Shown here piece after piece: positions 1 to 64,000 of a stretch of DNA of 64,000 nt. Numbering within the stretch: the stretch's first letter is position 1; each line of letters starts with the position of its first letter. The translations under genes and the position numbers were made by a program. Source of the stretch: Aphelidium insulamus (Eukaryota; Aphelidiomycota; Aphelidea; Aphelidiaceae); the NCBI GenBank assembly GCA_036784855.1, contig JAZDSV010000054.1, positions 1 to 64,000 of the forward strand, read 5' to 3'. Under the pieces are notes generated by a model. That model was given only the letters and a program-made list of their open reading frames with translations, searched no databases and was not told the origin of the DNA.

Positions 1-709
1 CAAGTTGTGCGGCGCGGCCTCGTTTTAAATCGTTTTGGTTGAGGTCGACGGCTTTTACAGGCATCTTTTTCAATTCTTCCACAATTTCAATAAAGCGGCC
101 TTCCTCGGCACTGCCAAGATATTTTTCACGTAGCACAAGATGATCGACGGCTACACCCCAGAGTTGTAATGCCTTGTGAATGGGGTCGAAAATCTCCGAA
201 ACAGGCCTTCCGTGAAATTCAGGTCCTAATGCCAAGTAGCTGTCGAACAAAATAAACAGCTTTACCGGTACAACCCCGGAATACGAAAAAAGGACGTGAA
301 GTGCATCAACACATGGTTGATATTGCAGCTGTTTGGCATTAAGTTCAATTTTTATAGAATCCGGTTCCCCATTTTGGTGCGAGAGACCACATGGTTCAAT
401 GGCTGCTTCCCAGCTTTCAAATGCTGTTGTCTGGTCAACGAAGCCACTTACGTCGGCAGTTTGCTGCAGGTTCACATTGTCACCGTTAAAATAATGAGCT
501 CCATCTCCATTCAACTGGTCGAATTGACCATCATCCATGTTGCCAGCAAAGTTGATACCGTTGCCATTCCAAGCTGCCCGTTCACCAAACTCGTTGGTGT
601 CCAGTTCGTCCGGTAACATGCGACGAGTTTCCAAAGTTTGCATTTTGGATGACGGCCCATATCCTTCATAATAACCCGATGTCGGATCTTTCGTTTCATC
701 GTACTGCAT
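1..709 (-). CDS. Partial hypothetical protein running off the left edge
   Basis: On the minus strand one frame is open without a stop from about 787 down to base 1, which is long enough to be coding. The first ATG in that frame is at 707-709, giving at least 236 residues. A splice acceptor (CTCTCAG) lies just upstream at about 780, so an earlier exon is possible. The visible part has an acidic, Asn/Asp/Gln-rich N-terminal half and a more hydrophobic, helical C-terminal half. I recognise no family, signal peptide or catalytic motif. The gene lies outside the element's terminal repeat and points away from it, so it is probably a host gene whose upstream region received the insertion. Confidence is good that it is coding and nil on function. 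Confidence 0.6.
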   Translation of the reverse strand, partial: MQYDETKDPTSGYYEGYGPSSKMQTLETRRMLPDELDTNEFGERAAWNGNGINFAGNMDDGQFDQLNGDGAHYFNGDNVNLQQTADVSGFVDQTTAFESWEAAIEPCGLSHQNGEPDSIKIELNAKQLQYQPCVDALHVLFSYSGVVPVKLFILFDSYLALGPEFHGRPVSEIFDPIHKALQLWGVAVDHLVLREKYLGSAEEGRFIEIVEELKKMPVKAVDLNQNDLKRGRAAQL

Positions 710-1001
710 ACCAGCGACAAAGACGCCACTAGCAGCCACAATTTCACACTTTGGCGGAAAATCATTAAGATACTTTGCTGAGAGCTTTTATGCCGCGTGG
801 ATGATCAAGTAGAATATAGTCTGCCTCGCTTAGTAAATTGCCTCGTTTTATAGCCGCGATCTGCGCAGGATGCCAACAGAAGATCGTCCAACCGATCTCG
901 TGCGATCCAATCTCGACGTTGATTGCATCGCGATGTAATTATATCGATCGCCTCGCCGATTCGCTTATCGATCGCATAGCAGTCTGTGGATTGCAGATTG
1001 T

Positions 1002-1234
1002 CCCCCCCCCCCCCCCCCATATACACGCCCCCGGTTTTTTAGTCGCTACTATTACTTCCACATTTATTCTCCCAATTACTCTCTTAAGCTAAAATGCTGT
1101 CGGAATTTCTATCCCGCTTTTTACTAGTGACATGCCAGTATTCAACGGGAGATTTGCTGCAGAATTTACAGCGGACAACTTGTGTCCAGGATATACACTG
1201 GTAACTACTGATGTGGACTAGTCCCGTCGAAACT
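1002..1234 (+). repeat. Left terminal inverted repeat
   Basis: Starts with 17 consecutive C (1002-1018), followed by ATATACACGCCCCCGG and about 200 bp that match the reverse complement of 11355-11586. The outer 45 bp and a block from about 1165 to 1234 are almost identical between ends, while the middle has substitutions and small indels. Similarity stops at about 1234. No ORF in it looks coding. Confidence 0.92.
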
Positions 1235-1431
1235 GGAGAGGCATTGAGATATTGAACTACAACAGGATATTCCCACAAATTTGAACGTGGTACTTGAAGG
1301 TGTCTAACCAAATCAGAGCGCGTACTGATTCTCAAGCTGAAGTTGCTAGCTGTTGAACTCTGCCTTATTATATGGATTTGGAAGTCTAAATTAAAGTGAA
1401 TGTTCATACTGCCATGACTTTACTCTCGTCG

Positions 1432-1956
1432 TTAATCGATGTAGTTGTCACCTGCCTTCCGTGTACTGCCCGACTTCTTGGTGACTGGAGTAGCGACAGG
1501 CGTTGCTGGTACTTGCTTGGTGACTTGGACGACTTCTCCTTCTTGGACAGCTGGTTCTTCAGCCGCCTGCAAACGTTCTTCCAGCTCCTTCTTCTTGCCA
1601 GCAGTACTAAGACCGCGTGCCAACAACTCTGCCCTCAAGTCGGTAACGGTAACGCGTGAAAGTGAAGTCTGTCCCGGTGTCGGCACCAGATGAGTCGACG
1701 ACGATGACGCGACAGGAGGGTGGCGTTCTGGCTGTGGTTGTGGTGGCTGTTGTTGTGGCTGTTGCTGTTGTTGTTGATACTGACGTTGAAGCAAGAACAA
1801 CTGGTGCTGGATTCGCACAACGTCATCCACGGGCCGATTGCTGAAGTCGTAGTACGTGTCGTGTGAGTCCTGTCTGTGGTAATGTCCATTCGGTCCAAAT
1901 TGACCTTCCCATGGATCCGTCTGTGTGCCCTGTTCTTGTGCCCGTTCTTCTGCCAT
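1432..1956 (-). CDS. SAP-domain DNA-binding protein of the element
   Basis: 174 residues from the first ATG at 1956; the frame is open further upstream but without an ATG. The N-terminal half is low-complexity, with a Gln/Pro-rich stretch. At about residues 100-135 is a SAP-type helix-extended-helix motif (TVTDLRAELLARGLSTAGKK followed by ELEERLQAA), a known nucleic-acid-binding fold that recognises AT-rich DNA. The C-terminus is Val/Thr/Lys-rich and basic. It is the first gene inside the left repeat and is transcribed toward that end. A role in binding the element's ends or packaging its DNA is plausible but inferred. The compact SAP core is the only recognisable part. Confidence 0.75.
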   Translation of the reverse strand: MAEERAQEQGTQTDPWEGQFGPNGHYHRQDSHDTYYDFSNRPVDDVVRIQHQLFLLQRQYQQQQQQPQQQPPQPQPERHPPVASSSSTHLVPTPGQTSLSRVTVTDLRAELLARGLSTAGKKKELEERLQAAEEPAVQEGEVVQVTKQVPATPVATPVTKKSGSTRKAGDNYID

Positions 1957-2583
1957 TTTGTTGATAGTGAAATGTAAGATTGGCGTTTTCTCTTCTCTCT
2001 TCACAAAAATGTTTGATTTTGAAGACGCCAATATTGCCTTCCTATTTCGTCAACACTTGGACACGCTGAACAGCGATATGGCCCGCCTGAACTGCTTTGA
2101 TGGTGTGCCGTGCTCGCTTGGTGGCGCGTGCTGAAGCTGTGCCTGTTGCCGCTGGAAGGAAAGCTGTCCGCCCAGTCCTGTGCCTTGATTACTGCACGCG
2201 TGATGATGGCATTGTCTCAGTGCTTTCACACTTCACCATATATAACAGACCCGGGTGTATTTATGCACGACCACCGGCGAGTTTGAGGTCGGAGGAGACT
2301 TTGCCTAGCGCGTGTGGTTTTCTGTTGGCACGCGAGTGACTGTGGCATTATGGGCGCGAGTTTAGTACCGAACGAGAAGATTGCGCCGTGGATAACGCTA
2401 AGCCAATTTTTATTTTCGATATTGTTTGAACTCACCTTTTAGACTCTTCGCCTGTGGATACTGCTGTTTCAAGTCGTCATTTGACGTCGTCTTGTGGTTA
2501 GTTTCTATTGGCTAGTTGAGACCGAGCTTATCTGGTATTTAGATGGCGGAATCAGTGGTCGGCACTTTCTTTCTTCGAAAGAA
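1957..2583. other. Intergenic region between divergent element genes
   Basis: About 630 bp separate the leftward SAP gene from the rightward zinc-finger-like gene. Short ORFs here look like chance. A TATA-like stretch (CCATATATAACAGACC) lies near 2236-2251. Nothing else is recognisable. Confidence 0.4.
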
Positions 2584-4184
2584 ATGAAATGTGGTCGCAA
2601 GAGGTGCTTTGTTGAAGTCGGTGACGATAACGATGTTGATGCATTCTTGCCGCCGACACCGCCTGCTCTGCGGCGAAATCTTTTTGATGATGTCGAACTT
2701 CTGTCAGGGCGTGTTGATTCACCGAGTAAGAATAATATTATTAATGGATTTATTAATTTTGTAGCTGGCACTTCTGGACGTGCTTTGATATTCCGCGAGG
2801 AACTGAAGACTGGTACGCAATCATTCAAGAATTGTGCTGATAGCATTTAGAGCGAGCAAATCAGAATTACGACAAACTCTTCTTGACTGGTCAACATGAG
2901 TCCGGTTTGAAAATTAGTACATGCAAGGAATGCGGACAGCCGATGGACTGGACAGTGGGAGATGGCATACGCAAAGTCGGCGCTCGATACTATTATTACA
3001 CTTTTCACCACGGCGATTGTTTGCTGGCAGGCCAGAACGCCAAGGTACATATCACTGTCTCACATCATCGCCACCACCCACCCGCCTGATTTGCGGTATT
3101 GTCATCAATCGGGTGGGGGTGGCGGTTATTGATATCTTTGATTAGTTGACTGACACTGTTTTGTAGGCAATGGACAAGCATCGTGCGATTCAGGCGGATG
3201 CTGATGGCATTGCAGACCCCGAACTGAAACGCCAAAAGTTGATGGAGTCTGCCATCTATGCACAGTCTCAAAAGGTACATATCACTATCTCACATCCTCA
3301 CCACCACCCACCTGCCTGTTTGCGGGATTATCATCCGTTGGGTGGTGGTGGCGGGATATTGATATCTTTGATTATTTGACTGACACTGAATTTTGTAGAA
3401 CAACGGCTCGGAGAAGCAAACGGCTGCGGACTTGCGGGCAAAGGAAAGAAAGAAGCAGAAAATAGCTGGGCTGCCAGAAGTCACTCGTCCGCATTTTGCC
3501 TCGTTTGTGGTCAAGGCACCATTCATTCGCAACGCCGTCTCGTCGCTTATTCTGCCTGCCAGCGAGATTCCGACTTCAGCTGTCAAGACCCTCCTCCTGT
3601 TTGACCGCGAGACTTGCAAGCAAGCTTCGCCTGGTACCGTCAAGCCAGAGCACATGCGCGAAATCTCTTTTCTGGATTACGACACCAAAGTCAGCACTGT
3701 TTTTCAGCTGGAGCCCTACAACTCGGATGTCACCACGAATGATGATGTGCGTTTGCGACAGTTGGCACTCGATATTCTGCAAGTTATTCCTGACAACGCT
3801 GGGGTTCGCCTCGGATATTGCCAACGCGTGAACGGTGACATGTCACATTTGTTGAACCTGCTGGACGACTTTGCAGACGCAGAGAACAAGGCACGCAAAT
3901 TCCCTGTTCGTCGGGCGATGTTCATTGACTATCAACGCGAGTTGATAATGAAGGTGTTTGCGGACAACACTCACGATTCTCTCGACGATACGAACACTGC
4001 CGTATACGCCGTCGACCACAAGCTCGGAACTTTGAGCAAACGTTTCTGGGAGAGTTCAACGTCGTCGATAGAGAGGAAACTGGAAGTTGTAGTGGTGCCG
4101 CGCAAGCCGAGTGCCAAGTCAGAGTTGGATAACGCTCATGTCTGGCACTTGATTCGGCACGTTGCAAAGGCATGTCGTCAATGA
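2584..4184 (+). CDS. Element protein with putative zinc-binding segment, four exons
   Basis: Model: join(2584..2812, 2851..3044, 3167..3274, 3399..4184), 438 residues, all junctions in frame. The 38-bp first intron is inferred from frame continuity; the second and third introns (122 and 124 bp) have clear GTACAT...TTGTAG ends. The N-terminal exon is acidic and has a Pro-rich patch (FLPPTPPALRR). Exon 2 has a CxxC...HxxxC arrangement (CKECG, later FHHGDC) that could bind zinc. The last exon is a 260-residue mixed region that I cannot assign. No capsid, protease or recombinase motif is visible. It may be structural or regulatory for the element. The splicing model is strong for exons 2-4 and weaker for the first junction. 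Confidence 0.65.
3045..3166 (+). repeat. Introner-like intron copy 1
   Basis: A 122-bp phase-0 intron after an AAG codon. It starts GTACATATCACTGTCTCACA, has an internal inverted repeat (CGCCACCACCCACCCG and CGGGTGGGGGTGGCG) and ends TTGACTGACACTGTTTTGTAG. It is near-identical along its length to the intron at 3275-3398. Confidence 0.85.
3275..3398 (+). repeat. Introner-like intron copy 2
   Basis: A 124-bp phase-0 intron, also after AAG. It shares the start GTACATATCACT, the internal inverted repeat of CCACCACCCACC with GGTGGTGGTGG, and the end GATATCTTTGATTATTTGAC...TTTTGTAG with copy 1. The 108-bp exon between the copies does not resemble the exon before copy 1, which argues against simple exon-plus-intron duplication. 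Confidence 0.85.
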
Positions 4185-4258
4185 TAGCGTCAATACATGT
4201 CCTGAGCGAGATGCGACGTTTATAACTTTATAATCTCTGGTTAAAATCTCTCTCACTC

Positions 4259-4351
4259 ATGCGCACCGTTATTCCATGCAGTATCGTCAGGTCTTCCTAC
4301 CTCTGGACACTGCCACTGAACAGGCAGGTGAAGGTACACTTTTTATTTTAA
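4259..4351 (+). pseudogene. Fragment paralogous to the N-terminus of the 10650-11237 gene
   Basis: A short ORF begins MRTVIPCSIVRSSYLWTLPL, matching the start of the minus-strand gene at 11237 (MRTVIPCTTVRSTYLKTLPL) at 16 of 20 residues. Many of the DNA differences are at third codon positions, so the peptide was once, or still is, under selection. The frame stops at 4349-4351 after about 30 residues. A GTACAC directly after the last conserved Lys codon could be a splice donor, but I found no downstream exon that continues the paralog. It may be a gene remnant, a leader peptide or a first exon. Confidence 0.5.
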
Positions 4352-4399
4352 TATTATAATATTCTCTAAAGTTATCCAATACATACACATATACACATA

Positions 4400-4858
4400 A
4401 TGCGGAAATCCATTTCAGAACTCTTGGCCAAGCCATGCAAGAAAGTCGGAACTATCCGCAACTCCAAGGGAGTCTGTGTAAAACCTCCCGCTACCCCTTC
4501 CAAACCCAAGTCCGCTCCTCGTGTCAATACGGTCAAGATGGTCTCCAAGCGAGCATCTGACCCTGCTTACACCATCAACCCGGCGACTGGACGATACGTT
4601 CTAAAGGTCCGCAAGGCACGTGTACGCCAACCTCCAGCACATCCATGTCCTTCTGGACAGCGCTATTACGCCAAGGCCAAGGGGTGTAAGGATGTAAAAC
4701 AAGGACCGAAGCAAGCGCGTTGCCCAAAGGGTACGAAGCGCAGCAAAAAAGCCACGGGTGCATGCTACACTCCGGTTCGACGAGTCGCGCGTGTTTCGGG
4801 CCTATCTGTCAATAATAATAGAAAAGTTGAATTAAACCAACGTTTGAAAATGAAATAG
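4400..4858 (+). CDS. Small basic Cys-rich element protein with TGR-type motif
   Basis: 152 residues, very rich in Lys and Arg. It holds three Cys pairs of the pattern C-x(9-12)-C in similar contexts (CKKVGTIRNSKGVC, CPSGQRYYAKAKGC, CPKGTKRSKKATGAC), like a short repeat. It also has a central YTINPATGRYVLK motif. A 'NP.TGR.(I/V)' core resembles the two-cysteine adaptor segments of large DNA viruses; that link is from memory. The composition suggests a DNA-condensing or virion-core-like protein. It lies between the spliced gene and the orphan at 5095 on the same strand. The ATG at 4400 follows an AT-rich leader. Confidence 0.65.
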   Translation: MRKSISELLAKPCKKVGTIRNSKGVCVKPPATPSKPKSAPRVNTVKMVSKRASDPAYTINPATGRYVLKVRKARVRQPPAHPCPSGQRYYAKAKGCKDVKQGPKQARCPKGTKRSKKATGACYTPVRRVARVSGLSVNNNRKVELNQRLKMK

Positions 4859-4937
4859 ATTGTTACAGCTCAGTTTCGCTCATTACGATATATTCGGTTT
4901 CTGTAGTGGACACTCCACGGCAGCTTCAAACTGTATG

Positions 4938-4955
4938 TCACAATATATATTGTGA
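4938..4955. promoter_or_regulatory. Perfect 18-bp palindrome in an intergenic region
   Basis: TCACAATATATATTGTGA is its own reverse complement. It lies 80 bp after the stop of the basic protein gene and 139 bp before the next ATG. It could be a repressor site, a terminator hairpin or a chance AT palindrome. Confidence 0.45.
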
Positions 4956-5094
4956 TATATCACTGATACGTAGCAGACGCGCCAACTTCAGTGGCTGAGG
5001 CTGCAATTGGTGTTACAACTCTGGAAATCAATTATGGTAGGCAGCGTCCGCAAATAATCATATTTCAGAAGCAAACTTTCACTTCACTTCTTCC

Positions 5095-5988
5095 ATGGAA
5101 ACGCAAAGCGCGGCAGAAGCTCGCAAGCAGTTCATCAAATGGATGACCGACGAATTGAACAAACCGCCGGAGCAAATCAAGGCCGACATTGACGCGATAT
5201 CGGTGACAGTGCTACGTCCGATTCTCAAGGCCGCTGCACAGAACTCGGGTCAAGCAGCAGCGGAAACGCTAGCAGAGTCTTTCAAATCGGTCAAACAGTT
5301 GCTTCTGACTCACGGTCCAAGTGCTAGTCGACTTACTGCTGCCGATGCATCACTTCACATTTACTCCGTTCGAACACGAGAAATGAGCGTGACTGATGTC
5401 ACCAAGTCGGAACTCACTGTCGCTATCAAGAAGAATCTAGCGTTCACCGTCCGTGGCGAGAATGAGGTCAATCATCGGCGCATGTTGATAGCCGAGCAGC
5501 TGGGTAATCTACTTGAGCTGTTTCAACGGCCAGGCGCGACGAGTCGGTCAATGGCGGCCTTTTACAAGTACATCAAGAGCAACTTCCATATCTCGAAACC
5601 GACGTTTTGCTTCTACCAACAGTATTATCAACTGCTGACCGATTACCCGCGATTTCAACATGCGGCCATTTCGTTTCGTGTCATTCGCGGATATACAACA
5701 AAGATTCGAGCGTGGTTTCAGAGTGCCGAGTGCAGCGCCCTGGCTGCTACTGACTACCAGTCGGCCACATTTTGGCTGGCAGTGCCCACTCAAACACACG
5801 ACTTTGATACTACCTTTGATATTGTCAAGGCTGTCGTGACGGACGCCGTCGCTCAAAGCCAAGCAACAGCGCCTTTGGAACCTCGTAGTCGCATATCACA
5901 GGCAAATTTGAGGTCGTTTTTTTCGCGACCTCCTGGTCTTACCCATACACGAGTTCCCATTCGTGCAGGAAGTCCTATGTCTACCTGA
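5095..5988 (+). CDS. Orphan element protein, 297 residues
   Basis: An intact ORF with a plausible ATG directly after a CACTTCACTTCTTCC leader. The first about 80 residues look helical and polar. A middle block has many aromatic residues (FYKYIKSNFHISKPTFCFYQ), and the C-terminus is Arg/Pro-rich. There is no signal peptide or membrane segment. I recognise no family. It stands just upstream of the polymerase and the paired palindromes, so it could be a replication or virion protein, but nothing in the sequence decides this. Confidence 0.6.
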   Translation: METQSAAEARKQFIKWMTDELNKPPEQIKADIDAISVTVLRPILKAAAQNSGQAAAETLAESFKSVKQLLLTHGPSASRLTAADASLHIYSVRTREMSVTDVTKSELTVAIKKNLAFTVRGENEVNHRRMLIAEQLGNLLELFQRPGATSRSMAAFYKYIKSNFHISKPTFCFYQQYYQLLTDYPRFQHAAISFRVIRGYTTKIRAWFQSAECSALAATDYQSATFWLAVPTQTHDFDTTFDIVKAVVTDAVAQSQATAPLEPRSRISQANLRSFFSRPPGLTHTRVPIRAGSPMST

Positions 5989-6070
5989 CGAATCTGATGA
6001 CAAATCCAAATTAATAAGGCAGCTCCATATCAACTTTTGCTGTATCAATTGTGTGGATTGCTTAGCAACT

Positions 6071-6171
6071 GTCTTCCGCGGAAGACACGAATTTGCAACC
6101 TCCACTCATAAATCTGATTCAATTCAACATTCAATTTTTTTGTATTTTTTTGGTTGTCTTCCGCGGAAGAC
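6071..6171. repeat. Paired 16-bp palindromes upstream of the polymerase
   Basis: The perfect palindrome GTCTTCCGCGGAAGAC occurs twice, at 6071-6086 and 6156-6171, with start points 85 bp apart, between the 5095 gene and the polymerase start at 6274. Identity over 16 bp is unlikely by chance. Such a pair suggests binding sites for a dimeric regulator or an initiator at an internal origin. Confidence 0.7.
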
Positions 6172-6273
6172 GCTTTACTCATTCGTTTCCGTTATCTGAA
6201 TCCCGCCAAACATAAAATTAGAAACTCATAATGGAATCGCTAAAAAATTGATTATCTCTGTTTAAAGTATAAG

Positions 6274-7953
6274 ATGAAAAAACCCAAACACAACCTGTTT
6301 GAAACTGTTGACGACAACGCCATTGACTACTTCCAGGTATACAATCATGGTCAGTTGGGGCTACGATACAAGCGCCGAAAACTCAATCCTAAATCACCCT
6401 TGCACACGAGCAGTGACATCGACAAGAAGGCCGTTAAAGTTGTGCTTGCAAAGTTGGTGCGCAAACGACGCGTTAAACTTGTACCGGGGTTCATTCTCAC
6501 CAAGAGCAACGACTTCATCAAGTCTACTCCCAGGGTCATTGAGCAGATGGAGCGTGGTGGGTACTATGTACAAGGGGGAATTGTTCGCAAACGCCGACGT
6601 TCAGACACCAGCCAAGGTGACAATGCACCTCCTAAAAGATTTGAAATGGAAGACCCATGCCTTGATTTAGTCAATGTTCACTACACCATTTCATATGTTA
6701 CTCACTGTGATGATAGTGAACAGGAACGTGACCATGGTGGCTTCATACGAGATATTGGGCTTCTAGACGTCCAATCTCATCTTGAGGATGTTAGCAAGGA
6801 ATATTGTAGAAGGCAGGCGTATCGAACGCGTACTAAACGCATAGTGTACACCACTGAGAATGTACCCAGCAATCCACAGCCATTGGAGAGTGAGAGGATG
6901 TTTGGCACAGTGGTGAATTATCATTATCTGAAAGCAGAGCCAAATGTAGCTGTTGATAATGACTGTGTTTATCAGTTTCTGCTCAATACGTACGGTAGTA
7001 AGAGTATCACTAAGCGCACTTTGTTGGAAATATTTGGTGAATCCAGTGCTGCTGCAGGCGTGTCAACAAAACAAGTAGCCGGTCTCTGTAAGCGATTCTG
7101 CATCTCGTTGTACGCGTTGGACATGGACTACAACGTGTTTTATCATTATGCACCAGCTGAACGCAGTCACAAATTGACTTCATTAGTGTATGTTGTCGCA
7201 AACAATCACATGTACCCAGTTGTAGACCAGTCACTACGCAAAAGTATCTTTGCGAGTACAAACAACTCCAAGTTCACAACAAAAGCCAAGTCTGATGCAG
7301 TCAAGATTAACAAGTCCGCTGAAAACACATTGGTGAATCCAACGGACCTCAACGGCCTGGCCAATGTTAATGTCGTGTTCACAGAGGTGAAAACACTACT
7401 TCCAATAGTAAAACAGCTATTCGTGTCTGAGAAAACCATATATGAGACCAATGGATATGCAGGTTGTATTTCACGCCTAGACTACAAGAACAACGTGACA
7501 ATCAGCATCAATGAAGATTACGAAGTAGCACGCAGAAATGCAGAAAGTTTATCGATTCCATTTCGAAATCAGAATCTCATCCACCTTGTAAATGAAGCGT
7601 TCAATGCGTATAGAGAAGACGATAGAATACATAGTACATTTAATGCCACAGCAAGAGATGTGTTTTTTAATCACGTCAAACGTCCATTCGACCACACATT
7701 CTACGTGCCAGATACTAGTGCTAGGTTGAAGTCATTTGATATTCAAAAATGCCACTCTGCCTGCCTAAGTACAAAGAATGCAAACCCGTGGAGTGTTTAT
7801 TGTGTATTTGATGAGATACGCATGTACAGTGGCTCTATGCAGGATGGCTTTTCTATGTGGAAACGGAGAACTATTTTCCACTGCGAGGGAATGGCTGGTA
7901 CTCAATGGGACTACTGCAATACGCTGCTGGTGAGAAAATCGACTATAACATAA
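6274..7953 (+). CDS. Family B DNA polymerase, N-terminal part (frame 1 of a broken ORF)
   Basis: From ATG 6274 this frame encodes a basic N-terminus, then at about residues 210-320 a block with NDCVYQFLLNTYG and later VVANNHMYPVVD, i.e. a Cys and a His spaced as in some cysteine hydrolases. Polymerase motif A follows at about residue 488 (FDIQKCHSACL). Coding similarity to the polymerase family ends near 7850. The frame then runs on in noise to 7953, while the adjacent frame takes over with the family's conserved VETENYFPLRGNGWYS segment. One T is missing from what should be five at about 7849-7853 (C-TTTT-C), which equals a -1 shift. No 3'-5' exonuclease motifs are obvious. It is followed by the palm, helicase and HNH segments. 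Confidence 0.75.
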   Translation: MKKPKHNLFETVDDNAIDYFQVYNHGQLGLRYKRRKLNPKSPLHTSSDIDKKAVKVVLAKLVRKRRVKLVPGFILTKSNDFIKSTPRVIEQMERGGYYVQGGIVRKRRRSDTSQGDNAPPKRFEMEDPCLDLVNVHYTISYVTHCDDSEQERDHGGFIRDIGLLDVQSHLEDVSKEYCRRQAYRTRTKRIVYTTENVPSNPQPLESERMFGTVVNYHYLKAEPNVAVDNDCVYQFLLNTYGSKSITKRTLLEIFGESSAAAGVSTKQVAGLCKRFCISLYALDMDYNVFYHYAPAERSHKLTSLVYVVANNHMYPVVDQSLRKSIFASTNNSKFTTKAKSDAVKINKSAENTLVNPTDLNGLANVNVVFTEVKTLLPIVKQLFVSEKTIYETNGYAGCISRLDYKNNVTISINEDYEVARRNAESLSIPFRNQNLIHLVNEAFNAYREDDRIHSTFNATARDVFFNHVKRPFDHTFYVPDTSARLKSFDIQKCHSACLSTKNANPWSVYCVFDEIRMYSGSMQDGFSMWKRRTIFHCEGMAGTQWDYCNTLLVRKSTIT

Positions 7954-8543
7954 AGTACAAAATCATTCCCAGCTTTCTCTTGCCCGCTGATTATTTCAAC
8001 GCGTTCGTGGAAAGAATCTTCACCAAGTGCGAAAACCCGAAAAAGATGATGAACTGTTTCATTGGCTGCCTGAACAAAAAGACAAAGCGTACGCAAAAGG
8101 ACCGATTTGTGTGCTCGGTGAATGACGCGGTCCGGTACTACCACAAAGACAAGAACACGGTGTACTTTATCTATCCAGACTGTCCCGACTTGTACCATAT
8201 CGCTACTCAAAAGGAGACACCATTACACGAAAACAGCATTCCAATTTACTGGCAGGTAATTGACAATTGCTGCATAATGCTGCACAAACTAGCAAAAGCC
8301 GCTGGGGGTCGGCTTGTCAAGTTGAAGACCGATTGTGTTGTGGTTGAGAATGGCCGTGACGTGCACTGTAGTCTGGGAGTGGGCAATTATCGTACAGAGT
8401 CTCTACCGGACCAATACACCATGTCTGTTCCTTTTCGTAATGATTATATTTCCTTTTGCCAATGTCAAGTTGGAACGAGGAATGCACTGGGTCCGAGCGT
8501 TTATTGTGCGGCAGAGCAGGTACGGGCAAATCTTGGAAAATAA
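7857..8543 (+). CDS. Family B DNA polymerase, palm part (frame 0)
   Basis: Continues the polymerase after the first frame change. It holds VETENYFPLRGNGWYSMG, a motif-B-like MNCFIGCLNKKTKR and a motif-C-like LKTDCVVVENG, where the usual DTD is reduced to TDC. No ATG is needed if it is translated by frameshifting; otherwise the piece is non-functional. Useful coding probably ends near 8455, where a second C-TTTT site again moves the reading by -1 into the helicase frame; beyond that this frame runs to 8543 without family character. I infer one original Pol-helicase fusion. Confidence 0.75.
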   Translation: METENYFPLRGNGWYSMGLLQYAAGEKIDYNIKYKIIPSFLLPADYFNAFVERIFTKCENPKKMMNCFIGCLNKKTKRTQKDRFVCSVNDAVRYYHKDKNTVYFIYPDCPDLYHIATQKETPLHENSIPIYWQVIDNCCIMLHKLAKAAGGRLVKLKTDCVVVENGRDVHCSLGVGNYRTESLPDQYTMSVPFRNDYISFCQCQVGTRNALGPSVYCAAEQVRANLGK

Positions 8544-9496
8544 AGAAAATTGTTAAAGGACTGGACAACTATGCACTGCTGGCAACCACCAACAAAGCTG
8601 CCAAGCTGATAAATGGACAAACAGTGCATTCATTCTTTGGCATTGACATCAATGGGAGCTACAGCAAAGACGTGGTGTTGAAGATTGCGAGAAAATACGA
8701 CCACATCATAATTGATGAGTACAGCATGCTCAGTGCCGCGGTCTATGAGGTACTGTACGTAATCAAGTTGAATACCAACGTCAAGTTCATTCTCGTTGGC
8801 GACCACGAACAGTTGGGTGCAGTTGAAGAGAAAAGCTACGACTACTTCAACTCGGAAATTCTCAAAGAACTTGTCAACAACAACTTCCAACAACTGACTG
8901 TCAACAGGCGGTCTGATGATGAAATGTTTTCGCTGTATACGCATATCGACGAGCTTACACTGTGTGACTTTGGTGATACTGCGAATACAAGAATCCACAT
9001 ATGCTACACAAACAACAAGCGCAAGGAAATAAACGAGATTATGATGAAGCAAGACAAACTGAAGAAGAAGCGAATGCTCTCTGTTCCCGCAAATCCTAGT
9101 GACCCAAACTCGCAAGATGTGCAGCTGACTACCGGTACGCCGCTAATGGTAATTAAAAACTGCAAGTCCAAGGAACTAGTCAATGGTAGTACGTACAAGG
9201 TGATGCCGATAACCGGGAAATTCCAGATACGCATCAAGTGCGATGACACGGGTGAAGTGCGTGAAATTGATTTGGAAATGTTCAAGGAGTACTTTTATGT
9301 AAACTACTGCTCAACCGTGTTCAAGTGTCAGGGAATGACATTTACAGACCCGTACACAATTCACGAGTGGAACAGGATGTCACGCAGGATGAAGTACACG
9401 GCCATTAGTCGAGCAACTTGCAAAGACCTCATCAATGTTGTCGCGTCGGAATCAGATGTGTCAGATGTCCCAGACACTGATTTCAAGAAGCTCTAG
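8456..9496 (+). CDS. Superfamily 1 DNA helicase (frame 2)
   Basis: About 345 residues with complete SF1 motifs: Walker A CGRAGTGKS at about residue 18, an ATTNKAAKLI segment (motif Ia), Walker B HIIIDEYSML, motif III LVGDHEQLGAV, a motif V-like TVFKCQGMTF and motif VI YTAISRAT. This is the Pif1/RecD-like architecture used to unwind DNA during replication. The first ATG is at 8462, only about ten residues before the P-loop strand, so the protein probably began in the upstream polymerase frame. It ends at TAG 9494-9496, after which the same frame stays open into the HNH segment. Confidence 0.85.
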   Translation: MPMSSWNEECTGSERLLCGRAGTGKSWKIKKIVKGLDNYALLATTNKAAKLINGQTVHSFFGIDINGSYSKDVVLKIARKYDHIIIDEYSMLSAAVYEVLYVIKLNTNVKFILVGDHEQLGAVEEKSYDYFNSEILKELVNNNFQQLTVNRRSDDEMFSLYTHIDELTLCDFGDTANTRIHICYTNNKRKEINEIMMKQDKLKKKRMLSVPANPSDPNSQDVQLTTGTPLMVIKNCKSKELVNGSTYKVMPITGKFQIRIKCDDTGEVREIDLEMFKEYFYVNYCSTVFKCQGMTFTDPYTIHEWNRMSRRMKYTAISRATCKDLINVVASESDVSDVPDTDFKKL

Positions 9497-9547
9497 GCTA
9501 AAGAGAAACGAGAGCGAAGGGGGAATGATGAGTTATTCAAAAAGCGA

Positions 9548-9817
9548 ATGGAAGCACTGGCGGTCATCAACAACATTGTACGCAAAGGGAATGTCAGTGA
9601 TGACTTTTGTTACCAACATACGTTCAAAACACGACGGGAGCTATTGGAACATTTGAAGATTGACTGCGGAACTGTGCCAAAAGGATACGAAATAGACCAT
9701 ATAAGACCTAGAAGTGAGCATGTTACCGACGACGATTTTAGGCAGATTAACGCGTACTGGAATCTCAGACTGCTGACACGTAAAGATAATAATGAGCGAA
9801 ATTGGATAAAAGATTAG
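9548..9817 (+). CDS. HNH endonuclease domain, in frame with the helicase
   Basis: 89 residues with an HNH-type core: GYEIDHIRPRSEH, then NLRLLTRKDNNERNW (the His-Asn-Asn pattern). The frame is the same as the helicase and is open between the TAG at 9494-9496 and this ATG, with a charged linker (AKEKRERRGNDELFKKR). This suggests the nuclease was a C-terminal domain of one Pol-helicase-HNH protein and is now cut off by one stop, or is reached by readthrough. HNH nucleases nick or cut DNA in homing, replication or packaging; here it is the only nuclease I can recognise in the element. Confidence 0.75.
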   Translation: MEALAVINNIVRKGNVSDDFCYQHTFKTRRELLEHLKIDCGTVPKGYEIDHIRPRSEHVTDDDFRQINAYWNLRLLTRKDNNERNWIKD

Positions 9818-9840
9818 CTAAGCTGTTACAAGTCATAAAA

Positions 9841-9870
9841 TTAAAATTAAATATTTTCTCCTCATACAGT
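9841..9870 (+). promoter_or_regulatory. AT-rich upstream element of the RING gene
   Basis: AAATTAAATATTTTCTCCTCATAC directly before ATG 9871 closely matches AAATTAAATTTATTTTCTCC...CTCATAC upstream of the minus-strand gene at 11237. A shared element-specific promoter or leader is likely. Confidence 0.5.
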
Positions 9871-10734
9871 ATGATGAGTAAACACGAACCAGTAAAAGAC
9901 GAACCGGTCAAAATCGAATATCAATTGAGCAGGCAAGACTTGTCGTGTTGCATCTGCTATGAAGACATTTCATTTCCGCTTATTCAGTGTTGCAGTGGAA
10001 ACCATTTCGTATGTGAGACATGCAATAAGTCTTTGAAAAATGCACAGTGTCCTGTGTGTATTGTAAACACGACGTTTAACAACTTGCTGCTGCAACGTCT
10101 CTTGTATCCACAGATGGAACCGTGTCACAATGCCGGATGTCGTGATAGGTCATTCAAGTGGGGTGTTGAAGCACACGAGAAGGCGTGCAAGTACGCGCCT
10201 ACAGAGTGTTTCTTGTGCAACACAACAATTACAAGTCATGCACTGGAACAACACTTGAGGAATGAATGCGACGCCAGCTGGACAGAAGAAACGGATGCAG
10301 TCAACGGAAGATTCTACAAGTACATCCCCAAGCCGCGACACCGGATGGTGTTGTCAAAGAATCACAAAAACACCGTCATATTCATAGATGGCATAATCAT
10401 AATGTTTAAGGCCGTGTTGGATGGATATCGAGTAGGCTTGATTAATAGTGAAAACAATGAACGACTTGTGAGTATACTGAAAGTGACTACTTCTAAAGCA
10501 AAGGACTATGCAGTCAGGACTGATGTGGTAAGCCATTGCTACAAATCATTAAAGGACTTGAATGCGATTGAAGAGTTGCCCACCATTTCATCGACAGTCA
10601 AAGAAGTCTGGATAAGCATATTCAGCGGGAACTATAAATACGAAGGAGATTATGGCGATTTCGAAGTTGAAGGAGTTGATGATGTCGATGTTGACGACGT
10701 TGGAGACGCGATGAGTGAGAGCAACTCTGACTGA
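9871..10734 (+). CDS. SIAH-like RING E3 ubiquitin ligase carried by the element
   Basis: 287 residues. Residues about 25-65 form a C3HC4 RING (CCICYEDISFPLIQCCSGNH, then CETCNKSLKNAQCPVC). It is followed by the SIAH-type double zinc finger: EPCHNAGC, HEKACKYAPTECFLC, HALEQHLRNEC. In seven-in-absentia proteins this module binds E2 enzymes and substrates. The C-terminal part is less conserved and ends in an acidic Asp/Glu-Val tail. The gene has no intron. Its 3' end overlaps the end of the convergent gene at 10650 by 85 bp. A host-derived ligase could target host restriction or replication proteins; that role is inferred. Confidence 0.85.
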   Translation: MMSKHEPVKDEPVKIEYQLSRQDLSCCICYEDISFPLIQCCSGNHFVCETCNKSLKNAQCPVCIVNTTFNNLLLQRLLYPQMEPCHNAGCRDRSFKWGVEAHEKACKYAPTECFLCNTTITSHALEQHLRNECDASWTEETDAVNGRFYKYIPKPRHRMVLSKNHKNTVIFIDGIIIMFKAVLDGYRVGLINSENNERLVSILKVTTSKAKDYAVRTDVVSHCYKSLKDLNAIEELPTISSTVKEVWISIFSGNYKYEGDYGDFEVEGVDDVDVDDVGDAMSESNSD

Positions 10735-11237
10735 ATACGCGGTTGACTTTGTACGAGAGTAGAAAGCTTTGTAGGATTGTTTAAAATGATGGCTATATCA
10801 TTTTCAACGGAAACACCAGTACTAGGTACACTATCAAAGTGAAATACAAGGCCGTTGGACAGCGAGTAAATACCTTGCTCAGTGCGCGCGTTAAGCTTGC
10901 CACCAAATAGACGCTGTATGTGAGCATAAGTGGCGATGTTTGATAATATGGCTGAATTCAACAGTTCCAACGTGGCAATCTTCTGCTTGAGTATGAGTAC
11001 GGCGTTGGCTCTGGGGGGATTAGGCACTTTCAAGCACTTGTCAGGAATGTCGAGCAGGTCGATGGGTTTAGTATTGCCACTCACGTATGGTGCACCAACA
11101 GTCAAGCGCTTATTGCCAACCTGCTTGGATTGAACGCGGTACACGTGGCTGTTTCGAGGGTCCGTGTACACCGTGTCCAACGGGAGTGTCTTGAGATAGG
11201 TGGACCTGACTGTGGTGCATGGGATGACTGTGCGCAT
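10650..11237 (-). CDS. Terminal orphan element protein (MRTVIPC family)
   Basis: 195 residues beginning MRTVIPCTTVRSTYLKTLPL. The body is soluble and mixed, with no signal peptide, and the C-terminus is a Ser/Thr-rich tail. The N-terminus is shared with the fragment at 4259. The start is set by an AT-rich leader matching that of the RING gene. It converges on and overlaps the RING gene by 85 bp. Its place next to the right repeat mirrors that of the SAP gene at the left. I recognise no family. Confidence 0.6.
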   Translation of the reverse strand: MRTVIPCTTVRSTYLKTLPLDTVYTDPRNSHVYRVQSKQVGNKRLTVGAPYVSGNTKPIDLLDIPDKCLKVPNPPRANAVLILKQKIATLELLNSAILSNIATYAHIQRLFGGKLNARTEQGIYSLSNGLVFHFDSVPSTGVSVENDIAIILNNPTKLSTLVQSQPRIQSELLSLIASPTSSTSTSSTPSTSKSP

Positions 11238-11278
11238 TTTGTATAGTATGAGTGGAGAAAATAAATTTAATTTTTCTT
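11238..11278 (-). promoter_or_regulatory. AT-rich upstream element of the terminal orphan gene
   Basis: Read on the minus strand: AAATTAAATTTATTTTCTCC, then ACTCATAC, then ATG at 11237. It matches the leader of the RING gene apart from small indels. Confidence 0.45.
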
Positions 11279-11354
11279 GAGAACATGTCCCTGTTCCGGG
11301 CGAGTCTGCCGGGATGGGATTTGGGATTGCCAGTATATCACGTGACGGTGTCTT

Positions 11355-11586
11355 CAGTTTCGACGGGACTAGTCCACATCAGTAGTTACCAGTGTGTATC
11401 CTGGACACAAGTTGTCCGCTGTGAATTCTGCACCAAATCTAGCGTGGTATCCTGGCATGTCACTAGTAAAAAGCGGGATAGAAATCCCGACAGCATTGGA
11501 GCTTAAGAGAGACAAAGAAAGAATAAAGGCGGCAGTAATAGTAGCGACTAAAAAACCGGGGGCGTGTATATGGGGGGGGGGGGGGG
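11355..11586 (-). repeat. Right terminal inverted repeat
   Basis: Reverse complement of the left repeat. It ends in 15 consecutive G (11572-11586), preceded by the complement of ATATACACGCCCCCGG. Matching starts at CAGTTTCGACGGGACTAGTC and runs with small indels in the middle. Confidence 0.92.
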
Positions 11587-11699
11587 TAAGAATGGGAAGC
11601 AGAGTGCGCCGACTGAAACGCATGTGACAGACAGACAGCAGACCCGAATCTACCTGTCACCGAAACACCGAAAACATACTAAATAAGTGCGACAATTAT

Positions 11700-12688
11700 A
11701 TGGACAAGCTGCTGCTGGGGGACGAGTGTGCACAGCAGCTGGCTACGCACAGTTTGTGGACGGGGAAACTGCTGCCTGGTGCCGACGGCGATCTGCGAGT
11801 GGCGGCGGACTCTGGGTGCAGCACCAGCTTGCTGCAGTCCCGGGTGGCGGGCGCATGTGTGTGTCTGGTGGGCGCCGTACTCAAGGTCCCGCTGTGTGTG
11901 CAGCTGTGGCGCTCCCCAGCACTGGCCACCGCGCCGACATTCCCGCTGCTGGCGGTGCGGCTGGAGATGGTGGCGCAGGTGCTGGCTGTGGCATTCAACG
12001 CCCGCATGGGTGTCGGTCTGGTGGGCTACGGCGAGGTGTACCCGCTGCTGCTGCAGAATGTTTGCATTCTGTACTGCGTGCACCGGCATCGCCGCTCTGC
12101 CGCCGTGTTCTACCAGTCGCTTGCTCTGTGTATGTAGTCACATGCATGTGTGTGATACAGTGTGGCACCACCGCATTTCTCAACAAGTAGACAGACGCCG
12201 CACTGATGCTGCTGTGGTCACGGGTTACCAGTTTGGCCACATTGTCGCAGCTAGTTGCATGGCTGGGCATCCCGCTGCAACTATGCACTCAGCTGCCACC
12301 AATGTGGAACAACTATCGGCATAAACACACTGTCGGCTTTCCGATGGCGATGGTGGCGGTGGGAACCATGATGGGTGTGGTGCGAGTGTGGAGCGTGGTC
12401 GAGGAGGTAGTTGGCTGGCCAGTTGTCAGAGCATTATTCAACGTGGTGCCGACAGCACCTGTGGCAGATGTGTACTCCTCCAACTTGGGCGTACTGTTTG
12501 CCTCATGTATCGGCCCAACACTGTCGGCACTGCTGCTGCTGCAGGTGTGGTGGTATGGAGAACGCACGCGCCAGATCTCATCTGGTCACGTGGAAGCTGG
12601 CCCAGAGTCGCCAACCACAGCTGCAAAGTTGTCATCCAGATCGCACGGCGGTCAGCATCGACGTTCCCGCCGTGCTGACAAGGATTAA
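11700..12688 (+). CDS. MPDU1: Mannose-P-dolichol utilization defect 1 homolog (PQ-loop membrane protein)
   Basis: Model: join(11700..12129, 12195..12688), 307 residues, phase-1 intron of 65 bp. MPDU1 proteins are ER membrane proteins needed for use of dolichol-linked mannose and glucose in glycan assembly. The sequence has the family's N-terminal LLLGDECAQQL, several hydrophobic helices and PQ-loop-like repeats (AVLKVPLCVQLWRSPA and GIPLQLCTQLPPMWNNYRHK) with conserved Pro. The C-terminal about 50 residues are basic and disordered, making it longer than the human 247-residue protein. It begins only 113 bp from the element's right end, so its promoter may have been displaced. The call rests on topology and the LLLG/PQ motifs. 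Confidence 0.75.
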
Positions 12689-12898
12689 TTGGAGATATAT
12701 ATATCAATATGTTTTTATGGCGAGATTTTAATTGGATGCTGTCGACATATATATATTTGCCCAGCACAATGAGCCCTTAGGCTGAAACAGTGTAACCCTC
12801 TGCGGCCAATCATTGGTCAGGTCTGTGTAACGTTACGTGATCTGCATAATTGCGCCCCGCTAGCGTCACACTTTTCCGTTCACATTTAAAGTAGTTAT

Positions 12899-13447
12899 AT
12901 GAAGAGCGTCATTTATCTCCTAGCTATTTGCGTACTTGCCAGCGTAAAATCAACCACAGCCAAGCGATGGAAACCAGTTGGCAATTTGGTTGGCTACGTA
13001 GCGTGTCAGGTGGAAGTGACGGCTAATGTCAACTTTTCCGTCTATAGCAACAAAAGAAAGCTTATCAAGAAGGACACGCCAATTCGTAAACGGAATATAG
13101 TTAGCGCCATGTATCAAGTGGACGTAACGGATAGCAACCCTATAGTTGGCTATGGATATATACATGTCTATCTTGCCAAACCAGGTAAAGTCGCGATACT
13201 CACCAAGTGTTGGGGGAAAATGGGCATTTGTCATCAAGACGCGAGTGGCGCGAGCTCCAACTGGGCAATGGCGTACGGCGAAGGTAAATCGAAGCCGCCA
13301 GTGGAGTGCCAAAACATGGAGTCTCCCTATAAGGGAAAGAAGGGGTTGAAGAAACTGCCCGAATGGCTGTGCCACCGAAAAGTGACCGAGTACAAGCTGT
13401 ATGCGGAATCTATCGTTAATAATCCAACAAACGTGGTGAAGTGCTGA
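12899..13447 (+). CDS. Small secreted protein
   Basis: 182 residues starting with a clear signal peptide (MKSVIYLLAICVLASVKSTT). The mature part is basic with six Cys, including the last residue, and is probably a disulfide-bonded beta-rich domain. No intron is visible. I recognise no family. The upstream TTTAAAG could be a core promoter, and AATAAA follows the stop at about 13471. It fits the pattern of several secreted small proteins in the window. Confidence 0.65.
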   Translation: MKSVIYLLAICVLASVKSTTAKRWKPVGNLVGYVACQVEVTANVNFSVYSNKRKLIKKDTPIRKRNIVSAMYQVDVTDSNPIVGYGYIHVYLAKPGKVAILTKCWGKMGICHQDASGASSNWAMAYGEGKSKPPVECQNMESPYKGKKGLKKLPEWLCHRKVTEYKLYAESIVNNPTNVVKC

Positions 13448-14343
13448 ACTGTCAAAGGATCCCAAATGATCAATAAATTATGGCAAACATACTCTTTTCA
13501 TTTTGATCTATATCTGAAGCTCGTCATGTCCACGTGAGCATGTTCTGTGCAGATGAAACAAATGGACGTAGATAATAGATAGATAACGTGACGTGGATAA
13601 ATAGACCGCGTAGTTCCCGTTTGTAGCTTTAAAAGTCTCTACCAAACTGGCAACTATTTACGTATGAAATACATCAACTTGCATTCATTACGGCCACGAG
13701 GTATTGCATGCATTTGTCGGCATCGCCATTACCCTCACTGACTACCGATGGCCACATTACGAGTGCCTATATCTCGTACCTAGTCGAGGTGGCCTCCGAG
13801 AGTAGTTCACTGTCTACAAGTACGGTGACCAAGTGATGCGTGAAAGTGGTAGACCAGTGACCGCCTAGAAGTTAGAGAGTTATTTAGCACAATGTATTGT
13901 ATGGATGAGCCAACTTCCGCAAGCATTCCGGAAAAATCGCTGTCGTTTTGGAAACGCCAGGCGTTGTGGTCATGATTACCAATTTTCAGGGACACGAACG
14001 GTAAGCGGCATATCCATGCGAGCGAGAAGGCCTATGTGCCAACTGGATCACAGAGATCACTGAGATCTGTGGTCTCTGGATTTGGGCGCAATGTCCGACT
14101 TTGTCTGCGCGAGTACACCATTCAAGTAGAACGGATGTAATCGTGCAGCCGAAATGGACTGGGAGCTACACCGCCAGGTCCAACGCAGAACTTCGATTTA
14201 AACAGTTTCCGCATACCTTACATCTCGGTGGGACAACGTCGCAGAATGCAATCCCACTTTTGGCTAAAATTGCAAATCTCTCAATAAATGATCATATTCC
14301 AAGAAATGTATTGCATTGACACTGTATAATCTGCAGCAGGAGC
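13448..14343. other. Gene-poor stretch
   Basis: About 900 bp with only short, unconvincing ORFs on both strands. A possible TATA box (GGATAAATAGACC) near 13594 precedes an ATG at about 13663 whose frame closes quickly, so a decayed small gene is possible. Nothing else is supported. Confidence 0.4.
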
Positions 14344-15216
14344 TCAGCTCAAGTCCCCGGACGATCCCAGCGACAATCCGCCGCTAGCCTCGGCCTTCCA
14401 CTTGAGAGCGTTCAGGGTGGCGATGAGGCCGGTCTCCACACCCAGCGCAACGCTGACTCCGACAGCCGCATTGTAGACATCATCGGAACCGAAAGACGTA
14501 CGATGTTGCTGCACGGCCATGGCGCTGATTGCCCAGCAACCAACAGCACACACCACCGCATCTCGACTAGCGCCCGCGACCCAGAACTGCAACAGTCCCA
14601 GCAGACACACACCAAATACCGCGGCACGCACAAATCGGCTCTCGACCGTGGTGCCGATAATGTAGATGTTGATGAACGATGCACCCAACACCCAGGCGTA
14701 ATAGAGCGCGAACGGCAAGAAACGCACTCCCCACATCAGCCAGCCAGAGTACAGGGTGAACTGTTTGTGCTTGGCATTCACGAGACGATTGTAGATGACT
14801 GCCAGTGTGGCAAGCAGATGCAGCAACAGCAGTGCCGACAGCCACAGCTGCTCGTAGTGGAACGATATCAGCCAGCACACGTTGAATAGGGCGTTGAAAG
14901 GCAGCAGCCACCCCACCGACTCGTTGATCAAGTTGTCGTCGTACGATCGCGGCAGCAGCTGATACACACCCCACACCGCCAGTGTCGCGTATATCAGACC
15001 CCATATGGAGAACGCGTAGCCGGCCGGTGTGATCAGCGTGGGATACCGGTCCGATATCTCGCCGGTGTTGCGGCCGGCGATGGGCAGCAAATTGGCCAGG
15101 GCATTGGTGATGAAGATGGCGAGCAGGGAGATGAAGTTGAGTGCACGGACCACGGGCACTAGGCTGCGCTGTCGGTGTCCGTCAATGAGTTCCAGCGGCG
15201 ACCACAGCGAGAGCAT
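14344..15216 (-). CDS. TspO/MBR-like tryptophan-rich membrane protein
   Basis: 290 residues, intronless, with about seven hydrophobic helices. The segment ITPAGYAFSIWGLIYATLAV near residue 65 resembles the hallmark of TspO-related tryptophan-rich sensory proteins; a second family-like stretch is WGVRFLPFALYYAWVLGASF. TspO proteins bind tetrapyrroles or cholesterol in membranes; this longer seven-helix form is a divergent branch whose substrate is unknown. The ATG at 15216 is followed by a short polar N-terminus before the first helix. The C-terminus is short and soluble. Confidence 0.65.
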   Translation of the reverse strand: MLSLWSPLELIDGHRQRSLVPVVRALNFISLLAIFITNALANLLPIAGRNTGEISDRYPTLITPAGYAFSIWGLIYATLAVWGVYQLLPRSYDDNLINESVGWLLPFNALFNVCWLISFHYEQLWLSALLLLHLLATLAVIYNRLVNAKHKQFTLYSGWLMWGVRFLPFALYYAWVLGASFINIYIIGTTVESRFVRAAVFGVCLLGLLQFWVAGASRDAVVCAVGCWAISAMAVQQHRTSFGSDDVYNAAVGVSVALGVETGLIATLNALKWKAEASGGLSLGSSGDLS

Positions 15217-15704
15217 TTTGAACTTTGTAGAGGAAATGCAGACAACGCACAGCGAGTGACCATGCGCGCTTTTTGACTCGCGTCAATGACGTCATGTAGA
15301 TGTGATGTCATCGGCTGCGATACAGTCACACCTTTAAATATTAACAGCGGGTTAATTGGCCGTAAGTAAATATTTTAAGGGCACACGCTATAATAATAAT
15401 ATTGTTGTTGCAGTGCAGACACGGCCACCATTCGTGTAGTCCATTAATAGCTTTTACACTTATGAGTAAAAACTAAAAACTCTTTACTCTGGTATGAGCC
15501 AGTAACTATTAGGCCCGCATTTTTTAACATTTGGTTGAGAATCGTTGCCTGCGTGTATCCCAACCCCCCAATTACCACATCACCATTGGCACTTCAATTA
15601 ATTTCAGCCTGCATACATATTTATGTGTGACATTGCGAGAAGTCCACGTTGTTAAACATACTTACAGAAAGAATACGTTCAATAATTACCGTGATTTACC
15701 GCGA
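15217..15704. other. Intergenic region between divergent TspO-like and CENP-S genes
   Basis: About 490 bp, AT-rich in parts (TTTAAATATTAACAG at about 15332). It should hold the promoters of both genes. No further gene is seen. Confidence 0.4.
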
Positions 15705-16236
15705 ATGGCCGACGCGGAGCTGACGAAACAGCGCGCGTCCATCGCAAGTACAGTGGCGCTGATATGCAGGCAGATGGACGGGGCTGGGGAGAAGGCGGCT
15801 TGGACAAGCCATAGTGAGAGGTCATACAAGTAACTAGTTGATAGGTGAATGAATTGGTTTGGCTTTATGTAGTACCCATGCGGTCTCGCTGACACCCGCG
15901 TTCCGACGCATGCTGGCAGAGGTGGTGCTGGCGCAGATAGGTATGATGCTGTCTGAGTTGTCGAAGCCTGGCATGACTTCAATGCATGCATTGTACAGAG
16001 CGGCTAGCGGTGGATTTGCGGGCATTTGCACGGCACGGCAAGCGCTCCGTAATCGGCGTGGACGACGTGCGACTGTGCACCCGGCGCAACCCGCATCTGG
16101 TATGCATATATAATGTATGTATATACTTGAATAAAAGTTAATAATATAGGCGGCGCGGCTTGGCGAATACTGCGACAGTGCATTCACGGCCAAACCAGGC
16201 CGCGGCAAGAAAAAGTCTCTGCCAGCCGCCGAGTAG
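15705..16236 (+). CDS. CENPS: CENP-S / MHF1 histone-fold protein
   Basis: Model: join(15705..15829, 15873..15940, 15999..16099, 16150..16236), 126 residues; introns of 43, 58 and 50 bp, all in frame. Only after splicing does the histone fold appear: LTPAFRRMLAEVVLAQIERL, then DLRAFARHGKRSVIGVDDVR and LCTRRNPHL, matching CENP-S. CENP-S pairs with CENP-X at the inner kinetochore and, as MHF, with FANCM at stalled forks. The last exon is a basic tail (KPGRGKKK). The first exon is less conserved. Length is close to the family's. The splice at 15940/15999 (AG|GTATGATG...TACAG) restores the conserved helix and is the strongest evidence. Confidence 0.85.
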
Positions 16237-16306
16237 AATAGATTTATAGATGTATAGTTGTACATGTACAGATGTATGTGCTGTGGCTGACAATGATGAC
16301 CACCTG

Positions 16307-18388
<2,082 letters not shown>

Positions 18389-19297
18389 TTACCTGCAGTG
18401 ATGAGGATTAAACGTTAAACGGGGGCATTGTCCGGTGTGAATTTCGGGTTGATACGCTGCCTGCTGTCTACTTGAGTCTCCCGTTGTACTTTGCACAATT
18501 AATCTGTTTAAACTTCTGGCAGTAGCTACATATGGTTACATAGATAGACTTATAGCAGTAGTTACATATGGTTAAATAGATAGACTTATAGCAGTAGATG
18601 CATATGGTTTTATTTTCGCTTGATCGTTGTCATTGTAGCGCTCCTCTCTTGTGTACTATACATAAATGTATACATTAATTGCTTGGATTAGCATTCTATA
18701 GTATCTATCTCTGTATATAGACTTTTGTAGAGTATGAGCAAACAGTGATTAGAAATATGTAGCTGATATCAGATAGTATGAACCGGTATTGAAGGTAATA
18801 CAGATGGAAACAAATACATACGTACAACAACATAATCCACGCATGATTACACAGACATATAGACATATTCTCGCACATGTACATATGCACACACAGATGT
18901 ATATGTACATACACGCACGCACACATACACTTATCCACGCACTTACTTAAAGAGCAGCTAATCTATGTACAACCTTATCGCAACAAACAACCAGAGCAGC
19001 GACAAGCACACGCGCGCGATAAGCCCGAATCGATTGTTGCGCCACGGCAAGTATTTTAGTTGCCAGCTGCCGGTTCACGCTGCCGCCTTTGCTGCTGTTG
19101 TTCTCTGCTTGCCGCCGCCGCTGTGTTGCCCGAGTTCTGTTCCGTGCAGCTCTCCGTACGTTTCTACTTATATCTATATGTACATGAATAATGTGTAAAT
19201 ATGTATAGCTCCCGTTCGTCGCTCATTCGCGCCTCCATCGACATCATCCACTCCTTGCTCGCTCTTTGCACGCGCCACTCTCTGCACCGTCGCCACA
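18389..19297. other. Simple-sequence-rich intergenic region
   Basis: About 900 bp between the divergent GSR and GPD1 genes. It contains a roughly 40-bp repeat of the AGATAGACTTATAGCAGTAG type with CATATGGTT (about 18521-18610), and TACATA/ACACAC-rich sequence at 18820-18950. No gene is supported. Confidence 0.5.
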
Positions 19298-20814
19298 ATG
19301 ACTCCGGAACCAGTTGGTAGCAGCAACGGTGATCGCGCCCCGCCATCACGCACCAACAGCGGTGTATCTGCCACTTCAGGCGCCGCCGCCACAACTCTCT
19401 CCTCGTTCCCGCCCGTCGACAACCGGGAACGTGTGTGTCTCATTGGCAGCGGCAACTGGTGCGTGATTTATATATTAGAACTTGCTCAAGTGATATTGAC
19501 TTGTAGGGGTTCCGCCATTGCCAAGATTGTTGGCAATAACACGCAGCTGCACGCCGATATCTTTTGCCCGTGAGTACATGTAAATGTTTATGCTGGAACA
19601 TCTCTCTTTGTAGAGTTATTTAAATTATCAGGGAGGTGCGCATGTGGGTGTTTGAAGAGATGGTGGAGAACCAGAAGCTCACCGACATCATCAACAACAC
19701 GCACGAGAACGTAAAGTATCTGCCGGGCGTGCGTCTGCCGCACACTGTCCGCGCCTTCCCCAGTCTCCTGGTACGTTATTCTTTCATGTTATAGCTACTT
19801 CTACTCTTTACTAATCTTCTAGGACGCGGCGTGCGATGCCACGATACTGGTGTTTGTGTTGCCGCATCAGTTTGTGAAGGGGATCTGCGGTCAGCTTGCC
19901 GGACGACTGCCGCCCAACGCCAAAGCCATTTCCCTGATCAAGGGTGTGGACGTGGGCATGAGCGGTCTGGTGCTCATATCGGACATTATCCGCGACTCGC
20001 TCAACATTGATGTCAGCGTGCTGATGGGCGCCAACATTGCCTCTGAAGTGGCCAAGGAGCAGTTTTGCGAGACCACTATAGGTGTGTATTTTACTTTGTT
20101 GACGAATAACTGCTGACACTTTGTGTAGGATACCGGTTAGTGCGACAAAATACGACTATAAACAGAACTAACTAACCTGCACAGTGATCGGGAAAATGGC
20201 GAGATTATGCGCAAGCTGTTCCACGCCCCGTACTTTCACGTCAACACCATCGAGGACGTGGTCAGTGTGGAGTTGTGCGGCGCGCTCAAGAACGTGGTCG
20301 GAGTGGCTGCCGGTCTGGTTGACGGACTAAAGTAACCTGATTTAACCTTTTATATTTTATATCGCTGATAATTAATGGCTTATTGCAGGCTGGGCGACAA
20401 CACCAAGGCGGCCATCATCCGCATCGGTTTGATGGAGATGCGCAAGTTTTGCAAGATGTTTTACGCCGGCGTCAAGGATGAGACGTTTTTCGAGAGCTGC
20501 GGGGTGTGTGTAAATCGCATTTTGTCGGCAACTACCAGGTGCTGATATATCAATAGGTGGCCGATCTGATCACCACTTGCTACGGCGGGCGCAACCGTAA
20601 AGTGGCCGAGGCACATGTGCTGACTGGCAAATCGTTCGACGAGCTGGAGCGCGAGCTGCTGAACGGCCAGAAGCTGCAGGGCACCCTGACGGCCGAGGAG
20701 ATCTACCAGATCCTGAGCAAGAAGAATTTGTGCCAGGCGTTCCCGCTGTTCACGGCCGTGTATCGGATTGTTTTTGAGCGGCTGCCACCGCAGCACATCA
20801 CGCTGGACCTGTGA
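19298..20814 (+). CDS. GPD1: NAD-dependent glycerol-3-phosphate dehydrogenase
   Basis: Model: join(19298..19458, 19507..19569, 19632..19770, 19823..20081, 20129..20135, 20185..20331, 20389..20503, 20557..20814), 382 residues. It converts dihydroxyacetone phosphate to glycerol-3-phosphate in the cytosol. After splicing: [20 protein letters not shown] (NAD site), [72 protein letters not shown] with the catalytic Lys, [16 protein letters not shown], and [19 protein letters not shown]. Exon 5 is only 7 nt (GATACCG) and is needed to keep the frame. A 50-residue Ser/Pro-rich N-terminal extension precedes the core. Its 3' flank is copied twice downstream. Confidence 0.96.
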
Positions 20815-20960
20815 TGCGGCCGGTGATAAATGCTGGCCAGCGAATGGACAAGATTGATAGTTGCGTGTGACTGGATGAAAAAATAAAATGGTTGCATAAC
20901 GAATATTTTCTTTTGACCTTTGATAAGAGTATGGATAGTTTGCAAGGGGCCGATGACTCG
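20808..20960 (+). repeat. GPD1 3' end and flank, repeat copy 1
   Basis: From the GPD1 stop through GACAAGATTGATAGTTGCGT and AAAAAATAAAATGGTTGC. It recurs at 23893-24038 and 24040-24197. Copies 1 and 3 continue into a GGATAG-TTGCAAGGGGC block upstream of an ankyrin gene. Confidence 0.85.
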
Positions 20961-20989
20961 GCAATGAAGCAGATGCGCGAAGGGTAAAA

Positions 20990-21830
20990 GTATTTTGATC
21001 ATCTACAGCACATCTGCCGCTGTTTATCTTCCTACAATGGGCAACCACCATCCTCGTTACGGCAAGTGTATCTAAATAATCAAACATATGTGCCACGGAG
21101 AAGAATTCGAAAAGCAGGGGATATTCTTCTTCACGGTGCCGGAAAGGACACATTCTTATTCTTCAATTGACTGATCACCGCGGGCAAATGATTCACGGGG
21201 TGATTATCAGAATGAAAAGTACGAAGTCGAGTCTGTTTCCTTGGAGGTAATGCGTGCCGCTGCAACGTTTCTCACCGTGGGCAGATATATATTGGTTTCG
21301 ACAGTCTCTCCATCACCAAGCCCCCATTCCGTATTATAATGTGCCCGAGGCGATAAAGGACAAGGCGATCCACGCAGTTTACTTGATGAACCAAGATAGA
21401 AGAGCATTGATATCGTATGTATACGAAGATATAATCGGTTATTCAGGACGTGCGCGTCTGCATCTGGCTTGCGAACTTGGTGATCTCGATTCAGCACAAA
21501 TCCTGGTTCCATATATCTGGCCATTTATAAACGCTCTTGATGGAGATATGACTGCACTGAACGTGGCCATAGTCAACAAACATGTGCATATATATGTTTG
21601 TGTATCTCAATAACAATGGCGCGTCCGTGTATTACACATACTACGCTGTTCCGTTTCATTGGGCGGTGTAGAACAAGATGCTATTACATCAACGAAGAAG
21701 AAGTATCCCACCACCGTGGTGATTGTGAAAATAACAGTGGCAACACCGCATTGCACTTGGCGGCTGAGAGCGGTTGTTTTTCCTTTTCGAGATATGCTCA
21801 TTCCAGGAAGTGGTAGCATCTCTAGCATCT
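20990..21830 (+). pseudogene. Decayed copy of the secreted ankyrin gene
   Basis: Sequence matches the ankyrin gene at 24308 base for base over long stretches: CATCTGCCGTTGTTTATC-like start, TGCCACGGAGAAGAATTCGA, CACGGTGCCGGAAAGGA, and later GTCTGCATCTGGCTTGCGA and TTGCACTTGGCGGCTGAGAG. No single frame stays open; small indels and substitutions break it several times, and most middle ankyrin repeats are missing. It lies between copy 1 of the GPD1 flank repeat and the Crinkler-like locus, so it is the upstream partner of a local duplication. Confidence 0.85.
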
Positions 21831-21848
21831 GGTTTCGCGGATCCAGTT

Positions 21849-22312
21849 ATGGACGCACAGATGCCATTAGAGACATTACGCGATGCTCGCAAACAAATGC
21901 ACACCGCGGTTCCCATTGCATTCGTAAGGTAAGAAATGCAAGTGCCGCGTTGTCATCCGCAGTTGCTCAGTTGGCGACCGGTGTATCGCCAATGCCCGCG
22001 CAAAACATTCTGAACTATCTGAACGAGAAGAACCGTCTGGTATCTTCTCGTTCAGGCGAATGGCGAGCCGCTCGACAATTCCGTTCGAATGTACACATGC
22101 ATTCTTAAGAAACAAAAAGTCAGTCAAAAAAGTCACTCTAACACAAAATCTGGTGATGGCGGACATAAGTAGAAGTAATAAAAATAGCAGCAAACGACCA
22201 AGCGGTGGTTATGGTGGGCGGGGCCGTCATCGTGTAAGAATGTGTGTTACTGGCGTCCATTGTGACGACTTATTTTACAGCGAGATGAATATATTTACGA
22301 AATGGCAGATGA
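21849..22312 (+). other. Possible small multi-exon gene, unresolved
   Basis: From ATG 21849 a helical segment begins MDAQMPLETLRDARKQMHT. Downstream segments such as PMPAQNILNYLNEKNRL and KRPSGGYGGRGRHR look coding in other frames, and a GTAAGA...TTTACAG intron at about 22234-22280 would join the last of these to RDEYIYEMADDG and a stop. I could not join the first pieces with consistent phases, so it may be a real spliced gene or a remnant. No family is recognised. Confidence 0.3.
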
Positions 22313-22555
22313 TGGTTAAACTACTGCTGGACGTGATGTGGAACCACCTTTTGCACATGTTGCTGTTTTTGTTGCTTTTTTCATTATCGCTCCGTTCCAG
22401 CTGTAATCGACTTGACCTTAACAGCTCTACGATAGTTTAATAATACTCTCACGTGATTGGTCAAATTTTGACTGCGCAAATTGCAATTAAGCTGTTTGTC
22501 CTTTTTTCGTCTGCCTCTCGCTCTATCTCTCGCTCGCTCGCTCCCCTGCCATTTC

Positions 22556-22658
22556 TGTACTCTCTACTCTCTACGCTCTACTCACTACTCTCTACTCTCT
22601 ACTCTCTACTCTCTACTCTCTACTCTCTACTCTCTACTCTCTACTCTCTACTCTCTCT
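22556..22658 (+). repeat. 7-bp tandem repeat (TCTCTAC)n
   Basis: About a dozen units of CTCTCTA, first imperfect and then perfect, ending in CTCTCTCTCG directly before the Crinkler ATG at 22661. It lies in the likely 5' leader or promoter. Confidence 0.9.
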
Positions 22659-22660
22659 CG

Positions 22661-23762
22661 ATGGACCACGGCAAAGTACGCGTTTGGTACTTGCTCGTCA
22701 AAGCTGATGGTGGCGTGTTCAGAACTCGTCTGTCGACCTCGTGATCCTCTCCACAGAGGCAATTGTGGCTGACCTTCGACATGCGGTAAAGGCTACTAGC
22801 TCCAACAAGCTCGCCGCTGTCGATTCAGATGCTTTAAAAGTGTTCAAGAATATCAACGATCTGCAAAACGATCCGCTTGGTTTGGGGACGCGGACTTGAA
22901 TAATGATGGCTCTTGGCCGGGTGCTACAGAGAATGATGCTTTGATCGTATTGGTACCTGTGCCAACAACGATTGCGCCTGCATTGCAAGGCAAGTTATTT
23001 ACCGTTGAACTCAATATTCATTTGATCTAACTGACCAATTCAGCCACCCTAATTTCTCCGGCCGCGTTCATGGAGTATCCTTTGCCGCTTTTGATGTATA
23101 GCCAAGAACAGCGATATGTTTCGTTGGCTGGAAGCCCGCGCTCGAACCCTCGCTTTCCTCCTAGCGTGGAAGAATGGAAGGGTTTCATTGGCGCGGCACA
23201 GGCATTTGAGTTTCTGCCTACTCGTGATTCCTATTGCTTTCCGCCGTCATTTTCTAGTATCACTGAAGCAAAGATAGCCGAGGCAGAAAAGGATGTTGAC
23301 ACGGTGGTCGATTCAAATATTGCCATGATCCTGTCAGTCTTTCTACAAAAAACGTCGGCCTCCCCCTTCAAATTCAAGACTGCTAGTCAAATGGACTTCA
23401 AAGGTATTCCTGATCACCTGATATACAAGATGGAAGATGGGCGGCAGGTTTTCTATTCTTTTATTGAGGATAAGACGATATACGATGTATCGACGCCACT
23501 TGCGGGCCAGTCTCTGGTTGACTGGTGGGATGAGGATGTGAAGTATGTAAATGGTGAAGGCGTCAAACCGCATCGAAAAAGAATCGATCACGAAATCGCA
23601 CAAGTATACAGCTACTTGTTGAACAATTCGCTGAAATATGGTGTATTGACAACGTACGAGAGTACATGGTTCTTTCATCGCTCGGAACAGGGCCGACTGT
23701 TGATCTCACCCCGCATCGCATACAATTCAGCAACTCCCACCGTACTTCGGTGCTTCTTGTAA
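22661..23762 (+). pseudogene. Crinkler (CRN)-like protein with nuclease-like C-terminus, frame-broken
   Basis: The first part has the CRN header: a ubiquitin-like start (VRVWYLLVKADGGVFRTRL), ADLRHAVKATSSNKL, an LFLAK-like DALKVFKN and an HVLVVVP-like DALIVLVPVP. The frame breaks twice, near 22735 and at the GGGG near 22890, each as if one base were missing. A GC-AG intron (22990-23043, GCAAGT...TTCAG) leads to the C-terminal ORF (about 23044-23762). That part has DFKGIPDHLIYKMEDG, FIEDKT (E-x-K) and HEIAQVYSYLLNN, as in PD-(D/E)xK nuclease domains of CRN proteins; the usual following kinase is absent. CRN proteins are host-targeted or inter-organism conflict effectors in oomycetes and chytrids. 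Either a pseudogene or two base-call errors. Confidence 0.7.
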
Positions 23763-23892
23763 TTCCTGTCCCTTGTCGAACAGGGGCACGAACTGGAGAC
23801 GACGCCTCCCAAATCGCCATTGGGGGCGGCAAGCTCGGCTACCACTCCTGACACCGTGCGCGCGCAATAGCACGCGCAAACCGTGCTATGGA

Positions 23893-24038
23893 CTTGTGAT
23901 GCGGCTGGTGATAATTGTTGTTTAGCGAATCGACAAGATTGATAGTTGCGTGTGACTGGATGAAAAAATAAAATGGTTACATTATAATATTGTTTCTGAA
24001 ACTTTCTTTTTGAGCCGTGATGTGAGTATGGATAGATT
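23893..24038 (+). repeat. GPD1 3' flank, repeat copy 2
   Basis: Begins CTTGTGATGCGGCTGGTGAT, matching the last GPD1 codon, stop and 3' flank, through AAAAAATAAAATGGTTAC and GAGTATGGATAGATTG. It sits after the Crinkler locus. Confidence 0.85.
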
Positions 24039-24039
24039 G

Positions 24040-24197
24040 TTCAGCGAATCGACAAGATTGATAGTTGCGTGTGACAGAATGAAAAAATAAAATGGTTGCA
24101 TAATATTATTACATGTAGAATAATATTATTGTATATGAATCTTTCTTTTTGAAATGATATGGATAGATTGCAAGGGGCTGATGACACGGTCCTGATT
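24040..24197 (+). repeat. GPD1 3' flank, repeat copy 3
   Basis: Begins TCAGCGAATCGACAAGATTG and follows copy 2 directly in tandem. It continues into TGCAAGGGGCTGATGACACGG upstream of the intact ankyrin gene. Confidence 0.85.
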
Positions 24198-24307
24198 GGG
24201 CGATGTTGGATGTCCAAGGGGCCGAAGCACCGTCCTAATTGGGTGTTGCCTGCAGGATTCAGATGCGTCTAGTTTAAAAAAACCATTTTAATCATCTGCA
24301 GCACCAC

Positions 24308-26170
24308 ATGGCCCATCTGCCGTTGTTTATCTACTGCCTACTATGGGCTGCCACCATGATCGTAACGGCAAGTGCATCTAAAATAATCAAATTTATATGC
24401 CACGGAGAAGAATTCGAAATACCAGAGAAAATTCTGCTTCACGGTGCCGGAAAGGAAACATTCTTCAATCGACTGATCACCACGGGCCAGATGATGAGTG
24501 ATTATCAGAATAAGAAATATGATATCAGCACTATTTCCTTGGTGGTGATGCGTGCCGCTGTCACGCTTCTCACCAGGGGTGAGAACGATGCTTATTTCGG
24601 CTCTGACTCCTTCAAGCTCGCCTTTGAGGAGATATACATTGGTTTTGACAGTCTCTCCATTACCACGTTGCCAATTCCGTATTACGATGTGCCTGAGGCG
24701 ATAAAGTTTAAAGCAATCCATGCCGCCGTTTACATGGCGAACCACAACAGGAGACCATGGTCATATTTGCATGACACGATAAGTGGTTTGTGGGGACGTA
24801 CGCCTCTGCATCTGGCTTGCGAAATTGGTGATCTCGATGCAGCACAAGAGCTGATTAAAAAGATGTCCCACGATGTAATTAACGCTATAGACGGAGACGG
24901 GACTGCACTGAACGTGGCCATGGTCAACAAACATGAGCATATGTTTGTATATCTCATTAACAGTGGCGCGTCCGTGGAATATACACTTTATGCTTATCCA
25001 ATTCATTGGGCGGTGAAAAACAAGCAGCACTTTGCCGCTAAGATGCTCTTACATCAACGAACATACAACAATGCTCTGATCACTTGGCCGCCGGCACGTC
25101 ACAGCCATTTGTCGCGCAAAGAACTTGCAAACAGATGCGAGAGCGAAGGCCCATACTACACCCCGCTACTACATGCCGTGGCGGCAAATGATTTGGAGAT
25201 GGCAGAGTTGTTGCTGCAGAATGGCGCCAATGTTGACATGAAACAATGGATTGGCAACGATTATCCATTGGCGGTGGCATTGCGTAATGGCTTCCATGAA
25301 ATGGCAGCACTACTAATTAATAATGGTGCCAACTATGAGAAACTGCGATACAAAATACTGCCAATTGCTGCTGGCTTTGGATGGATTGGAGTGGCGGACG
25401 CGCTCCTTAAGCGTGGAGCAGATCCAAATGTCAGGCAGGGGGAAAATCGCCGCACTGCGCTAATGGAAGCAGCCATTGGAGGCCATGCTGCCATTATAAA
25501 GCTACTCCGCAAATACAAGGCAATATTGTATCTAGGCGATTCGAGCGGTGATGCGGCACTCCACCTGGCCGCCAGAGCGGGAAAGCCAGAGGCAGTTATG
25601 GCCCTGTCGGAGGGTAGCGCTTACGTAAATCTGAGATGTCAGAACATGGAGACGCCGCTGCACATTGCCGCGGCACAAGGAGATGTTGCTATGGCAAAAG
25701 TGCTCCTCAAACGCGGCGCATATGTTAATGCACGAGAGAAGATCGACGGCGATACTCCACTCATTCGAGCAGCCAAAAATCGACACGATGAAATGGTGGA
25801 GCTGTTGGTGCAACACAAAGCAAGCACCAGAAAGAAAGATAACTTTAATCGCCAAGCCCTGCATTGGGCAGCGTTTCATGGCCAACTTCCCGCGATCCAG
25901 AGCTTGGTGGCAAAGAAATCACCCAAAGAGGTGAATGCGAAAAACAAGAACAGTGAGACTGCATTGCTCTTGGCGGCTGCAAGTGGTTGTTGGCAGTGTG
26001 TCAAGGCCCTGCTGGACAGCGGCGCCGATATCAACTCCAAAACACGTGATGGTGACACGGTAATATCCATGGCCTTAAAGTGCATAGACACCGTGAAGAA
26101 GCATCAAGTGTACGCGTACTTGGTGAGCCGCGGTGACGAGCCAGCCGCGGGCGAAATTCTTGTTGGCTGA
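24308..26170 (+). CDS. Secreted ankyrin-repeat protein
   Basis: 620 residues, no intron. It starts with a signal peptide (MAHLPLFIYCLLWAATMIVT, cleavage likely near ASA). A 130-residue N-terminal domain follows (KIIKFICHGEEFEIPEKILL...), with a BTB/POZ-like feel but not firmly assignable. Then about a dozen ankyrin repeats run from residue about 160 to 600 (RTPLHLACEIGDLDAAQELI, TPLHIAAAQGDVAMAKVLLK, TALLLAAASGCWQCVKALLD). The protein is probably secreted or vesicular and may bind proteins outside the cell or in a host or prey. A decayed copy lies at 20990-21830, so the locus duplicated. It is intact and probably functional. Confidence 0.85.
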   Translation: MAHLPLFIYCLLWAATMIVTASASKIIKFICHGEEFEIPEKILLHGAGKETFFNRLITTGQMMSDYQNKKYDISTISLVVMRAAVTLLTRGENDAYFGSDSFKLAFEEIYIGFDSLSITTLPIPYYDVPEAIKFKAIHAAVYMANHNRRPWSYLHDTISGLWGRTPLHLACEIGDLDAAQELIKKMSHDVINAIDGDGTALNVAMVNKHEHMFVYLINSGASVEYTLYAYPIHWAVKNKQHFAAKMLLHQRTYNNALITWPPARHSHLSRKELANRCESEGPYYTPLLHAVAANDLEMAELLLQNGANVDMKQWIGNDYPLAVALRNGFHEMAALLINNGANYEKLRYKILPIAAGFGWIGVADALLKRGADPNVRQGENRRTALMEAAIGGHAAIIKLLRKYKAILYLGDSSGDAALHLAARAGKPEAVMALSEGSAYVNLRCQNMETPLHIAAAQGDVAMAKVLLKRGAYVNAREKIDGDTPLIRAAKNRHDEMVELLVQHKASTRKKDNFNRQALHWAAFHGQLPAIQSLVAKKSPKEVNAKNKNSETALLLAAASGCWQCVKALLDSGADINSKTRDGDTVISMALKCIDTVKKHQVYAYLVSRGDEPAAGEILVG

Positions 26171-26252
26171 CATTGAAATAGAGGATTTTCTTCTCCGCTT
26201 AATCAATCAATTCTCCGCTTAATAAATTCATAATGGTGTTGTATTAACTGCA

Positions 26253-27784
26253 ATGCAACAACAACAGCCAGCATTCCTGGTCGCTGATGCCGCCGCTGCG
26301 GCCGGTGCCTCGCTGTCAGGGGCAGGTCCCCGGACAAGTGCCAGGAGTCCGACCACCACCAATGCATACTACAACAATGCATCGCCGCAGCATAGGGCGC
26401 ACCCGCACGAGCATGACGGCCACCAACACCATAATAATGGCCACCAACACAACCACTCACATAACCACTCACACAGCACGCATTCCCTGCCGCCACCCGT
26501 CTCGTCCACGTCGTCACTGTCGCGCACATCAGAGCTGATGGGTCTGCTGGGCGGTGGTGGTGCCGACAGTGTCTACAATGGGGCCAAGCAGCAGCGCGGT
26601 GGCAGGCAGGGTGGCGTGGCCCTAGTAAGCGGTGCCGCCGGCTTTCTCCGACGCTCCGTGCGCTCCATTGTAGCTGACCGTCGCACGCGGAACGTCTTTT
26701 TCTTTCTCCTCCTCAACCTGAGCTTCATGGTGGTGGAAGTTGTTTACGGTGCGATTGTATATGTGTGTTCATGTATGTGTTACTGTAGTCTGTATGTCCA
26801 TGTCTGTAATGGTAATTATACTATACATCGATATATATAAATATGTGTGCAGGATGGTGGTCCAACTCGCTGGGACTGATGGGCGACGGCGTGCACATGT
26901 TTTTCGACTCGAGCGCCCTGATATTCAGTTTGGGCGCGTCCGTGATTGCAAAGTGGGACGCAAGTGCCGAGTACTCGTACGGCTACGGCCGCGTCGAGAT
27001 CCTGGCCGGGTTCATGAACTGTGCCGCGCTGTTCCTGGCGTCGGGGCGTATCGCGGTGGAGGCGGTGGAGCGTCTGTGGGAACCGCAGCATGTCGACACG
27101 GACCATCTGCTAGCCGTCTCTGTGCTCGGCTTTATCGTTAATTTGCTGGGCATTTTTGCGTTTGAGCATGGCGGTGCCGGTCACGGCCACGACCACAAAC
27201 ATGACCGCGGCCACGATCATCATGGTCATCAGCATGGACACAACCACGATCATGGACATGGCCACGGCAACAATTTACTGATGCATGGAATGTTTCTGCA
27301 CGTGCTTGCCGACACACTGGGCTCCGTGGGTGTGATACTGTCATCGCTGGCGCTGCAATTCTTTGGCTGGACATGGGCCGACCCCGTCTGCTCGCTGTTT
27401 ATCGCCGCGCTGATATTCGGGAGTGTCTGGCCTCTGTTTATCCGCAGTGGCGGTGCCCTGATTCAGCGCACCCCGCCAACACTGGGCAGCGCCACACTGG
27501 CCGCTCTGAACCATGAGGTGCTGTTGAACAATTGTTTTTGTTTGTCCACCTATCTCACGGCTGTCTGTCAGATGATGAGTGTGGGCGGTGTGATGACTGT
27601 GGCCGAGATGCACTTTTGGGAGCAGAGCAGCGAGCTGTACGTCGGCACCGTGCGCGTGGTCACGGCGCGATCTGCCGACGACCAAATGGTCAAGTCGCAA
27701 ATAGCCGCCGTCATAGAGCACAGGGTGCCCGCCGTGCGGTGGCTCACCACCCAGGTGGACAAGGACAACGTCTCTGTAATATAG
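26253..27784 (+). CDS. Cation diffusion facilitator zinc transporter (ZnT5/ZnT7-like)
   Basis: Model: join(26253..26748, 26853..27784), 475 residues, phase-1 intron of 104 bp. It moves zinc from cytosol into secretory compartments in exchange for protons. The long N-terminal extension is His-rich (HEHDGHQHHNNGHQHNHSHN). The membrane core has the zinc-site motifs DGVHMFFD in TM2 and HVLADTLGSVG in TM5. A His-rich loop between TM4 and TM5 (GHGHDHKHDRGHDHHGHQHG) and a GWWSNSLGLMGDGVHM segment place it with SLC30A7/MSC2-type proteins. The C-terminal domain has AEMHFWEQSSELYVGTVRVV. Exact paralog assignment is uncertain. Confidence 0.85.
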
Positions 27785-27850
27785 GGATATTATTATTTAT
27801 ACTTCATTACATGTATATTAAGGGAGGGGAGAGAGCAATAGCATGTCTAT

Positions 27851-30046
27851 CTAGTTATTATCAGCAGGCGCCACCAAGTCATCACGCTCTTCATCAACGT
27901 CACTGCCATCAGCAATCGGCACATATTCATCGTTCAGCGTGCCATCGACGACGTCATTCACATATCTGGATGTGTTAGTTATATGCACTATATGTTTATG
28001 TATATCATTTGGTATCATATGTACCTGTATGTCCGCGACATCAAGGCAAAGACGATAGCCGCTGCAAACACAATGGCGGCAAAGAAGAATGTCTCCGCGG
28101 AATCAGTGTCGAAAATCCGCGATCCAGTGATCACAACCACCACCAGATTGCCCACGGCCACCGTCAGAAGCCAGGCAGCGGTCATGACCGACTTCATGGA
28201 TGCCGGTGCCTGCGAGTATGCTGCACCCAGGTGGTTAGTCAGTGTTATGGAGCCAAATTATGCCACTGTACCAAATTCCAGCCCGGTGATGGAGAAGAGA
28301 ACTTCGCCGGCGGTGAGAATAATGTATTGCGGCAGTTGCCACGCAATGCTGATACACTTGTCCACACACACCGGGTTCTTGGCCTCGTCCTGTCCCAGCA
28401 CCGCCTGCTCCACCTCCAGCTGCACAACGCCCGCAACAATGAACGACAGCCCCACCAGCACCATGCCGCAGACCATGCGCCGCAATGGACGCAACGACAC
28501 CCCCAGTCGCGATGCGGCCGGGTAGACAAACTTTTCAAACATGGGCACCATCACCAAAATCAGAATGGAATTGGCGATCTGCATCTGCTCCGCCTTGAGT
28601 GTGAATCCCCACAGCTGCGGCAGCGCCATCTGCTGGCCCTGACCGACCCACCGCGATGCCGTCTGATCGTACAGCGTCCAGAACAGCGGCAGCGGCAGGA
28701 ACATGTACAGCACGGCGAACACGGCCTTGACGTCTGCCACTACTTTGCGGCCGTGTGTCGGTGCCGCGTAGTCCAGCCAGTGCACTTTACCCCCGGCCGC
28801 ATCGTTATGAGTACCGCTGTTCGCAGACTGCGGAGCCACCTCGGCCACGGTGATGGGACTGGCGGCGGCGACACTGGCCGCACTGTTGCCCTCGCCGATC
28901 ATTGGTGTGGCATCTGCGCCGTGCTGTCGCATGCGCCGCCTATTGGCAACGGCGGCGAAACAGATGCGAATAATCTTGGCCACCACATTGCCGCCGGGAG
29001 GCACAATAACATAGCGCCGCTTGCCGGATGCAAATATCACCGTGGCCACGATCATGAGCAGTGACGGGACACCAAATGCCAGCGAGTAGCAGCTCTTCAT
29101 GCCAAAGCTGTTCATTATAAATTAATTATACAAATATACGTACACACAGAGAAACCAACCATTGCACCTCACGGAGGACGGGAGTGAAGAACATGGACAG
29201 CACACTGCCGGCATTGATGGAAAAGTAAAACAGCGAAAAAAACTGTTGAATCTGACTTGTCTGCGCCGGGTGGAACTGGTCGCCGCCAAATGAAGACACA
29301 CAAGGCTGAATAAATAATATTAAGCCAAATATATTCAAATACAAATTATACGACTATAATTGTAGTAACACACCTTGATACCACCGGTGCCAATGGCCAG
29401 GAGGGACAGGCCACAAAACACGCCCCACCAGTGTGGAGGCACGGGGGGATCACCAAGCGGATCACCGCCAGCAACACCCGGAATGGCGGTGACAGACAGC
29501 ACAATGTTGCCGGTGCAGTAGAGCAGCGACAGGTAGAGTATGGTGCGGAACTTGCCCAGATACGAGTCGGAGAGCATGCCGCCAAACAGCGGGAAAAAGT
29601 AGGCGAATGTGACAAAGACGTGCAGTGTCTCTGTGGCCTCGGCCGAGTCCATGTTCAGATAACTCTGCAGGTACACGAACAGTATGGCCTTGATGCCGTA
29701 GAATGAAAATCTATGTGTGATATGAAGAGATGTGATATGATACGATATGTGCAGTGTGCAAGGACATACCGCTCACAAAACTCGTTGCCAATGATGAATG
29801 GAATACCGGACGGCATCTTGGTGGCGGTAATGTCCCGCACAGCACCATCACCATCCCCAAGGCCATCACCGGGGTGCACATTGTCTGCGCTGGATAGCTG
29901 TATGGTATTACATATGAGTATACTACAGATACACACATATGCCATCTTACCGCGGCGTTAGTGTCACCACCACTGGCACCATGGCGCATGCGGCTACCAC
30001 CCCTAAGGGCCCCATCACCCAGCAGCACGGACGATTCGTCGGCCAT
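27851..30046 (-). CDS. Proton-coupled oligopeptide transporter (POT/SLC15 family)
   Basis: Model: complement(join(27851..27965, 28025..28220, 28272..29107, 29160..29305, 29374..29710, 29770..29897, 29951..30046)), 617 residues, six introns of 51-68 bp with consistent phases. It imports di- and tripeptides with protons. Visible: NEFCERFSFYGIKAILFVYL (the E-x-x-E-R-F-x-Y-type proton and peptide motif), GGMLSDSYLGKFRTI, GTGGIKPCVSSFGGDQF, the FYFSINAGS signature, then after a long loop FWTLYDQTASRWV and TAGEVLFSITGLEFAYSQAP. The C-terminus is acidic. The central loop (about residues 290-370) is low-complexity. Very good match to SLC15-like transporters. Confidence 0.93.
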
Positions 30047-30053
30047 ATTGAAG

Positions 30054-30088
<35 letters not shown>

Positions 30089-30341
30089 TCAATACACTTG
30101 TCGCGGTGTCGCACGATCCAATCAGGCAGCGCGCACTCAATCAAGCACACTGCGTGACAGATATACAAGCACACACACACACCTCATGCCTTTCTCGCTC
30201 TCATTGATATGCCTTTTCTTCACTTATAGAGCTTGTGGCATTTCAATACATTTTCTACCACACTACATAGCTACTATCCCACACAATTGAATTCCCGTTA
30301 AATGGCATCTTTTATTTCAAGCAGTAAGCAGTGTTGTTGTA
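30047..30341. other. Intergenic region with a (GT)n microsatellite
   Basis: Contains about 13 GT units at 30058-30084, close to the POT start codon, and two short CA runs. It is the space between the head of POT and the tail of ARF6. No gene is seen. Confidence 0.6.
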
Positions 30342-31078
<737 letters not shown>

Positions 31079-31350
31079 GATGGCGAATGGTTATATGGAT
31101 GTATGCGTGTGCAAAGTGTGTGTGTATGCAAAGTGTGTGGTGGTGCCTCCTGACTGAACTGAGACTGAAAATTATAGTATTGTCTAGTGAAATTGGTGGC
31201 TGAATCACGTGACCTGACTGATTATTCTATCTCAAACTTGACAACAGAATACTTCAGGGACAAGAATATCAGATAAAATTATCATAAATGTGTTAGAATC
31301 ATTGTTGGATTATTGCTGTGTTTCTTGTCGGGGCATTCAAAGGATGTAGC

Positions 31351-31935
31351 CTATACAGGGAGAACCTTGTTAATTATGCACTCGGGGGAAATGGAGTAGA
31401 ACGTAGTTACTCCCGCCGCAACCTTATTGCAGTCAGGGCACGTGCCCATCCATGAGGGGTTAAAATAACCCTGCTGATATGGGCTGGTGGTGGCGGTGGT
31501 GGCGGCACAAATCTGCGGTACTTTTTGTGGACCGCTGTTCAGCCATTGCCACAACGTGGTTTTGCCGGTAACATCGACGAATCTTTCATTATTGCTATCC
31601 CAGCAATAGGTCAGTGCCGCAAACTTTCCGCCTTCAGTCACGGCAATTTTGATCGCTTGCCCGTGCGGCACCTGCACATTGCTGTATACGCCGCTTTCAA
31701 CACCTTGTTGACTGATGATGTTGAGCGGGACGACATTGCGCGAATTGTCCACAGAAACATCCCGCGTGATCACACGGGAATTCGTCATCGCGTCACCGAT
31801 TGCACCGACGAGAACTTGGAGTTTGCCATCGGTACTAATTTCCAGGCGGCATTCAGTGTAGGACTGATCATTTGCCAGCGCCGAACAGGCAAACGTGCTA
31901 GTCAGCACAAGAGCAATTGAAGAGAAAAACTTCAT
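31351..31935 (-). CDS. Secreted paralog A of a tandem trio
   Basis: 194 residues from MKFFSSIALVLTSTFACSAL, a signal peptide. Mature domain: YTECRLEIS near the N-terminus, SNVQVPHGQAIKI, KFAALTYCWDSN, FVDVTGKTTLWQWLNSGPQK, WMGTCPDCNKV and TFYSISPECII. Six Cys are conserved with paralogs B and C, so it is likely a disulfide-bonded secreted beta domain. No intron is present. The family is unknown to me. It is the most diverged of the three, lacking the ASLPLW stretch. Confidence 0.75.
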   Translation of the reverse strand: MKFFSSIALVLTSTFACSALANDQSYTECRLEISTDGKLQVLVGAIGDAMTNSRVITRDVSVDNSRNVVPLNIISQQGVESGVYSNVQVPHGQAIKIAVTEGGKFAALTYCWDSNNERFVDVTGKTTLWQWLNSGPQKVPQICAATTATTSPYQQGYFNPSWMGTCPDCNKVAAGVTTFYSISPECIINKVLPV

Positions 31936-32007
31936 TTCGCGATGACTATTTGATGGATGATAATCGTGAGAAGTAAGCAATTCGCGATTGATGTTTGCGC
32001 ACTAGGA

Positions 32008-32020
32008 CGCCGCTTTATGC
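32008..32020 (-). promoter_or_regulatory. TATA-like core element of paralog A
   Basis: Minus-strand GCATAAAGCGGCG about 75-85 bp before the ATG. The same motif, GCATAAAAGCGGCG, precedes paralog C (34069-34083), and GAAAAAGCGGCG precedes B (33183-33196). Confidence 0.5.
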
Positions 32021-32340
32021 TACCCGATGGCTGAAATCGTCCAATTGCGTAAGCTTGATTGTTTCATGGCCATCTCTTCTCTGATTGGTCGATTGTGTTA
32101 CTTTGCGTAATAGCAGTATTCATGGCAGTCAAAGTATGTAAATAGGTGGCTGCACCACGTGAACTCGCCAGTTATTGCAATTTTGAGCACTCAGACATAT
32201 ATCCAGAGCAATATAGATCTCCCGGTACTGGCACTTATATGTAAATGAAGGATACGAGTAGACCAAAGTAAACATTGCGGGCGAATCGTAGTGAATGCAG
32301 ATATCACGCGCATGCGCATGCCCCTTGGTTCAAGTTCATG

Positions 32341-32440
32341 ACGGGTTAGCATTTAATGGGTATTTCAAAAATATTATAATATTAAAATATTATATTTATA
32401 TTATAATATAATATATTATATTATATTCAATATGCATTGA
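32341..32440. other. AT-rich palindromic stretch
   Basis: Runs of ATTATAATATT and TATATTATAATATAATATAT form several overlapping inverted repeats downstream of paralog B. It may act as a transcription end or be simple sequence. No coding. Confidence 0.5.
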
Positions 32441-32494
32441 ATGTCTTATATATTGGTCGTGGATTAATCGTGAGGTGACCGTTCGAGCCCGTGC

Positions 32495-33097
32495 TTAAAT
32501 GTTTGCACCAGTGTCCGACTTTTGCGTGATCACGCACTCGGGGGAGATGGAGTAGAACGTGGATACCCCCGCTGCGGCCTTGGTGCACTCGGCGCACGTG
32601 CCCATCCACAAGGGCAGGCTTGCCAACGACGGATTAAGTTGATACGGGCTGGTGGTGGCGGTGGCCGAGCAAATCTGCGGTACTTTTTGCGGGCCACTAT
32701 TCTGCCACTGCCACAGTGTGTTCTGATCAGTAACATCGACGTGCTGTCCACCCTGTGCGTCCCAGCAGTAGGTCAGTGCCGCGAACTTTGTTCCCGTGGT
32801 CACCACAAGCTTGATCGCTTCACCCGGCGGCACCTTCACATTGCTGTACACGCTGCTGGTAATGCCAGGGGCAACCACCGGCTTCATTGCGGTCTTCTTG
32901 TTATCTTCACTTACGGCGATCTCTCTGTCCACCACCTGGGACTCCTTCATCGCGTCACCGAGCGCACCGACGCGTACTTGGAATAAGCCATCGGAGCTAA
33001 TTTCCAGACGGCACTCGGTGTAGCCCTCTCCATTGACCAGCGTCGCCGAGGCAAGCACGCTGGCAAGCACCATTGCAACTGCGGAGGAAAACTTCAT
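32495..33097 (-). CDS. Secreted paralog B of a tandem trio
   Basis: 200 residues, signal peptide MKFSSAVAMVLASVLASATL. It shares YTECRLEISSDG, VYSNVKVPPGEAIKL, KFAALTYCWDAQGGQHVDVT, LWQWQNSGPQKVPQIC, LPLWMGTCAECTKA and STFYSISPECVI with C, less so with A. The upstream signature (CTTCTCGCGATCATCATCA near the ATG and an AAAAAGCGGCG core) is shared by all three. Function unknown; an abundant secreted or cell-surface product is likely. Confidence 0.75.
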   Translation of the reverse strand: MKFSSAVAMVLASVLASATLVNGEGYTECRLEISSDGLFQVRVGALGDAMKESQVVDREIAVSEDNKKTAMKPVVAPGITSSVYSNVKVPPGEAIKLVVTTGTKFAALTYCWDAQGGQHVDVTDQNTLWQWQNSGPQKVPQICSATATTSPYQLNPSLASLPLWMGTCAECTKAAAGVSTFYSISPECVITQKSDTGANI

Positions 33098-33182
33098 CGT
33101 GAGGTGCTACGCGAATATAGTGATGATGATCGCGAGAAGGAAATATGCGAGCGCGCTTTGGGTTGTTGTATGCGCGCATTTA

Positions 33183-33196
33183 CGCCGCTTTTTCAC
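33183..33196 (-). promoter_or_regulatory. TATA-like core element of paralog B
   Basis: Minus-strand GTGAAAAAGCGGCGTA, about 90 bp before the ATG, aligned with those of A and C. Confidence 0.45.
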
Positions 33197-33387
33197 ATTG
33201 CTCAATATGGTAGTCACGTGACCTCGCCAGTATACATCAGCGCAGTGTACATCTCCATTTACTAGGTTGAACTAGGCAAGAATGCTTGATTACGGCTCAT
33301 GAGGTGTCAGCATTGAGTAGGAGAATGTCATAATATTAGCATATGCATTGACTTATATTTGTATTGTTTGAAATGGGGAAGGACATA

Positions 33388-33984
33388 TCAGGCACCATTC
33401 GCAGACTTGTCCTTGATCACACATTCCGGAGAGATGGAGTAGAATGTAGACACGCCCTTTCCAGCCTGGTTGCAGTTGGTGCACGTTCCCATCCACAAGG
33501 GCAGGCTTGCTAGTAGCGGATTGGGGTCGTATGGACTGGTGGTGGCGGTGGCAGAACAGACCTGAGGAAATTTTTGCGGACTGCTATTCTGCCACTGCCA
33601 TAGTGTATTCTGGCCAGTGACATCGACATGCTGTCCCCCGTTCGAATCCCAGCAGTAGGTCAGTGCCGCAAACTTTTCACCCCCAACCACTTCAAGCTTC
33701 ACCACTTGACCATGCGGCACCTGCACATTGCTGTATACGCCACTAAAAATACCCATCTGTGTAATGGCTTTGAGTGGAACTATCTTGCGTGCATTGTCGC
33801 TAGAAACATCCCGCTGGATCACTCCGGAATCTTTCATCGCGTCAGCGAGCGGACCCACGCGTACTTGATATTTACTGTCAGCACTGATTTCCAGACGGCA
33901 TTCAGTGTAGCCCTGGCCATTGACCACAGCCGACGAGGCAAACACGCTGGCCAGCACAAGTGCAACTGCCGAAGAAAACTTCAT
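33388..33984 (-). CDS. Secreted paralog C of a tandem trio
   Basis: 198 residues from MKFSSAVALVLASVFASSAV (signal peptide); an upstream in-frame extension of the ORF lacks the signal and is discounted. Mature landmarks: YTECRLEISADSKYQVRVGP, VYSNVQVPHGQVVKL, KFAALTYCWDSNGGQHVDVT, LWQWQNSSPQKF, LPLWMGTCTNCNQA and STFYSISPECVI. It is closest to B. Tandem position, same strand and a shared upstream region show recent gene duplication. Confidence 0.75.
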   Translation of the reverse strand: MKFSSAVALVLASVFASSAVVNGQGYTECRLEISADSKYQVRVGPLADAMKDSGVIQRDVSSDNARKIVPLKAITQMGIFSGVYSNVQVPHGQVVKLEVVGGEKFAALTYCWDSNGGQHVDVTGQNTLWQWQNSSPQKFPQVCSATATTSPYDPNPLLASLPLWMGTCTNCNQAGKGVSTFYSISPECVIKDKSANGA

Positions 33985-34068
33985 TGTCCGGTGTCTACGC
34001 AATCGATGATGATAATCGTGAGAAGAAAATATGTGCGCGCGAACTGCTCTGATGTGTGCGTGCACAAG

Positions 34069-34083
34069 CGCCGCTTTTATGCC
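34069..34083 (-). promoter_or_regulatory. TATA-like core element of paralog C
   Basis: Minus-strand GGGCATAAAAGCGGCG, about 90 bp before the ATG. A CTTCTCACGATTATCATCA box lies closer to the ATG, as in A and B. Confidence 0.5.
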
Positions 34084-34290
34084 CAACCGATCGCGATTGA
34101 TTGGCTCAAATCGCAAAAATCGCCCAATGACGTCAGCTTGATTGTTGATGGCAATCTGTTTGCTGATTGGCTGGATCGGCAATATCTGCCTGATTGGTCC
34201 AAATCTGTCATATGAATTTATATGCTGATTTAGCTATATTTACTATGCATCTATTAATTATTCTAAAATATTTCTAAATCTATTAATTAA

Positions 34291-35178
34291 TCAGGATAAC
34301 GTGCAGCACTGCGCCTTGGATGACGATGAAGTGCCGGTAGATGACGCATGGCGGTTGTGATCATCATCAGAGGTGATGACAAGCCGTCTCCGTGACTTGC
34401 CGGGTGTCGACGCTGAAGTAGCGGCTGACGGCGATGTATCCATCGATGAAGCGCCCAGCGTGAGCATGGAGTGTGTCAGCGCCAGAAAAGACTCGTCAAT
34501 ATTAAGGCCAAGCTTGGCGCTCACTTCAACCACCGTTATCCAGCCACTTGCGTCTACAGGCGCCAGTATTCCGGGTGGCCTGGAATTCCCCGCCGGATCT
34601 TTAGCTGCTGCTGCCTCTTCTGTGGCCGTTCCAGTAGGGCCGCGTGCAGCAAGCACATCGCGAGCCAATTCAATCACTTCATCGCGTGACACCACACGCT
34701 CCGCCGCCCGATCACACTTGTTGCCCACCAGCAGCATGGGTATGGGCCGGGTCAACACCGCTTCCAGTTCCCGAATCCACTCCCGGAGCCGTGAGAAGGA
34801 CGCTCGGTCAGTCATGTCGTACACCAGCAGCGCGCCCTCCGCGTCCCGGTAATAGATGGGTGACAATGCATGATAGCGCTCCTGGCCCGCGGTGTCCTGC
34901 ACTCCTGGTCAGCAACTGAATGCACACTCCCGCACACTAACCCAGATGTTCAGACTGACGCGCCTGCCCGACACCACGAGCCGTTTGCGCAGCAAGGCCG
35001 CCTGCACCGTGGCCACGTGTGACTCGGTGAACTGCTGGTTCACATAGCGACTGGCCACCGAGGTCTTGCCGACGCTGCCTGCAGCAACAATTAGAGGTAG
35101 GCGTGTGCACAGATACACCGGCATACCCTCGCCCAGCAGCACCACTTTGAGCTGTGTAATGCCATCCGTGCCACTCAT
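34291..35178 (-). CDS. RAB21: RAB21-like small GTPase
   Basis: Model: complement(join(34291..34896, 34942..35078, 35127..35178)), 264 residues; introns of 45 and 48 bp. RAB21 controls early endosome and integrin traffic. It has KVVLLGEGSVGKTSVASRYV (P-loop), TVQAALLRKRL, LNIWDTAGQERYHALSPIYY (RAB21-specific YHAL), YDMTDRASF, LVGNKCD and EVSAKLGLNIDE. The C-terminus ends QCCTLS, a prenylation-type CC motif, after a long Ser-rich tail. An insertion of about 25 Ala/Gly/Pro-rich residues before the SAK motif makes it longer than usual. Confidence 0.9.
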
Positions 35179-35319
35179 AGCGATGATGCAATCAAGTCTG
35201 TCTGCCCTTTCTCTCCTGAACCCTAACTACCCGCTCAACCCTAGAAGAGATACGGAGTAACCAACACAAAACAGCAATTGCATGTGAATATTTGCAAGCA
35301 AGAAAGTGTACTGCATTGG

Positions 35320-36197
35320 TCAGGCGTAGGCAGTCAGATGGCAGCCAAGAAGACCACGACCGCTCCATTGCCGCGGCGTGAGCCACACCTGCAGTGGAGT
35401 GGTTGTCGCGGCATTCCATACTGCATACTCGTCGCTGTCGCCACTGGCAGCTGGACGTCTGATCTCGACGCACACGGCAGTCTACAGCAATAATTAAAAA
35501 AAACATGCATATAAAGATATGTAAAGGTGAAGGCAGGTGCATACGTTTTCATGTGCCGTGGCATAGTTCCCTATTGCTTGCAGTGCCTCGGTACGTAACA
35601 CGGGTGCCACTTCGGTACCAACTTGTCCAAATTTGACAATAAAGTCTCCACGGCGCAGACCGTCCGCGTATGCGGGACTGTCTGGGTGCACAGCGTCCAC
35701 TCGTGCCAGATATGGTGGTTGTGAGTCATTTGTGTCTGCACATACTTCTGAGACTACTGATTGTGGCGGCACGGTATCTGGTTGTATGCTATCAGCGGTA
35801 ACTGATACTGCTGATGGCGTGGCCGGAATGGCGGGCGTGGAGCCAGTTAGTGCATCATGGAGCTGCGCCGTCAACAGCTTGTAGTCATTGAGCAGACCTG
35901 CGTGACTTTAGTGCATACTAGGTTAATCACGTATGCCACACGCACGGATAATGCTGACGCGAGCGTGGCGCACGGCATACACGTCCACAGCGGCACGCGG
36001 GAACCCCTCGGCGTCCACCAGAGCATCGTCCATGCCGACACCGTTCTGGGAGGTTAGTGGTGAGCAAGTTCAGTAATAAGTATCATGCGGAGTACCGCAT
36101 CCAGTATGGCGCGATGTGCGTCTATTTGGCGCTGGATGTCGGTGCGGCGGTCAGACAGCTGCTGAACGGTGGCCCTGTCTGCCATTGGCGCCGTCAT
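35320..36197 (-). CDS. PSMD9: 26S proteasome assembly chaperone PSMD9/p27/Nas2
   Basis: Model: complement(join(35320..35481, 35545..35897, 35946..36045, 36096..36197)), 238 residues. It chaperones the Rpt4-Rpt5 pair during base assembly. Exon 1 is a coiled-coil (LSDRRTDIQRQIDAHRAILD). Exon 2 has the hallmark NGVGMDDALVDAEGFPRAAV and DVYAVRHARVSII. Exon 3 carries the PDZ domain (LARVDAVHPDSPAYADGLRRG, DFIVKFGQV). Exon 4 ends LTPRQWSGRGLLGCHLTAY, matching the family's C-terminal motif. The match is only visible after splicing. An inner ATG at 36185 is an alternative start. Confidence 0.92.
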
Positions 36198-36363
36198 ACT
36201 CTTGTGTATATTCTCTTCTGTATGTATTTTAGTATGTTTTTAAATGTAATACTTAATAATTGATTCACTGTGTGGCGCCTTGAAACTACAACACAGATGT
36301 CCACCGCGCTGCTGCAGATAATTATGCATTGTGCACATATATATATATATATATATATTATAT

Positions 36364-37758
36364 TCAATCGCCGCAATCAAGCGACAGTTGACGCACATTG
36401 ACATTCAGCCGCGATGTGGACATTAGTGAGCAGACAAGGCGCATGTCCAGTTCCTCATCGCTTGTTTCTTCGGCTTCCTTGTCACAATCTTCTCCTACGT
36501 GCTGACAGTCCATGTGCACATCTATGTAATTATTCTCCACTTGCATGCAGTTCGCACAGCCTTCAGTGTGACACTGCCAATGCGGTGGCAGCGAGTGTTC
36601 CACAATGCGCGGCACCCCGTGATAGTTGCGTCTAGCTGGCCCGCACAGCAGCAACGTCTGTCCAGAGCGCAGCAGCAGCGGTACAGGCACCTTGTCACGT
36701 GTGTCCCCGCCGGCCAGGAACACGCAGGCGTGCCCGAAACTGAGTGACAGCAGTGGAGCCTCCATGTTGGGTTCGGCGCGGTCCACGTGTGCGGTGAGTG
36801 TGTCGCGCAGCTGGTACAGGTTGCAGATGCCGGCCTCGGCGCGGAATCCGTGCGGGTATCCCGTGAGGGTGTCTGGCAAGGTGGCTTGTTCTTCTTGTTC
36901 TTCTTGTTGGTGATGTTCGTGCTCTTCCTTGGTGCCAGTGGGGTCACCGCGGGCTCCAGGGACGTACTGAATGTACGGTGCTAGCAGGGCCACAATGCGC
37001 TCAGCCAGTGCACCCAGTGTCGCTGATGGGAAGTCCGGTGGTTTTGATAATAGCGGCGACGTCTTGGCGGTGTCGCCATTGGCAGCATCGGTGACTTCAG
37101 TGTCGGCATAGCGCCGCGCATCCCAGTCATACTGGCGGCCCAGGTTGGCCCAGCGTAGTTTGCGCACTAGAGTGGATGGCAGTGTGTCCGTGTCTGCATT
37201 CTCCGGTGTACCAGTGGCCACTTGATCGCGCCACTCTGTCCACAGACCGCGTGGAGATGTGAGGAGAGTGGAGTCGCGGTGGTGGGCGTGCAAGTTGGTG
37301 CGCACTCCCGGTGCCATGCTCTGCCGTAGACACTCGATGGCCCACTGCCGCTCTTGTTTGCGGCTAAACACACCTTGGGCAGCCAGCCACAGCAGACCGG
37401 GCGCCCCATTGACGGTGTACGCGCGCACCACACGGTTCCGGTCAGGTGGACATTTGCCGCACCGGGCCTCTACCTTGTATTGTTGCTGGTCCCTGACCGC
37501 CGGGCGCTGCACCGCGCCAAAGCAGTGGCACACGGTCAGCGCGGCCACACGGGTCACGCCCGTATCACCCGTGCCAACAACTGAATCCAGATCGACGCAC
37601 TGGCGCTGCAGGTCCAGCATGGCAGCCGGCGAGGTGTCGACGCGTCGCTTGAAGTGGCGCTCCGACACGCGGAATGCACACAGGTTGGTGGGCGGGGTGG
37701 TGCCGGTCAATGCGGCGTTGGCCCGCAAGCGCCTCTGTCGTCGGCTATCCTGCGTCAT
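36364..37758 (-). CDS. ALKBH1: ALKBH1-like Fe(II)/2-oxoglutarate dioxygenase
   Basis: 464 residues from MTQDSRRQRRLRANAAL. ALKBH1 demethylates nucleic acids (tRNA m1A, DNA). Family marks: TLVRKLRWANLGRQYDWDARRY, FRAEAGICNLYQLRDTLTAH, the iron-binding HVDRAE (H-x-D), PLLSLSFGHACVFLAGG, the distal His in VPRIVEHSLP, and the 2-oxoglutarate Arg in RLNVNVRQLSL. The reading frame stays open far upstream of 37758 on this strand, but that extension overlaps the SGF29 gene and has no family character, so the start is set here. A 30-residue Glu/Gln-rich insert (TKEEHEHHQQEEQEEQ) interrupts the fold. Confidence 0.88.
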   Translation of the reverse strand: MTQDSRRQRRLRANAALTGTTPPTNLCAFRVSERHFKRRVDTSPAAMLDLQRQCVDLDSVVGTGDTGVTRVAALTVCHCFGAVQRPAVRDQQQYKVEARCGKCPPDRNRVVRAYTVNGAPGLLWLAAQGVFSRKQERQWAIECLRQSMAPGVRTNLHAHHRDSTLLTSPRGLWTEWRDQVATGTPENADTDTLPSTLVRKLRWANLGRQYDWDARRYADTEVTDAANGDTAKTSPLLSKPPDFPSATLGALAERIVALLAPYIQYVPGARGDPTGTKEEHEHHQQEEQEEQATLPDTLTGYPHGFRAEAGICNLYQLRDTLTAHVDRAEPNMEAPLLSLSFGHACVFLAGGDTRDKVPVPLLLRSGQTLLLCGPARRNYHGVPRIVEHSLPPHWQCHTEGCANCMQVENNYIDVHMDCQHVGEDCDKEAEETSDEELDMRLVCSLMSTSRLNVNVRQLSLDCGD

Positions 37759-38082
37759 TTTGTGGTGTGTAAGTGTATGTAGGTGCAGGGGGGTGTCCCT
37801 ATATCCGCCCCTGCACCCCCTTCGCACCCAGTGAGACTCCCCGGTGTTACCGTGACATGGACTCTCACTCTGTACTCTGTACCTCGACGCAGATTGACTT
37901 GCTCTCTCCGCGACTCTCTCTCTCGCTTCATTCTCTCTCTCCTCTCTCCTATCTCTCCCTCTGTCTGTCTGTCTGCTATCTCTTCTCGCTCCTGTCGGCT
38001 GTCTGCCTGTCAAACAATCTCTCCTTTCTCCACCGTCTCTCTCACGCACGGTCTCTCTCACACTTACACATAAAATTACTAT

Positions 38083-38316
38083 ATGGCCAGCGCTGGCACA
38101 GGCACCGCTGCAGACACCGTGACCTCCGCCACTATTGGCATCAATGCAGCCACTCCCACTGCAGCCACGGTGCCCGCAGAGACGGCAGCAGCTACCACCC
38201 CGGCATCCGTGCTGGCCACCCAGTTGCAGCAACTGCAGCAGGTGCGTGCCGAGGCCGCCGACCACTTTGCCACCATCAACCGCGTCCACGCCAAGATTGC
38301 CAAGCACGCTGATGAC

Positions 38317-38349
<33 letters not shown>

Positions 38350-39455
38350 TATGGTGTTGTGTCTTCTGTGTGTGCGGTGTGCATACACACTATGTACGTG
38401 TGTCTGTATTATAGACTGACTGCTGCAGCATGGACGGTCAAGGTGGCCAAGCGGTGCCGGAGACTGTACCACCAGGCGCTGGAGAAGCTGGTGGAAGAGA
38501 ATAGGCTGCTGAGTGCCATGCTGCAGGCCGCAGACGCGCAAAACATTGTCGCCGTGCCTGTGGTGGTCCCCACCTCTGATATGGATGGCGATGTTAACAA
38601 TAATGATGGCGACTCTGCCGCGGTGAAGAGCGAGCCGGGTGTGGCAGCAGCAGTGGATGGCGACACCAATGACTCTGCTGTGGGCGCCGTGTCCGAGCAG
38701 CAGCGGCGGAAGCGGCGCAAACTTCACGGCGACGAGCCAGCCGACACCGACATCAATAACAACATTGTTCATCACGCATCGCCCTCCACACACACCAATG
38801 CGGCAATGTCCACGTCGTCGAATACAGGCAGTCCACGGCAGAGTGGTGCGGTGGCGGTGCTTCCGGCCGGTCAATTTGTCGCCGCCAAGACGCGCCGAGA
38901 AGACTCGACCGTCTGGATACTGGCCATCGTGCGGCGCTTCCACTCTGACAAGCATCGGTGTGTGTTACATCTACTTATCTATATGCTAACAGTGCCCAGG
39001 TATGAAGTGGAAGACGCCGAGGCTGATGCAGACAGTGTCGACTTTGGACGGTGCATTATACAATTGCTGTCTCTCTCGTGCTCTAATTATACTTCTGTAG
39101 CATGTACAAGGTCCCGGCGGGAATCGTGGTCGGTCTGCCAAATGCGGATGATGATGCGACAGTAAACAGTGTGGCAACTGGTGGCACTGTGCTTGCGCTG
39201 GTATGTGTGCACTTCTTATACAGGGCAGTGAATTGACTAACGGCAGTTCCCCGACACTTCATGCTTCTACAAAGCGCGCGTTATACATCCACCCGCACAG
39301 GTGTGTTGGATAAGTATTTGATTATGTGTATGTTTATTACTGACGGTCATTTGCAGCGCGACGATGGGTATGTGCTGCAGTTTGAGGAGGATGGCGGGCG
39401 GCATCGGAAAGTGCCAGCGCACCGCGTTGTCCCCTTTCCCGCCAAGCATGAATAG
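38083..39455 (+). CDS. SGF29: SAGA-associated factor 29 (tandem Tudor protein)
   Basis: Model: join(38083..38317, 38429..38957, 39000..39050, 39101..39200, 39247..39300, 39357..39455), 355 residues. SGF29 reads H3K4 methylation for the SAGA acetyltransferase complex. The N-terminal coiled-coil (LQQLQQVRAEAADHFATINR) is followed by a disordered Asn/Asp-rich linker with a basic KRRKLHG. The tandem Tudor region starts FVAAKTRREDSTVWILAIV and RYEVEDAEADADSVDFGR, then VVGLPNADDDATVNS, FPDTSCFYKARVIHPP (family TSCFYxA motif) and YVLQFEEDG...VVPFPAKHE. The first intron begins at the start of a (GT)n microsatellite (38318-38347). A 6-exon model with phases checked. Confidence 0.88.
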
Positions 39456-39569
39456 AAATTTCGGTATCTGCAGTTGTTCTATGGATGGGCATTTATTGAG
39501 AAGGATTAACGATGGCGGTAGTTGATGCGGTGGAATGTCAACAACGATTTTCGACACGCAGAAGGGCTC

Positions 39570-39821
39570 TCACATTCTGATTAGCTGTTTTTTTTTCGTG
39601 CAAATTGTTGAGCTCGGCTTGCCGTAGTGCGTTTCACACGTTTGTCCCCATGGGCATTCCCAATCAGCTAAACAGCCGTATTTTGGCAAGCATACAGAGT
39701 TTCTCGCGCAGACGAAATCTTTTGGGCAACGTTTGTAACGGTTGCATGACGTAATACCTGCAACCATGTTGGGTGCAGCTGCTGCCAGAAGGAGCATTAT
39801 GGCGAGGAGGAAGCGTGCCAT
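39570..39821 (-). CDS. Small Cys-rich secreted protein
   Basis: 83 residues from MARFLLAIMLLLAAAAPNMV, a signal peptide; the longer frame upstream adds residues before it and is discounted. The mature peptide has eight Cys (CNRYKRCPKDFVCARNSVC and CLADWECPWGQTCE), in a compact disulfide-knot-like spacing. No intron. A TATA-like TGCATATATAAACGGC lies on the minus strand near 39884-39898. No family is recognised; it could be an antimicrobial or effector peptide. Confidence 0.6.
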   Translation of the reverse strand: MARFLLAIMLLLAAAAPNMVAGITSCNRYKRCPKDFVCARNSVCLPKYGCLADWECPWGQTCETHYGKPSSTICTKKKQLIRM

Positions 39822-39898
39822 TGTGTGTGTAATTATCATAACAAAGTATGATTCAATGATGGGCAAGTGGCAGCAGAGTGCCGTTTATATATGCATTT

Positions 39899-40421
39899 TA
39901 TAAAGTTACACAAACGGCAGATGAGCACGAACGGGATTCGTTGCACGCTTGTCGCCAATATTGCGCAGCACGTGATTCGTCATTTGTCCATACGATTCAA
40001 GTCAACGCGGTGTGCGAAGTGAGTCGATGCAGCACGCGGCGTGTAACAAATTCAAATAAATGTGCGCAAAGCATTTTTGCCTTATTAATAATGTATCCAC
40101 TGGTGCAACTATTGTTGATCATAAGAAGTAATCAGTGAAGAGGAGAATCAAAAGATGTGAAAATGAAAGATCAGTGAACGAGGTCGTGGTCAATGAAATC
40201 ACTCTAGACACGAAATCTTCCACTATCTCCCTAACAGAGTCTAGTCACTAGAATCTACGATTTTCAGACGGCATACTTGACTTCCAACGCGGCGTACTTG
40301 ACCCCCTCCTGCAACCTACATATGGTTAATACAGTATATTTATTGCTGCCTCGGGTATCCACGCAACATTTAACAACCAGTCAGATCCATCAATATCTAA
40401 ACCAAGCACATTCTATTCTCG
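39899..40421. other. Intergenic region
   Basis: About 520 bp between the small secreted gene and the 3' end of the large low-complexity gene. Only short ORFs without coding character. Nothing recognisable. Confidence 0.35.
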
Positions 40422-43400
40422 TCATGATGAACCAGAGTCAGATTCCGGTACCGACTCCAGCATGGCCAGTCCACCTCTGGGTTGCAGCAGTGGCCGCGCA
40501 GACGTGACAGTGGGTGTGTCCAATGGTGTTGCGTACTCTGACACGGCCGCCGTGCCGGGCGCTGCACTTGAATTGGAATTGTTAATCTGCGTGGACAGTG
40601 CCGGCAGCGGTTGGGCGCCCCTTCTTCCCAGTGTCAGCGGCGTGGACAGGATGCTGGTGCGTCGCTGTGCCAGCCGCGCCATGCTCTGGGATGTCAATGA
40701 TATTGATGATGATGATGATGTCGAGGCGGATGTCGAGATCGCGGTGCTGACAGCCGGGTCAAACGGTGTGTCAGTGGAGGAGGAGGTGGAGAGAGAGTCG
40801 CCACTTATGGCTGTGAATGGCCGCTTGAGCAGGCGCCAGATGGCAATGAGACGCACGGCCACCGTGGCCACCACGTGGATGAGTAGCGCCAGAGCATTCC
40901 ACCCCAACTCGTCCATGGCGCTTTGCTGGCCAGTGTTCTTGGCTGCCGCCAACTTTTGCACCCTGTCTCGTACGACGGCGTGGCGTGTAAACAAACTGTT
41001 GTTGTTGTTGTTGTTGTTAGTGGTGGCTGATGGCGACGGTGGTGGCTGTCGGTCCAGGGCCATAACGGGCGACAGAGTACTTGCTTCCAAAGAAGTGTCG
41101 GCAACCGCTTCCGATAGCGCTGCCAGAGCTTCCAGTGTCTGCGCCACCCGTTCAGCACCGGCACCAACCGCCACTTCTGCGGCTTCGATTTTGGCAATCA
41201 TCGGCGCAAGCTGGGTGTCCCGCAAGTGGCGCAGTGTTGTGGTGAAATGGGCGGCAGAGCGACGTAGCTGCCCGTCCGCCTCCTCAGACCAGGGGCGGAT
41301 TGCGGTCTGGTCGGCGTGGACAAACTTGTCGTGCAGTGCTTGGGCGCGGTCACGGACCGTCACCAGATTTGCGGTGATGCTGTGCGATACGGCACGTGTC
41401 AGCACGGTGTTGGGCTGATGTGTCACTCGAAGTGCCAATGGCCGTGACGGGCGGCAAATTCGGCTGGCACCGCGGTTTGGTGACTGTCCATTTGCCGCCG
41501 CCAGGCGCCGCTCAAACCGCTCAAACAATTGCAGATTCTTTTGCCGCTTGAACAGCGTGTAGCTGTCCACTTGCTGTAAATTGCCACCCCCTTCTACACT
41601 CTGGCCGCTGGTGTGTCCAGCGCGGCCGTGAGGGTGACCAGCCGATGTGCGCATCCACTCATCGGCGCCGCTGGGCTGGCCGCGAGCCAGTGTGGACAGT
41701 TGTTTGCCGCTGGCCCGCCTGTGCATCATGGTCAACATGGCCTGGTCGGGGTCGGGTTTGCGCCCGCCCGCCGCCGCCATGAACCCATCGAATGCGCCCA
41801 CCACTGCGATCGAGTGGGATTTCTTGTGCTGAATGCGCTGAAGTGTGCTGCGACTGGGCGACACCTTGTTGTCACCGGCCGGCTCCTCCTCAATTGCCGC
41901 GGCGCTCTTGTTGTGCACAGACACGTGTCCCTTTTCGCTCTCGACCTGGCACAGAGTTATCATTTGTTATAACAAGATCCGCGTTAAGTGCTTACCATGA
42001 CAGAATCCGTGGACGCCGAGTGCTTGATGGAGGCCTTCAATTGTTCGCGCAGAGCTTGCAAGTTTCTGCGCGATGGAAGTGTCGGTGCTGTCTGCGGAAA
42101 AATTAACTACGATATTTAACATGTGGAGACACACAATATTATAGTATACACATTATACATACAATACATGCACCAGCGGATTATAAATCTGTTGATATTG
42201 CCGCAGTATACAATTATGTTACCTTCTTGTCATCCAAGTCCGCGGTGGCTTGCCGTGAGAGATCACCGCGGCGGGACTGTTCATTCTGCTGCTGCTCCCG
42301 CTCCCGCTGCAACAGGCTGGACACACTGCCAGACTGGCCGTGTTTTGAGTGCTGCAGCGTGGACGAGGCCGAGGTGACCGGGGTGGGTGCAGCTGATGCC
42401 TGTTGCCGTTCCGAGTTGTTGTCGAGCAATTCAGCGACCGGAGACGGCACTGACGTGGAGTGGCCGGCGCTTGGCGTGTGCAGATAGTTTGTGGTAAACT
42501 TTGTGGGCGAGCTGGTGCCCGACCGTGCGGAGCCAATGTACGACGATGCCGAGCTTGGGGCGCGTGGCATCGTCTCTGGCGGCGACTTTATGCTAGCCGT
42601 CTTTGTGCGCGCTGAGCGGAGCGACGAGGCGAATGACCGGCGCGTCGGAGATGCGGAGGCTGGCTCCACGTCGACATTAGCGGGAATGACCCCCTCGTTA
42701 TTGTCAGCTGCTGTTTGAGGTGATGGCGTGGCTTCAGCGCCGACACCACCGCCAATGCTCTTTGTAGGACTGTTTGACCGGTCCGGAGTGGATGAGGCGG
42801 TCGAAGAGTTGGTGGTGGCATGTGATCCGCGACTGAGCCGCGAAAATATCGTCCACCGACGCTTCTTGGCGGCAGTGGGGGGCTCTACCAAGTCATATTA
42901 ATTATTACAGGTGGATGCCTATAGATATACAATGACTACACACCCGGCGTGGAAGACGTAGAAGGCGCATTACTGGCAGCACTTTCGGGCTGGTTGTGCA
43001 GACGGCTAAACAGTTGCTGATACTGTTTCTGCAGCGTCTCCTTTGTCCGACTCGCCATCAGCGCAGACTGGGCGCTTTCTATTGCAATATTAATGTTAAT
43101 ATTTATAATGCATTTACTACACCGACATATATGTATACAGAGTATACGATAGTGTATACCGCGATATATGTACCTCCAGTGGCGGCCGTGGCGGATGAGG
43201 GTGGCGGTGCGGCCTGTACAGATTTCGCCATCCACTCGCCGACATCGCGATCATCCACTTCACGCGCCAGCAGTTCATTGAGACGTGCCGCGTCCTCGGC
43301 ACTCATTCCACCTCCACCCCCACCTCCACTGCCAGCCACACCCATAGACATGTTGGGCGCCAGTGTCAGAGATGGTATGCGGACATGCGGACCGGCAGGC

Positions 43401-43729
43401 AGCGAGGCGTGCTTGTGGTGCTTATGGTCGTGGTGGCCATATGTTGATACTGGCACCTTTGACGGAGAAGAGGAAGATGAAGGCGCGGCAGTTGGGGAGG
43501 AGTGAGCAGCGGTGCCGGCCATGGGTGATGCTGCTGCTGGAGCCGCATGTGGAGACGAGTCGGGGGCTGGCTGTGCCGGACTGCCGGTGGTGGTGGTGGA
43601 TGCCAAAGACGAGTCCACCACACTCGGACCAATGCTGAAAGTGGTCGAGTTGGCGCGGGCCTTGCGCTTCTGCATTGGCCGTGGCCGCTGCGGCGACAAC
43701 TTGTCCAACTTGTCCGGTGCCAGTGGCAT
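40422..43729 (-). CDS. Large low-complexity protein with a C-terminal membrane segment
   Basis: Model: complement(join(40422..41945, 41996..42088, 42223..42884, 42944..43078, 43174..43729)), 989 residues; all phases agree. The protein is mostly disordered, Ser/Thr/Pro/Ala-rich, with a Gly run, an Asn run and His-rich GHHDHKHHKH. Helical stretches: TKETLQKQYQQLFSRLHNQP, ETLQALREQLKASIKHSAST, NLQLFERFERRLAAANGQ and a 100-residue coiled region (HFTTTLRHLRDTQLAPMIAK). Near the C-terminus is a hydrophobic segment (NALALLIHVVATVAVRLIAI) followed by Arg/Lys, then a 100-residue Ser-rich tail. I recognise no family; an ER- or vesicle-anchored scaffold is a guess. A (GT)n tract lies just upstream of the ATG (43735-43758). 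Confidence 0.6.
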
Positions 43730-43948
43730 ATAATGTGTGTGTGTGTGTGTGTGTGTGTGCCGTAATTGAATGCAACATGCATGTAACAGTGTCACCAACT
43801 GCATGTATTTATAAATAACAGTTGTGCACATGAATAGTGGTACACGAAATAGCATATATCTCACTTAATGTGTATGTAGCTAGAAATGTAGTAGTTTCCT
43901 TTCTCAGTTTTATTTACCATACATAGGACTTATATATACGAGTAACTA

Positions 43949-44578
43949 TCAAAAGGTGTTGTAATGAAAGCGGACTCGGTTACATGTAGCCAGCCCGTCG
44001 CCATAATTGTTAGCGGAATAGCATTGGATTCCTGTCAGGCGTCGATCTCCCTCTTTACTGTAATCAAAGAATGTTTCGTCTTGATCACTGAGTGAACCTG
44101 AACCTGGCAACGGCTTATCACCGGCTCGACCGGCTCGCAATCCCGACACAATGTTACTGGCAGCATCATAATAGCTCGCCCACTGGTTAAAACCACCCGG
44201 CCTAGCCAATGGCCGGTCCACATTATAGATTTTGCTACCAGCAAATTGTGCCGGCACACTATCCTTCTTTGAGGCGAGAAATATGGTTTTTTTCCCTGGC
44301 AGAGTCCAATACGTGAGCATTCGATGGCGACAGTCAATTCCAAATGCTGCAACAACTAGTCCAAGAGTGTACGGTTCATGATCGCTTCTTATTCGCAGCA
44401 CAACCCGGATGCGTTCCACGTAACTAGGATTTTGTTTATCCCAGTCGCAGCGATAGCCGGTTACATGCTGATTAATGGACCAGACAGAATCATACGATGT
44501 CCAGCCGTGTGAATTGGCATGCACGCCAATCGATACTACGCACATGAGGGCAGTCCAAACCAGAAGACTATGATACAT
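43949..44578 (-). CDS. Secreted protein of unknown family
   Basis: 209 residues, signal peptide MYHSLLVWTALMCVVSIGVH. The mature part has Trp/Tyr-rich stretches (HGWTSYDSVWSINQHVTG) and Cys at CDWDK, IDCRHRM, IQCYSAN and ATCNRV, suggesting two disulfides in a beta-rich extracellular domain. A hydrophilic middle part has GSGSLSDQDETFFDYSKEG. No intron. Upstream there is an AT-rich promoter region up to about 44700. No known family. Confidence 0.65.
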   Translation of the reverse strand: MYHSLLVWTALMCVVSIGVHANSHGWTSYDSVWSINQHVTGYRCDWDKQNPSYVERIRVVLRIRSDHEPYTLGLVVAAFGIDCRHRMLTYWTLPGKKTIFLASKKDSVPAQFAGSKIYNVDRPLARPGGFNQWASYYDAASNIVSGLRAGRAGDKPLPGSGSLSDQDETFFDYSKEGDRRLTGIQCYSANNYGDGLATCNRVRFHYNTF

Positions 44579-44989
44579 TGCGATTTCCGATTATGTACTG
44601 GAGCGTTGCAATGTTGGTTGCACCGCGTGTTTTTAATGTTCTATTAATATAAATGGCAAGCAATATTGCATTGTCCAATCAGCTCAATAGCTCTCCAATC
44701 TGATTCATTTTTAAGAACTCCACGTGTCGCACAACACGGCTCACTATCACGGAAACGAAACAATTAGATCAGGTGAATAACTATTGCAATCAAGAGCAAA
44801 TTTACTGACAATGACACCACAAATTAGTCATATGGCTTCGGCAGCGCTCCGAGGCGAATTCGCGCTGTGCAGAGGCCATCATGTTGCACTGATGACACTG
44901 GTCTTGACAAATTTATACGTATTTTTTTTTATTTTTTTTTGGGTGAAAAATTAATTCTATTTACAATTAAATATACGTATTTATACAAA

Positions 44990-46667
44990 TTAAATGACTT
45001 CACGGTCTCCCACGGCCGCGATATACGCCTCCGCACACTCGCCCACGCCGCCCCATATGTGGTATGCGGGCTCAGCTGTACGAATTCGCGCACAAGTCGG
45101 CCCATTAGCGTGGCCTGTCTCACCATTAACAATCACCAATTCCAGATTAGTTTGGTTGGCGCCTCGTGTGACTGCCTTGTCCAGCTCTGATTGACCGGCG
45201 GTGGTGCTGGGGTAAAGCACAAACGCATCCTGCAGCAACGGTGTCGCTGTCCCTGAACCTGTGTAAGGTGAAAGGGATAAGTATGGTGATTAGGACGTAC
45301 TGTTGTTATTTTCACTTGTTGCACTGAGCAGACCGCGGAATACAGCCGCGCCCGCAGTGAATGTAGAGTGACTGGAGTGTATGACGGTATCCGTTTCGGA
45401 CAACACCATCAGTTCGGCCAGTGTGCTGTGCATACAGTCCACAGAAGTTACCATGCCCGAAATTTCCTTGAATTCGGGTGAACCACACCGCACGGGGCTG
45501 GCCATCATCTTCGATGTCATTAGAGGAAACATGTCGTGTGCGGTCAGAATGGCCGCTTGCGGATAGTGAGCCTGCAGCAGTTGCGTATTGCGTTGGATGC
45601 GCTCAATGGAATCAGATAGGATATAAAATAATAAAGGTGCCTGAGCGGCTACATCCAGCAAGTGCAACGCTTCCCCGATACAATCCGTCAAAGTGTCGGC
45701 ACCACCGGTTTCATGACTAAATGCCCGCAAGTGCACGCCAACGACATAGTGGTCGGCATAGGGTGACTCGCGTGACCAGAACCTGTACTCTGGCGGGATA
45801 TCGTTGATGATCTGCCAGATTGCCGGAACTGGCCGGAATATCTGACGGCCAATAGATACGAACTGTTGACCATCGGGAAATAATCGGTGAAAATAGTCTC
45901 GCGTGTGCGGGTTTCGTTTGAACATCTGCGCATAGTACTGGTCTGACTTTATCCAGGTTGTGCTGGTAGTAATATGAGATACGAGAATTATCATCATCAT
46001 TATGTATCATGTACCAACCTGCGATGTAGAATGCGGGTAGACATGAGCCGGTTCCACACAGTCCGCGGTGACTCGCACGCCCACCGATTATCGTAATAAA
46101 ACGACGAGTCTGTGGGAAAAGAGTCGTTGTAGGAGTAGGACTGGTGCAAGCGCCTGTTCCGCCAATAGTCATCCCACAGCGACCGCAACCAGGGCAGAGT
46201 CTGCAGGGTGGAAATGCTGGAGTCATCTGCGTTCACGTCGACGATACGCAGGCGCCGATCTTGCAGCAGTGATACATTTGCAGGCAGAGAGAACAAATCG
46301 GAATACGCAGTTGGATGATTGTCGCCTGGCAGCCAATTCACGCCCACCGTGATTTCTACTTGAAGTAAGATATTTATTAGTTAACACAGAGTACATTCAT
46401 CAAGTTCGTTGCATACATAGACGACTCACCGTCCACCTGTCCCGACTGCAGGAGAAAGAGCGCCAAGGAACACGCCGACACCAATGCCAACATTCGATTT
46501 CCCAGCCCGTTTGTAGCCTCCGCGATAATGACGTGCCGGCGACTTGAAGCACGTTCGAGGAGCGCGTAACAGAGCAGCACTATCAGCAGCCCCAACCACA
46601 ATACGCGTTTTCTTGGTGCATTTTGGAGCGCCTGGCGCCACCACCGCCTTCTTGATAAAATGCACAT
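44990..46667 (-). CDS. Type II membrane glycosyltransferase, fucosyltransferase-like
   Basis: Model: complement(join(44990..45258, 45301..45962, 46019..46358, 46430..46667)), 502 residues; introns 42-71 bp. A short cytosolic Arg-rich start (MCILSRRRWWRQ) and a single signal anchor (VLWLGLLIVLLCYALL) suggest a Golgi type II enzyme. EATNGLGNRMLALVSACSLA resembles the donor-site start of GDP-fucose transferases, and HYVVGVHLRAF resembles the Arg-containing HxR motif of that superfamily. LSETDTVIHSSHSTFTAGAA matches its C-terminal 'sxStFs' region. Acceptor specificity cannot be read. An upstream in-frame Met at 46724 would add 19 residues. Confidence 0.7.
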
Positions 46668-46724
46668 TATTAACTTGGGTTTCGGTTGGCAATTAAATTG
46701 ATTACATAAATATTGGCCTGCCAA

Positions 46725-47043
46725 TGTATTAGCGCCTGCAGTGACACTTGTGTGATGTCAATAGATTGTGCCATCGTTCAGAGTTTACACAAGTTGTGTT
46801 CTGTTTCTGAAGTCCTGTCTTGGTCGAAGTTATGTAATCAAATCCTATACTTGTGCTTATGTTTCTCGGATACAAATCGCCTTTCATGGTTGATGGCCAT
46901 CAGTGGGTTCGGCTCGTGGCATCTGTTAACCTTATTTTCTGCATCACGTATTGTCAAGTAACACTGTCCCTTCATGAATGAGAAAAATAGATATCAGGCT
47001 AGCAGAGAAATCTACTGACAACTATAATAACCACACATCGAGC
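46725..47043. other. Intergenic region
   Basis: About 320 bp upstream of the glycosyltransferase and downstream of FCF1. No coding feature is supported. Confidence 0.35.
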
Positions 47044-47846
47044 CTAGCCAGTCATGGGCGCCCCATAGGCTTCTGGCAGCCGCTCCACGGTGTACTTGCG
47101 CTGTGCAATGTACATGATGGGCACGCCGGGAATCTTGCGGATACGCCGCTTGAGATCGCGGTCACAGGTGGCCACCATGAAGCACTTGTGCTGCATCACT
47201 CGCTGCACAATGCAGTCATCGGCATAGGTGCCCTTGTGTGAGCATGGCAGCCGCTCAAAGCGTGGATCGCGCGCCACTCTGGTCATTATTAGCACACACA
47301 TGTAGTACATAGTTCAAGTACGTACTGCAGGGCGATGCGATACTTTGGTCCCAGCTTTTCCAACTCGGCCAGCACGCAGTCTGTTATGCACGGGATGCCT
47401 GCATGTAATATAAGAAACTAAACTACACGCACAATATGTGTGCCATTGGTTACATACACTTGGCGTACAGGCAGTCCATCATGGCCTTGATGAGCTCCAG
47501 TTTGTTCTGGATGGAAAAGTTTATGAAATTCGTGTCGACTATGATGTGGTAGGGCGGGCCGAGCGACGTGTTGTACTTGAAAAAGAGCGACGAGGCCACT
47601 TGCGGAATGTGGCGCACCAGCGCTTTCTCCTTGGTGTCGGTGCTGGCCTGGGCCTTGGCCTGGTTGTCCTTCAGGCGCGCATCCTTGTTGGATATGATGC
47701 GCTTGGTCAGGGCGAATTTCCTCGTGGTCTTGGCTTTTCCCTACACGAGGAAGTTATATAGATGATCGCGGTGGATGCATATGATGGTGGTATGACGGTG
47801 GCATGCGGTCCATATCGCGCACACAGGGGCATCCATGGCGTACCAT
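47044..47846 (-). CDS. FCF1: rRNA-processing PIN-domain protein FCF1/UTP24
   Basis: Model: complement(join(47044..47278, 47326..47398, 47458..47740, 47844..47846)), 197 residues, the family's usual length. It is the endonuclease that cleaves pre-rRNA at sites A1/A2 in the small-subunit processome. Marks: [35 protein letters not shown] (PIN Asp), [59 protein letters not shown]. The first exon is only the ATG (47844-47846), followed at once by the donor GTACGC; splicing at 47740 restores M-G-K. The same layout occurs in RPS4 in this window. Confidence 0.95.
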
Positions 47847-48329
47847 ATTGTGCTTGACGCGTTTTTTATCGCGCTGATTGAACTATGCGAGCTGGTTCGC
47901 CGAATGGCAAACAATTTCCAACAATTTCCTAATTACAATTTCCTTTTTGAACATCTATATTGTACATTAGGTGCGATTTGAAGATCGTGCATCTCACTGA
48001 CGGCACATGCCATCTCTACCAACCGTGTTGCAGGATTGTCAATTTGCAGGATTGTCAATCAAGCTGACCGCATTGAGCTCAGTGCCACATCTTCAGTTGT
48101 CTCAGTTTCCAGTGCAATTTTCTTTGCTTTAGTTGATTCACTTTTCGTAGCAGTCAGCGCTTGTTGCAAGTGTTGCTCTGGCTGTTAGCTGTGACTTTCA
48201 TCACGGCGACAGGAAATCAGCGCTTGTGCATCGTAAAGAACTGATTGATGATTGGCTGCAAAGGTGTGCACGTGGCATCCCCGTTCTCCGGCGACTACAA
48301 CGCGCTTTCCGTGACAAATAGCAGTCGTC
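47847..48329. other. Intergenic region between divergent FCF1 and a secreted repeat protein
   Basis: About 480 bp with repeated GCAATTTCC/ATTTCCAACAATTTCC-like stretches near 47915-47945. No gene is supported; it should hold both promoters. Confidence 0.35.
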
Positions 48330-49586
48330 ATGCATTATGCTTACCGAATATACACTTTGGCTGCCTCTGCGGTCGTGCTGGCTCTAGCTACGTCGTCGTG
48401 TGTTGCAGTGCCGGTCATGTATGATGACAGACTTGTAAATGCTGCAGAGCCCGGCTTGACCGGCGCGCCGATATACGATTGCTCACTGGCTCAATATCAG
48501 CAACCTTCTGCGGACCACGAGCTACCGGAGCAGCACATTGGAATCAAGCGGCAAAAGCTATCACAGCGGCATGACACGGTTGTATTCACGACCGACCTGC
48601 TTGTTGCTCATATAATGAGCTTCGTCGACAAGTTGAATGGTGTATTCGGTATCGCGAAGAAGCAGACACTCGATCAATACCGTGCAAGCCATGGCAGCAT
48701 CACTACGTGCTTCTCGGCTGCTGTGTCCTCGGCGGCAACCTTTGCGGAGGCGCTCTGTTGTGGTGCTGATCCCGTAATGTTGGGCAGAGCTGCCTCCGAG
48801 GCACATCGATTTGAGTTTGTGCGCTCGTTGAGGAGTAAAATCGATTTCAGCAGGTCACCGCGATGGGTGTGGGACGCAACAATGGCTAGCGACAACGAGC
48901 ATCTGGAATGGCTGCTAAAATTGGCTGGCAAGAATGAGGACTTGAACTCCGTGAATGTTGCATGTGATGGTTATCTGAGGGCGTTGAAGTGGCAACTCAG
49001 TAGTGGAATGAAGTTGGATGATGAGACGTGCTACTATGCTGCAAAACACGGTCATTTGGAGGTGCTTCGGTGTGCGCGCAGTCACGACTGTTCATGGGAT
49101 GAGCGCACATGCTCTATTGCTGCAGAGCACGGTCATTTGGTCGTGCTTCAATGGGCGCATGAGAATGGCTGTCCGTGGACAACACTGACTTGTTCCCAAG
49201 CTGCCAAGGGTGGGCATTTGCCCATGCTGCAATGGGCACTTGCTAACGGGTGTCCGTGGACTGCACTTACTTGTGCCTATGCTGCCGCGGCGGGTCATTT
49301 AGATGTGCTGAAGTGGGCGCACGAGAATGGCTGTCCATGGAATGAGCGTACGTGTGCTAGTGCGGCGAAGGGTGGCCGTTTGGAAGTGTTGCAATGGGCG
49401 CACGAGAATGGCTGTCCATGGAATGAGCGTACGTGTGCTAGTGCTGCAATGAATGGCCATTTGGAAGTTCTACAATGGGCGCGCGTGAATGACTGTCCAT
49501 GGCAACCAACTGCATGTCAAGAAGCTGCGCGGAAGACAGGCCAAGACCACATTGTGGCTTGGATTGAGGGAAATTTGACTCTGTAA
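48330..49586 (+). CDS. Secreted protein with CPW-type ankyrin-like repeats
   Basis: 418 residues, intronless, starting with a signal peptide (MHYAYRIYTLAASAVVLALA). After a 190-residue N-terminal region come about eight repeats of 26 residues of the type GHLEVLQWAHENGCPWNERT with CASAAKG. This ankyrin-like repeat is common in giant viruses, oomycetes and amoebae, and mediates protein binding. Two neighbouring units (about 49316-49446) are almost identical at DNA level, so the array grew recently. N-terminal LLVAHIMSFVDKLNGVF resembles an F-box-like helix but is weak. Likely a secreted binding protein. Confidence 0.8.
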   Translation: MHYAYRIYTLAASAVVLALATSSCVAVPVMYDDRLVNAAEPGLTGAPIYDCSLAQYQQPSADHELPEQHIGIKRQKLSQRHDTVVFTTDLLVAHIMSFVDKLNGVFGIAKKQTLDQYRASHGSITTCFSAAVSSAATFAEALCCGADPVMLGRAASEAHRFEFVRSLRSKIDFSRSPRWVWDATMASDNEHLEWLLKLAGKNEDLNSVNVACDGYLRALKWQLSSGMKLDDETCYYAAKHGHLEVLRCARSHDCSWDERTCSIAAEHGHLVVLQWAHENGCPWTTLTCSQAAKGGHLPMLQWALANGCPWTALTCAYAAAAGHLDVLKWAHENGCPWNERTCASAAKGGRLEVLQWAHENGCPWNERTCASAAMNGHLEVLQWARVNDCPWQPTACQEAARKTGQDHIVAWIEGNLTL

Positions 49587-49804
49587 AGGCAAATTTATCA
49601 ACTGTTTAACAGTTCATTTTGAATTTGCATGTCAGTTGGGCAGACAGTCACAGTGTTAAATGGTTAAGGTCGTCGCCGTTCGGGGGTATGAGATCATTGA
49701 GACTGTACCCGTAACGCCCAGTTGAACATCGGCTTACGACAGGCGGCTGAATAAAAAAATATGTAGTAGACTCGTATATATGGGATGTCTGTACTAGCCA
49801 AAGT

Positions 49805-50941
49805 TCAGTGCCGACGTTGCGGGAACATTCGATCGTATATGATATGGTAATTATCTGAAACGCCCAAGCCCTGAAACGCGGACCGAATATCTTGCTCGCT
49901 CGGGACTTGTTGAAGTCCCGCGGTCGACCGGTCATTGTATTCCGCGTACACCCAACGAACAAGGTCGGCATCATCGATGCGTGAGGCAATGACACGCTCG
50001 CGATAGTCGGACTTTGTTTCCAGGTAGGTTCGCCTCACCGACATCTCAATTTGATGCACAAACATATCGAGCAACTGGCGAAGAATCAAGGTGTCGTATA
50101 GATGCAGCCGTTTGATTTCAGGTTCTAGCTTCTCAACGCGTCCTTCCAGCTTGCGGCTTGTAATAACTTGCTCCTGGACGCTGACAATAAGCTCATGGAT
50201 GATGTCGTCTTGCTCTCGAACTTTGTCGGTCAGCTCGCAGATATGTTCACGAAGCTCGCAGGTATGTTCACGAAGCTCGCAGGTATGTTCACAAAGTTCG
50301 CGGTTGCTTCTGACAAGTTCTTGTATGTGTTCATCTTGCTCACTGATACGACGACCTTGATCTTTCAACTGTTGTTTCATCTCCCGCATCATATTGAATA
50401 TTTCTGTTTCCTCCAGTGCCTTAACTGAAACGCTGCAAGTTGTTAGCTGTTGATGGTTCTTGTTCAACTCTGACTGCAAGTCATGGATTTGTATTTGGGC
50501 TTTCTTGAGCTCAACACAAACAGTATCGCGAGACTCTTCGCCGGCGACAGGAAATAACAAGTATCGGTAGGTATTTTGTTCGACTGCCTTTTTGTACCAG
50601 GCACTAACTGTGGTGTCCAAATCGACCAGTGGGACCAGTTTGCAGTGCTGCTTCTGGATGGAGCTGAACTGCAGATTCCACTCGGTTGAACGTGCGCGCA
50701 ATTCTGTGTTAAACTCAGTAGAGTCCAGCATCTGGCGAATGGTCAAATCGCCTTTGCTCGCCGGTACGTAAAATATACACTGCGGGTCCATCAGACCGTA
50801 CACGATTGCGGTAGTTTTGTTCTTTTCTTGCTCCGGCACATCGATTTGAACTCGGTCGGTCAGTTCTTTTAATTGCTGCACATTTTTGGCAACACCGCGA
50901 GCCTGTGCTGCCTTTCTTGCCTTCGAGTTGCGTGAGGGCAT
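49805..50941 (-). CDS. Coiled-coil protein of unknown function
   Basis: 378 residues, basic N-terminus (MPSRNSKARKAAQARGVAKN), a 110-residue folded part, then a coiled-coil from about residue 140 to 285. Within it the heptad REHTCEL is repeated three times as 21-bp DNA repeats (50244-50306), with a Cys in each. The C-terminal 90 residues (LRQLLDMFVHQIEMSVRRTY..., RWVYAEYNDRST) look globular. No signal or membrane segment, no intron. I recognise no family. Confidence 0.65.
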   Translation of the reverse strand: MPSRNSKARKAAQARGVAKNVQQLKELTDRVQIDVPEQEKNKTTAIVYGLMDPQCIFYVPASKGDLTIRQMLDSTEFNTELRARSTEWNLQFSSIQKQHCKLVPLVDLDTTVSAWYKKAVEQNTYRYLLFPVAGEESRDTVCVELKKAQIQIHDLQSELNKNHQQLTTCSVSVKALEETEIFNMMREMKQQLKDQGRRISEQDEHIQELVRSNRELCEHTCELREHTCELREHICELTDKVREQDDIIHELIVSVQEQVITSRKLEGRVEKLEPEIKRLHLYDTLILRQLLDMFVHQIEMSVRRTYLETKSDYRERVIASRIDDADLVRWVYAEYNDRSTAGLQQVPSEQDIRSAFQGLGVSDNYHIIYDRMFPQRRH

Positions 50942-51548
50942 TTTGACTGCTTAGGGGTTGGATTGTCTGAAACGACAGTAATGTCACTTGACGTCCGCGC
51001 CAAGTATGATTTATCAGACTAACTCGAGGAACGTGGGGCCGAGAGCAGAAAGCAGTACGGACCTAATTGTAAGCATATACAGATACTGGGACGCATCACG
51101 TACCTAAGCAAGAGAGCAGACGGCTAAAATGCGGTTAAACAATTTAATCACGGTCAGGGTCACTGAAAGGATTGTGTAATGGAACAGCCGTTTATTACAA
51201 AGCGAAACGGCGGCGCTCGATATCAAATGTAATTTAGCCCAGTTAAGTATTAAATAACGGTTCAAGAAACGGGCAACCTGCGACATTTATTTAGTTATCG
51301 GTGGCGACCTTATGGCACCGACATCCACAATGCGGCCAACTTGCAAGATGTTACCTTATTCATGGATATTGGACATTCAGCTACCCGTCCTGTCCAAGCA
51401 GTCAAGCAGTCAAGCAGTCAAGCATATTTTTGTCTCAGACAACTATTATAGACTAATTTTACTTTAAAACGCTGTACAACATAGCCGCCATGTCTTATTT
51501 ATCACAATAACCATTACACGACGCGGCACAAATCACCAAATCACACCA
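50942..51548. other. Intergenic region between divergent genes
   Basis: About 600 bp. A short tandem repeat, AGCAGTCAAGCAGTCAAGCA, lies at about 51398-51421. It should hold the promoters of the coiled-coil gene and eIF5B. No other gene is seen. Confidence 0.4.
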
Positions 51549-54500
51549 ATGGCCAAGAAGAAGGGCGGCGCGGGCAAGAACAAGTCACAGCCGGGCGATG
51601 ACTACTGGGACGATCCAGAGGCGATGGAGCAGGATGCAGCATTGGCTGCCACTGCTGCGGCAGGCACCGACGGCGTGGATGTTGCCGCGACTAATGCGGC
51701 GGGAGATCACGACGCGTCAAATGCTGCTGCCGGTGGTGCGGCTGCTGTGGCAGCTGGTGGGGATGATGATGATGAGGATGCTGATGGTGGCGGTGGAGGT
51801 CTGATGGACATTCTATCCAAGCAGCGCAACAAGCGCAAGGGCAAGCAGGCAGCCGCCCCCGCTGAAGGTACGCCATAACCATATTCTTCCTTGTCAATTT
51901 TCTTTCTATAACTCATGAAGCCGCGGCCACCGCCGAAGCTGCCGGCACCGAGGGATCCACCATAAAGTCCAAGAAGGAAAAGGAAAAGGAGCGCAAGGAG
52001 CGTCTGAAGCTGCAGCAGAAACAGAAAAAGGCGGCCGTGAAAGGATCCAAGGCGGACAAGGAGCCGGCAGTCATTGAGCCTGCGACTGTGGAACCAGATA
52101 CAGCTGGTAAAGCACCGCCCGCCGCCGCCGCCAAGGGTGGCAAGAAGAAGGCTGCCGGGCCACCCGTGGCCGCGCTTCGTGTATGATTTACATTTGTATT
52201 GTAGCTACATCAAAATATAACAGATGGTGTAAAGGAGTTCCTGGCTGCCAAACAGGCGCAAGAGGCAGAAGAGCGGCGTCTGGAGGAGGAACGTGTGCGC
52301 GCCGAGGAGGAACGAATTCGTCGCATCGAAGAGGAAGAGCGTTTGCGAGAGCAGGCCCGCGAAGCCAAGCGGGAGCGTGACCGGGTAAGTACATTATAAA
52401 TATACATACTTCATTATTCTTATTAGATTGTAAATAATAATTTCCGCAGTTGAAAAAGGAGCAGCTGAAGCGCGAAGGAAAGTTTGTGTCGGAGGCGGAG
52501 CGGCGGCGTCGACAGCTGAACCAACTCAAGCTGGAACAGTTGAAGAGCCAGGGTGTCACTATTGCCGCGCTGGATGATAGTGCTGCTGCCGATTCCGCCT
52601 CAGATGCCGGACAACAGCAAGCGCCGCCGCCCGCCACCGCCACCGGCAAGCGGATCGTGTATGACTCCAAGAAGAAGAAGAAAAAGCAGCAGGCAACTCA
52701 AGAGGTGGCGGCACCAGAACCGGAAGCTGTGCCGGAACAAGAAGCTGCACCGAAGCAAGATGAGGAACCCGCAGCGGAGGCCACCTGGGAAGACGTGGCC
52801 GACAGCTGGGAGAATCTAGACCTGGATGACGACGACAGCACTACTAAGGCCGACAAGGACACCGCCAAGCCAGCCAAGGATGTCGACAAAGACGACACCT
52901 CAGACCAAGACGGCGGCGATAGCGGCGACAGTGACAGTGACAGTGATGACGAGGAAGAGAGCGATGACGATCAGCCGGCCAAGTCCCGCGCGGCACAATT
53001 CCAAGATCGACGCCGCGCCCGACTCGCTGACGCCATGGCCAAACGCTCCGCGGCTGACTTGCGCAGTCCAATCTGCGTCATCCTGGGCCACGTCGACACT
53101 GGCAAGACCAAACTGCTGGACAAGGTGTGTACATTCTTATTGAATGTTGTAAATATGTTCTCACAATTATGTATAACAATAGATCCGACAAACAAACGTG
53201 CAAGAGGGCGAAGCCGGCGGAATCACACAGCAAATCGGCGCCACCTATTTCCCCGCCGAGAGCATTGTGAAAAAGACGCAAGTGGTGCGCGACTCGGCAA
53301 ACTATGCCGGAATCGCCGAGAAGAGCGGCTTCCGGCAAGACTTTGAGGTCAAGGTGCCCGGTCTGCTGATCATCGACACACCAGGCCACGAGTCCTTTAC
53401 CAACTTGCGGTCGCGCGGCTCCTCGCTGTGCAACATCGCCATCCTGGTGGTGGACATTATGCACGGCCTGGAACCGCAGACCATCGAGAGTATCGGCCTG
53501 CTGAAGAAGCGCAAGACACCCTTCATCGTGGCGCTGAACAAGATTGACCGCATCTACGGCTGGCAGAGCATCAGCGACAACAGCTTCAACGACTCCATCA
53601 AACAGCAGCCGGAGCACGTGGTCCGCGAGTTCGAGGACCGCATGGAGGCCGCCAAGACGGCGTTCGCGGAGCAGGGCCTCAACGCCGAGCTGTTCACCCG
53701 CAATCCGGACGTGCGCAAGTACGTCTCACTGGTGCCCACCAGCGCCATCACGGGCGAGGGCATCCCCGACCTGCTGGCGCTGCTCATCCAGCTGACGCAA
53801 GACCGGCTGACGGACTCGCTGATGTATCTCAGTGAGCTGGAGGCCACCGTGCTGGAGGTGAAGGTGATTGACGGCCACGGCACCACAATCGACGTGATCC
53901 TGAGCAATGGTGTGCTGCACGAGGGTGACCGCATCGTGCTGTGCGGTCTCAACGGCGCCATCGTCACGCAGATCCGTGCCCTGCTCACACCGCAGCCTTT
54001 AAGGGAGCTCCGTGTCAAGGTATTTATCTTGACAGATATTTTCAAACAATACCGTTATACTCGTAGTCGGCCTACGTGCACCACAAGGAAATAAAGGCCG
54101 CCATGGGTGTCAAGATATCGGCGCCCGATCTGGACAAGGCAATCGCGGGGTCGCGGCTGATGGTGGTCACGGACGAGGACGACGAGGAGGAGATGAAGGA
54201 GGAGGTGATGTCGGACCTGGTGGACCTGTTTGAGTCGGTGGACAAGAGCGGCCGCGGCGTCTGCGTGCAGGCCTCCACCATCGGCTCGCTGGAGGCCCTG
54301 CTCTCCTTCCTCAAGGACTCCAAGATCCCCGTGGCCGGCATCAACATTGGCCCGGTGCACCGCAAGGACATTATACGCGCCTCGGTGATGCTGGAGCACG
54401 CGCGTGAATTCGCCACCATCCTCGCGTTCGACGTGAAGGTGGACCGCGATGCGCAGGAGATGGCCGACTCGATGGGCATTCGAATATTCTGCGCCGACAT

Positions 54501-55028
54501 CATCTATCACCTGTTTGACCAGTTCACACGGTTCATGGCCAACATCAAGGAGGAGCGGAAACGGGAGCTGTCTGGTCAGGCGGTCTGGCCGTGCATTCTA
54601 CGCATTGTCCCCGGCTGTGTCTTCAACAAGAAGGATCCCATCATTCTTGGTGCGTATTGTTTAAACGATTTTTCATCATACTTACGGAACTATTTTTGTT
54701 AGGAGTGGACGTGGTGGAGGGAAATTTGCGACTGGGCACACCAGTGTGCATACCATCGCGCGGCACCACCGCACTGGGCAAGATTGCCGGAATAGAGGCC
54801 AACAAGAAACCCATAGAGCAGGCCAAACGCGGCCAGCAGGTATCCGTGCGCATTGAAGGCAGCTCGCAGTCCATCAGCTACGGCCGCCACTTTGCCGAGT
54901 CTGATGAAATCGTGTCCAAGATCAGCCGACAATCCATCGACGTGCTCAAGGAGTGTTTCCGCGATGAAGTGACCCGCGACGAGTGGCTGCTGATCAAGAA
55001 GCTGAAAACACTGCTGCAGATCAACTGA
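51549..55028 (+). CDS. EIF5B: Translation initiation factor eIF5B
   Basis: Model: join(51549..51867, 51921..52178, 52224..52384, 52450..53124, 53183..54019, 54067..54649, 54703..55028), 1052 residues, phases consistent. It joins the 60S subunit to the 48S complex and hydrolyses GTP. The N-terminus is a long charged low-complexity region (Ala/Asp runs, [26 protein letters not shown]). The G domain has [52 protein letters not shown] and [11 protein letters not shown]. Domain II to IV follow, ending [16 protein letters not shown], typical of the family. The P-loop exon ends exactly before IRQTNVQ. Very secure. Confidence 0.97.
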
Positions 55029-55197
55029 GCAAGGGTTTCGCGGAAGTGCCTTTATTATTATAAAGTGCTGATACTGATACCAATACTGATACCAATAGTT
55101 GGCACGGATGCAATATACTCGTACAGGGCCACATCAGCAAATTTAACTTTCCCATTGAAGTTTTTCTATTGTCTTGTAGGCGAGTGTAGATGAGTTC

Positions 55198-56326
55198 TCA
55201 CTTTCCGGGACCGTGCAATACCACTTCGTGTTTCTTCTTCATGAACAGAAGCGACAGCGGAGACATTATTATCAACCGACCTAGCCATGCTCCAGCCGCA
55301 CTGGTCTTAGAAACAGTGTCCAAAAAAGCAGGTGTAAATGAACGATATAAAAGTGGGATGGCAATTAAAACCGCCAGAGTCTTCACAATGTCGATGGCAA
55401 CATTCTTGACTTTCTGGTGCTGGATAGACGTGCGGTCCGTGGCCACAATGGATGTGGAATTGGAATCCTTCTTCAAGTCATCCAGCTGAACAGCGATGGT
55501 GGCCAGGCTGCAGTGTCCAAAGATGCACTTGCGAACCTTCTTGAAGCAGCGCTTCACCTGATCACAATCATTCACGTGCTTCTCATCCAGAACACACTTG
55601 GCAAACGCGTCATGGTCCGGAGAGTTCAAGTGGCACGCCGTCTGGGTGAACAATGCCAGGTCATTCAGCTGCTTGTCCTCGTCCACCGCGGTGGCATTGT
55701 AGATCTTGCACTTGGTCAGCGTGGCATTGACGGCGTTGCACGTGCCAGAGCACCCGGTGTACGTCTCATTCAGGACAGAATCCATAAATGTAGAGATTTC
55801 GGCCAAGCTCACGCGGTCATTGCCTGCAACGGAGGCATAAGATTAATGCGTATTATAACTACTACAGGTAGCGTAACGTACCATCACGGTCGGCCATGTT
55901 GAAGAAGCCAGACGTGAAAAAGCCGGAATCATTACGGGCATTTTTCTTGCGCCACGCCTCTTCCTCGTCATCGTCGACAAATCCATCTCCATCCGTGTCG
56001 ATATCATGCAGCATGCTCTTGTAGTCGAAAACTTTGCCGGCCAGTTCGTTGCGGAGCGTGGTGTTGAGCGCTGGACCGGCGGCTCCGGGACATTGGGCTT
56101 TCGATTTGGGGGAGGATTCGGGAACGGCTGCCGTGTCATTCACCATCGATGTGGAATTAGTCGGAGTGTTGACTGTTGCGTTGTTGGCAGATGCAGTCAT
56201 TGGTGACTTGCCGTCACTGGCTGGCGGAACAATCAACGTGGCATTCTTGGTGGTCGCGGATGCGTCTTTTGCTGTGACATATCCAACAGCGATCGTGAAT
56301 AGCAAGGCAGTGATGTGGTGGCGCAT
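55198..56326 (-). CDS. Secretory-pathway EF-hand protein with C-terminal hydrophobic segments
   Basis: Model: complement(join(55198..55823, 55882..56326)), 356 residues; 58-bp phase-1 intron. Signal peptide MRHHITALLFTIAVGYVTAK, then an Asn/Thr-rich, N-glycosylation-prone stretch. An EF-hand loop is clear (DIDTDGDGFVDDDEE), and a second is split by the intron (MADRDGNDRVSLAEI). A Cys-rich part follows (GCSGTCNAVNATLTKC, CFKKVRKCIFGHC). Near the C-terminus are two hydrophobic helices (VKTLAVLIAIPLLYRSF and GRLIIMSPLSLLF) and a KKKHEVVLHGPGK end. A calcium-binding surface or ER protein is likely; no family known. Confidence 0.7.
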
Positions 56327-56968
56327 CTTCCGGTTATTGAAGGTGAAGAGGGAGTGAGTGCAATAATATTATGGCGTTTTTGCTTTTATACGCGATTATT
56401 TTGCTCCCTTTTTACCTTGAACGTAATTGGCCAGCTGTTTTTGCGCAGTTTCGCTTAGTATCAGGCTGGCAATACTTGAAACACCGCTGCTTATGTTGTA
56501 CACTATATGAAGTTTTGCAAACAATGTAGCTTTTTGAGCACGTTACGCTGTTCGTACTGGTTTTAAATTTGTCATACATACTTAGGTCTTGATACTTGAT
56601 GTACAAGCGTTCAAGTACAAGCGATATCATGATGTACAGGCGACCTAACAACTATCTATGTAATCATCAAAATACCAACGGAATGACATCAAAGACATCA
56701 ATTCAATTTGCGAATCATTGAGCGATACTTTGCTAGCCGGCTGTCCTTGAGTCCAGTTGCTGGTGGAGAAATGTGACCATCTCCTCGCCCATGGTCATGA
56801 CAGCTTGTATTTAACCTCGGTTTCCTCTACTTATTTTACACTCTCTCTCTTCACCCTTAATTTACACCTTTTCCCGAATGTCCCTGTGCAGTTTACATAC
56901 CGAACATATATTGCATACTGAATGTGTATCTAGAACTGTATACCTACCACCCAATCACAGCAGTGGCA
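56327..56968. other. Intergenic region between divergent genes
   Basis: About 640 bp with no convincing ORF. It should hold the promoters of the EF-hand gene and the MCUR1-like gene. A pyrimidine-rich ACACTCTCTCTCTTC tract lies at about 56838-56853. Confidence 0.35.
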
Positions 56969-57894
56969 ATGCTCAGGCACACTGCCGCGCGGATAGCGGC
57001 ACATCAACAACTGCGGCCGCACGGTGTCTCGGCGTGCGCCACAAGAGCGCGGCGGTATGCCAGCGTGGATGCCCAGCAGCCGCGTACGGGACAGCCATCA
57101 CAGCAGCCTGCACACTCGCCACCACCACCAGCACCACCACCACCAGCCGGCAGCAATCCATTCGACTCGCTGCAGTTTGTGCAGCGTCTGGAACAGGGTG
57201 GCTTCACACCACAGCAGACCGAGGCCGTGCTCCAGTGCCTGCTCGATGTGCTGGACTGTCAGTGAGTGGCCAACAAGGTGTTATCTGTCTGTGAATAACC
57301 ATCTGTCAGAACGCGGCAACTGGAAGGGCAACTGGCCAGTCGACCGCAGCAGGACAAGGTGCACTGCATAGTATATTCAGCATAGGCATATATAGAAGTA
57401 CAATATCACAGATTAATGTGACAAACCGCGTCGACTTTGCACAGCTGCGCGCCGATGTCAAGATGTTGGAGCGAAATGATTTCGCGCTGTTGAAGTGCGA
57501 GAACGACGCCATCGCCGCCGATTTGGACAAGTTGAAGCAGAAGCTGCGCGAAGATCTGAACCGGCTCTACGCCTCAAACAGGCAATGCGATACAGTGTCA
57601 TAACTCTCTGTCATAACTATATTTCAACTATATTGCAGGCTGGAGATGAATCTGATGAAGGGGCAGCACTGGGATGATGCGGCCGACACGCGCTCCAAAC
57701 TGGCCGAGACTGAGGCCAAGATGGAGCAGGAGCTGGGGCAGATCCGGGCCTCTCTCGGCCAGGTCAAGCTGGACACTATGCGCACACTGCTGAGTACGTA
57801 GTAGGGTGTGTGTAAGTGACACTAAGTGACACATGCAGCCACGGCGAGTACAGTTGGCTTGATCATTCTGGGTTACATGCGTCTGATGAAGTAA
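56969..57894 (+). CDS. Mitochondrial MCUR1/CCDC90/FMP32-like (DUF1640) protein
   Basis: Model: join(56969..57261, 57310..57358, 57412..57581, 57639..57793, 57839..57894), 240 residues. The Arg/Ala/Ser-rich start MLRHTAARIAAHQQLRPHGV with RARRYAS looks like a mitochondrial presequence. After a Pro-rich linker come the family's FDSLQFVQRLEQGGFTPQQT and AEAVLQCLL-like helices, the coiled-coil VDFAQLRADVKMLERNDFAL, the LEMNLMKGQHWDD block, and the single C-terminal membrane helix (STVGLIILGYMRLMK). Relatives support the calcium uniporter or respiratory assembly. The third intron is GC-AG (AG|GCAATG), required for frame. Confidence 0.82.
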
Positions 57895-58094
57895 TCCTGT
57901 CATCTGTGAATACAACATTCGTCCAATATATAATTGCATATATTCCTGTTTGCAGTGTAGCTGATACATAGGCAAGATGAAAGCTGTATGAAAGCTGTAT
58001 ACAAGTGTATATATGCCTGCAGAGCTGCAAGGGCGCACGCGTCGTGTTTCTGGTGGTGAGGCTGTTTGCACAGTGTACAGTGAACAACTATTTA

Positions 58095-58980
58095 ATGCAC
58101 ACCGTAACAGCGCTGCTGGTTGGTGGCATCATGTGGTGGGCGTGGGTGGCCGGTGCCGTGTCCCCGGCAAGCACACCTGCTGCCCCGTCGAAACTTCCGT
58201 CCGTCAACGCCAACTGCACGCACTCCGCATCCAGCTGCCTGTTACCCGCGGGCGGCGACAACAAGTCGAGAACAGTGGGCGGCGGCGGCACTGGTGGGGA
58301 TGCCTCAGCTGCTGCGTGTAGCGTTGCAGACACGGCCGCGTGGCGTGGAATGGGCCGCTTGCCTGGCTCCTGTGTGGATGGCTGGGAGCGTGACGGGTTG
58401 CTGTGCTATGAGCGGTGCCGGTACGCTCGGTGACAGCAGCTTGCATGACAGTGGCTGAGTGCCGTCGTAGGAATGGTCAGTCTGGCATGGGGCCGCTGTG
58501 CTGGCACAATGCCACGCTTCCCGCATACTTTCGCGGTATCGGGCAAGCTATGCAGTGCGACGGTGCCAAGGAGGAGCGTGTCGGCATGCTCTGCTACAAG
58601 AAGTGCCCGCATGGATCACGTGGAGGCGCGTGTTATATTCCTACTGAATGCTTAGTAACCTAAATTTAACAGTTGGCCGGCACTGTATGGCCAACTGTGC
58701 CGCGGGAATGTTGCCGTGTGGCGCGTTGTGTGTCCCCGACGGGTACAACCAGTGCACCGTGACTCGGCTTGAGATGTGGTCGGCGGCGTTGAACGCTGTG
58801 GGCGGTTTGGGTGTAACGGGAAAATCCGTCACTTCATTTGTACAGCACGTGCAAGACGGAACTGCAACTCCGAGCGACAAGACAGCGGCGGGATTTGACG
58901 CTGTCGAAGGGCTTGGCAAGGGAGGCGGCAAGATGCTTGGATGGCCAACACTTCTGGCCAGCTATCCGTCCTGCACATGA
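58095..58980 (+). CDS. Cys-rich secreted protein, exon structure unresolved
   Basis: From ATG 58095 a signal sequence (MHTVTALLVGGIMWWAWVAG) leads to a Cys-rich stretch with SCVDGWERDGLLCYERC. A related unit follows in another frame (58452-58663): GMGPLCWHN, CDGAKEERVGMLCYKKC, GGACYIPTEC. A third (58672-58980, yet another frame) has HCMANCAAGMLPCGALCVP and an Ala/Gly-rich tail. The repeated C...GxLCYxxC pattern shows that they belong together, but I found no introns of normal size that join the frames. Either unusual splicing or a frame-broken gene. Probably secreted; unknown family. Confidence 0.5.
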
Positions 58981-59177
58981 CACATTAAGACATTATATCA
59001 TTGCATATATATCATTGCATTATATTCAATCATTACATATGATTATTCTATCAGGGTCAGGGTTGCGTTTTAATAGCAGACGTGTCAGCCAATCAGCGTC
59101 GAGTGAGGATTCCAACTGGAAACCCTGTGCAGCCACACCACCACCGCTCATCCATCCACACTCGTAGATAGCCCAGC

Positions 59178-60144
59178 ATGGTAGGTGCCGCTGCATACAC
59201 GTATATATTCACCGTCTCATGATGCTGCCAGGCACGTGGACCCAAGAAGCACTTGAAGCGACTGAATGCGCCGCGTCACTGGATGCTGGACAAGCTGACC
59301 GGCACGTGGGCGCCGCGTCCGTCCGCCGGTCCGCACAAGCTGCGCGAGTGCCTGCCGCTCGTCGTCTTCCTGCGCAACCGTCTGAAATACGCCCTGACCA
59401 AGCGTGAGGTGAACGCCATCCTCATGCAGCGCCTGGTGCAGGTTGACGCCAAAGTGCGCACCGACTCCACCTTCCCCGCCGGGTTCATGGGTGAGTTTTG
59501 ACCTGTCGTGTCTATTTGACGTGCATACTGAACATGTTCTGCATAGATGTGATCACGATTGAAAAGACTGGCGAGAACTTTCGTCTGGTGTACGACGTCA
59601 AGGGCCGGTTCACCATTCACCGCATCACGTCCGAGGAGGCCAAGTACAAGCTGTGCAAGGTGAAGAAGGTGCAGTTTGGCGCGCGCGGTGTCCCGTACGC
59701 CGTCACCCACGACGGTCGCACGCTGCGCTACCCCGACCCGCTGATCAAGGCCAACGACACGGTCAAGCTGGACCTGGAGACGGGCAAGATCATGGAGTTT
59801 ATCAAGTTTGACTCGGGCAACATTTGCTACGCCACCGGCGGCCGTAACATGGGCCGTGTCGGTGTCATTGTGCACCGGGAGCGTCACCACGGCGGTTTCG
59901 ACATTGTCCACGTCAAGGACGCCATGGACCGCACCTTTGCCACCCGTCTCTCCAACATCTTTGTCATTGGCCAGGGTGCGTAATATTATATATCTTGTGC
60001 TCAATGCCACACAATTTACTCATTCTCGCAGGCAACAAGCCGTGGATCTCACTGCCCAAGCAAAAGGGTGTCAAGCTCACCATCACCGAGGAGCGTGACC
60101 GTCGTCTGGCCGCCGTGTCTGCCATGCCCATCAGCTCTGTTTAG
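59178..60144 (+). CDS. RPS4: 40S ribosomal protein S4 (eS4)
   Basis: Model: join(59178..59180, 59232..59490, 59547..59975, 60032..60144), 267 residues. Marks: [100 protein letters not shown]. The first exon is only the ATG, followed at once by GTAGGT; the next exon starts GCACGTGGACCC to give M-A-R-G-P. Codon use is strongly biased to C/G-ending codons, as expected of a highly expressed gene. Very secure. Confidence 0.97.
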
Positions 60145-60415
60145 AGGAGTAGGGAGGGCGTCGACGGCACTCTGGTGCACCAAGATGCTATTCCAATACA
60201 CAGATGATAATTCATTCACATTTGCCGAGTGATGTGTGCCTACAGTTAATGCCGGCTTGCTTTAACCCATGAACGGCTAAACGCTGTCATTAATTCTCTA
60301 CATGGACGCTGCTAAAGAAATAGTGGCCGTGCGCTACTTCGCCAGCCGTTCCGCGTTAGAGTATTAAGGGATCCTCCTGCCGCTGGTTGACGGCCTATTC
60401 CCCATCACGGGCCTG

Positions 60416-60769
60416 ATGGACAGATGGAGCTTGAAGTGTGCGGAGGAGCTAGTGGAACTCGCGAATGGCACAATACAGCCAGTTGGCATCTCATACTACC
60501 CTCTCACCGGTTTATCCCAGGTAAAATACAGTGGCCGCAGCGGCATTATCAACATAATCGGTCCGCGAAAAGGTGTGTGTAATGCTATTGTTTATGAGTT
60601 CTATGATTTAATATGTTCTTGCAGAGCCGTCCGGCATACACCGAAAATTTTCTACTTTGTGCACATGGGGATTTTGAAGGACGAACTAGCGCCGGGGGTT
60701 ACTCGTGGTGTTTTAGAGCTGCCTGGCAGTGGACATGTTATTGAAGAAGCGCACATACACGAACTCTAA
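60416..60769 (+). CDS. Hypothetical protein
   Basis: 117 residues if read through; a 45-bp GTAATG...TTGCAG segment at about 60580-60624 could be an in-frame intron that would remove 15 residues. The frame is open upstream to 60368, so the true start may be earlier. Visible: GTIQPVGISYYPLTGL, GRSGIINIIGPRKG and ILKDELAPGVTRGVLELPGS, a soluble beta-rich look. No signal or membrane segment. Located between RPS4 and CEP290. No family recognised. Confidence 0.4.
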   Translation: MDRWSLKCAEELVELANGTIQPVGISYYPLTGLSQVKYSGRSGIINIIGPRKGVCNAIVYEFYDLICSCRAVRHTPKIFYFVHMGILKDELAPGVTRGVLELPGSGHVIEEAHIHEL

Positions 60770-60883
60770 ACGAGTGTTCATGCATTCAATCGGTGGAATT
60801 TATCCGTAGTGTGTTGCCGTACACAAATACATGTGTATGTAACTGTATGTACAGAGAGCGTACGCATCGGTGTCAATTTAAAA

Positions 60884-60913
<30 letters not shown>

Positions 60914-60914
<1 letters not shown>

Positions 60915-63900
60915 TGTCTGCGGGGGCCAGCTTCACACCCAAACAGCAGGCGGTGGACTGGCCGGCCATTGAGTCGGTTGATGTGGATGGCTACGTGACC
61001 GTAATAATGCCCTCCCAGGTGCTAGTGCCTGTGACATAACTGATCAGTGTCACACAGGGCCGTATCGACGACGACCCGACGCTGGATGCGCTGTACCCGC
61101 AGCTCGTGCAGGCCCGCCTAGATGACATGGATGGCGGGGAGGAGGACATGGCCGCGGCTTGCTTGCATGCCACTCGACTGCGACAACTGTTCCGTGTGGC
61201 GCAGCTGGTGCTGGAACTAAAGCAGATGTACTGGCTGGAGCAGGCGCGTGTCTCCGCGGACAAGGACGCCACAATCCAGCAACTAGAGACGGCTCTGTCT
61301 GGGCAGCCGGGTGCCGCTCGTCTCGTCAGTGGTGCGTATTACGTGCTGGGGTTTTTATGTGTAAACCAACGTGTGTCGTTGCAGAACTGCGGGACATGCA
61401 GGCCGAGATCTCGGAGCTGCAGGATCGTAACCAGACAGCCGTACGCGGTCTTCAGCAACATGAACAGCTACTGGATGCCGAGCGAGTCAAGACGGCTGAC
61501 CTGACGCGGGTCTGTCCAGACTTGATGATAATTGACTGCGGATAGAACTCATAGGACCTGCAAGAGAGCCGCAGCCGCGAACAAGATCTCACGCACGAGC
61601 TGGAAAAGGTGCGGCGCGAGCTGGTTGATCTGAGACAGAGTACCGTGAGGTACGAAAAACATATTGGCTGATACGTAGTTTGACATTCCGTGCAGCCGGA
61701 CAGCGTCGCCACAACAGCCAACAATAAGATCACTGTCACGCCCCTCTTCGGCTGCTGCTGAAAACAATGCCTCATCGGCATTTGCTGCCACTGTATCTGC
61801 GGCACAAGCGGCCAAGACAATTGCTGCACGTGATTATTGTTCTGTGTGGACATTATCAGCTCATGCATTGATGACATGAGTGTGCATCTTACAATACATA
61901 TGTACAGGACAAGAATGCCGAATGTGCGGCTTATCTGGACGCGCTGCAAGCAGCAAGTGAAAAGAATGAATCGCTGACACGCGAGGTCGACACTCTGATC
62001 ACACAGTTGGACAGCGCGGCCACCGAGATTCAACAGTTCGTATAATCAGTGCTATGGATATTAATTTGACATTCACATTGTCAGGATGAGCGAGGAGCGA
62101 GATTTGGCCCGACAGGCACTACTGGAAAGTGATCGTGTGGCTGATGGGTTGCGCCAGAATGTCACGGCATTGCAGGCGCGCATCAACGAGCTGGAGGAGC
62201 GGTTGAATGGCCACGACCAGGCGCAAGACGCTGCGATGGACGAGTTGCACACCCAGATCACACAGTGGAGGGTATGTCACAGTATGACAGTTCTATTTCA
62301 ATTGAAATTGATTATCATAGGAAACATTAAGCGGCTTACAAGCGACTGTGGCTGACAAGGATGCAGAAATCCGGCTGCTGGTCGAGGAGATGAACCGACT
62401 ACGAGCTGCATTGACACTGGCGGACAGTGCCGAGGCTACCCGGCAGCTTAATGCTCGTAGTAAGTATTATCATACACATCACATAAATTGCATATCTGCT
62501 TATAACTTTGCTAGATGAGAGAATCGCCGAGCTGGAAAGGCAGCTGGCCGCTGTAACCAGTGACTTTGAGGTACTAAGCGTGGAATGGGCTGCTCTGAGC
62601 AGCAAGGCCGCAGCACAGCAGGCAAGAATAGAATGTTGGTTTGTCAGCATTCACTCACAGTTACGCACAGACGACTGTCTCCGCATCCAGTGAGGATGAC
62701 GAACAGAAGCGACAGGCTGAACGACAGGCGGCCGAACGTGAGGATGAGGTGCTGCGTCTGCGACTGAAGCTGCACGAATACGAATCTCGAGTGTTTGGAC
62801 TTGCCGAGGCCGTCGCCCAGATCGAAGAGTATCGCCGGCAGATGGACGTGCGCGACGCCAACATCCTCACACTTACCGCGGACTGTAATGCGGCACACCG
62901 GCGCCTGGACGATGTGCTGGATGAGAATCGGGCACTGCGTAACCGACTTGGCACTGACGCCGACGCCGATGCCTTGTTGGCGGCTGATACAGAAGCTGTG
63001 CGCACTCTGCGCGACACCGAACTGACTGCTGCCAAGGAACAGTGTAACCGGCAGCTTATGCGCATCGGTCAGCTGGAGGAGGAACGGGTTCAGCTAAAGA
63101 AGCTTCTCTCACTGCGACCTTCATTCGCCATGGTCGACAAATCTGATTCGAGTACATTGCGCTCCAACAGCAAGGAACCATTGATGACCAAGACCAGCGT
63201 GGCAACAATGACGGATCTGCCTGCCGACATGTCCATCAAGCCAGAACCGCAAGCATACAATGCCGCCATCGAAGCCAAGCTGTCTTTGATACAGCGTCAC
63301 ACAGTGACTAAGCCACAATCCGATGCAGCAACTCAAGCAGACATTTTTGAAAGCCATGTCGCCACGCAAACTACCAAAGTCCAAGAAGAAGCGACCATCA
63401 CCGAGGCGCAGTACAATAATCTCAGTGCCGAGTTGGAGCTGACAAAGCAGCATTGCGCGGATGCGGAATACAAGGCAACCGAGTTGGAGCAGTTGGTAGC
63501 TGTGCTGTCCCGTGATGTCTCGTTGGCAGACAAGGACTCAGCTAGACAAACCGACGGTCAAGGAGACAAGAGCCGCCAATTCGTCGACACCTTTCGGCGA
63601 AATATTGTGCTGACAGTGGAGGCGCGCAAATGGCAGCGCAAAGTGGCACAGCTGACGGCAGCCGACAAGTGGCTGCGTGCTGATCTGAGTCGTGCCGAGT
63701 CCGCGCTGGCCGAGGCGCAACGCTCCGCCGAAACGTGCGTGACGGATCTGACCGCACGGCTGGATGAGAAGGCGATGCAACTGGAGCAGTTGCATCGTCA
63801 GCTGGCCGAGTCGGTGCCAACACAGCAGCTTCGCGACGCACACACCCGCCTCGAACTGGCCGCTCTCGATTACCGACAGCTGGCTGAGTCCGTGTCCGCT

Positions 63901-64000
63901 AAAAGTGATGAACACCGTATTCCAATAGCGGAAGCTGTGCCAGCAGCTAATTTCTCTACTGCTGAAGAGAATAAGAACACAGAGGACAAGAATGACTTGC
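60914..64000 (+). CDS. CEP290: Centrosomal/ciliary protein CEP290, 5' part
   Basis: Model: join(60914..61018, 61058..61331, 61385..61509, 61555..61649, 61696..61843, 61908..62035, 62085..62271, 62321..62459, 62515..62638, 62691..>64000); phases agree, but the exon 5 and 9 ends are the least certain. CEP290 builds the Y-links of the ciliary transition zone. The protein is almost all coiled-coil (ELRDMQAEISELQDRNQT, NELEERLNGHDQAQDA-like runs). Best family match: LKLHEYESRVFGLAEAVAQI, RQMDVRDANILTLTADC and LDDVLDENRALRNRLGTDAD, aligning with the conserved middle of CEP290 (KDYESGVYGLEDAV, LDENEALRERVG). It starts right after a (CA)n tract (60889-60913) and runs off the window. Implies a flagellated host. 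Confidence 0.85.

Follow-up and report, generated by a model that had tools for sequence, protein, structure and literature searches.

An inverted-repeat mobile element of Aphelidium insulamus with a pPolB-S1H-HNH replication protein and no recognisable capsid or integrase

Results

The 64,000-nucleotide stretch of the Aphelidium insulamus genome analysed here (the window) contains a single, damaged member of a family of mobile DNA elements in a eukaryotic genome. This element adds a new branch to an established replication lineage and does not stand apart from it, since its pPolB-S1H module is already known in polinton-like viruses, Tlr1 and transpovirons, and it is probably a chromosome-integrated, capsid-less relative of transpovirons that would replicate by protein priming. 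The features of the window copy are collected in Table 1.

Table 1. Annotated features of the window copy
Feature	Position	Strand	Basis or remark
Left terminal inverted repeat	1002..1234	+	Outer end is a run of 17 C (1002-1018)
SAP-domain ORF, 174 aa, probable DNA-binding protein	1432..1956	-	PF02037, E 1.2e-9
88-aa ORF, probable first coding part of zinc-finger/exonuclease-like gene	2584..2850	+	By-eye link to first exon of C32, frame not joined
Repeat intron, 122 nt	3045..3166	+	AAG/GTACAT ... CTGAC ... TTGTAG/
Second repeat intron, 124 nt	3275..3398	+	Near-identical to the first
Last exon of zinc-finger/exonuclease-like gene, with ORF 3654-4184	3399..4184	+	DRE and SELD motifs by eye
Basic Cys-rich protein, 152 aa	4400..4858	+	Retained in 8 other copies
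Orphan, 297 aa, accessory	5095..5988	+	Present at 5 genomic loci
N-terminal part, vOTU-like region and start of putative pPolB palm (motif A)	6274..7953	+	Homologue motifs
Remainder of putative palm in another frame, with motifs B and C	7905..8543	+	Frame broken in window copy
SF1 helicase part of pPolB-S1H-HNH protein	8462..9496	+	PF13245, E 4.8e-14
C-terminal HNH part of pPolB-S1H-HNH protein	9548..9817	+	Purifying selection is strongest here (dN/dS 0.07-0.17)
RING-type zinc-finger protein, 287 aa	9871..10734	+	Sub-threshold RING matches
Core gene, 195 aa	10650..11237	-	Retained in deletion derivatives and second family
Right terminal inverted repeat	11356..11586	-	Outer end is a run of 15 C on the minus strand (11572-11586)

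The 233-bp terminal inverted repeats (TIRs) described in an earlier note on this DNA were confirmed, as left and right arms agree at 91% and the window has inverted arms of 243 nt (997-1239 and 11351-11593) that are 90% complementary. The genome-wide search by terminal repeat that the same note proposed found matches to the left arm at 33 places of the 17.95-Mb genome, which are places and not elements, some being fragments or tandem pieces, and which reveal a multicopy family. Both ends are retained in seven elements of this genome. In the deletion derivatives C86 and C42, both ends are present. The repeats are thus real, and an assembly artefact can be rejected as their source, because of the 33 genomic matches and the seven elements with both ends. 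A second element family with the same core genes occurs in the same genome, the two families being 46-49% apart.

A run of 7-22 C was present at the termini in 21 of the 21 ends examined. None of the seven paired insertions showed a credible target-site duplication when compared with 406 mismatched control pairs, and a direct junction match, as in the ~6-bp duplications of Polintons/Mavericks, was absent in six of the seven pairs; the C22 insertion shows a 4-bp TATA match at the junction, but its two flanks form an inverted repeat with one another. The left flank of the window element recurs over 65 bp at C128, where the similarity ends at the junction and is uninformative on the right side of the insertion. 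Three TTAGGG telomere repeats in a row were found nowhere in the genome. Similarity between the two TIRs within an element (mean 0.826, n = 7) does not exceed that between TIRs taken from separate elements (mean 0.848, n = 203).

The replication genes, taken in the earlier note for separate PolB, SF1 helicase and HNH nuclease genes, are pieces of one protein that is broken in the window copy, because the sister copy C32 holds a single natural frame of 1,185 aa with an N-terminal region, a vOTU-like region, the pPolB palm, the SF1 helicase and a C-terminal HNH; their status as stand-alone genes is therefore rejected. The helicase lies above the Pfam cut-off and matches solved SF1 helicases in a sequence search of PDB (best E 9.4e-41), whereas the HNH is weak in Pfam (PF13392, E 0.061, with the C32 protein scanned rather than the window HNH ORF alone). 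PolB had no Pfam match in either the window or the sister copy, and its predicted identity comes from motifs common to homologues: palm residues D492, K593/N597/G601 and D690 are invariant in 22 aligned proteins, and the vOTU C234 and H315 are present, as residues only, in 90% or more of the 22 rows. The vOTU and palm assignments are therefore putative, and the region before the vOTU is a candidate terminal-protein-like domain through its position. Pfam found no exonuclease domain in the 1,185-aa protein, though it missed the palm too. Palm motif C reads KTD, with one of the usual two aspartates, and the title of an earlier paper reportedly calls such polymerases inactivated. Activity of such pPolB polymerases is predicted in PMC11071308.

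Selection on this protein is purifying, with dN/dS of 0.14-0.28 in six polymerase comparisons of >300 codons, 0.14-0.18 in four full-length comparisons of the helicase ORF and the lowest range in seven comparisons of the HNH (Table 1). The C-terminal-HNH proteins form one group in the tree (support 100/99), which includes a hypothetical protein of Obelidium mucronatum (P0002) that is 46% identical across 93% of its length, the comparison being one of proteins. The window polymerase part had no match in a PDB sequence search or among phage records. Searches of IMG/VR returned no relatives with P0002 (12 matched stretches), A2 (69) or P0010 (10); query A3 gave 372 of 563 stretches, 80 of them kept, and among the matches listed only the helicase end was covered, so that they yielded no genomic context for a true relative.

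The ORF at 2584, regarded before as an orphan, turned out to be the probable start of an intron-containing zinc-finger gene, to which the ORF at 3654 probably contributes an exonuclease-like end. Its C32 copy has 439 aa from the first Met, while removal of the introns from the C150 copy does not yield the sister frame. The last exon may be a diverged exonuclease-like domain, judged from a reading of its motifs and an hhalign probability of 33 to 59; support came neither from Pfam nor from PDB (no match of an exonuclease profile) nor from NCBIfam. Against C22, ORF 3654 gave a dN/dS of 0.73 with 3 stops. A 284-aa ORF of the second-family copy in C88 found no support as the same exonuclease (hhalign E 0.19). 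The introns of the gene are near-identical to each other, and their family is almost wholly confined to this mobile element.

Among the other genes, the SAP gene of the earlier note was borne out by a match above the Pfam cut-off (Table 1); it is a left-arm gene that differs from copy to copy, and its dN/dS against C1 rests on a dS of 0.008. The claimed RING ligase has a RING-type match, albeit below the cut-off (PF13920, E 1.4e-3), and its relatives include one at 33% in the second family. The orphans at 2584, 5095 and 10650, pointed to as places for hidden capsid or integrase folds, showed no such match by profile, and none gave any result in Pfam, PHROGs or NCBIfam. The gene at 10650 is a conserved core gene, whereas 5095 is accessory: other ORFs replace it in C97 and C154 with both neighbours retained, so that it is rejected as an unrecognised capsid or integrase on which every copy would depend. 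It had no relatives among 2,550 candidates from 5.8 billion proteins, gave a dN/dS of 1.0 over 40 codons against C22, and could not be equated with the HTH-like ORF upstream of the second-family polymerase (hhalign E 0.85).

At the profile level, the reported absence of a recognisable capsid or integrase held for the 10 window ORFs scanned, in which Pfam, searched as the earlier note had advised, found no capsid, ATPase, protease or integrase family, whether rve-type integrase or tyrosine recombinase. Capsid and packaging ATPase were likewise not found by Pfam, PHROGs or NCBIfam (four element proteins and P0058), the only packaging-type PHROGs line being one for the SAP ORF at chance level (E 0.074). 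A profile search of the whole genome found no ATPase of family PF04665, with the control detected in 2 of 14; the same search for PF04451 gave nothing, but its control was not detected either, which makes it uninformative. A Crypton-like tyrosine recombinase lies inside the second-family copy in C63 beside a RuvC-like gene. Both are rejected as parts of the element and are more likely nested, because they recur together in C82, C3, C139 and C93.

Discussion

The replication module is, judged by its predicted domains, the published "Tlr1-like helicase" (pPolB-S1H), described for polinton-like viruses, Tlr1 and transpovirons with the same domain order in PMC11071308, where transpovirons figure as an offshoot from which the structural module has been lost. 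The "distinct lineage" suggested before therefore stands as an inverted-repeat element without recognisable capsid or integrase, but not in its replication genes. Like transpovirons, it combines inverted repeats (380-520 nt in theirs), a pPolB-S1H protein, a zinc-finger protein and no recognised capsid (PMC7031253 and PMC11071308). Transpovirons, however, are episomes of mimiviruses, whereas here many copies are integrated in a eukaryotic chromosome, the window one of 10.6 kb having no visible giant-virus link and differing by its C-terminal HNH, SAP, RING and 10650 genes, spliceosomal introns and C-run ends. With Tlr1 and the polinton-like viruses that have this helicase it shares the palm upstream of the SF1 helicase in one frame, the vOTU Cys and His (as residues only) before the palm, and a C-terminal nuclease, GIY-YIG or HNH in those elements (PMC11071308 and PMC12721341), but lacks their recognisable capsid, ATPase, protease and recombinase. 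In many metagenomic relatives the HNH lies between vOTU and palm, and in the window family it is C-terminal. Polintons/Mavericks are alike in inverted repeats and protein-primed PolB lineage, and differ in that the window element has a fused helicase, no rve integrase and no duplication found; Cryptons differ by the tyrosine recombinase, of which the scanned window ORFs have none.

The most likely pathway for a capsid-less transpoviron relative would start with the N-terminal region acting as terminal protein, which, from its position, could prime synthesis at linear ends and would be released by the vOTU protease. On the C runs the primer would be able to slide back, in the manner of the C4 template end of PRD1, and this could explain the variable length of the runs; sliding-back on terminal repeats, including the 3'-CCCC of PRD1, is treated in PMC4974454. 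The fused helicase would open the duplex, and the separate exonuclease-like protein may provide the proofreading absent from this polymerase class. The least certain step is entry of the linear progeny into the chromosome, which might need no specialised integrase and rely instead on end-joining, the ends being either trimmed or still bound by protein; the HNH domain perhaps makes the breaks at which this happens. Purifying selection on the family genes is consistent with this pathway. Against it stand the broken window polymerase, the KTD motif C, the candidate exonuclease without profile support, the motif-derived vOTU and palm, and the likeness pattern of the TIRs, which is not what ordinary end repair would produce. 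In a bolder form, which we advance tentatively and consider doubtful, this would be a self-propagating nuclear transposon lineage derived from polinton-like viruses, with no capsid or integrase of known class, spreading as linear DNA that carries protein caps and is joined by its C-run ends to breaks in chromosomes, with tectivirus-like replication and integration by host repair.

In an unlikely alternative, the element would be a polinton-like virus with a capsid, ATPase and integrase that have diverged beyond recognition, as in the Mavericks of Trichomonas, whose capsid stayed hidden until 2023 (PMC10120064). The replication protein is indeed that of capsid-bearing polinton-like viruses, and the orphans at 4400 and 10650 are conserved. 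However, besides the 1,185-aa protein and the ~440-aa zinc-finger gene, no single window ORF exceeds 297 aa, a length short for a double jelly-roll capsid; 5095 is missing from two sister copies, and the genome search for the PF04665 ATPase was negative. Rather improbable is a decayed, once complete polinton-like virus stripped of its morphogenesis genes, with copies that are relics moved in trans by a helper: the broken window polymerase and sister genes, the two deletion derivatives with both ends and the Crypton-like recombinase would fit, but both arms are under purifying selection, C32 has a natural full-length replication ORF, the same core persists in two divergent families and the recombinase looks nested. 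A linear plasmid-type episome integrated only by accident, although in line with the C-run ends and the lack of duplications and integrase, is very improbable given at least seven two-ended insertions, many fragments, and spliceosomal introns in family members, which imply long nuclear residence.

Protein-primed replication lineages are thought to shift between virus, plasmid and transposon lifestyles, and a pPolB-S1H transposon without a capsid that is fixed in a probably fungal genome would show a transpoviron-like loss of the structural module in a chromosome, without a giant virus. The chromosomal spread of a protein-primed element with no integrase thereby becomes a testable question. Fungi were left out of one large survey of such elements in protists (PMC10120064). 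Finally, a possible stand-alone exonuclease here adjoins a polymerase class that has none of its own.

A chromosomal element family with a pPolB-S1H replication protein

The element at 1002..11586 represents the pPolB-S1H (Tlr1-like helicase) replication lineage in a chromosome-integrated form, without a recognised capsid or integrase and with ends made of C runs. Its inverted repeats, described in an earlier note on this DNA, were confirmed. A search of the 17.95-Mb assembly (169 contigs) with the 233-bp left arm, which that note had proposed, returned 33 matching places, fragments and tandem pieces counted. Both ends are kept in the window and in the copies on contigs C1, C97, C32, C22, C86 and C42, the last two being short deletion derivatives, and these matches and seven two-ended elements therefore indicate a real mobile family. 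The suggestion of a distinct lineage holds for a chromosomal element lacking any recognised capsid or integrase, but not for its replication machinery, which belongs to an already known lineage. No title found in a search of the open-licence literature described an element of this kind from a fungus.

The separate PolB, SF1 helicase and HNH genes initially proposed correspond in the C32 copy to a single natural frame of 1,185 aa, running from the N-terminal region through the HNH; in the window, the polymerase region is split over two frames, followed by a helicase ORF and, downstream, an HNH ORF. Among 17 genome matches to the first polymerase part, seven are copies or part copies with 90-93% identity in their main stretches; identity to the same part is 84% in a C58 fragment and 46-49% in a second family (C88, C165 and C63). 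Database candidates (7,999 scored) included 57 homologues, the nearest being a metagenomic protein, P0001 (56% identity), and the nearest named one P0002, which comes from the chytrid Obelidium mucronatum and shares 46% identity over 93% of the protein. Judged from P0002 and the spliceosomal introns of the element genes, the host would probably be a chytrid-like fungus. In 22 aligned rows, the palm shows no variation at D492, K593, N597, G601 and D690, and at least 90% of the rows retain C234 and H315 in the vOTU-like region. Solved SF1 helicases match the helicase part. Palm motif C reads KTD, and a passage of PMC11071308 predicts polymerase activity for pPolB-S1H proteins despite an altered motif C. 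Many other relatives in this alignment place the HNH between vOTU and palm; the proteins with a C-terminal HNH (those of C32 and C165, and P0001-P0003) form one group in a tree of 25 rows (support 100/99).

Piecewise dN/dS between copies, in comparisons that all share the window sequence and are hence not independent, was 0.14-0.28 for the polymerase (six comparisons >300 codons), 0.14-0.18 for the full helicase ORF (four), 0.07-0.17 for the HNH (seven), 0.15-0.42 for ORF 10650 (ten >100 codons, two with stops), 0.12-0.48 for the RING ORF (seven >100 codons, three with stops) and 0.19-0.71 for ORF 4400 (eight).

Coordinates of the features discussed (C, contigs of the same assembly; L, stretches extracted from them)
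Feature	Position	Remark
Left inverted arm	window 997-1239	243 nt, 90% complementary to right arm
Right inverted arm	window 11351-11593	
Recurring left flank	window 936-1000; C128:82098-82162	65 bp, 98% identity
Intron-like repeat	window 3042-3174	
Repeat intron	window 3045-3166	GT-AG repeat unit
Second intron-like repeat	window 3272-3400	
Second repeat intron	window 3275-3398	GT-AG repeat unit
Exonuclease-like last exon	window 3399-4184	DRE and SELD
Exonuclease-like exon	L013:4279-4944	
Exonuclease-like exon	L029:2741-3346	
Polymerase, first part	window 6274-7953	
Polymerase, second part	window 7905-8543	
RuvC-like gene	C63:8222-8863 (L030)	PF09159 E 8.6e-4, below cut-off
Tyrosine recombinase	C63:10098-11018 (L115)	PF00589 E 2.9e-3, below cut-off
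Crypton-like recombinase	C94 (L117:3593-5440)	open 615-aa frame
PhyH-like dioxygenase ORF	C97 (L012:106-690)	PF05721 E 2.9e-4, just under Pfam cut-off

Element ends and insertion sites

All 21 ends examined start with 7-22 C, usually followed by CATATACACGCCCCCGG. The base preceding the run is A at 15 of them (binomial P 0.0005, the two C22 ends sharing a flank and thus not being independent). Protein-primed systems, as PMC4974454 describes, begin synthesis within a short repeat at the terminus and then slide back; in PRD1 this happens on 3'-CCCC. The C run would play the same role as a sliding-back template with dCMP, and slippage on it would result in variable run lengths.

Typical duplications of 6 bp for rve integrases and none for tyrosine recombinases are given in a section of PMC12220804. 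In seven paired insertions, direct matches near the junction measure 0-5 bases at their longest; among 406 mismatched control pairs, 126 reach at least 4 bases and 36 at least 5. Only C22 has an exact junction match (TATA), and its two outer flanks (L016/L015) form an inverted repeat more than 20 bases long. The sequence beside the left end of the window recurs in C128, the match stopping at the junction.

Terminal repeats are no more alike within elements (mean 0.826, n=7) than between them (0.848, n=203), a result against simple models. This pattern, together with the end shared by C154 and C76, identical over the compared stretch, and the 96% match of the left 2 kb of the window to C1 (about 89-91% further right), points to an exchange of ends between copies.

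Integration genes and probable nested elements

No Pfam integrase or recombinase family matched the scanned window ORFs, as anticipated from the sequence, and the HNH domain is the sole nuclease-like candidate besides a putative exonuclease-like gene. The second-family copy on C63 contains a RuvC-like gene and a tyrosine recombinase, which were rejected as element genes. Both are read as nested, because the two kinds of gene also occur together on C82, C3, C139 and C93 and a longer Crypton-like recombinase, with a putative GCR1_C-like tail, stands alone in C94. The pair may be a two-gene mobile element in its own right.

Introns and exons of the left gene

Two window repeats are intron-like. 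Eleven such units, spread over four copies, start with GT, end with AG and are 117-127 nt long, mostly with AAG upstream and CTGAC near the end, bearing in mind that among alternative GTs one after AAG or AAA was chosen and that the search rule itself included the branch motif. When the units are removed, the open frame terminating in the exonuclease-like ORF grows to 364 aa in the window (from 261), to 449 in C1 (from 278) and to 468 in C32 (from 273). In C150 the frame becomes 336 vs 281 aa, with the added part outside the sister frame, which speaks against an intact copy. The C1 exons between introns look like zinc-finger modules, as each has CxxC/CxxH-like pairs. The orphan ORF 2584 resembles, by eye, the first exon of C32.

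Of the 34 sites in the genome that match the intron, 33 share a contig with an element end and are within ~3.5 kb of it; the one on C108 is the exception. These introns would thus be introner-like repeats almost wholly confined to one mobile element; the open-licence literature yielded nothing on introners and polintons jointly. Near-identical introns occur in the window, C1, C22, C92, C168 and others, one to four per copy, separating zinc-finger exons.

The last exon shows, in C32, C1 and the second family, the motifs DTE, YNxTE or SVD, (L/V)DL and (K/C)xxLD, ordered as in DEDD exonucleases, with DRE and SELD instead in the window. It is kept in three database relatives (of 189 candidates). 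Since Pfam and PDB profile searches gave no support and hhalign between its versions was weak, the exonuclease reading is a hypothesis: a stand-alone DEDD-type exonuclease beside an exonuclease-less polymerase is possible.

Core and accessory orphan genes

The two remaining orphans highlighted earlier differ in status. ORF 10650 is a conserved core gene, given its second-family homologue (46-50% identity) and its survival in the deletion derivative C42. ORF 5095 is accessory, as it occurs at five loci only (C124, C150, C1, C32 and C22), had no homologue among 2,550 database candidates, is replaced by other ORFs between 4400 and the polymerase in C97 and C154, and in C168 4400 and polymerase are nearly adjacent. 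The ORF in its slot in C97 is PhyH-like.
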